This document shows, piece by piece, positions 1-27,457 of a stretch of 27,457 nucleotides of DNA. This DNA comes from a virus, in the IMG/VR virus record IMGVR_UViG_3300046028_002366, positions 1 to 27,457 of that record. One strand, given 5' to 3'. The notes below the pieces were generated by a model. It was not told the DNA's origin. It did no database searches and saw nothing but the letters and a program-made list of their open reading frames with translations. The position numbers and the translations under genes are program-made. Numbering within the stretch: position 1 is the stretch's first letter; the number at the start of each line of letters is the position of its first letter.

Positions 1-3000
1 TACGAGTGGGTATCTGAAGGCGGAGATTTCAATCCGAATATCCTCAAACAGGCAGCGGTCGAGACACTGTTTTTTGGCGGCACTGGGGCGGCACTTGGTG
101 GGATTACCATGGGAGGCGCAAACAGAATCAAGGCGCTCCAGAATGGTGATGCTTTGAATTTCTATCGATCCATCTCTGACCCATCACAGCGTGTGATGTA
201 TAACGGTATGCCCTCGGATATGAAGCGCGTGATCGGCACGTTCTCGGCAAGTAACCCAGGTGCAAAGATCCAATTCGTAAACGAAGGCGCTGGCGCTTAT
301 GATCCGAACACGAAAACAGTGATGGTAAACCCAAATGCGGCAAACCCACTCAAGCCACTGCTTACACATGAGTTCATGCACCACATGCTCAACAATGGTA
401 TTGGTGATGGAGTTGTGGCACAGCTTGTTGGCGACGGGTTCCAGACTGGGGGATTGCTTCGAGGTAAGGATGGGAATTACGATCCGCAGTATGAAGCATT
501 CAAGAACGAGTATGTGAATCGACTGAGGAGCCAACATGAGCGTAACGTGAAGATGCGTGATGCTGTTGGTGATCCAATGACGAAGAGCGAAAGAGAATTT
601 CAAATCCCAAATGAAAAGTATCTTGCTGAAGAGTATTTTATCGAGACTAACGTGGATGATATGTTAGGCATGGCTGAAAGCGGCAAGCTTGGCGGCATTG
701 CTGGGCGCATGATCATCAACGATAAGGTTCGAGCATTGGGTGATGCCATCCTCAACAAGTCAGCTATCTTGCGTGATCTACACTTCCGTATCGGCGGGGT
801 GATGGACAACAAGGGCAAGATGGTAACGGGCAATGGGTTTTTGTCAGGGAAGCTATACCAAAGCCCAGAGATCCGCCGAATGTTCCAGAAAATGGTTAAC
901 GAGTCTGTTGGTCGCAAGGGAGGTATCGATGCGGCCAAGCGGAAGGCTAGGAATGGAATTGAGATTACGATTAGAGGGAAAGATGACCCAATCCTGGGTG
1001 AAATCACTTCACCTTGGGAGACTGATGCAGATGGAAATGCTTATCTTGATGCGAACGGTGATTACATTCCACTAAAGAAAGAAACTGAAGAGTTAAGGTC
1101 GCAAGCTGGATTTATTCTTGCTGATGACATGAAAGCGAGATTAGCGCGAGGCGAGGTGATCCCAGAAGGCGAGCTTTCGTATAATCCAGAAAACAATACA
1201 TGGAGTGGTCAGTATCTCAACGATAGGCAGATTGAGTTGTTGAATTTGTCAGGACGATTCAACAGCAAACAGATCAAACAATTAAAGCTATTGAATGCTG
1301 CTGCTAGGGATACGTCAAATATGAACGCTGACCCGGCATCTAGAGGCAACAGATTCTCTGTGATCTACCAACCTGCCCTTAAGAAGAACAGGAAAGGCCA
1401 GTGGAGATATGACCAGATTAAGCCGCAACTGCGTGATGTGGTTCCCTACGGTGTCGAAATCTCCAAGGATGGGAATATCCTGATTCGGGTGATGAGCACC
1501 AACCAACTGTTTGCGAATGCATCAGAAAAGTCGGCAAGCAAACTCGGTCGATCACTCTACGGTGGGAACATGGAGACGATTCTGCGCGATGTAAATGCCG
1601 TCATAGATTCACACGGCAAGAACCAACCAACTGACGCATACTTTAAGGACAAGTATGGTGGGCAGTGGGAACAGCACAAGAGTTTAATCAACTCGGTGTT
1701 TGGCAATGTTGGAGCCGGGCAGAAGGATATCAACCCTCTTGTCGCGACGGATCGAGTGGATGCTGTGGTGAAGTCGTATCGACTCGACCGCATGAACAAG
1801 GCGACCCAGCTTGTAGGGTCTACCCAGCTTCCGTATCAAAACAATCTGGTCAAGATCAACTACCTTCCCGAAGGCGAACCGATCATGGACACTGACGGTG
1901 AGCCGAAAGACTTGCGATATACTCCGAGCTACGAATCTGTGAATCAGGTGCGGATGCCCGAGCAGGCAAGGCAGATGCCTGAGTCTCTAGACGCTGACTA
2001 CATGAAGGCAGTGGATAGTGGCGATGTGGAAGCGCAGCAGAGGATGGTGGATGCGGCGGCGAAAACTGCTGGCGTCCCAACTGTTGGCGTGAACATCAAT
2101 GATTCATCGCAAGACTTCACGGAACAAATACTTTCCGGCGAGAAAACAATAGAGACGCGAAAAACAAAAAACAATGCTCTCAGCAATCTTGTAGGGAAAC
2201 GCATTGCCCTTGTTCGCACAGGGAAAGGGGCTGCAACTGTTGTCGGGTATGCAACTGTGGGTCAACCGATTGAATATACTTCAAAGCAGCAGTTTGATTC
2301 TGACTTTAACAAGCACAGAATATCTGGTGGCGATTTCGATTTTGATGGCTACAAAATTGGGTATCCGATGCTTAGTGTTGAGAAGATTGAAAGCTATCCC
2401 GCACCACCAGCAAAGGGTGTAATTAAGACGCGACCCATACACGCACCAGTCACCCGTGGCGCAGATGGCGAAGTGATCCCGCTCAGTCAGCGATTCAACG
2501 AGAAGTCGAGTGACATCAGATATATGCCTGAGGGTGAGAAGGTTCCAGTAGCAGAAGTGATGAAGGAACTTGATTCAACCAATTTTATTCCGACCAATCT
2601 AGCAGCAGGCATTCTTGGGGCTTTCCCGGAATACTTGTTGCCAGTAGCCGAATTCATCGCAAACCAGAGGGAGAAACTGGTCTCCGGTTCATTGACTTCA
2701 AGGGATATCTGGAAAGCCTATGCCGTCACGGTCGCATCTCAAGGGACTGGTGCGGTCGGCGTTGATACGCTCAGGAACAAACTGGCAAACGAGGGCATCA
2801 ATTTTGATCCTAAACCATTATTTACGGACAAGGGCAAAGCCGGGCAAGAAACGATTCGGCCAGAAGAAGCGGCGGCATACTGGTTGGGAACGGAAGCAGG
2901 AAAACTTGCTTTGGATAATGCGGAGGCAGGAAAAACAACTGCTGCCGATTGGGACGAGCTTGTCCGAATTCGCAAAGCATACGGAGACGACAGGTTCAAG

Positions 3001-4524
3001 ACATTCAATGTGTTCTCCGAAAAGAACCTGTCAAAAATTCCTGTGGTGGTCGATAAGCTCAATAGTAGCAAAGGAGACAGCAAGCAAGTGCTTGAAGCAG
3101 TTCAGCTTCTGAACGGAGTCAGCACTGGGAAAAAAGGGTTCATTAGTCATTTGCTTGGCCTAGGTGACACGCCGACAATTGATGCCGTAGAAATCAATTT
3201 CTGGTTAACCGGGAAGGGTGACGTTGGCACATTGAAGACCAAAGAAGCTGATCTAGCAAGAAGGGTCAAAAACACATTCAGCGACAAGCGAGTAAGGGAA
3301 GAGATGTTCCGCCGGGTGGATGAGAGTATCCAAGCATTGCAGGGATCAGTCGAAGGTGGTGATAAAATCCCTCGAGACGTCTGGGCGCACATTGTGCATC
3401 ACTGGTTGTGGGATAAGGCAAAAGGTTTGGAGACTACCCACAAGGGCATGTATGAGGCTCAGGTCAGGTATATGCCTGATATGCCAACCGCACCACAAGA
3501 TTCTAGGTTTGGAAGCATCACAGAGCAAGGCAGAGAAGCCGTGAAAGGTGACTACAAAAATATCATCCCTGGAGCAATTCTCGGGACTGTGAGGTTTATG
3601 CCAGAATCCGAAAACGAAAGGATTCTTGCCAACTTCCCATTAGACGATGCGGCGAAAAAGAAGATGGAAGGCAAGGCAGGGTTTGCATTTGTTTCTGATT
3701 GGTCTGATTCCAATCGTCCATATATTACCAAGAATGGAAGGGAAGTAGATGTATTAATGGGTGGTGTAGGATACACATACCATCCAGAGGTTATGGGTAA
3801 AGGTGGTTGGGCCGGGTCATTTTCACCTCTTACAAATAGAGTTCTAAAGAAAATCAATCAGACTGATGGTATTGGGTTAGTTGTCGCTGGAGGTAGAGAG
3901 TCCACAGCATCTAGCAGATCGTTCTCGATAGCGGCACTAGAAGAAATAAAAGATGATGTTGCAAACGGAACCATTTCAAAAGGAGCTATTGACAATATCA
4001 TCAAGAATAACGCAGAAAGGCTACTTGGACTGACTGACGTTAAGTCTCTGTCGGACTATGAGAAACTGCTAATGCTTGAAAGGGGCGGAAGTGGTTTGAC
4101 TTTCGAGCAACGCGCAGAAATGGTCAAGGCGATCAATTCACACGAAAATAAGAAGAAGTTTGGTTTATCGAGCTGGAATGACATCCTTAAGAAGTATGAG
4201 ATGCAAAGCGGCTCTTTTGAACCAGGGCAAATCATGAGCGTCGTCCAATTCAACAAGAACGCACCGCTGTTAAAAGCATCAGATTTAAATATTAAGGGCC
4301 ATAAATCGTATGAGGCAGTTATCCAAGGCAAGCCCCTTGGGATGCTTAAGGAGAAGGTCATGATTGGAGATTTCTTCAAGGACTTCTTTGTAGGAGAAGG
4401 GACTATGCCTGCAAGCTATACGCGCAAGGTTCAGACAAAAATGCCAAGTTTTAAATATGGTGAGGGTTCTGCGGTTTTGAAAGAGACGGCGAAATCTATT
4501 GCAAATGCTGAGAAACTGAAGTAG
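1..4524 (+). CDS. Giant multidomain polyvalent phage protein (5' partial)
   Basis: The frame is open from base 1, so the gene begins upstream; the first visible Met is at 109. Numbering from that Met, an HEFMH zinc-metallopeptidase motif lies at residues 87-91. An ASCH-like stretch at about 660-765 contains the phrase FTEQILSGEKTIETRKT. A region at about 880-1120 and another at 1165-1471 are unassigned. The motif R-Y/F-M-P-E/D recurs at about 804, 1120 and 1162, with looser forms near 584 and 603, and falls between recognisable blocks. Proteins of this build are known as polyvalent proteins of phages and conjugative elements. They are thought to enter the cell with the DNA and counter host defences or help establishment. 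That role is inferred here. The gene sits just upstream of the packaging genes. The peptidase and multidomain calls are good; ASCH is probable. Confidence 0.75.
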   Translation, partial: YEWVSEGGDFNPNILKQAAVETLFFGGTGAALGGITMGGANRIKALQNGDALNFYRSISDPSQRVMYNGMPSDMKRVIGTFSASNPGAKIQFVNEGAGAYDPNTKTVMVNPNAANPLKPLLTHEFMHHMLNNGIGDGVVAQLVGDGFQTGGLLRGKDGNYDPQYEAFKNEYVNRLRSQHERNVKMRDAVGDPMTKSEREFQIPNEKYLAEEYFIETNVDDMLGMAESGKLGGIAGRMIINDKVRALGDAILNKSAILRDLHFRIGGVMDNKGKMVTGNGFLSGKLYQSPEIRRMFQKMVNESVGRKGGIDAAKRKARNGIEITIRGKDDPILGEITSPWETDADGNAYLDANGDYIPLKKETEELRSQAGFILADDMKARLARGEVIPEGELSYNPENNTWSGQYLNDRQIELLNLSGRFNSKQIKQLKLLNAAARDTSNMNADPASRGNRFSVIYQPALKKNRKGQWRYDQIKPQLRDVVPYGVEISKDGNILIRVMSTNQLFANASEKSASKLGRSLYGGNMETILRDVNAVIDSHGKNQPTDAYFKDKYGGQWEQHKSLINSVFGNVGAGQKDINPLVATDRVDAVVKSYRLDRMNKATQLVGSTQLPYQNNLVKINYLPEGEPIMDTDGEPKDLRYTPSYESVNQVRMPEQARQMPESLDADYMKAVDSGDVEAQQRMVDAAAKTAGVPTVGVNINDSSQDFTEQILSGEKTIETRKTKNNALSNLVGKRIALVRTGKGAATVVGYATVGQPIEYTSKQQFDSDFNKHRISGGDFDFDGYKIGYPMLSVEKIESYPAPPAKGVIKTRPIHAPVTRGADGEVIPLSQRFNEKSSDIRYMPEGEKVPVAEVMKELDSTNFIPTNLAAGILGAFPEYLLPVAEFIANQREKLVSGSLTSRDIWKAYAVTVASQGTGAVGVDTLRNKLANEGINFDPKPLFTDKGKAGQETIRPEEAAAYWLGTEAGKLALDNAEAGKTTAADWDELVRIRKAYGDDRFKTFNVFSEKNLSKIPVVVDKLNSSKGDSKQVLEAVQLLNGVSTGKKGFISHLLGLGDTPTIDAVEINFWLTGKGDVGTLKTKEADLARRVKNTFSDKRVREEMFRRVDESIQALQGSVEGGDKIPRDVWAHIVHHWLWDKAKGLETTHKGMYEAQVRYMPDMPTAPQDSRFGSITEQGREAVKGDYKNIIPGAILGTVRFMPESENERILANFPLDDAAKKKMEGKAGFAFVSDWSDSNRPYITKNGREVDVLMGGVGYTYHPEVMGKGGWAGSFSPLTNRVLKKINQTDGIGLVVAGGRESTASSRSFSIAALEEIKDDVANGTISKGAIDNIIKNNAERLLGLTDVKSLSDYEKLLMLERGGSGLTFEQRAEMVKAINSHENKKKFGLSSWNDILKKYEMQSGSFEPGQIMSVVQFNKNAPLLKASDLNIKGHKSYEAVIQGKPLGMLKEKVMIGDFFKDFFVGEGTMPASYTRKVQTKMPSFKYGEGSAVLKETAKSIANAEKLK

Positions 4525-4532
4525 AAAGACCT

Positions 4533-5117
4533 GTGGACTCCAAAGACCCCAACGAGAAGCTGAAGGCTGAGTATGTGGACGAACGTGCCGACAAGGCAGC
4601 GTGGTTTCTTGAGGTGAAGGAGCGAGCGAAGCTCCAGCCGAAGAACTGTGTCGAGCATTACGCCCCAAACAAGGCAGCAATGGCGCTGTGGCTTGCTGCA
4701 CAGGGGGCGAGGATAACCGACATCCAGAAGCAGACTGGACTCAACAGGGAGGCTATTAGAGGATTGCAGTGGCGGCACAATGACACGCTCGAAACGAAGC
4801 GGAAGGAATTCTCGATGCGATACGCAATCGCAGCGCAGGACTACACTGACCTTTTGTTTGAGCGGTCACAGCAACTATTCGATAACCCCGAGGAGCTTGC
4901 CAAGATAAGCCCTGACAAGCTCGCAGTTACGGTTGGCATTTTGACAGACAAGGCAGCGCAGCTCACCGGCATGGCGACTACCGTGGTAGAGCATCGAAAG
5001 GGGGCCAGTCTCGACGATGCCGCCAAGATGATCTCCGAGGCCAAGACAAGAATCGCCAACAAAATAAAGGAAAACTCTATTGAAGCTGAGATTGTTGACG
5101 AACCAAGGAATCTTTGA
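4533..5117 (+). CDS. Putative terminase small subunit
   Basis: A 194-aa protein starting at GTG, 8 bases after the preceding stop, with only a weak purine stretch upstream. Residues about 45-80 (NKAAMALWLAAQGARITDIQ followed by a Thr-Gly-Leu-Asn-Arg-Glu segment) resemble a helix-turn-helix that would recognise the packaging site. The rest is predicted mainly helical and ends acidic. Small terminases bind phage DNA and hand it to the large subunit. The call rests on the HTH, the size and the position two genes upstream of the large terminase. No family signature was recognised with certainty, so it could be another DNA-binding protein. Confidence 0.55.
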   Translation: MDSKDPNEKLKAEYVDERADKAAWFLEVKERAKLQPKNCVEHYAPNKAAMALWLAAQGARITDIQKQTGLNREAIRGLQWRHNDTLETKRKEFSMRYAIAAQDYTDLLFERSQQLFDNPEELAKISPDKLAVTVGILTDKAAQLTGMATTVVEHRKGASLDDAAKMISEAKTRIANKIKENSIEAEIVDEPRNL

Positions 5118-5126
5118 TAAAAAAAC

Positions 5127-5161
5127 AAGCGTCTGCCGGATGTGTGGTCCGAGAGACGCTT
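5127..5161 (+). terminator. Hairpin after the small terminase gene
   Basis: AAGCGTCT at 5127-5134 is the exact reverse complement of AGACGCTT at 5154-5161, and an inner CGGA/TCCG pair extends the stem. An A-run precedes it and a short T-run ends it. It lies in the 65-base gap before the HNH gene. It may be a weak or bidirectional terminator or an mRNA-processing stem; the T-tract is short. Confidence 0.5.
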
Positions 5162-5182
5162 TAACACAATACATAAACAACT

Positions 5183-5701
5183 ATGAAAAGTGCTGAGATA
5201 GATAAGACAGAAGGAGTAATCGATGTCAAGAGGATATCCGAATACCTAGACTACAATCCAACTACCGGCGTATTCACATGGAAGGTGAAAACGAAAACCA
5301 GTAGTATCAATGATATTGCTGGGAGATCAAATTGGAGGGGCTACGTTTCAATTTGGATTAATGCTAGTCCATATTACGCTCACCGATTAGCGTGGGCTAT
5401 CTGTAACGGAAGCTGGCCTGTTGGCGACATTGATCATATCAATGAGGACAAGTCAGACAATAGGATATCCAATCTGAGAGTTGCGAGCAGATCCGAGAAC
5501 ATGTTTAACCGGGGACGCAATAAGAATAATACTTCAGGGATGAAGGGAGTTGTGTTTTGCAAGAAGACTCAGAAGTGGAGAGCGCAAATAATGATCGATA
5601 GGAAAAGCGTGAATATCGGGCGATTCAAGACAAAGGAAGAAGCATCAAGCGCATATTTACTCAAAGCGCAAGAAGCAAGAGGGGAATTTGCAAAATGCTA
5701 A
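5183..5701 (+). CDS. HNH homing endonuclease with AP2 DNA-binding domain
   Basis: A 172-aa protein. Residues about 15-60 are the usual N-terminal region of HNH_3 proteins (YNPTTGVFTWK). The nuclease core follows: H67-R68, then GDIDHIN at 81-87 and DNRISNLR at 92-99. Residues about 116-168 form an AP2-like domain (GMKGVVF, KWRAQI, IGRFKTKEEAS). These enzymes cut intronless or insertless alleles and spread by repair. This one sits between the small and large terminase genes, a common site for free-standing homing genes. Its stop overlaps the terminase start in ATGCTAA, so insertion left the downstream start intact. It appears intact and catalytically complete. Confidence 0.9.
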   Translation: MKSAEIDKTEGVIDVKRISEYLDYNPTTGVFTWKVKTKTSSINDIAGRSNWRGYVSIWINASPYYAHRLAWAICNGSWPVGDIDHINEDKSDNRISNLRVASRSENMFNRGRNKNNTSGMKGVVFCKKTQKWRAQIMIDRKSVNIGRFKTKEEASSAYLLKAQEARGEFAKC

Positions 5702-7296
5702 AGTGGACTGAACATCCAGTTCTCCCCATTCCAACGGATGAGGAGATTGCCGAGATGAGCGTAGAGGAGTTGATGGAGTTTTATCAAATCCGTGAAGAAG
5801 CTATCAGGAATGCTGCGAAAGATCCATTTAGATATGGATGGAAGTTTGAAAACTGGAAAAAGGTAGAGCAATACCTAGAGACTCGCAATGAAGTGCTGAT
5901 TAGCGGCGGAAATCGCTCGTCGAAGACGCAGGTGGGAGCTTACTTCGTGGTCAAGGCTGCTATCGAAAACCCTAATGCTGATATCTTCTGCTTCGCTCAG
6001 AACGCTGAAGTGTCGATTCGCCAGCAACAAGCAGCAGTATATGACTGGATGCCTGCTGAATTCAAGAACAAGCAGACAAGCCAAAACACCTATCTGTCCT
6101 ACTCAAGAAAGAATGGATGGACTGACAACTCCTTGATCCTTCCGAATGGATCGCGCATATCATTCAAAACATACGCAGCATTTGCGAATAACCAAACCAT
6201 CCTCGAAGGTGCTGAACTTGGATCGAAGGAGGCTACTTGGCTGAATATCGGTGCATGGTGCGACGAAATGCTGGGTGGGCCAGAATTGGTGGATACATTA
6301 AGATTCCGATTGGCTACCAGAAACAGCAAGATGATGCTGACGTTCACTCCGATTTTTGGCTATACCGAGCTAATAAAACAATATCTTGATGGGGCTAAGG
6401 TGGTTGAGAGCAGACATGCTGAACTACTCGATAATGAAGTTGTGCCAACCATCCTTGAGTGTAAGAACATCAAAGGGACCGTTCACTATTTCCACTCTCA
6501 AGATAATCCATTTGGAGGATATAATCGGATCAGGCAGACTTTAATTGGAAAACCAAGGGAGGAAATCCTAATTCGAGCGTATGGGATTCCAACCAAGGCA
6601 GCAGCCACCAAGTTTCCAAAATTCAACAAGGTGGTTAACGTCGTCGATCCTGACAAGATCCCCACAAAGAACATCACTCGATATCACTGTATCGACCCAG
6701 CGGGAGCGAAAAACTGGTTCATGTGCTGGATTGCCGTGGATGAGACTGGCACGTTCTGGGTTTACCGTGAATGGCCTGGCGTTGATGTTGGCGACTGGGC
6801 AGAATGGAAGAGTGGGAAGTGGATGCCTGGCCCCGGCTGCAAAGGCCAAGGGTTTGGCATTAGAGACTATGTCGAAGCTATCAGGGAGATGGAAGGCGAG
6901 GAGGAGATATTTGAGCGCCTCATCGACCCCCGGTTGGGTGCTGCCAAATACCAAGCACAAGATGGATCATCCTCAATTATCGAGGACTTAAGCGAGTCTG
7001 ATATGGTCTGCGTTCCAGCCCCCGGCCTTGATATCGACGATGGATTGCAGGCGCTCATTGGGAAAATGTCATGGGATACCAGCAAGCCAATGGATGCGGT
7101 AAATCGCCCGAGGTTCTACGTTAGCTCAGACTGCGAGAACATTATTCAAGCCTTGTCGGAGTATACCGGCGAAGGTGGGCTGAAGGAAGCGTGGAAAGAT
7201 CCAATTGATGTTTGCCGATACGCAGCTATCGCCAATCTCGATCACGTTGACACAAGCCAGTCATTTGTTACAACTCATGGGTCAGGAGGATACTAA
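5695..7296 (+). CDS. terL: Terminase large subunit
   Basis: A 533-aa DNA-packaging motor with an N-terminal ATPase and a C-terminal RNase H-like nuclease. The Walker A motif is GGNRSSKT at residues 71-78, the GGNRS(S/G)K form typical of many phage terminases. Walker B is WCDE at 188-191. Acidic nuclease residues are visible at D334 (CIDPAG), D411 (LIDPRLG) and D505 (DPIDVCRYAA). Length and order fit the family. It translocates DNA into the prohead through the portal encoded two genes downstream and cuts the concatemer. Its start overlaps the HNH gene by 7 bases, so translation may be coupled or driven by a site inside that gene. Confidence 0.93.
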   Translation: MLKWTEHPVLPIPTDEEIAEMSVEELMEFYQIREEAIRNAAKDPFRYGWKFENWKKVEQYLETRNEVLISGGNRSSKTQVGAYFVVKAAIENPNADIFCFAQNAEVSIRQQQAAVYDWMPAEFKNKQTSQNTYLSYSRKNGWTDNSLILPNGSRISFKTYAAFANNQTILEGAELGSKEATWLNIGAWCDEMLGGPELVDTLRFRLATRNSKMMLTFTPIFGYTELIKQYLDGAKVVESRHAELLDNEVVPTILECKNIKGTVHYFHSQDNPFGGYNRIRQTLIGKPREEILIRAYGIPTKAAATKFPKFNKVVNVVDPDKIPTKNITRYHCIDPAGAKNWFMCWIAVDETGTFWVYREWPGVDVGDWAEWKSGKWMPGPGCKGQGFGIRDYVEAIREMEGEEEIFERLIDPRLGAAKYQAQDGSSSIIEDLSESDMVCVPAPGLDIDDGLQALIGKMSWDTSKPMDAVNRPRFYVSSDCENIIQALSEYTGEGGLKEAWKDPIDVCRYAAIANLDHVDTSQSFVTTHGSGGY

Positions 7297-7297
7297 T

Positions 7298-7582
7298 ATG
7301 GAAAAACAAGCCAAGAAAATAGCAAAGCGTGGCCGGCCAAGGAAGACGCTAATCATCGACGACTCTCCATGCAGTCTCAATAGCCTCGTTGACCAGCAGC
7401 ACAGCGATGACTATGTGGTCATCCGTATGTGCAATAATCCAAGCTGGGTCATCGTCCGCATGGATGGCATGGCAGTGCCGGTCAAATGCCCTGTGCGTCT
7501 ATCAAACAAACTACTTGGCAAGCGCATCAAAGTGTGCCTAGTATCTGCTGACCCTGAGGACTTTTACGAATACGCACCATGA
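7298..7582 (+). CDS. Small basic protein with AT-hook-like motif
   Basis: A 94-aa protein. The start at 7298 is chosen because a good Shine-Dalgarno sequence (AGGAGG, within 7281-7290) lies just upstream; an upstream extension would run into the terminase gene. The N-terminus KQAKKIAKRGRPRKTL contains an RGRPRK core like an AT-hook minor-groove binder. The rest is a compact beta-rich domain (DDYVVIRMCNNPSWVIVRMD). It overlaps the portal start by 4 bases (ATGA). The family was not recognised; a role in head assembly or DNA binding is only suggested by its position and basic tail. Confidence 0.7.
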   Translation: MEKQAKKIAKRGRPRKTLIIDDSPCSLNSLVDQQHSDDYVVIRMCNNPSWVIVRMDGMAVPVKCPVRLSNKLLGKRIKVCLVSADPEDFYEYAP

Positions 7583-9645
7583 TCGAATCACAAGAACTTG
7601 AGGGAGAATCCCTTATCTACGCTGACAAGGAACCTGACATTGGTGCGCTCGCTGATGCGTATGATACCTGCCTGATCGATCTGGATTACTACTTCGAGTC
7701 ATGTTTGCGATCCTACAATGATCGTCGCAACATCTGGGATGGGAAATCAGACGACTTGCGGAAAAATGGCGCGAACGCATTCCCTTGGCAAGGGGCTTCA
7801 GATCAAGAAGTTAACGTGGTTGGAGAGCGGATCGACATGTATGTGTCCCTCTTCGATCAGGCGCTTCAACGTAGCCACATCAAGGCTTTCCCCACCTCCA
7901 TGGCATCGATGCCTAGAGCCTCCATGGTGTCAGGATTCCTCAAGTGGATGCGCTCCACTTACATCCCTGACTTCAAAAACCAAATGGAGTTGGGCGCGAA
8001 TTATCTGCTAGAGAAGGGGATTATGGTTTCCTATGTCGGTTGGAAGCGAGAAAAAAGGACATATTTGCAACAAGTCACCATCGACCAAATTGCCCAGCAA
8101 TCCCCTGATCTAGCGGATCTAATTGTCGGCGGAAACGATGACGAGATGCTGATGACGCTGCTCCAGCAAGGATTCCCAGAACTATCCGACAAACGAGCAA
8201 GGACGGCAATCCGAGATATGCGGAAGAAGGGTTCCGCGGATATCCCGCTTCCTCGCCAAACGGTAGACTGCCCAATCGTTTACTCATGCGCCCCAGATGG
8301 AGAGGTGATGTTCCCTCCATATGTGTCTGATCCCCAACGCGCTCCTTACATTTTCTGGCGCACGTTCCTGACGGCTCAGGAGCTTGAGAAAAAGGTCACT
8401 AGCGAAGGCTGGGACCGGAAGTGGGTGGATCACGCTATCTCCAACCTCAGAGGAAAAGACTCAATGTATCTCGATGGTGAGAAAGTGAAGACAATCACTC
8501 GCTTGCCGATTACTGACGATAATGACCTAGTGATGGTGGTCTACGGCTACCAAAGGCTTATCGATGAGGAGGACGGTTCAGAGGGTATCTACTGCACGGT
8601 ATTCCACCCACAGTCTGAAGGCTACGCCAAGCACGAACTGCTTAACGGTTACGATGATTATCCGTTCGTGGTTACCCGGTTAGCGAACGATCAGAAACGC
8701 ATGTATGAGGTCCAGACGTTTTCGGATGTCTTGAGAGGCGCTCAGATGCAGATCAAAACAGAGCGCGATAGTCGCATCGACCGGGCCTCACTGGCTACCC
8801 TCCCACCTCTAATGCATCCCGCCGGTCGACCACCGTCCGATTGGGGGCCAGGTCGCCGTGTTCCATATCGTCGCCTCGGTGAAATCGCATGGGGACCAGT
8901 GCCGCAAATGGATCAAGGGTCAGTCGAGGCTGAGATGTCCATGCGAGCGCAGGCAGACAGAGCTGTAGGGCTTGATCTCACAAACCCGCTCACTGCGGCC
9001 AGACAACAATTCTATATTGGCAAGTTTCTCGACCATGTGCGCGATGTGCTGAACATGGCATGGAAACTGTATCAGCGCATGGGGCCAGATGAGGTGTTCT
9101 TCCAGGTAACCGGCAATCCAAACCCACAGGTAATGCAGAAAGGTGATCCAGACGAAAACTTCAGCATCACGGTATCATTTGACTCGCTGACCACTGACCC
9201 TGAGACGGCAGAGACGCAGTTGAAGAACATGGTTTCTCTCGTCCAGCTTGACAGAAATGGCATCCTTGATGTCAACAAGCTCCTTGAATTCACAGCGTCG
9301 AGCATCAACCCGATCTTTGCGGACTATGTGTTACAACCCGTTGAGGAGGCACAGCAGAAGGTGGCTAAGAACGTCACTGACGACCTTGCGAAAATCTTTG
9401 CTGGCATTGAGGTTCCAGCACAACCAAATGGCGCTCAGATTGCCATGCAGATGGTGCAGGCGTATGCAGGACAACCTGATATCGCTCAACGCGCACAGTC
9501 TGACGAGGCATTTGCTGGACGACTATCGAAATACGCAGAGCAATACCAGTTCCAACTCCAACAAGCCCAGAACGCTGAGATCGGACGAATCGGAACAAAC
9601 CCAGCGCAAATGGGTGGAGTCCAAACCCAAGGAATGCAGCAATAA
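7579..9645 (+). CDS. Portal protein
   Basis: A 688-aa protein immediately after the packaging genes, the size of portal proteins of podovirus-like phages. Near the N-terminus it has the FPWQGASDQEV phrase typical of such portals (residues about 69-80). A long central part follows with stem and wing-like mixed content. The C-terminal 120 residues are Gln-rich and helical and probably form the barrel or crown. Twelve copies would form the ring at one capsid vertex through which terminase pumps DNA and onto which the adaptor docks. Its start overlaps the preceding small gene (ATGA). Assignment combines the N-terminal phrase, length and context. Confidence 0.87.
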   Translation: MIESQELEGESLIYADKEPDIGALADAYDTCLIDLDYYFESCLRSYNDRRNIWDGKSDDLRKNGANAFPWQGASDQEVNVVGERIDMYVSLFDQALQRSHIKAFPTSMASMPRASMVSGFLKWMRSTYIPDFKNQMELGANYLLEKGIMVSYVGWKREKRTYLQQVTIDQIAQQSPDLADLIVGGNDDEMLMTLLQQGFPELSDKRARTAIRDMRKKGSADIPLPRQTVDCPIVYSCAPDGEVMFPPYVSDPQRAPYIFWRTFLTAQELEKKVTSEGWDRKWVDHAISNLRGKDSMYLDGEKVKTITRLPITDDNDLVMVVYGYQRLIDEEDGSEGIYCTVFHPQSEGYAKHELLNGYDDYPFVVTRLANDQKRMYEVQTFSDVLRGAQMQIKTERDSRIDRASLATLPPLMHPAGRPPSDWGPGRRVPYRRLGEIAWGPVPQMDQGSVEAEMSMRAQADRAVGLDLTNPLTAARQQFYIGKFLDHVRDVLNMAWKLYQRMGPDEVFFQVTGNPNPQVMQKGDPDENFSITVSFDSLTTDPETAETQLKNMVSLVQLDRNGILDVNKLLEFTASSINPIFADYVLQPVEEAQQKVAKNVTDDLAKIFAGIEVPAQPNGAQIAMQMVQAYAGQPDIAQRAQSDEAFAGRLSKYAEQYQFQLQQAQNAEIGRIGTNPAQMGGVQTQGMQQ

Positions 9646-9649
9646 GGTT

Positions 9650-9796
9650 ATGAAACAAGGACTATACGCAAATATCAACGCCAAGAAAGCTCGCCTTAAA
9701 GCAGGTAGTGGCGAGAAGATGAATAAGGCGGGTTCAAAGAAGGCTCCTTCAGCCCAAGATTTCAAGCAAGCTGCGAAAACAGCAAAGAGGAAGTAA
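9650..9796 (+). CDS. Small Lys-rich conserved phage protein
   Basis: A 48-aa ORF beginning 4 bases after the portal stop. The sequence MKQGLYANINAKKARLKAGS followed by a Lys/Ala-rich tail matches a common type of tiny phage protein that reads 'GLYANI.AK..RI..GSGEKM'. It is strongly basic, with a conserved Ser-Gly-Glu-Lys-Met stretch. It shares one base with the next start (TAATG). Function is unknown; as a member of a run of four tiny basic proteins in the head operon it may be a minor virion or DNA-condensing protein (inference). Confidence 0.75.
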   Translation: MKQGLYANINAKKARLKAGSGEKMNKAGSKKAPSAQDFKQAAKTAKRK

Positions 9797-10038
9797 TGGA
9801 AAAGCGATTCAAGAAGGTTGTCACTAACCCAGATACCGGGCGAAAGAAAATTGTGCGCTACGGACAAGCCGGTAAAGCGGAAGGTGGTGGGGACAGGATT
9901 CGCCCTGGCACGGCAAAAGGCGATGCGTATTGCGCTCGCAGTGCCAACATCAAAGGTGACTGGAAATCCGATCCGAATAGCCCAAATAACCTTTCCCGGC
10001 GAAAATGGAAGTGCCAGGGAAGCAAGTCGATGAAGTAA
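9796..10038 (+). CDS. Small basic conserved phage protein (RPGTAKGDAYCARSA type)
   Basis: An 80-aa protein overlapping the previous stop by one base. It has VRYGQAGKAEGG, IRPGTAKGDAYCARSANIKG and a C-terminal NLSRRKWKCQGSKSM, a combination I recognise from small phage and metagenomic proteins that carry a DUF name. Two Cys (in YCARS and KWKCQG) could bind a metal or pair. The charge is strongly positive. The function is not known; genomic position suggests a head-associated or DNA-binding role. Confidence 0.8.
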   Translation: MEKRFKKVVTNPDTGRKKIVRYGQAGKAEGGGDRIRPGTAKGDAYCARSANIKGDWKSDPNSPNNLSRRKWKCQGSKSMK

Positions 10039-10044
10039 CACGAT

Positions 10045-10230
10045 ATGAGAAAACCAACAACAAAAGCAGGCAAGCAATCCAAGGTGGCGAAGGTTATGGG
10101 TGAGTATAAATCCGGCACTCTACACGCAGGACGCAACCCGAAAGGACCGGCAAAAGCGCCAATGGTGAAAAGCCGGAAGCAGGCAGTCGCAATTGCGATG
10201 TCAGAAGCAGGAGTCAAGAAACGCAAATAA
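10045..10230 (+). CDS. DUF6496-like small basic protein
   Basis: A 61-aa Lys-rich protein. The pattern KVAKVMGEYKSGTLHAGR, then KAPMVKSRKQAVAIAMSEAG with a basic end, is the DUF6496-type signature of a short 'KVMxEFKxGxLxSG...VKxRKQAIAIALSEAG' protein seen in many phages and some bacteria. Its biochemical role is unknown. It is the third of four consecutive tiny basic proteins between portal and scaffold. Confidence 0.82.
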   Translation: MRKPTTKAGKQSKVAKVMGEYKSGTLHAGRNPKGPAKAPMVKSRKQAVAIAMSEAGVKKRK

Positions 10231-10234
10231 CTTT

Positions 10235-10366
10235 ATGAAAAACAATAAATCAGGCGGATGTGGGCATAACGGCAACGACAAGAACGGAAAGAACGGCAAA
10301 AAAGGCTATGTCGAAATCGAGATTAAGATGGGTCGTGTTGCCAAGAAGAAAGCCAAGGGCAAGTAA
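10235..10366 (+). CDS. Tiny Asn/Gly/Lys-rich protein
   Basis: A 43-aa ORF starting 4 bases after the previous stop. The first half is low-complexity (CGHNGNDKNGKNGKKG); the second is a short amphipathic segment (YVEIEIKMGRVAKKKAKGK). I do not recognise a family. Tight spacing, basic charge and the shared style of its three upstream neighbours support it being real. Confidence 0.6.
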   Translation: MKNNKSGGCGHNGNDKNGKNGKKGYVEIEIKMGRVAKKKAKGK

Positions 10367-10387
10367 GCTCCTTCTCCCGGCGTCCCT

Positions 10388-10461
10388 CTTGACAATGGAC
10401 TGATTACGAATTGACGTATGAACACGCAGGACGCTGCGGACTAGGAGTTATAATTTAAATA
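10388..10461 (+). promoter_or_regulatory. Promoter-like composite element, copy 1
   Basis: In the gap before the 10470 gene the order is CTTGACAA (10388-10395), TTGAC (10411-10415), CACGCA (10423-10428), a perfect TATAAT (10449-10454) and TTTAAATA (10454-10461). The same order apart from TATAAT recurs before the scaffold gene. Spacing between TTGACA and TATAAT is far from 17 bases, so a standard sigma-70 reading does not fit well. Promoter function is inferred. Confidence 0.4.
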
Positions 10462-10469
10462 CGAGTAAG

Positions 10470-10685
10470 ATGACTATCCTTCCAAAACCAACAATTCAGC
10501 AAGCCATTGAGGCGCTATCAGACCGCGATGAATTCAAAGCCGTCGTGCAATTTGTGCGTGATGAGCGCGAACGATTCCTTGGTGACTTCCGGCAATGTGC
10601 CGATAGCCATGAGGTGATGAAGGTGTGTGGCAGCATTGCAACTCTTGACGAGTTATTGACAATGCTCACATCTGAGCAGGCTTGA
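10470..10685 (+). CDS. Hypothetical small helical phage protein
   Basis: A 71-aa, largely helical protein (AIEALSDRDEFKAVVQFVRDE, then SHEVMKVCGSIATLDELLTML). The weak ribosome site GAGTAAG precedes the ATG. It is the last gene before a strong terminator and has its own promoter-like element upstream, so it may be a separate transcription unit or the end of the portal operon. No function was recognised. Confidence 0.65.
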   Translation: MTILPKPTIQQAIEALSDRDEFKAVVQFVRDERERFLGDFRQCADSHEVMKVCGSIATLDELLTMLTSEQA

Positions 10686-10759
10686 CTGATAGGTGATGTG
10701 ACGCTTTAGTTGCCTCGCACTGGTTAGTGCATGTTTCATTGTTTGTGGTTGTTCATACT

Positions 10760-10797
10760 GAGGTCGCAGGGTTTTCGTTTTCCCTGCGGCCTCTTTT
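10760..10797 (+). terminator. Rho-independent terminator
   Basis: GAGGTCGCAGGG (10760-10771) pairs with CCCTGCGGCCTC (10782-10793) over 12 positions with one G-U, loop of 10 bases, followed directly by TTTT. It closes the portal-to-10685 unit, upstream of the capsid operon. Confidence 0.88.
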
Positions 10798-10813
10798 GCG
10801 TCTGTCCACCGTC

Positions 10814-10885
10814 CTTGACAAATTTATATTTTTGTTGTTGACTTCCGGCATACACGCATCGCCGAGCGTAAATGGCGTTTAAATA
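10814..10885 (+). promoter_or_regulatory. Promoter-like composite element, copy 2
   Basis: Between the terminator and the scaffold gene: CTTGACAA (10814-10821), TTGAC (10838-10842), CACGCA (10853-10858) and TTTAAATA (10878-10885). CTTGACAA to TTGAC is 16 bases apart here and 15 in copy 1. It would drive scaffold and capsid transcription. There is no clear -10 box at the standard distance, so a phage-specific or unusual host promoter is possible. Confidence 0.45.
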
Positions 10886-10891
10886 TCCATT

Positions 10892-11920
10892 ATGAGTAAT
10901 CCAGAAGCTACCGCTGAAGCTATTGAATCAGTGTCTAATTTGTCACTCGAGGAGCTAGTCGCTCAACGTATGTCCCGCCAAACCTCTCCCGAGGAAGAAT
11001 CTGAAGAAGATTCTGAAGATACTACTGACGATAGCGAACCTGCCAGTCCAGAAGACGAGGAAGAGTTAGAATCAGAAGAGTCTGATGATGAATCCGAGGA
11101 GGAGTCTGAAGAAGAGTCTGAAATTGATCTGTTGTCTCTTACGACTGAGCAGATTCAATCTCTCGCCAAAAAGGGTAAAAGCCGATTGCTGCAACGCATT
11201 GGTGAGCTAACCGCTCAAAAGAAAGCCCTAGAGGAGAAGATTCAATCCCAGCCTCAGCCGCAAGCCAAAGCAATCCCTCAAGACGAAAATCCATTCCGAG
11301 AAGTTACCTCTATTGAGGAGCTTAAAGGAAAGTATGACGAGCTTGAGCGAACGCTTGAATCGACTGATGAAATCCTAGAAGAACACGAAGACTACGGTTC
11401 TGATGATATCATCGTTGTTGGCGATAAAGAGTTCACAAAGAAGCAAATTCGGAAGGCAAACCGGAACGCTAGAGAAGCACTGACCAAATACATCCCCGCT
11501 CAACAACAGCATATCGCAAAGATTGCACAGTTTGAGCAGATGTCCCAGCAGTATTCTGAAGCGGCCAAGAGTGAAGTCCCAGAGATCCAAGACGAAGAGT
11601 CTGAGATTGGGAGAAACTACAAGGCCTTGGTATCGGACCCGTTGATCTCGCGCATTAAAACGCAGATTCCAGAAATCGGATTTCAAATTGAGTATATCTT
11701 GGCTCATGCATCTCGCTCTCTTTACGGAGGCAAGAAGATCAAGTCTCAACCAGCAATGGGAAATAAATTGAAGGTAAATCCATCTTCAACCCCATACGGT
11801 GCTGGAGCGGCAAAGTCCTCTTCCCCCGTTAAAGCTAAGGGCGCAGATGCATATAATCGCTTTGAGAAAAGCGGTAGCTCAGAAGAATGGATTGCTGCCA
11901 GAATCGCTAAATTCAAATAA
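10892..11920 (+). CDS. Putative scaffolding protein
   Basis: A 342-aa protein directly before the major capsid gene, where scaffold genes sit. Residues about 30-78 are an extreme Glu/Asp/Ser run, followed by a Lys/Leu/Glu helical stretch (80-120) and a Gln-rich linker. The middle is helical and charged. The C-terminus (about 280-342) is basic, Ser/Gly/Pro-rich and ends with RIAKFK, which fits the basic coat-binding tail of scaffolds. Scaffolds guide prohead assembly and are expelled or cleaved. No homology was recognised with certainty; the call relies on composition and position. Confidence 0.75.
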   Translation: MSNPEATAEAIESVSNLSLEELVAQRMSRQTSPEEESEEDSEDTTDDSEPASPEDEEELESEESDDESEEESEEESEIDLLSLTTEQIQSLAKKGKSRLLQRIGELTAQKKALEEKIQSQPQPQAKAIPQDENPFREVTSIEELKGKYDELERTLESTDEILEEHEDYGSDDIIVVGDKEFTKKQIRKANRNAREALTKYIPAQQQHIAKIAQFEQMSQQYSEAAKSEVPEIQDEESEIGRNYKALVSDPLISRIKTQIPEIGFQIEYILAHASRSLYGGKKIKSQPAMGNKLKVNPSSTPYGAGAAKSSSPVKAKGADAYNRFEKSGSSEEWIAARIAKFK

Positions 11921-11938
11921 CTTCTAAAATAAAATATT

Positions 11939-12934
11939 ATGCCAATTAGTGCTACCTATCAACCGAACGCTCCTCAAGCCAAGTCTGGCAAGGGTTCAGC
12001 GATCTCAAACCGCGAAGACCTCAGCAACGAACTTGCTATCCTCGCTCCAGAAGAAACCCCTATCCTGTCGCTTTGCTCTAAGGGTAAAGCATCAGCCACC
12101 TACACAGAGTGGACCGTCGATGGCCTCGCAGCTCCAGTCACGACTGGTGTCTCTGAAGGTTCTGATGTAACTTCATTCTCCGACAAGTTTGCTGATCGTG
12201 CTCGTCTGGGTAACTACATTCAGGTCATGCGTCGAGACTATCTGGTCTCTAACTTGCAACAAGCCGTTACGAGCATTGGTCCTGCTAACATTGCTCAAGC
12301 TGAAGCTAAATCGATGCGCGAACTGAAACGTGACATCGAAGCCACTATTGCATCCAACAATGAGATGACTGTCGAGAATGGCGCTGGCACTCCTTACGGT
12401 ATGCGCGGCCTTGGCACTTGGACTCAAGCAACAGCGCAAGGCACAAACCCTGTTCCTGCCGATTATCGCACTCCTACCGGTTCGATTCTCGCTACGACTG
12501 TTACTGAGACTACCTTCAATACCATGCTTGGTTCGATCTTCTCCAAGAATGGCGAGATGAACAGCTTGACACTTGTGGCGAATACTGCACTTCGTCAGAT
12601 CATCAGTGGCTTCACTCGCGCTCCTTCTGTCAGCACGAATAACGTGTATCACGTTAATCAAGACGCATCGAGCAAAGCTATTACGCTTTCTGTTAACCTT
12701 TACGACTCTGATTTTGGTATCGTTAAGATTGTTAACGGAAATCCTGCGTGTATGCCAACAGCGTCCACCAACGTGGGCTATGTCATCAACCCTAAGTATC
12801 TCGGTTTCAATACCTTGATCCCAATGGGAGCTACTCGCCTTGAGAACCAAGGTGGTGGTGAGCGTGGATTCATCGATGTTGCTGGAACGCTTGTTTGTAA
12901 GCATCCACAAGCCCATGGTAAGATTGCTTACTAA
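11939..12934 (+). CDS. Major capsid protein (SU10/DUF5309-like)
   Basis: A 331-aa HK97-fold capsid subunit candidate. The N-terminal NREDLSNELAILAPEETPILS and the following KASATYTEWTVD are the hallmark phrases of the DUF5309/SU10 major capsid family. Length is normal for the family and the gene follows the scaffold by 18 bases. It would form the icosahedral shell around the DNA. The base composition is smooth with many frequently used codons, as expected for a highly expressed gene. Confidence 0.9.
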   Translation: MPISATYQPNAPQAKSGKGSAISNREDLSNELAILAPEETPILSLCSKGKASATYTEWTVDGLAAPVTTGVSEGSDVTSFSDKFADRARLGNYIQVMRRDYLVSNLQQAVTSIGPANIAQAEAKSMRELKRDIEATIASNNEMTVENGAGTPYGMRGLGTWTQATAQGTNPVPADYRTPTGSILATTVTETTFNTMLGSIFSKNGEMNSLTLVANTALRQIISGFTRAPSVSTNNVYHVNQDASSKAITLSVNLYDSDFGIVKIVNGNPACMPTASTNVGYVINPKYLGFNTLIPMGATRLENQGGGERGFIDVAGTLVCKHPQAHGKIAY

Positions 12935-12964
12935 GCCCAATTAAACACATAGAAAAATAATTAT

Positions 12965-13423
12965 ATGCCTAAAATTGCAAATAACGAGACTGGGTTTGGT
13001 TACACTGATGCCATCGTATTGTCCTCCGCTGACCTTGCCGCAATCGCTGCTGCTGGCGGAACAAAAACCATTGGATTGATTCCCAAAGGTGGTGGTATTC
13101 GTGGTGCTAGTATCTCAACATCCAAGACGTTCGTTACGTCTGGAACCAGCACTGCTGTCTCACCAACTGGTGCGGTATCTGTGGGTATCACTGGAACAAC
13201 CGGCAAGCACATCGCTTCCGCTGTGCCTCCAGTTACCGCTGATACTGCGGCACGGTTCAACAGTGGATCAGGTTGGACGACCGGAATTCCCGTTGTGATC
13301 GATATCCCAACAACTGCGGCAATTCCAGTTATTTTGACTGTTGCTGCCGGTAACTACTCGGCACTCGATGGAGAAATTGTTATCACTCTTGATATCATTG
13401 ATCCTGTCAAGTCCGTGAACTAA
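12965..13423 (+). CDS. Putative small virion protein (head decoration or fibre)
   Basis: A 152-aa Gly/Thr/Val/Ala-rich protein with alternating beta-strand patterns and almost no charge clusters (for example TAVSPTGAVSVGITGTTGKH). It lies 30 bases after the major capsid gene and is closed by its own terminator. Small proteins encoded here often decorate the capsid. I did not recognise a family, so decoration is an inference from position and composition. Confidence 0.65.
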   Translation: MPKIANNETGFGYTDAIVLSSADLAAIAAAGGTKTIGLIPKGGGIRGASISTSKTFVTSGTSTAVSPTGAVSVGITGTTGKHIASAVPPVTADTAARFNSGSGWTTGIPVVIDIPTTAAIPVILTVAAGNYSALDGEIVITLDIIDPVKSVN

Positions 13424-13434
13424 ATCCAAACATG

Positions 13435-13466
13435 GGTGGGCGGGGGTGAAATCCCGCTCACCTTTT
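13435..13466 (+). terminator. Rho-independent terminator after capsid genes
   Basis: GGTGGGCGGG at 13435-13444 pairs with CCCGCTCACC at 13453-13462 (one G-U), 8-base loop, followed by TTTTCTTT. The next start codon lies only 5 bases beyond TTTT, so the hairpin may both end the capsid mRNA and lower translation of the next gene. Confidence 0.82.
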
Positions 13467-13470
13467 CTTT

Positions 13471-13749
13471 ATGATCTGCGAAGACGTAATCACAGATGCG
13501 CTAATTAAGGAGCTATGCTCTGGGCGCAAATTTAAGGAGGCGCTTCAGAATAAGCGCGAGATCGAAGCTGCGGCTGAAGCCCGGGCGATGCGGGAGGCTA
13601 AGTCCACTCTCGGCAAACCTATTGGTGCGATCCCTCAATACGAATACCTCAACATCGCCAATAAATACGGAAAAGAATGTTGGGATGACCGCGGATTCGT
13701 TCGCGACTTTTTCAAATCTCAATCACACCTGAGAGCCGGTAACATTTAA
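13471..13749 (+). CDS. Hypothetical protein after capsid operon
   Basis: A 92-aa protein with a helical, Ala/Glu/Arg-rich middle (EIEAAAEARAMREAKSTLG) and an aromatic C-terminal part (YLNIANKYGKECWDDRGFVR). No Shine-Dalgarno is visible because the start abuts the terminator T-run. It is followed by the adaptor gene after 1 base. The family was not recognised; it may be a minor head protein. Confidence 0.7.
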   Translation: MICEDVITDALIKELCSGRKFKEALQNKREIEAAAEARAMREAKSTLGKPIGAIPQYEYLNIANKYGKECWDDRGFVRDFFKSQSHLRAGNI

Positions 13750-13750
13750 T

Positions 13751-14365
13751 ATGCAGACGCGAACCTACTCTGAATTATTCTCGCTTATCCAGGCCCTCTG
13801 CGGAGTGGTATTCGCGTCCATTGAAGCGCCTCGTATCAAGGCACTCATTAATCGTCGGGCTTTGCGAGCATATCGTTCCAGTAACTACTGGACCAGGTTC
13901 CTAGTGATTGGAGAGGAACGGGTAGTTTCTGGGGCTGTGATTCCATTTAGCGAGGTTGGGGTTTCATCTATCGACACGTTCATGCGCGTTTATAAACAAG
14001 CTCCATATATTGCATCCTCGGTGCAGGAGTATGACATCATGGTCACTTCCGCCGGGGCTACGCTAATCGCTGGCGACCTCAATCCGGCTACCGCATTTGT
14101 GACATATAAAGCACAACTTGCTGACACTTATGGCAATGAGTCTGGAGAGACATCAAGTGTTCCCGCTGAGTGGTATCAATACATCGCCCATGGCACATAC
14201 GCTGATTACCTTCGCGCGGAAGGACAGCAGGACAAGGCCATGATCGCTGATCAAGAAGCAGATATGTTGCTTCAAGACGAGTTAATCAGGCTTGACGAGA
14301 ATCATACGAGTGGACTAGTATCCAACCGTATCTTTACAAACGCAAACATGCAAATGCGCTACTGA
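13751..14365 (+). CDS. Putative head-tail adaptor/connector protein
   Basis: A 204-aa protein. A helical N-terminus (IEAPRIKALINRRALRAYRS) leads to a beta domain and a C-terminal helix region (VPAEWYQYIAHGTYADYLRA, EGQQDKAMIADQEADMLLQD). This order and the 'W..Y...G..ADYLR..GQ..KA......A' phrase fit phage adaptor proteins that dock below the portal ring. It is placed between the capsid and tail-fibre-like genes, as expected. The stop overlaps the next start (TGATG). Confidence 0.65.
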   Translation: MQTRTYSELFSLIQALCGVVFASIEAPRIKALINRRALRAYRSSNYWTRFLVIGEERVVSGAVIPFSEVGVSSIDTFMRVYKQAPYIASSVQEYDIMVTSAGATLIAGDLNPATAFVTYKAQLADTYGNESGETSSVPAEWYQYIAHGTYADYLRAEGQQDKAMIADQEADMLLQDELIRLDENHTSGLVSNRIFTNANMQMRY

Positions 14366-15396
14366 TGAACTATTCCCTCAGTAATAACCTCTCAAGTAAT
14401 GTCTCTGGCATCGACCCCGACGCGAAACTCTACATCGCGACGGTTGAGGCGGCGCTTGGCGCGACGATTGAAATCGCACTTCCCAGCGCGACGAACCCGC
14501 GCAAAATTATCTCCGACTTCTACAAGGCTGAAAAAGACGCGGGCCGCTACGCGCTGCACAAGCGCATCTACCTGCCGATCTACAACAACCTCGCGGCGAA
14601 CGCGGTGGATGCGATTACGCGGACGAGCGGCACGTTTGCTGGCACGGTGACAGTCGCTCCCGGCTACGTGCAGAGCAACGGCACGACTGGATATTTCGAC
14701 ACGGTGACGCCTTGGCAAAGCCTAGTCGCACTTGATAGCGCAACGATAGGCACGCTAAATTATACGGGCAATCCCTCTGCCAATTTGGCCAGCATCGGAA
14801 CTGGAGCAACTGGCGGCACTGCTATTTCAGTGGGAACTGGAGGCTCAGGAATAGTCCCATCGTCAAACTGGGCAGGCGCAGGAGTTGTTCGTGGGGCTAT
14901 CGGATCAAACGGAATTCAGGCCGCATCTCGTTTCGGTGGCGTTACGCGCATGATCCGACGATCATCCGCCGGAATTACCGAAGACACCAACAGCGCCGCA
15001 ATAACGGGGACCCCTGCAAATTTACCTATATTTATTATGGCTAGAAATTCTGGCGGGTTTCCATTTCAAACAACCACCGCTCAAATCGGCGCAGGATTCA
15101 TATCTGCGGGCATGGGATCAGATGATCTAGCGGGCTATTCACACTACCATGATCGGATACATCACCACTCCCGAGGTCTCCGCGCAAATCTCCGCCGCTG
15201 TCCGCGAGGCGCAAATCTCCCGTGGCATTGCGCCGTATCTGGCAATCCATGGTTTTCCAATCACGAGCGGCGAGCACGTTGGTTTGCATTTCCTGCCGTT
15301 CGAGGACTCCGCGCTAACAACACCATTGCACGCCAACACCCGCCTTGCCGACTACCCCGAGTTCGCCACGCTCATCGCCATGCTTGGCGGGCTTGA
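14365..15396 (+). CDS. Tail-fibre/receptor-binding-like protein, mosaic, 3' end suspect
   Basis: The frame gives 343 aa. Residues about 1-105 form an N-terminal part (DPDAKLYIATVEAALGATIE and a TSGTFAGTVTVAPGYVQSNG stretch). Residues about 105-260 form a LamG/concanavalin-like beta domain ending FISAGMGSDDLAGYSHYHDR, the usual end of such phage domains. After about residue 262 the translation turns Arg/His/Pro-rich, while the +1 frame (gene at 15149) looks protein-like, so the last 80 residues are probably not a natural product. GC is about 65% near 14401-14460 and 15181-15240 but about 40% at 15001-15060, suggesting a swapped central cassette. Role in host recognition is inferred. Confidence 0.6.
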   Translation: MNYSLSNNLSSNVSGIDPDAKLYIATVEAALGATIEIALPSATNPRKIISDFYKAEKDAGRYALHKRIYLPIYNNLAANAVDAITRTSGTFAGTVTVAPGYVQSNGTTGYFDTVTPWQSLVALDSATIGTLNYTGNPSANLASIGTGATGGTAISVGTGGSGIVPSSNWAGAGVVRGAIGSNGIQAASRFGGVTRMIRRSSAGITEDTNSAAITGTPANLPIFIMARNSGGFPFQTTTAQIGAGFISAGMGSDDLAGYSHYHDRIHHHSRGLRANLRRCPRGANLPWHCAVSGNPWFSNHERRARWFAFPAVRGLRANNTIARQHPPCRLPRVRHAHRHAWRA

Positions 15397-15451
15397 GTCT
15401 CGAGTAGACATCGAACCATCACTTGTCACCTCTGCTTACTTATCGGATTGA
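15149..15451 (+). CDS. Conserved hypothetical virion-associated protein
   Basis: A 100-aa protein starting MIGYITTPEVSAQISAAVRE and containing GIAPYLAIHGFPITSGEHVG and IAMLGGLESRVDIEPSLV. It has balanced composition and GC-rich third positions, unlike the competing frame. I recall similar short proteins following tail-fibre-like genes in metagenomic phages; no function is known. Its start lies exactly where the upstream fibre reading frame loses sense. The overlap of 248 bases with that frame is therefore probably an artefact of a junction or frameshift rather than true dual coding. Confidence 0.65.
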   Translation: MIGYITTPEVSAQISAAVREAQISRGIAPYLAIHGFPITSGEHVGLHFLPFEDSALTTPLHANTRLADYPEFATLIAMLGGLESRVDIEPSLVTSAYLSD

Positions 15452-15479
15452 TTGGTGTGTTGAATTTACTATAATACAT

Positions 15480-15632
15480 ATGAAAACTACAGCCCTCGGA
15501 ATTCTTACTATTTTCGCAACAGTTACCAATATTGGAATCCAACTACTCAGTGGTGGCGCTCCAGACTTTGTTGGCGCTTTCGCATCAGTGACTGCTGGCA
15601 TTGGCCTAATCAAAGCTCGCGACTCACGTTAA
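15480..15632 (+). CDS. Tiny membrane protein in lysis cassette
   Basis: A 50-aa ORF with a hydrophobic N-terminal half (LGILTIFATVTNIGIQLL) and a second weakly hydrophobic segment (FVGAFASVTAGIGLI) ending with KARDSR. This pattern is common among tiny phage proteins near lysis genes. It overlaps the next start by one base (TAATG). It could be a holin, antiholin or a membrane-anchored accessory. The longer frame beginning at 15423 is not favoured, because the segment from 15480 alone has the conserved look. Confidence 0.65.
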   Translation: MKTTALGILTIFATVTNIGIQLLSGGAPDFVGAFASVTAGIGLIKARDSR

Positions 15633-15808
15633 TGACCACAGATCAAGGCAGGGACTTGCTGCATGGATTTGTTGGCACGGTTGCTCCAGCACTTGGTTTC
15701 GTTACCTCATTCCAGGAACAATTGGAGTGGGGGCTTCGCATGACATCGCTTTCTATCGGCGTTGCTGTGGGATTGCTTTCTTTGGCGAAGTTGGTTAAAA
15801 ACCGTTGA
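15632..15808 (+). CDS. Putative holin (small membrane protein)
   Basis: A 58-aa ORF located directly before the endolysin. It has two hydrophobic stretches, LLHGFVGTVAPALGFVTSF and MTSLSIGVAVGLLSLAKLV, joined by the short charged turn QEQLEWGLR, and ends with a basic KNR. Two membrane segments and a basic tail before an amidase fit a small holin that opens the inner membrane for the endolysin. There is no sequence-level proof. The start overlaps the preceding stop. Confidence 0.65.
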   Translation: MTTDQGRDLLHGFVGTVAPALGFVTSFQEQLEWGLRMTSLSIGVAVGLLSLAKLVKNR

Positions 15809-15821
15809 ACGGATCAATAAT

Positions 15822-16394
15822 ATGTCTCAACTCGTAGCAATCTGCACTGGTCACTCTAGAATCGTAAAGGGACGTATTGAAGGAGGAGCTGTGTCAATCA
15901 GTGGCGAAACTGAGTGGAGCTATAATCGTCAACTCGGAGAGATGATCGCTGACGAGCTTGGTAAGAGCGCCATCGATACGGTGGAGATATCAAGATATAA
16001 CGGGACAAGTTACGGATCAGCCCAGAGATGGCTAGCAAAGACACTAAAGGATTGTAACGCCACCATTGCGGTTGAGTTGCATTTCAACTGCTCTGACGAC
16101 CCAAAAGCCAATGGTCACGAATGGCTTTACTGGAGCAGCAGTAAAAATGGTAAATCCCTAGCTGACAATCTAAACGCTGAAATGTGTTTGATCGTTAATG
16201 ACATTAAATCTAGGGGAATTAAACCCAGGTTTAACGGTGATCGAGGCGCGGAGTTTCTGTCTGGCACTCACTGCCCGGCTGTAATCTGTGAGATTGGATT
16301 TGGCAGTAATGCAAAAGACTGGGGTGTGATGATCAGTGATAAGCCAGCAATAGCGAGAGCAATTGCCAATGGCATTATGAGTTACCTAGACTAA
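15822..16394 (+). CDS. Endolysin: N-acetylmuramoyl-L-alanine amidase (Amidase_3)
   Basis: A 190-aa zinc amidase that cuts the bond between muramic acid and the stem peptide. The start at 15822 is chosen because it gives the natural N-terminal strand SQLVAICTGHS and clears the holin gene. Visible zinc ligands are H11, E31 (in GETEWSYN) and H87 (VELHFN); the catalytic Glu is E157 (CEIGFGSN). The protein is a single catalytic domain without signal peptide or wall-binding module, so release depends on a holin, presumably encoded just upstream. Confidence 0.9.
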   Translation: MSQLVAICTGHSRIVKGRIEGGAVSISGETEWSYNRQLGEMIADELGKSAIDTVEISRYNGTSYGSAQRWLAKTLKDCNATIAVELHFNCSDDPKANGHEWLYWSSSKNGKSLADNLNAEMCLIVNDIKSRGIKPRFNGDRGAEFLSGTHCPAVICEIGFGSNAKDWGVMISDKPAIARAIANGIMSYLD

Positions 16395-16402
16395 ATACAT
16401 AC

Positions 16403-17137
16403 ATGGCATTTAAACGATTCCTTTACTGCGCGGATTCTCACGGTGATCTTATCCATGACGAGTCTCGCAAAAAACTCCTAAAGTTTTCCGCAGACTACAA
16501 GCCTCACTATCGAATCCACGGTGGCGACCTGTGGGATTTCGCAGCACTTCGAGGAGGGGCTAGCCCAGAGGATAAGGCTAGCGGAGTGTCAGAGGATTAC
16601 ACCTCGGGCATTCAGTTCCTCGATGAATTCAAGCCTCACTACCTCACTCTGGGAAACCATGACGACCGCATATGGCAACACGCTAATGCGTCACGCGACG
16701 GCATCCTTCGAGAGCATTGTGCGGACTTGGTGAAAGCATCTGAGAAGGAGTTCGGGCTTCGCAAGATCAAATGGATTCCTTATATTGTTGGGAAATATCT
16801 CACACTCCCAGAAGGGGGTCCCAAGTTCATTCATGGTTTCCGATCATCAATTGTTAGCCCATCAAAGCTCCACCATGGCGACTGGGGGAGCTGCATCCAC
16901 GGACATGTCCACAAGCCTGATACCTACGTTGCCACCCATGCTGACGGGGGAATGAGCATGTCGTCTGGTTGCATTGGCGACATTGAGAAGATGCACTACG
17001 CAGATAGATTTAGCGCAAAGATGGGATGGCGGCAGGGCTTTATTTACGGCATGATTAATGATAAAACCGGAGCATGGCACGCATGGCACGTTATCAAGGA
17101 AGGTAACGACTGGATTTCACCAATGGGAATTTTATGA
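16403..17137 (+). CDS. Calcineurin-like metallophosphoesterase
   Basis: A 244-aa protein with all family motifs: ADSHGD (D11, H13), GGDLWDF (D42), GNHDD (N85-D87), FIHG (H144) and HGHVHK (H166-H170). Two metal ions would sit between these residues to hydrolyse phosphodiesters or phosphomonoesters. The substrate cannot be read from sequence. In phages such enzymes may trim DNA ends or remove cyclic nucleotides, but neither is shown here. It follows the endolysin by 8 bases and overlaps the next gene (ATGA), so it is at the distal end of the late operon. Confidence 0.9.
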   Translation: MAFKRFLYCADSHGDLIHDESRKKLLKFSADYKPHYRIHGGDLWDFAALRGGASPEDKASGVSEDYTSGIQFLDEFKPHYLTLGNHDDRIWQHANASRDGILREHCADLVKASEKEFGLRKIKWIPYIVGKYLTLPEGGPKFIHGFRSSIVSPSKLHHGDWGSCIHGHVHKPDTYVATHADGGMSMSSGCIGDIEKMHYADRFSAKMGWRQGFIYGMINDKTGAWHAWHVIKEGNDWISPMGIL

Positions 17138-17355
17138 AAAAAGAAACGAAATCGGCAATTTCCTCCCTTGATTGGGTCATCGCTCAAACCATCGAAGAGC
17201 CTCGCCACCCAGATGAATTCACCTCAAAAGAATACGCAGACCGAATAGGGATTTCCCCAAGCTCGGCAAAAGACAGATTGAACCGTTTCCATGGAATAGC
17301 GAAACGATCCGTAACGCTTAATGGCACGAAGATGAACCTGTATCGTCGAGCATGA
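17134..17355 (+). CDS. Small winged-helix-like DNA-binding protein
   Basis: A 73-aa protein. The order SSLDWVIAQTIEEPRHPDEF, TSKEYADRIGISPSSAKDRL and a terminal beta hairpin (SVTLNGTKMNLYRRA) resembles a winged helix-turn-helix. It overlaps the phosphoesterase stop by 4 bases and ends just before the convergent terminator. It may be a late regulator or a DNA-binding partner of the phosphoesterase; both are inferences. Confidence 0.65.
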   Translation: MKKETKSAISSLDWVIAQTIEEPRHPDEFTSKEYADRIGISPSSAKDRLNRFHGIAKRSVTLNGTKMNLYRRA

Positions 17356-17361
17356 TTTCTA

Positions 17362-17405
17362 CCCCCAGATACCTCTAGTGCTTGGCCCGTCACTAGAGGT
17401 TGGGG
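17362..17405. terminator. Bidirectional terminator between convergent operons
   Basis: A perfect 10-base inverted repeat, ACCTCTAGTG at 17371-17380 and CACTAGAGGT at 17391-17400, with C-run 17362-17366 and G-run 17402-17405 that can extend pairing. It lies between the last + strand late gene and the last - strand early gene. T-tracts are poor on both sides, so termination may be partly Rho-dependent. Confidence 0.7.
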
Positions 17406-17451
17406 AGACGCCTAGGACTCCAAGCCCACAGCGAGTTAACGGGCCGTCAAT

Positions 17452-18039
17452 TTAAATGCCATCTTGTTTCCGGTAACTTCCCCAGCTAAAATTCAACCCA
17501 CAACCGTTCTCCCTAATCCGGTCAAGCACCGCAGGGGATAAGGTCGAGGCTAGTTTCTCCCTGGTGTAGTTCGTGATAAGGATTGTTGGCCGGCCATGAG
17601 CATATCTAGCGTCGATGATCGAGGTTAATTTCCTGTCCTCAAACTCAGTTTCCCCTCGTTCCTGCATTTCGTCGATGACCAGCAACCCGGCCTCGGTGTG
17701 ACGTCTGACAATCTGCATTTCTGACTGGTCTGAGTCAGACCGGAATGAGTCTCTAATTTCTAGGAACAACCCCACTGCGGTGGTGTAGATCGCTGGACGT
17801 TCCCGGCTAGTCCCGGCCCAGCCAATCCCTCCAATTAAGAAGTGGGAGTCTGGAGGCGAGCATTTCTTGGCGATCTCCCATGCCATTCTAGTCTTTCCTG
17901 TCCCATGCGCTCCATACATAACCACAATGCCCCCAGAATCGACCGCAGCGAGTCCTTTGCGGTAATGTGACCACCAGTCATCTCCGGTGGCCTCAGGGGC
18001 GCTCTCGTAGCGTTTTGGAAATCCTTTTAATAGTATCAT
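17452..18039 (-). CDS. DnaC-like AAA+ helicase loader
   Basis: A 195-aa ATPase. Walker A is GAHGTGKT (residues 43-50), Walker B LLVIDEMQ (119-126), sensor 1 ILITNYT (N157) and the arginine finger region is VLDRIRENG (R174/R176). The order and the short length match DnaC/IstB-type loaders that place the replicative helicase on DNA. No helicase is visible in the window, so it probably captures the host DnaB or works with one encoded elsewhere in the phage. It is the last gene of the - strand operon and overlaps the previous one by 4 bases. Confidence 0.85.
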   Translation of the reverse strand: MILLKGFPKRYESAPEATGDDWWSHYRKGLAAVDSGGIVVMYGAHGTGKTRMAWEIAKKCSPPDSHFLIGGIGWAGTSRERPAIYTTAVGLFLEIRDSFRSDSDQSEMQIVRRHTEAGLLVIDEMQERGETEFEDRKLTSIIDARYAHGRPTILITNYTREKLASTLSPAVLDRIRENGCGLNFSWGSYRKQDGI

Positions 18040-18323
18040 TTGAAGTGTTTGTCTAAAATGTTTGAGCAGGTGTATCCACCCTTGTTATGGATTTTCGTGT
18101 AATCAACAACTTGTGTCGGTTCGATCTTCTCTGATTCTGCGGTCCTTACCAGTATTTCGAGCGCCTTTGAGGAAATAATTCCCTCGCGTTTTGCTAATCG
18201 CTGGATTCGTTGGTAGGTTTCGTAGGTAAGCCGGAATGTTGCGGTGACTCGTTGTTCCCATGGCTTGTGCCTAGGTCTTCCTTTGATGAGTTTGAATCCG
18301 TTATCTTTTGTGAAGTTTGCCAT
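18036..18323 (-). CDS. Putative ribbon-helix-helix DNA-binding protein
   Basis: A 95-aa basic protein. The middle, KPWEQRVTATFRLTYETYQR followed by a second helix (EGIISSKALEILVRTAE), reads as a beta strand and two helices like a ribbon-helix-helix or MetJ/Arc-type fold. The N-terminus is basic (GRPRHKP). It may regulate the operon or assist the loader next to it. It overlaps the loader start by 4 bases and its own 5' part is overlapped by the 18194-18403 ORF. Confidence 0.65.
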   Translation of the reverse strand: MANFTKDNGFKLIKGRPRHKPWEQRVTATFRLTYETYQRIQRLAKREGIISSKALEILVRTAESEKIEPTQVVDYTKIHNKGGYTCSNILDKHFK

Positions 18324-18403
18324 TTCCTGAATATATTGTTGTAGTTGTCTCCGTAGATTTTTGCATTAACGGGCCTTGGTGTATCTCCTTTTCCTGCGCT
18401 CAT
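18194..18403 (-). CDS. MSAGKGDTPRPV-type small phage protein, possibly 3'-extended
   Basis: A 69-aa ORF from the Met that gives MSAGKGDTPRPVNAKIYGDN and then YNNIFRK. This N-terminal signature belongs to a very widespread tiny phage protein of unknown function that normally ends soon after 'NYDxIFxK'. Here the frame does not stop but reads on for 130 bases inside the next gene, giving a Ser/Thr/Asn-rich tail that looks non-natural. The 3' end may have lost its stop when the neighbour was joined. The start lies 2 bases after the preceding stop. Confidence 0.65.
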   Translation of the reverse strand: MSAGKGDTPRPVNAKIYGDNYNNIFRKWQTSQKITDSNSSKEDLGTSHGNNESPQHSGLPTKPTNESSD

Positions 18404-18405
18404 TT

Positions 18406-18741
18406 TTATTCTTTCCATTTGTCGATTGTTCTGAGGAACGCTTCGCAGCGTTGGGCGGAAGTTGCCTCTGTTGCCTTTGAATATCCATACAGAGAGATCG
18501 CCCCGCTAACTACATTGCAGAGGCATGCGAAATAGCGAGGCATTAGGTTTTGTGGTATTGTTTTGACGGCATCATGAATCGCGTTGAGGTCATGGAGGTA
18601 ATCCGGCACTCCTCGGGTACCCCAAAATGATCCATCGCCTTTTTGATATGCTGCTGCTACACAGCACCCATTTGGGGTGAAATGCGGCTGCATGTATCCA
18701 CACGCCTCGGCAATCGCGATTTGTTGTTCTTCAGCGGTCAT
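18406..18741 (-). CDS. Conserved phage protein, paralogue A of tandem pair
   Basis: A 111-aa protein from the Met equivalent to its neighbour's (MTAEEQQIAIAEACG); a longer start at 18762 exists. A GGAAAGG purine run precedes it. It shares with the next gene the phrases EEQ(Q/R)IAI.EACG, PDYL.DLNAIH.A and SAQRCEAF followed by L.TI.KW, the pattern of a small phage family often seen next to replication genes. Function is unknown. It overlaps the upstream paralogue's stop by 11 bases. Confidence 0.75.
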   Translation of the reverse strand: MTAEEQQIAIAEACGYMQPHFTPNGCCVAAAYQKGDGSFWGTRGVPDYLHDLNAIHDAVKTIPQNLMPRYFACLCNVVSGAISLYGYSKATEATSAQRCEAFLRTIDKWKE

Positions 18742-19054
18742 TTTTGCCTTTCCATTTTCCAATTGTTTTTAGGAACGCTTCGCAGCGTTGCGAAGCGGTA
18801 AGACTGACCATGTTCCCATACTTTTCGTAAAGCTCAGAGCAATAGCATCCGTAGGCATGGTTGTCTTCTGCTTCTAGTTGGATCTCAGCCTCATGGATCG
18901 CGTTGAGATCGTTGAGGTAGTCTGGCAGACTATCGAAATCCCATCCGGCATTGCTGTCGGCGTGTTCAAAGCATCTGCGTCCGTTTAGCCACGCCTCTGT
19001 TTCCGTCCACCCACACGCCTCGGTAATCGCGATTCGTTGTTCTTCAGGACTCAT
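18731..19054 (-). CDS. Conserved phage protein, paralogue B of tandem pair
   Basis: A 107-aa protein from MSPEEQRIAITEACG (alternative Met at 19075). It shares the N-terminal, central (LPDYLNDLNAIHEAE) and C-terminal (ASQRCEAFLKTIGKWK) blocks with the downstream paralogue but differs in the linkers, so the pair arose by an old duplication or by acquisition of two versions. A 20-base stretch covering the QRCEAFL codons is identical in both (18434-18453 and 18771-18790). The role is unknown. Confidence 0.78.
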   Translation of the reverse strand: MSPEEQRIAITEACGWTETEAWLNGRRCFEHADSNAGWDFDSLPDYLNDLNAIHEAEIQLEAEDNHAYGCYCSELYEKYGNMVSLTASQRCEAFLKTIGKWKGKNDR

Positions 19055-19171
19055 GGTGTTGTGTGTTTTGTTCATGGTTTAATAAATCCAACTTTTGTTT
19101 GTTTGGTTGGCTGTTATATGCCTGACGGATAGGCTGTTTCATCATCTGGTTCGTGATCATTTCTTTTGCTT

Positions 19172-19984
19172 TCAGAGAGGAAGAGCGCACCCGCAGCCGC
19201 CCCATTCGTGCGCACCGTCGAACTCGTCGCCGCGCCCTTCGATTTCTTCGCGGAATTGCTCTAGGGTGATTCGTTCCCGTTTCCCGTTGCGGTCTTTGTA
19301 GAGCACATGCCCCATTTGCACGCCGTTTGCGGCCTGCCATGCGCGGGTTTCTTGCTCTTGCTGTTCGTGCCAGGCGTAGCGTTCCGGCATCCATCGGAGC
19401 AGGTTTGCGAAGGCGGCGCGTCCTGCCTTGATGCAGAAGCCGCCGCAGTTGTTGTGCGCGAAGCCCATGGCGTAGAGGCGCGGGAGGTGTAGTCCTTCAC
19501 GCGCAGCCCATTCGAGGCATTGCGCCTTGCTGATCCATGGCTTGTCGCACAGCGGCGCGATGTATTGCCACGGCTTGCAGAGTTCTTGGAGACGGTCGAT
19601 GCGGTGGGATTCATCCCACAGGATACCGACGACCATCTTCGTGGTTTCAGGGTTGCAGTTTTCATTCCGCCACTTGTCCAGAGGATCGCGCTTGAGCATC
19701 CGTGAGCAGATGTCCGCTTTACTGGTTCCGATCATCTTCTGGTCGCGGAAGAGTTCCCACGGTGTCCGGCCTTCCTTGAGGATTACGAGCGGCGCACCGA
19801 CGTTCTCAGCCCCTTCATGCACGAACCGATAGCAGTCTTCATCCTCCATGCCGGTGTCGGCGAAGAGCAGGGTCATGCGGTCGGTTCCGTGCGTTTCAGC
19901 TATGCGTTTTGCAGCAGCCCATGAGGTTATCCCGCCCGAGAGCAGGACAACGTAAGAGAAGAGATCACGAGAAGATGATGGCAT
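19172..19984 (-). CDS. PP-loop ATPase, PAPS-reductase-like phage protein
   Basis: A 270-aa protein with a PP-loop nucleotide-binding motif at the N-terminus (LLSGGITSWAAAKR, SGG at 16-18), followed by LLFADTGMEDEDCYRF and, near the middle, HNNCGGFCIKAGR with two Cys that could hold a metal or thiol. The family activates substrates by adenylation with ATP or transfers sulfur. Phage versions annotated as PAPS reductase-like lack a known substrate. GC content (about 62% at 19201-19260) is far above flanking genes, pointing to recent acquisition. It ends GCGCALPL. It follows a truncated relative after 28 bases. Confidence 0.85.
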   Translation of the reverse strand: MPSSSRDLFSYVVLLSGGITSWAAAKRIAETHGTDRMTLLFADTGMEDEDCYRFVHEGAENVGAPLVILKEGRTPWELFRDQKMIGTSKADICSRMLKRDPLDKWRNENCNPETTKMVVGILWDESHRIDRLQELCKPWQYIAPLCDKPWISKAQCLEWAAREGLHLPRLYAMGFAHNNCGGFCIKAGRAAFANLLRWMPERYAWHEQQEQETRAWQAANGVQMGHVLYKDRNGKRERITLEQFREEIEGRGDEFDGAHEWGGCGCALPL

Positions 19985-20008
19985 ATAACAAGAGGGTGAT
20001 GATCGACA

Positions 20009-20060
20009 GGGACTAGCCGTCGAGTTGGTTTGTTGATTCAGGTCCAGCGCGGCTAGTCCC
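20009..20060. repeat. Perfect 10-base inverted repeat at a gene truncation
   Basis: GGGACTAGCC (20009-20018) and GGCTAGTCCC (20051-20060) are exact reverse complements around 32 bases. The repeat encloses the odd C-terminal tail and stop codon of the upstream PP-loop gene. It may act as a terminator stem between two genes or mark a recombination scar. Confidence 0.7.
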
Positions 20061-20642
20061 CGCGTCGTAGCCGATGAGCTTCACGACTTTTCCACCTGCC
20101 GCCCACACGTCGAGCGCGGGTTGCCATGTCTTGAGGTATCGCTCTTGCGGGCGGACTTTGTATTTGTCGGGGCATGACCGGAAGCCGAAGACCAGCGACG
20201 GCAGCGTTCCCGCTTCGCGGACTTCGCTTTCCAGCGTCCGGCGCTCGTCTCGCACGGTGATGACGGGAGGCATTCCGTGATCTACCAGCCACGCGCTGAA
20301 CTCCTCCACGAATCGGATTGTTTCGGGCAGTTCGCCGCCCGTGTCCGCGAACGTGATGAGGTCGGGAACCACACCACGCCGCTGCATTTCGATGAGCATG
20401 GCCGCGCTATTTGTTCCACCTCCGAAGCTGACCACTACCGGCCAAGAAGAGGGAGAACAAGACGGTGATGCCAATCCCGAGGGCGGCGATGTTGGTTCTG
20501 TAATCATAGCTTTTTTTCGCCCTCGGGCTGGCATGAGAGCCAACCGATCATCAGCTTTCTCTTTGGCGTTCGGGCATATTGCGCACGGAATACAGGTTTC
20601 CGATAGCAGACACAGTTCGGGTCGTTGGCAGTTATTGGGCAT
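20013..20642 (-). CDS. Second PP-loop ATPase (PAPS-reductase-like), apparently C-terminally truncated
   Basis: A 209-aa frame from ATG 20642, which has the purine run AGGAAAG just upstream; ATG 20507 (164 aa) is also possible. A Cys-rich N-terminus (five Cys within residues 5-23) precedes the PP-loop PVVVSFGGGTNSAAMLIEM and ITFADTGGELPETIRFVEEF. Relatives continue after the 'IGYDAGE..R' phrase with a second half bearing a Cys motif; here the protein ends 15 residues after GYDAG, at the inverted repeat. It may be non-functional or act together with the next PP-loop protein. GC is high as in its neighbour. It overlaps thyX by 11 bases. Confidence 0.75.
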   Translation of the reverse strand: MPNNCQRPELCLLSETCIPCAICPNAKEKADDRLALMPARGRKKAMITEPTSPPSGLASPSCSPSSWPVVVSFGGGTNSAAMLIEMQRRGVVPDLITFADTGGELPETIRFVEEFSAWLVDHGMPPVITVRDERRTLESEVREAGTLPSLVFGFRSCPDKYKVRPQERYLKTWQPALDVWAAGGKVVKLIGYDAGTSRAGPESTNQLDG

Positions 20643-21342
20643 TGGCTTTCCTTTCACTCGGTGGCTCCACATCGGCGTTCAAAACGTATTTCATTTGTCC
20701 AGCATCCGTGATTGACGCGCACAGTGGAAAATGCTCCGCGAACTGAGCGAAGATGCTGTTGGCAAGATCCCTGTGTTCCTTCTGCGCGTGTGCGGATCTT
20801 CGTTGCCAAAAATAAGTGATCCAGCTACGGACGCTGCCTTTCATATAGGCGCGAGTTGGAGTGCATAGCGGCAGCACCATGCGGGCTGATTCTGGGGCTG
20901 CACCGCATGCTACTAACCATTCGTATTGTTCTGCGGCTTTGCCTGCTCCAAAAATAGCGTGTTCCGACAATAAACTGCTTGACTCACCTGACCCCTGTCT
21001 GTTCCCACCTTCATGTTTTAAACGGATCTTCAAATCGCTGAAATCAAAATCTTTGACTTCCGCGTAGCGTTGTGAGAACTCTTGGAATTTAAAAGAACTG
21101 TGCCGTAATATCTGAGCCATGATTGCTCTACTGGTGTGTATCTCGAATGTCACATCGACCATATCGAAAACAGACCAATGCCCGTTTTGCAAGCAGTAGC
21201 GCAAAAGTCCTTCTCCGGTATCGTGATTGTGCTGGTTGTGCGGCGAGCTTACGCGGGCCTGATAAACGATGAACTGTTCGGGGGTGAGATCAAGCAGATC
21301 GGCTTGAATGGGTTTAGTGATGCTGATGATTTCTGATTTCAT
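20632..21342 (-). CDS. thyX: Flavin-dependent thymidylate synthase ThyX
   Basis: A 236-aa enzyme that methylates dUMP to dTMP using methylenetetrahydrofolate and FAD/NADPH, supplying thymidine for phage DNA. The signature region at residues 80-93 reads RHSSFKFQEFSQRY; the usual motif is RHR followed by seven residues and Ser, so the third position is Ser82 instead of Arg. Other family features are present: the H55-W56 and E67-I68-H69 phrases, the LPLCTPTRAYMKGSVRSWI segment and FWQRRSAHAQKEHRDLA near the C-terminus that binds substrate. Length is normal. It lies within the replication operon beside the RuvC-like gene. Confidence 0.93.
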   Translation of the reverse strand: MKSEIISITKPIQADLLDLTPEQFIVYQARVSSPHNQHNHDTGEGLLRYCLQNGHWSVFDMVDVTFEIHTSRAIMAQILRHSSFKFQEFSQRYAEVKDFDFSDLKIRLKHEGGNRQGSGESSSLLSEHAIFGAGKAAEQYEWLVACGAAPESARMVLPLCTPTRAYMKGSVRSWITYFWQRRSAHAQKEHRDLANSIFAQFAEHFPLCASITDAGQMKYVLNADVEPPSERKANAQ

Positions 21343-21369
21343 GGTGTTGTGCAGTGGTTAGTTTATCTT

Positions 21370-21864
21370 TTATAGTTTCGTTTCTTCAATCAAAAAATCA
21401 ATTCGTGTGTGTTTCCGGCGTCCAAACTCTGCGATAAGCAACGCATCAGAGACGGCATGGGTGCATTTCATTGCTGGGAAAAGCTCTTGAGCCTTGGATT
21501 TTGAGACATTCTTATCTCCCTTTGTCATACATCCCAGTTCCTTCTGCCATACCTGAGGTCGCACACGCTCAAACGGTATACCTGCGGCTGTAAGCGCCAT
21601 CTCCAAGTGACCAAATCCATTACCAAAAGTGAAGGCGCTCTTCACGCCCATTTGTGGAGAACTGTGGACTTGCTCGATATACGCCTTGATGTGGGCGTTG
21701 TCGCAATACCTGCCTGCCTCGATTTGCGAGGCTAAGCGAATATTATCAACTAGCTCCCATAGATCCTGTAACGTATCAGGCATCTTCTCAACGCAGGCTT
21801 TGCCGTTAGCAATCCATGCTACAGCTCCATTAGCTCCAGGGTCAATTCCGATAATAGTTAGCAT
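21370..21864 (-). CDS. RuvC-like Holliday junction resolvase
   Basis: A 164-aa RNase H-fold nuclease. Acidic residues expected of the family are visible: D8 in IIGIDPGANGAVA, E64 in AYIEQVHSSPQ and the C-terminal HAVSDALLIAE with H135, D139 and E145. The segment MGVKSAFTFGNGFGHLEMAL matches the family's central helix. It would cut four-way junctions or branched phage DNA before packaging. It is encoded between a small unknown gene and thyX within the recombination genes. Confidence 0.88.
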   Translation of the reverse strand: MLTIIGIDPGANGAVAWIANGKACVEKMPDTLQDLWELVDNIRLASQIEAGRYCDNAHIKAYIEQVHSSPQMGVKSAFTFGNGFGHLEMALTAAGIPFERVRPQVWQKELGCMTKGDKNVSKSKAQELFPAMKCTHAVSDALLIAEFGRRKHTRIDFLIEETKL

Positions 21865-21868
21865 AATT

Positions 21869-22084
21869 TTATTCGGTGAGTTCGTTCCAGAGTTTTAGTT
21901 TCATTTTCTTCGCCAACCCAATCACTGCGTCCAACTCAGTATCATCTGAGTTGCTAAACCTAGTTTCAGATTTAAAAGCTACCCATTTGCCATCCTCTCT
22001 CTGCATGGCTTTGATATTCTTCACTGCCATCCATTTCAACCTGGGTGATAGTTCTTCCGGCAGGTCTGAAAACAATCCGTTCAT
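21869..22084 (-). CDS. Small conserved phage protein (SPRLKWM type)
   Basis: A 71-aa protein with SPRLKWMAVKNIKAM and a C-terminal helical half (TELDAVIGLAKKMKLKLWNE). I recall the SPRLKWM start from phage proteins of unknown function. It lies between two other small genes of the replication operon, overlapping the upstream stop by 4 bases and preceding the resolvase start by 4 bases. Confidence 0.7.
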   Translation of the reverse strand: MNGLFSDLPEELSPRLKWMAVKNIKAMQREDGKWVAFKSETRFSNSDDTELDAVIGLAKKMKLKLWNELTE

Positions 22085-22293
22085 CTAGGTTCTGCTAGTT
22101 TGAGTTCCGATTTGTGGCGAGCGACTTCATAACCTTTCCCGGTATCAACTACGACTGCATCACATCCGCGCATGTCACGCAAGACAGTTTCCATCCATCG
22201 CATCTCGTCCTCATTGTTTTGTCGGTAAGGAGTGGTGAGTGATAGGTATCCGCGATCTCGCGCATCCAGTGGTGTTAAAATTTCAAATTGCAT
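22081..22293 (-). CDS. Small conserved phage protein (NVLRDLRGCD type)
   Basis: A 70-aa protein with GYLSLTTPYRQNNEDEMRWM, then VLRDMRGCDAVVVDTGKGYEV. This 'RG..SLT.PY......M..VLRDLRGCD.A.V' pattern is a common phage protein, usually in early operons, with no assigned activity. Balanced composition and the ATGA overlap with the next gene support it. The 66 bases before it hold no gene. Confidence 0.75.
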   Translation of the reverse strand: MQFEILTPLDARDRGYLSLTTPYRQNNEDEMRWMETVLRDMRGCDAVVVDTGKGYEVARHKSELKLAEPR

Positions 22294-22359
22294 ATATATG
22301 AATTAGCCCTATCGCAAACCCCGGGCCAGAGTGGTTTAACTGTGCGACTCAGTATGCCG

Positions 22360-22602
22360 TTATGCTCTACTGCGGAAGTATCTGGTGTTGTATGAGTTAC
22401 CGGGCCTTGCTTCACGAAACTCAACTCCACTCAGTAGACTGTTCGCGTGGGTGGATTCCACTGCACTTCTGGATAACCATATGCCATCCTTTTGATAGGG
22501 AGAGACGACCAGATATTTCTGTGTCTCAGGATTCCAATCTACTATGGTCTTCTCATAGTATTGAGTCCCTACCTCAAGCGGGATATCGTCGAAGAGGCTC
22601 AT
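22360..22602 (-). CDS. Hypothetical protein, acidic N-terminus
   Basis: An 80-aa protein beginning MSLFDDIPLEVGTQYYEKTI and ending with a basic YFRSRA. Its start shares one base with the SSB-like stop (TAATG), so the two are coupled. The DDIP near its start resembles the SSB tail phrase, but no family is recognised. A regulator or partner of the SSB-like protein is possible. Confidence 0.65.
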   Translation of the reverse strand: MSLFDDIPLEVGTQYYEKTIVDWNPETQKYLVVSPYQKDGIWLSRSAVESTHANSLLSGVEFREARPGNSYNTRYFRSRA

Positions 22603-22844
22603 TAGAACGGAATATCATCTGCTGGTTCAGCCGCACCACCACCGGCTCCTGCGTATGGTTTTGGCTCATAGAATGAGATCCATCCACTCCAGTCTGGCGA
22701 TACTGGCATCCCATCGAGTTTGAGCGAAAGGTTGCCCTTATCGTTCTCAAAGACCGCGCCAACCGTGAGGTAGCGTTTCTTCTCGTTGCCTTGCTTATCT
22801 TTATACGCGCCAACAGTGGCGACTGCGTCATATTTCTTTTTCAT
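22602..22844 (-). CDS. Small SSB-like protein with DDIPF tail
   Basis: An 80-aa protein. The N-terminal 60 residues read as a short OB-like beta fold (YDAVATVGAYKDKQGNEKKR, YLTVGAVFENDKGN). A Gly/Ala linker then leads to the acidic end PADDIPF, the tail that in single-stranded DNA-binding proteins docks onto partner enzymes. It is shorter than classical SSB (about 110 or more before the tail), so the fold may be minimal. It sits between the exonuclease gene (4-base overlap) and another small gene, as expected for a recombination module. Confidence 0.75.
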   Translation of the reverse strand: MKKKYDAVATVGAYKDKQGNEKKRYLTVGAVFENDKGNLSLKLDGMPVSPDWSGWISFYEPKPYAGAGGGAAEPADDIPF

Positions 22845-23644
22845 AGGTATGCTGGTTTTTCAATGGTGACAATTCCCTCATGCTGTTTCGGCCATGAATC
22901 GGTCGCTGCACATGATTGCCATTGAGCGAGTGCATTCATGTATCCAATTCGCCCAAGGTCAATAAAATTCTCCGACAACTCAATCCAAGCCGTTTCGTAT
23001 GGCTCTTTTGTCTCGATGAAACAGAAAACAAATCGCTTCCGGCTATCTCCAGAAGCTGCGTTCCAGAGGTCGATGTAAAGCGCGGCTTGCCAGTGGTAGC
23101 CCCATTTGACGATGGTTTGCACCAGGTCACGCTGAGAACCGATATTCGCGGTAGTTTTGAGGTCTACCAACAGATCCAAATTGTTGGGGACGATATCAAT
23201 CATACCCTTGATTTGCGTCGATCCGATCTCGCCAAATACTGCCACCTCGGAGGCGAAATCCCCGGCGAACCTTTGAGAGTATTCCTCGGAGAATACTTGC
23301 TCGCACCCAGAAGCAATTCGGATGTCCTCGTCGCTGACGATCATTTTCCCCATCTCTCTCTGATCATCTCGCCACTCCTGTGCTGCCTTGGTGCGGAAAT
23401 CTGCGTAGGGAGAAACCACAGCAAACTCATCAACAGGAGTATTCGGCTCAAGGATAGCGGCATGGATGAGCGTCCCTAACCCCATGGCCTTTGTCGTCTC
23501 CTTGCCGGGTGAGTGCCGCCATTTATATGGCGACTGGTGGAAATCCCATAACAAGGACTTGGACACAGGTCCATCCAGTTTATTCGGCGTTGCTGTGCGT
23601 AAATAATACGCTTTGCCTAAGTTGTATTCGATATGTGCTTTCAT
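22841..23644 (-). CDS. RecE/RecB-like PD-(D/E)XK exonuclease
   Basis: A 267-aa protein of the PDDEXK group used with phage annealing proteins. H61 (GTLIHAAILEPN) is the typical upstream His. D150 lies in KGMIDIV, and D161-L-K163 in LLVDLKTT forms the D-x-K core. The motif QAALY (186-190) is the RecB-type Q-x-x-x-Y. The N-terminal SLLWDFHQSPYKWRH segment is the usual RecE-family lead. It would chew one strand from DNA ends to give single strands for the ERF protein encoded two genes upstream. Overlaps are ATGA on both sides. Confidence 0.87.
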   Translation of the reverse strand: MKAHIEYNLGKAYYLRTATPNKLDGPVSKSLLWDFHQSPYKWRHSPGKETTKAMGLGTLIHAAILEPNTPVDEFAVVSPYADFRTKAAQEWRDDQREMGKMIVSDEDIRIASGCEQVFSEEYSQRFAGDFASEVAVFGEIGSTQIKGMIDIVPNNLDLLVDLKTTANIGSQRDLVQTIVKWGYHWQAALYIDLWNAASGDSRKRFVFCFIETKEPYETAWIELSENFIDLGRIGYMNALAQWQSCAATDSWPKQHEGIVTIEKPAYL

Positions 23645-23781
23645 TTAATTAGTTGTTTGATTCTCTGAAAGAATGTGGGTTTCTTGGGTTTATTGAGTGC
23701 ATTAAGCAAGGCGATAGTGGCGACTGGATCGCGTCCAATGCTGCGTGTTGGTGTCTTGAACGGTGTGTGTGTAACTCTCAT
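23641..23781 (-). CDS. 46-aa basic protein between ERF and exonuclease
   Basis: An ORF of 46 codons (MRVTHTPFKTPTRSIGRDPV, then ATIALLNALNKPKKPTFFQR and IKQLIK) fills the gap between erf and the exonuclease. It overlaps both neighbours by 4 bases (ATGA at each end). The perfect coupling at both ends is strong evidence that it is translated. It is basic with a short hydrophobic helix. No family was recognised; a bridging or regulatory role in recombination is a guess. Confidence 0.65.
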   Translation of the reverse strand: MRVTHTPFKTPTRSIGRDPVATIALLNALNKPKKPTFFQRIKQLIK

Positions 23782-24353
23782 GCTGTTTTACGTTTAGCGA
23801 CAAATGCGCGTTCGATGTATGGAATTTTATCGGTAGTGATGTCTGAGATTTGCGACACGCCGTAGTGTTTTAGAAATGCTCCTTCATCGATGGTGAGCGC
23901 CTCCAGATCGCTCTTGATTCCAGCCACTTGTTCCGCGGTGATTTTTGAGTATACAACCTTCTGCGTAGTTGTCGCAGACTGTCCATCATCATCCTCCTGA
24001 GCGATCCCGGTGAACGCTGCAAGGGCATAGCGTCGAAGGTAGGTGGTTGCAGCTCCAACGCCTTGCCCGTCATGTTTGGCAGGGACGCAGGAGATTTCTC
24101 CGCTGACGTATCCTCCGCTGGAATGGCAGATGGTAGTTGTGACGCAGACCCGCACACCATCAAACGATGGCGATTGGATGATGCTAAGGCCGTTCGCTGC
24201 CATGACTGGGCGCACTGTATTAAGCACCTCGGCGAGGTCAGCGTATCGACTCTTGAAGTGGGGGTTAACGCTCCCCTTTGTGGCGTTCTCGACATCCCCC
24301 TGCATTTTGGCGAGGGACGCGAATAATTCTGGTGTGCTATGTTCTAGGTTCAT
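23778..24353 (-). CDS. erf: ERF-family single-strand annealing protein
   Basis: A 191-aa member of the ERF superfamily. The diagnostic stretch NPHFKSRYADLAEVLNTVRP plus VMAANGLSIIQ lies at residues about 30-60, and GVGAATTYLRRYALAAFTGI with the acidic QEDDDG at about 100-125. These proteins anneal complementary single strands during phage recombination and genome circularisation. A C-terminal helical part (YSKITAEQVAGIKSDLEALT) resembles a small helix-bundle tail common in these proteins. It is followed by the 46-aa ORF and the partner exonuclease and preceded by the DnaA-like gene after 4 bases. Confidence 0.92.
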   Translation of the reverse strand: MNLEHSTPELFASLAKMQGDVENATKGSVNPHFKSRYADLAEVLNTVRPVMAANGLSIIQSPSFDGVRVCVTTTICHSSGGYVSGEISCVPAKHDGQGVGAATTYLRRYALAAFTGIAQEDDDGQSATTTQKVVYSKITAEQVAGIKSDLEALTIDEGAFLKHYGVSQISDITTDKIPYIERAFVAKRKTA

Positions 24354-24357
24354 TTGT

Positions 24358-24741
24358 TTAGTCGGTGAGAGAGATAGTTAAAAATTTCTTCGTAGTGTCA
24401 ATTATTCGTTCCGGCTCTGGAGGCAACTCTGGTTCTGGCTCGTCAAGAATCTCCGCGCCATCCTGTGACCGGCGGCAGATCCGGTCGATGAGTAGTGCAA
24501 ATGATCGGTCTAATTCCGCCATGTTAAACACTCGATGCCTGGCCCAAATGACTGTGGAGTGGCAGCGACGATTGCAACGATTAACGGTATCCTGAAGCGA
24601 GTGGTCGTCTGACCAGCAAGCCATAATAACGTGTCTGGCAAGCGAGGCTTCCTTGGTTCGTTTTGGCCCAAGTATCTCGTTAGGAGGCACATCGAATGCG
24701 TCTGATGTCTCCCTGACCAATGTCTCAAAATTGGTGATCAT
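24358..24741 (-). CDS. Standalone DnaA domain IV-like DNA-binding protein
   Basis: A 127-aa protein from ATG 24741, chosen because that Met overlaps the upstream stop (ATGA) and starts the recognisable domain; longer starts give nonsense sequence. Residues about 5-75 match DnaA domain IV: FDVPPNEILGPKRTKEASLA, RHVIMACWSDDHSLQD and the helix-turn-helix region ending CHSTVIWARHRV, where HSTV is the DnaA signature. The rest is acidic and proline-rich. The AAA+ domain is absent. It may bind DnaA-box-like sites in the phage origin or compete with host DnaA (inference). Together with the DnaC-like loader it forms a minimal initiation kit. Confidence 0.82.
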   Translation of the reverse strand: MITNFETLVRETSDAFDVPPNEILGPKRTKEASLARHVIMACWSDDHSLQDTVNRCNRRCHSTVIWARHRVFNMAELDRSFALLIDRICRRSQDGAEILDEPEPELPPEPERIIDTTKKFLTISLTD

Positions 24742-24983
24742 TGGCTGAGACTGCGGCGTTGCTCCCGGCGGAATTGACGAAGGATGCTTGCGGAAAACTC
24801 GCGGGACACAGATCCGTATGCAGATCCGTAAAACAGTGTTCCTCCATTGTCGACTGGGACTCCCTGAGCGATCCTCCATGTTCGTCGTCCAATGCATAGC
24901 GCAGTGTTCCCTCGAATGTATTGCCATGAACTGTCGGTTTTAAAGATTGTCGTTTTCATTTTCGTTTTTGATAGATGTTTCAT
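24738..24983 (-). CDS. Hypothetical small protein
   Basis: An 81-aa protein if started at 24983 (ATGA overlap with the membrane protein); ATG 24959 gives 73 aa. It contains TDSSWQYIRGNTALCIGRRT and a Gly/Ser-rich middle followed by an Arg-rich helix (SASILRQFRREQRRSLS). The family was not recognised. It is coupled to the DnaA-like gene by a 4-base overlap. Confidence 0.6.
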   Translation of the reverse strand: MKHLSKTKMKTTIFKTDSSWQYIRGNTALCIGRRTWRIAQGVPVDNGGTLFYGSAYGSVSREFSASILRQFRREQRRSLSQ

Positions 24984-25126
24984 GCAGCAAGCGCCACATA
25001 GGCAAGCCAGATGAGAAACAGGATAGCCCAGATGGAAACTAATTGTCCTACTGCCTCGACCCATGTCGCACCCATAATGCGAAAAGGGATTAGGAACAGG
25101 ACACTGGTAGCGATGATGATTAGCAT
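24980..25126 (-). CDS. Small membrane protein
   Basis: A 48-aa peptide from ATG 25126 (a longer in-frame start would overlap the next gene heavily). It is almost entirely hydrophobic, with two segments, MLIIIATSVLFLIPFRI and LVSIWAILFLIWLAYVALA, around WVEAVGQ. Such tiny two-segment proteins in early phage operons can be superinfection-exclusion or membrane-targeting factors. Function here is unknown. Confidence 0.65.
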   Translation of the reverse strand: MLIIIATSVLFLIPFRIMGATWVEAVGQLVSIWAILFLIWLAYVALAA

Positions 25127-25127
25127 A

Positions 25128-25328
25128 TTAGTTGTGGTTTTGGATAAAAATAACGTGTGTGTTGTCTGGGCGCTCAGATGGCGAACATGGTCGCGATCCA
25201 TCACCGCACCCTTTTGCGTCGGCAAATTTAAAGAAACATTCCTCGCAGGTAATCCCTAGAATATCGGAGAACTCCAATGGTTTGGCGATAAATCCCGGTG
25301 GGGCATAATGTTCGTCGATAGTGTTCAT
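25128..25328 (-). CDS. Small Cys-rich (zinc-ribbon-like) protein
   Basis: A 66-aa protein with four Cys (CEECFF, GCG, PCS) followed by ERPDNTHVIFIQ. The pattern 'C..C.F.....GC....C....R.D....VIF' is typical of tiny phage zinc-binding proteins of unknown function. It overlaps the upstream gene by 4 bases (ATGA). Confidence 0.75.
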   Translation of the reverse strand: MNTIDEHYAPPGFIAKPLEFSDILGITCEECFFKFADAKGCGDGSRPCSPSERPDNTHVIFIQNHN

Positions 25329-25573
25329 GCGTATTTGATAAATTCTCGAACCTTCGCCATGTCTGGCATGAGTGGAGGAAGTGTCTTCGATCCGTTGCGT
25401 TTGGATACAAATGCGAGAACTTTGTCCATATCGACCGTGGCCGGTGATGGGGCTATCGTCACTGATTTCTTGGCGAGGTAGCGCCTCTTGTATTCCTGAT
25501 GCTTCTCAGGGTTGGTTTGCCTGTCCAGCTTCTGACGGGCTAATTTGTTTTTGCGTTTAGTTTCTGAATCCAT
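25325..25573 (-). CDS. Hypothetical basic protein
   Basis: An 82-aa protein with a strongly basic, helical N-terminal half (KRKNKLARQKLDRQTNPEKH, then QEYKRRYLAKKS) and a C-terminal part with two similar short helices (MDKVLAFVSKRNGSKTLPPL and MAKVREFIKYA). DNA or RNA binding is plausible from charge alone. It overlaps the next gene by 4 bases. No family was recognised. Confidence 0.65.
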   Translation of the reverse strand: MDSETKRKNKLARQKLDRQTNPEKHQEYKRRYLAKKSVTIAPSPATVDMDKVLAFVSKRNGSKTLPPLMPDMAKVREFIKYA

Positions 25574-25580
25574 AATATTG

Positions 25581-25880
25581 TTATTTTCCGGTGGCTTTTT
25601 TCACGGCATCGCGAGCGTTTTGCCACAAACTGCGCTCGTAGGCATCGGCTTCGAAATAGTTTGGCTCGATGGTTAGCAGCATTTCCAGCGCCTCCAGTAA
25701 CTCCGGTGCTGCGGCCATTAGTTGAGCGTTAGATTCGTCCATTAGTCGGCACGATATTGGATATTCGTTTGGCGGCGTGTGGTGCGGCCCAGCGTCCGCA
25801 ATCATTCGGCCTCCTCCGTTTTTCAGATCTTGCCGGATAAAGTAGCCATCCGTTCTCCATGGTCCTGGTGTATGTTTCAT
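25581..25880 (-). CDS. HTPGPW-type phage protein
   Basis: A 99-aa protein from ATG 25880; the longer frame adds unconvincing sequence. It begins MKHTPGPWRTDGYFIRQDLK and has NAQLMAAAPELLEALEMLL and an acidic helical end. This 'HTPGPW ... ANA.LIAAAPELLEAL' family is one of the most common small phage proteins, with no established role. The hairpin at 25921-25939 lies 41 bases upstream. Confidence 0.85.
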   Translation of the reverse strand: MKHTPGPWRTDGYFIRQDLKNGGGRMIADAGPHHTPPNEYPISCRLMDESNAQLMAAAPELLEALEMLLTIEPNYFEADAYERSLWQNARDAVKKATGK

Positions 25881-25920
25881 GCGTCTAGCTGATAAAATCC
25901 TCGATTTAGTGATGATTTTA

Positions 25921-25939
25921 CCGGGGGATTGAACCCCGG
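25921..25939 (-). other. Perfect hairpin resembling a tRNA T-arm
   Basis: CCGGGG (25921-25926) and CCCCGG (25934-25939) enclose a 7-base loop. On the - strand the stem-loop reads like a T-arm with TTCAATC in the loop. No matching acceptor stem or D and anticodon arms are present, so it is not a tRNA. It could be a terminator without a T-tract or a relic of an attachment site. Confidence 0.45.
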
Positions 25940-25950
25940 CTGGGTTTGGG

Positions 25951-26139
25951 TTAGGCGGCGATTGAGTCCATCTCGTTCTGAGCGGATCTGAGCTTGGCAA
26001 ACTCTTTGTCATAGTCTGACGATCCGCTATCGCCTACCGACATGAGCCATGCGATCTCGATTGTCTTGATTTGATCCTGAAGTTCCAAAATGCGGTTGGT
26101 GTTGTTCATTGCTGCGGTCTTGATTGTCGTCGTGGTCAT
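25951..26139 (-). CDS. Hypothetical small helical protein
   Basis: A 62-aa protein if started at ATG 26139; ATG 26109 (52 aa) is also possible and keeps the helical core NRILELQDQIKTIEIAW. The C-terminal KEFAKLRSAQNEMDSIAA is also helical, so a short coiled coil is likely. It lies 65 bases after the shared 17-bp element, which may control it. No family was recognised. Confidence 0.55.
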   Translation of the reverse strand: MTTTTIKTAAMNNTNRILELQDQIKTIEIAWLMSVGDSGSSDYDKEFAKLRSAQNEMDSIAA

Positions 26140-26203
26140 CTGATTGGTTGATTGGGGTAGCGTTGCTTGCTGCAACTGAGGAGAGATTGGAGATTGTTTG
26201 CGG

Positions 26204-26220
26204 ATTGTCGATAAAAATCG
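26204..26220. promoter_or_regulatory. 17-bp shared element, copy 1
   Basis: ATTGTCGATAAAAATCG, identical to 27067-27083. It contains the inverted repeat CGAT-AAAA-ATCG. It sits between the methyltransferase stop and the next - strand gene, as an operator or promoter element would. Confidence 0.55.
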
Positions 26221-26223
26221 TAA

Positions 26224-27000
26224 TTATTTTGGTTTTAGTGTTTCCCATGCGAGAGCTGCCACCTGCGGAATCTGTCCGTTCCCAACGGCTGTAAGTCTGT
26301 CCACCCGGTAGGTCACCCCATCACAGTCTCCGAAACGGTCGGATTGATTTTGCCACTCGTTCCAAATTTCACCGCCACCCATGAGACGAAGCTGATGTTT
26401 CGCGCCATTCTTTTTGCGTGGTAGGCTGGATTTTTCGAGTAGCACTTTCGATCCGATGTCATTGGCGTTGGAACCGTATATCCACAAACGCTCCCTTGCG
26501 TGAGGTAGCCCGGCCTCTCTCCCTCCAATAACACCCCATCGAGCATCATACCCCATTTCGGCAAGATCAGCGAGGACTCGGGCAAGTCCTCTTCCCACAA
26601 GCAACGGTGAGTTTTCCACAAAGACGTTTCGGGGCTGTATTTCACCGATGATTCTAGCCATTTCTCCCCACAATCCAGACCGATCCCCGCTAAGTCCCGC
26701 TCCTTTTCCTGCCGCGCTGATGTCCTGGCATGGGAATCCTCCGCACACGACACCAACAAGCCCTCTCCATGGTTTGCCGTCGAAAGTAGTAACGTCGTCC
26801 CAGATTGGGAACCGAGGCAGGATTCCATCTCGCTGGCGTTGCAATAAGACCTTCCGACAGTAAGGTTCAATCTCAACAGCACAGACTGTGGTATGTCCGC
26901 AAAGGATGCCGCCGAGGACACCCCCTCCAGCCCCGGCAAAGAGGTGGAGTTCTCGCAGTTGTCGTCCAGGTAGGTGTAACTCATTTGGTTGTCGTTTCAT
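26224..27000 (-). CDS. DNA (cytosine-5) methyltransferase
   Basis: A 258-aa C5 methyltransferase. Motif I is LHLFAGAGGGVLGG (about 18-31), motif IV GGFPCQDIS with nucleophile C91, motif VI FVENSP (E129-N130), motif VIII HARERLWI (R169, R171) and motif X TAVGNGQIPQVAA (238-249). The target-recognition region between VIII and X is very short (about 65 residues), so the recognised site may be short. No restriction partner is visible, so it probably protects phage DNA from host nucleases. It is the first gene of the - strand operon. A second long frame lies inside it. Confidence 0.93.
   Translation of the reverse strand: MKRQPNELHLPGRQLRELHLFAGAGGGVLGGILCGHTTVCAVEIEPYCRKVLLQRQRDGILPRFPIWDDVTTFDGKPWRGLVGVVCGGFPCQDISAAGKGAGLSGDRSGLWGEMARIIGEIQPRNVFVENSPLLVGRGLARVLADLAEMGYDARWGVIGGREAGLPHARERLWIYGSNANDIGSKVLLEKSSLPRKKNGAKHQLRLMGGGEIWNEWQNQSDRFGDCDGVTYRVDRLTAVGNGQIPQVAALAWETLKPK
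26313..26984 (-). CDS. Overlapping ORF embedded in the methyltransferase gene
   Basis: A 223-aa frame, same strand, shifted by one base, with its ATG 16 bases inside the methyltransferase gene. It contains CENSTSLPGLEGVSSA (10-25), SHARTSARQEKERD (84-97), LDCGEKWLESSVKYSPETSL then WKTHRCLW (103-130), LPKWGMMLDGV (141-151), VPTPMTSDRK (171-180) and GKINPTVSETVMG at the end. I recognise this order from annotated phage proteins of the 'SSWKT..CL......LPRWGMMRDGV...WPTPT...G.LNP.WVEWLMG' type, which can also occur outside such an overlap. The function is unknown. Part of the likeness could be passive, because the methyltransferase motifs constrain the same DNA. Confidence 0.5.
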   Translation of the reverse strand: MSYTYLDDNCENSTSLPGLEGVSSAASFADIPQSVLLRLNLTVGRSYCNASEMESCLGSQSGTTLLLSTANHGEGLLVSCAEDSHARTSARQEKERDLAGIGLDCGEKWLESSVKYSPETSLWKTHRCLWEEDLPESSLILPKWGMMLDGVLLEGERPGYLTQGSVCGYTVPTPMTSDRKCYSKNPAYHAKRMARNISFVSWVAVKFGTSGKINPTVSETVMG

Positions 27001-27066
27001 TGTTTTCAGTGATCTCGCCGGTCATTCAGCCAGATCGATGAGCCTTGATATCCACACCCACTCTCA

Positions 27067-27083
27067 ATTGTCGATAAAAATCG
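27067..27083. promoter_or_regulatory. 17-bp shared element, copy 2
   Basis: ATTGTCGATAAAAATCG, identical to 26204-26220, placed 67 bases upstream of the methyltransferase start. Same position relative to a - strand gene start (about 65 bases) as copy 1, which supports a regulatory role. Confidence 0.55.
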
Positions 27084-27314
27084 CACCGATCCTCCAGGCT
27101 GATCCACCAATCACCCACAATCCCTCACCACACCTAGCCTCCACCATCTCAACCACCAGTCACCACCACTCTCCAAACCTCCCCTGGTCACCACCAAACA
27201 ACCAGCCTTCCCCTAGTACGTACCATCACTAGTAATCCAGTAAGCCTTATTCTCATCAGCCAAAGCTCAACGTTCTATCGTAGTTACCCTTGGGTCTGGG
27301 AAAGTTCGTCAGTA

Positions 27315-27340
27315 ATAAGAGAGTCTTATAAGAGTCTTAT
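27315..27340. repeat. Nested palindromes and 11-base-period direct repeat
   Basis: ATAAGA-GAG-TCTTAT (27315-27329) and ATAAGA-G-TCTTAT (27328-27340) overlap by two bases. The direct repeat AGAGTCTTAT occurs at 27320-27329 and 27331-27340, an 11-base period close to one helical turn. A further ATAAGA is at 27376-27381. This is the layout of cooperative repressor-binding sites. Confidence 0.55.
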
Positions 27341-27457
27341 GAATCAACATCCTCTAAAGAAAACCAAGAAGGACTATAAGAGACACTCGATCCAATCACC
27401 ATTATAAGCGAGATCAGAAAGACTACAGGAGCCATTAGGAACACCTCAGGGAATCGT

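Follow-up and report, generated by a model that had tools for sequence, protein, structure and literature searches.

Does the 223-codon open reading frame that lies inside a viral gene for a C5-cytosine DNA methyltransferase encode a protein with a task of its own, does it encode a part of the enzyme, or does it only stay open because the motifs of the methyltransferase fix the underlying DNA? The question arose from a first-pass annotation of the window, i.e., the whole stretch of 27,457 nucleotides of viral DNA that was analyzed here, and the coordinates, the strand and the lengths given there for the frame inside the methyltransferase gene were exact (Table 1). In the following, the protein encoded by the longer frame is called alpha and the protein encoded by the embedded frame is called beta.

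Table 1. Features of the methyltransferase locus (positions are those of the whole window).
Feature	Position	Strand	Basis
Alpha chain, C5-cytosine DNA methyltransferase, 258 aa	26224-27000	minus	Pfam, PHROGs, AlphaFold2 and Foldseek
Beta chain, 223 aa, read in the +1 frame of alpha	26313-26984	minus	PHROG 1008, family-profile score
Start region with the ATG codons of alpha (27000) and beta (26984)	26982-27000	minus	comparison of homologue starts
Insertion of 30 nt (10 codons) peculiar to the window, in phase for both frames, STSLPGLEGV in beta	26919-26948	minus	alignment
Alpha residues 184-230, motif VIII-X interval, most likely a weakly folded linker in alpha and the recognition region plus motif IX in beta	26311-26451	minus	AlphaFold2, substitution rates
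Segment INPTVSETVMG of beta, initial half of the motif IX-like block, which is cut by the TGA	26316-26348	minus	family block LNPxWVEWLMGFPxGWT
TGA (26313-26315), then the conserved tail of beta (25 codons) up to a TAA (26235-26237)	26235-26315	minus	homologous C-termini

The two frames and their relatives

Alpha matches PHROG 363 (E=6e-61) and the Pfam family PF00145 (E=3e-29), with only the profile positions 4-190 of 324 being covered in the latter. The residues P90 C91, E129 N130, R169, R171 and G240 N241 are invariant in 56 homologues, and the catalytic motifs IV (PCQ), VI (ENx), VIII (RxR) and X (GN) are present in a large-domain fold. Judged from its sequence, alpha is a C5-cytosine DNA methyltransferase with motifs I-VIII and X and without motif IX. 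For beta, comparison with PHROGs resulted in PHROG 1008 ("DNA methyltransferase") as the sole match (E=3.8e-6), and no meaningful or significant match was obtained in Pfam and NCBIfam.

All beta homologues checked overlap a methyltransferase gene in the same frame relation, among them the window, L081-L192, and 80 of 80 IMG/VR loci and 80 of 80 bacterial-genome loci fetched with a profile of the alternative protein. Searches with beta queries and profiles yielded no standalone beta in phages, plasmids, IMG/VR or bacterial genomes, every locus examined overlapping a methyltransferase. The earlier suggestion that the alternative frame gave rise to a standalone family was thereby not borne out, as no homologue lies outside a methyltransferase gene in the loci checked; the lack of standalone homologues had been expected to count against the embedded frame, yet this frame is real. 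The "recurring phage protein type" to which beta had been assigned is related via PHROG 1008, but the type is the same overlapping ORF. In Paenibacillus phage Leyra, gp62 is a beta annotated as a second 'DNA-cytosine methyltransferase', two genes with this name being listed for Leyra-type Paenibacillus phages (PMC6070908), and in Pseudomonas phage phPA-G beta is the sole annotated frame.

In most homologues the start codons of alpha and beta are only 4 nt apart (NTGAATGAG), and therefore a single ribosome-landing region could serve both chains; in the window the beta start lies 16 nt downstream of the alpha start. All 93 paired starts retain the beta ATG, and the Asn2 codon of alpha creating this ATG (NTG-AAT-GAG) is AAT in every one of them compared to 41% AAT elsewhere in the genes (P=6e-37). 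Furthermore, a purine-rich, Shine-Dalgarno-like stretch is located upstream of 69 of the 93 paired starts.

Some further observations were made in the relatives and in the window. In Mycobacterium phage Ochi17 (L274, 1305-2064) the methyltransferase is frameshifted into gp73 and gp74 and the beta frame is disrupted too, and the same two-piece pattern is seen in several other mycobacteriophages among the search matches. In L156 (2501-4150) the beta ORF apparently runs on for ~550 codons, and it may include an additional, fused domain. On the minus strand of the window, the region 17452-24927 forms a replication/recombination block encoding an IstB/DnaC-like ATPase, ThyX, a DUF3799 PD-(D/E)XK protein, an ERF annealing protein and a DnaA C-terminal domain, and the adjacent minus-strand genes at 19172-19984 and 20013-20672 each encode a PAPS-reductase-like domain (PF01507) near the Pfam cut-off.

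Selection on the two frames

Among 70 homologues that were fetched by the methyltransferase alone, and which are thereby unbiased with respect to beta, the +1 frame is open over essentially the whole gene in 68, while ~2-8 stops are expected from synonymous-codon shuffles. In a non-redundant set of 156 homologous methyltransferases, part of which was fetched by beta, beta is at least 90% open in 92% compared to 2 of 201 (1%) neighbouring ORFs, both of these being GC-rich. In 28 bacterial genomes none of the 22 canonical C5-methyltransferases, which generally have motif IX in their own frame, contains such an ORF, the longest +1 run spanning 9-39% of the gene; in the same genomes all eight genes with a PF00145 match confined to the N-terminal half of the profile contain a +1 ORF (97-99%). 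When only the window is considered, the probability of a +1 run of such length under synonymous-codon shuffling is p=0.0046. Stops in the second frame of close homologues, which had been named as an observation that would speak against a second protein, do occur singly in a few of them, but most homologues are open.

Scored against a profile of the other betas, the window beta reached 262 bits, whereas its synonymous shuffles reached 154+/-13 bits (z=8.5). Ten genes were tested by synonymous shuffling, i.e., the window and nine others, some of which are only ~33-42% identical in alpha to the reference L008, and z-scores of 5.8-12.5 were obtained. Owing to the conservation of synonymous sites, the other frames outscore their shuffles as well; the excess is largest in the +1 frame, most clearly so in the distant genes.

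Moreover, nucleotide changes between homologues were divided into those altering both proteins (NN), alpha only (NS) or beta only (SN). Pairwise rates were determined by simple counting; not every pair within a clade is independent of the others, and the alignment of the recognition region is less reliable due to indels. In the closest homologue pairs the changes altering both proteins are the rarest (NN 0.030; NS 0.104; SN 0.136), and the NN/NS ratio for the alternative frame is 0.29 (0.12-0.51) in the methyltransferases compared to 1.37 (0.89-2.36) in control genes. For pairs at 88-98% identity the ratio is 0.61 (0.46-0.75) compared to 0.78 (0.55-1.24) in controls and the intervals overlap, and therefore it is decisive only for the closest pairs. 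In both close bins the SN/NS ratio sets the methyltransferases (~1.3-1.5) apart from the controls (~9-12). The two frames are real, and each is kept by purifying selection in the homologues. Of the checks proposed in the first-pass annotation, the one for synonymous-site constraint thereby revealed an excess at methyltransferase synonymous sites, and the one for selection in each frame revealed purifying selection on both frames in the homologues, as judged from the pairwise substitution counts.

Motif IX and the recognition region

Towards its C-terminus beta contains a block, LNPxWVEWLMGFPxGWT, with a layout as in motif IX of C5-methyltransferases, for which RLTPRECARLMGFPDTF in L277 is a canonical example. 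With a motif-IX matrix derived from canonical enzymes this block was the top-ranking site in 148 of 212 betas, its scores exceeding the shuffled level, and the C-terminal halves of alpha contained nothing above that level. The same matrix missed the site in the truncated beta of the window, and a profile-profile comparison of beta with canonical methyltransferases gave no motif IX signal, motif IX being short. In some loci (L234, L307, L308, L310 and L311) the same block is found in alpha's own chain directly before motif X. In others (L086, L089, L095, L096, L255, L272, L273 and L275) beta holds the motif IX block followed by motif X, and in those that were inspected (L255, L272, L273 and L275) the alpha frame has stops after motif VIII. 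Single-chain methyltransferases of PHROG 116 align with alpha over positions 207-378 and with the betas of L273 and L275 over ~409-491. Based on the motif IX block, the switched motif X and the alignment to PHROG 116, beta can be regarded as the C-terminal part that is missing from alpha. According to these sequence comparisons, motif IX is carried by beta in the homologues, and the beta of the window stops inside the motif IX block.

The 223-aa protein of the window had been taken as full-length with INPTVSETVMG as its terminus; this segment is present, but it is the first half of the motif IX-like block and not where the proteins of the family end, and the window beta ends early at a TGA within its C-terminal block. 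This TGA occupies a codon that encodes a conserved Trp in the homologues, and the alpha codon at this site encodes Thr (ACC) in the window and mostly Ala in the homologues. Reading past the TGA, the sequence (VMG, stop, PTGWTDLQPLGTDRFRRWQLSHGKH, stop) agrees with the homologous beta C-termini. Single stops in beta with conserved sequence beyond each stop are also present in L010, L037 and L184. A search for near relatives of the window's TGA site found none, and allowing TGA to encode Trp raises the number of long open segments from 18 to 35, which by itself is uninformative on a reassigned TGA. The TGA may represent recent damage, read-through or a sequence error, and due to its location inside motif IX the window copy may be impaired. 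Moreover, the motif STSLPGLEGV encoded by the window's 10-codon insertion is absent from 252 homologous beta proteins. The N-terminal phrase CENSTSLPGLEG, regarded earlier as a family feature, occurs in 0 of these 252 betas, and much of it is this insertion.

The interval between motifs VIII and X behaves differently in the two frames. In the alpha frame of the homologues the NN/SN ratio is 1.09, 1.00 and 1.00 in three identity bins, i.e., there is no purifying selection, whereas the beta frame is constrained with NN/NS values of 0.59 and 0.63 in the two closer bins; at 72-80% identity (0.89; 0.76-1.04) and in a second clade (0.93; 0.69-1.16) the beta value is not significant. In loci with motif IX in alpha's frame, the NN/NS ratio of beta is 0.24 (0.22-0.27) up to motif IX and 1.08 after it, as calculated from 37 non-independent pairs. 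In L308-L316 motifs IX and X are in alpha's frame, and the recognition region is open and strongly constrained in the +1 frame; these loci are a natural intermediate layout.

AlphaFold2 predicts the core of the window alpha with pLDDT values of ~94-97 and residues 184-213 with values below 50, and Foldseek aligns the alpha model to M.HhaI over only ~172 columns corresponding to the large domain (E=7e-15). For beta alone only a poor model was obtained (pLDDT 58, pTM 0.23), and a fold search with this low-confidence model gave no match. The neutral alpha interval, the constrained beta and the disorder of residues 184-213 suggest that the interval is a linker in alpha and that beta supplies the recognition. 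Based on substitution rates and structure prediction, the target-recognition domain most likely resides in beta. Alpha was also considered as a complete single-chain C5-methyltransferase, and this was rejected as the PF00145 match ends at position 190 of 324, motif IX gives no signal and the interval is disordered. The recognition regions of several betas (e.g., L032, L095 and L157) contain WPTPxAxD modules in variable number between a WGMMxxG block and motif IX, and these repeats are perhaps exchangeable recognition units.

A probable two-chain enzyme, its alternatives and known systems

The small chain of the methyltransferase M.EcoHK31I is coded in an alternative frame inside the gene for its large chain. 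Taking sequence comparison, modelling and analogy together, the locus in the window very probably encodes one C5-cytosine DNA methyltransferase in this manner, i.e., as two polypeptides from overlapping frames on the same strand. Alpha would provide the catalytic large domain binding SAM and the cytosine, with motifs I-VIII and with motif X at its C-terminus, and beta would provide the parts missing from alpha, i.e., motif IX and, most likely, also the small domain for target recognition. Both chains would be translated, in the homologues with starts 4 nt apart from one shared landing site, and would assemble to a heterodimer recognizing and methylating DNA, presumably for the protection of the phage DNA from host restriction. 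The earlier suggestion that the second product may work with the methyltransferase is most likely correct.

Passive conservation, which had been put forward as the alternative to two used frames, would mean that only the methyltransferase is translated and that the second frame is open because methyltransferase motifs fix the DNA. It is in line with the fact that about half of the beta profile score remains when synonymous codons are shuffled (154 of 262 bits for the window) and that excess synonymous-site conservation is also found in other unused frames. However, the stops expected from codon choice are missing in the homologues, canonical C5-methyltransferases of the same genomes are without such an ORF, the substitution pattern is unlike that of control genes, the beta ATG is kept in 93 of 93 starts and, within the VIII-X interval, it is the beta frame and not the alpha frame that is constrained. 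As both frames are under selection in the homologues, passive conservation is rejected on the basis of the missing stops, the shuffle z-scores and the substitution pattern compared to controls, and we regard it as exceedingly unlikely.

Two further explanations accept both frames as coding. Beta might be an independent overprinted protein acting outside the enzyme, e.g., in anti-restriction or in methyltransferase regulation, and the missing significant Pfam match, the N-terminal part that is like nothing known and the missing confident fold would agree with this. However, beta was never found without a methyltransferase in the loci checked, it contains motif IX and in some loci also motif X with alpha then lacking motif X, its C-terminal half aligns to the C-terminal half of the single-chain PHROG 116 methyltransferases, and alpha is without a folded recognition domain, making an independent task highly improbable. 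Alternatively, programmed ribosomal frameshifting might join motifs I-VIII of alpha to the recognition region of beta, and lead back to motif X, resulting in a single polypeptide. The domain order is compatible with a single chain, and in L308-L316 motifs IX-X and the recognition region are located in different frames; against this, beta's own ATG is conserved over the start pair in 93 of 93 cases and the conserved N-terminal part of beta over the catalytic region would be absent from any frameshift product, and we therefore consider frameshifting as very unlikely.

Within the preferred reading of a two-chain methyltransferase, the recognition region and motif IX of beta are best read, from the sequence alignments, as the methyltransferase's own C-terminal half shifted into the other frame. 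This arrangement might have arisen in a single-chain enzyme through two frameshifts that compensated each other and enclosed the recognition region and motif IX, and beta might next have been extended upstream over the catalytic motifs, so that its N-terminal part would be genuine overprinting. Clades with a short beta (Leyra, L308-L316) and the switched motif IX or X are consistent with an origin by compensating frameshifts. The overprinting proposed earlier thus fits the N-terminal part of beta over the catalytic motifs, while the remainder would be the displaced C-terminal half of the methyltransferase. It seems fairly probable that these genes represent a class of C5-methyltransferases which is old and widespread in phages and prophages and in which double coding extends over most of the gene, with specificity in one frame and catalysis in the other, in which recognition evolves in beta over an unconstrained linker of alpha and motifs IX and X switch frame between lineages.

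Long same-strand double-coding genes are considered as rare in prokaryotes and phages, and here two frames, each of ~230-310 codons in the window's clade, are selected across phages and prophages of many bacterial groups. The literature searched contained no paper on overlapping frames in phage cytosine methyltransferases, and the arrangement is described there only as an exceptional restriction-modification enzyme. One such two-chain enzyme is already known from laboratory work, and the layout turns out to be common in phages and prophages. If true, it would account for two unrelated-looking 'DNA methyltransferase' families in phage databases: the match of alpha is to PHROG 363 and that of beta is to PHROG 1008, and these separate families are nevertheless the two frames of one gene region in every locus examined. 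Many annotations would be corrected, since either frame may be called alone, and many phage methyltransferases regarded as "complete" would possess a recognition half only if the second frame is expressed as well. Moreover, these genes would constitute a natural system for the evolution of specificity under double coding.

In the single-chain enzymes M.HhaI and M.HaeIII all motifs are in one chain without an overlapping ORF, as judged from canonical relatives; alpha folds like their large domain, and the beta block LNPxWVEWLMGFPxGW is comparable with the canonical motif IX. In the split C5-methyltransferase M.AquI (CYCGRG) motifs I-VIII are in one chain, and the distal recognition region and motifs IX-X are in the other (PMC3404938). 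A similar division is found in Winget gp6/gp5, in Jumbo gp35/36 and in L255, but unlike in M.AquI the alpha of the window's group retains motif X and runs full length under beta. M.EcoHK31I (YGGCCR), reportedly studied by Lee, Kam and Shaw in 1995, consists, according to the same publication, of a large polypeptide with motifs I-VIII and X and a smaller polypeptide which alone has motif IX, and the predicted recognition domain is placed there in the large subunit (PMC3404938). As in M.EcoHK31I, the large chain of the window type has motifs I-VIII and X and is without motif IX, and the small chain is in another frame of the same gene. Here the arrangement occurs in a phage, and hundreds of related loci share it. 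Unlike in M.EcoHK31I as published, evolutionary and model evidence assigns the recognition region here to the small chain, and in some relatives motif X is found in beta or motif IX in alpha.
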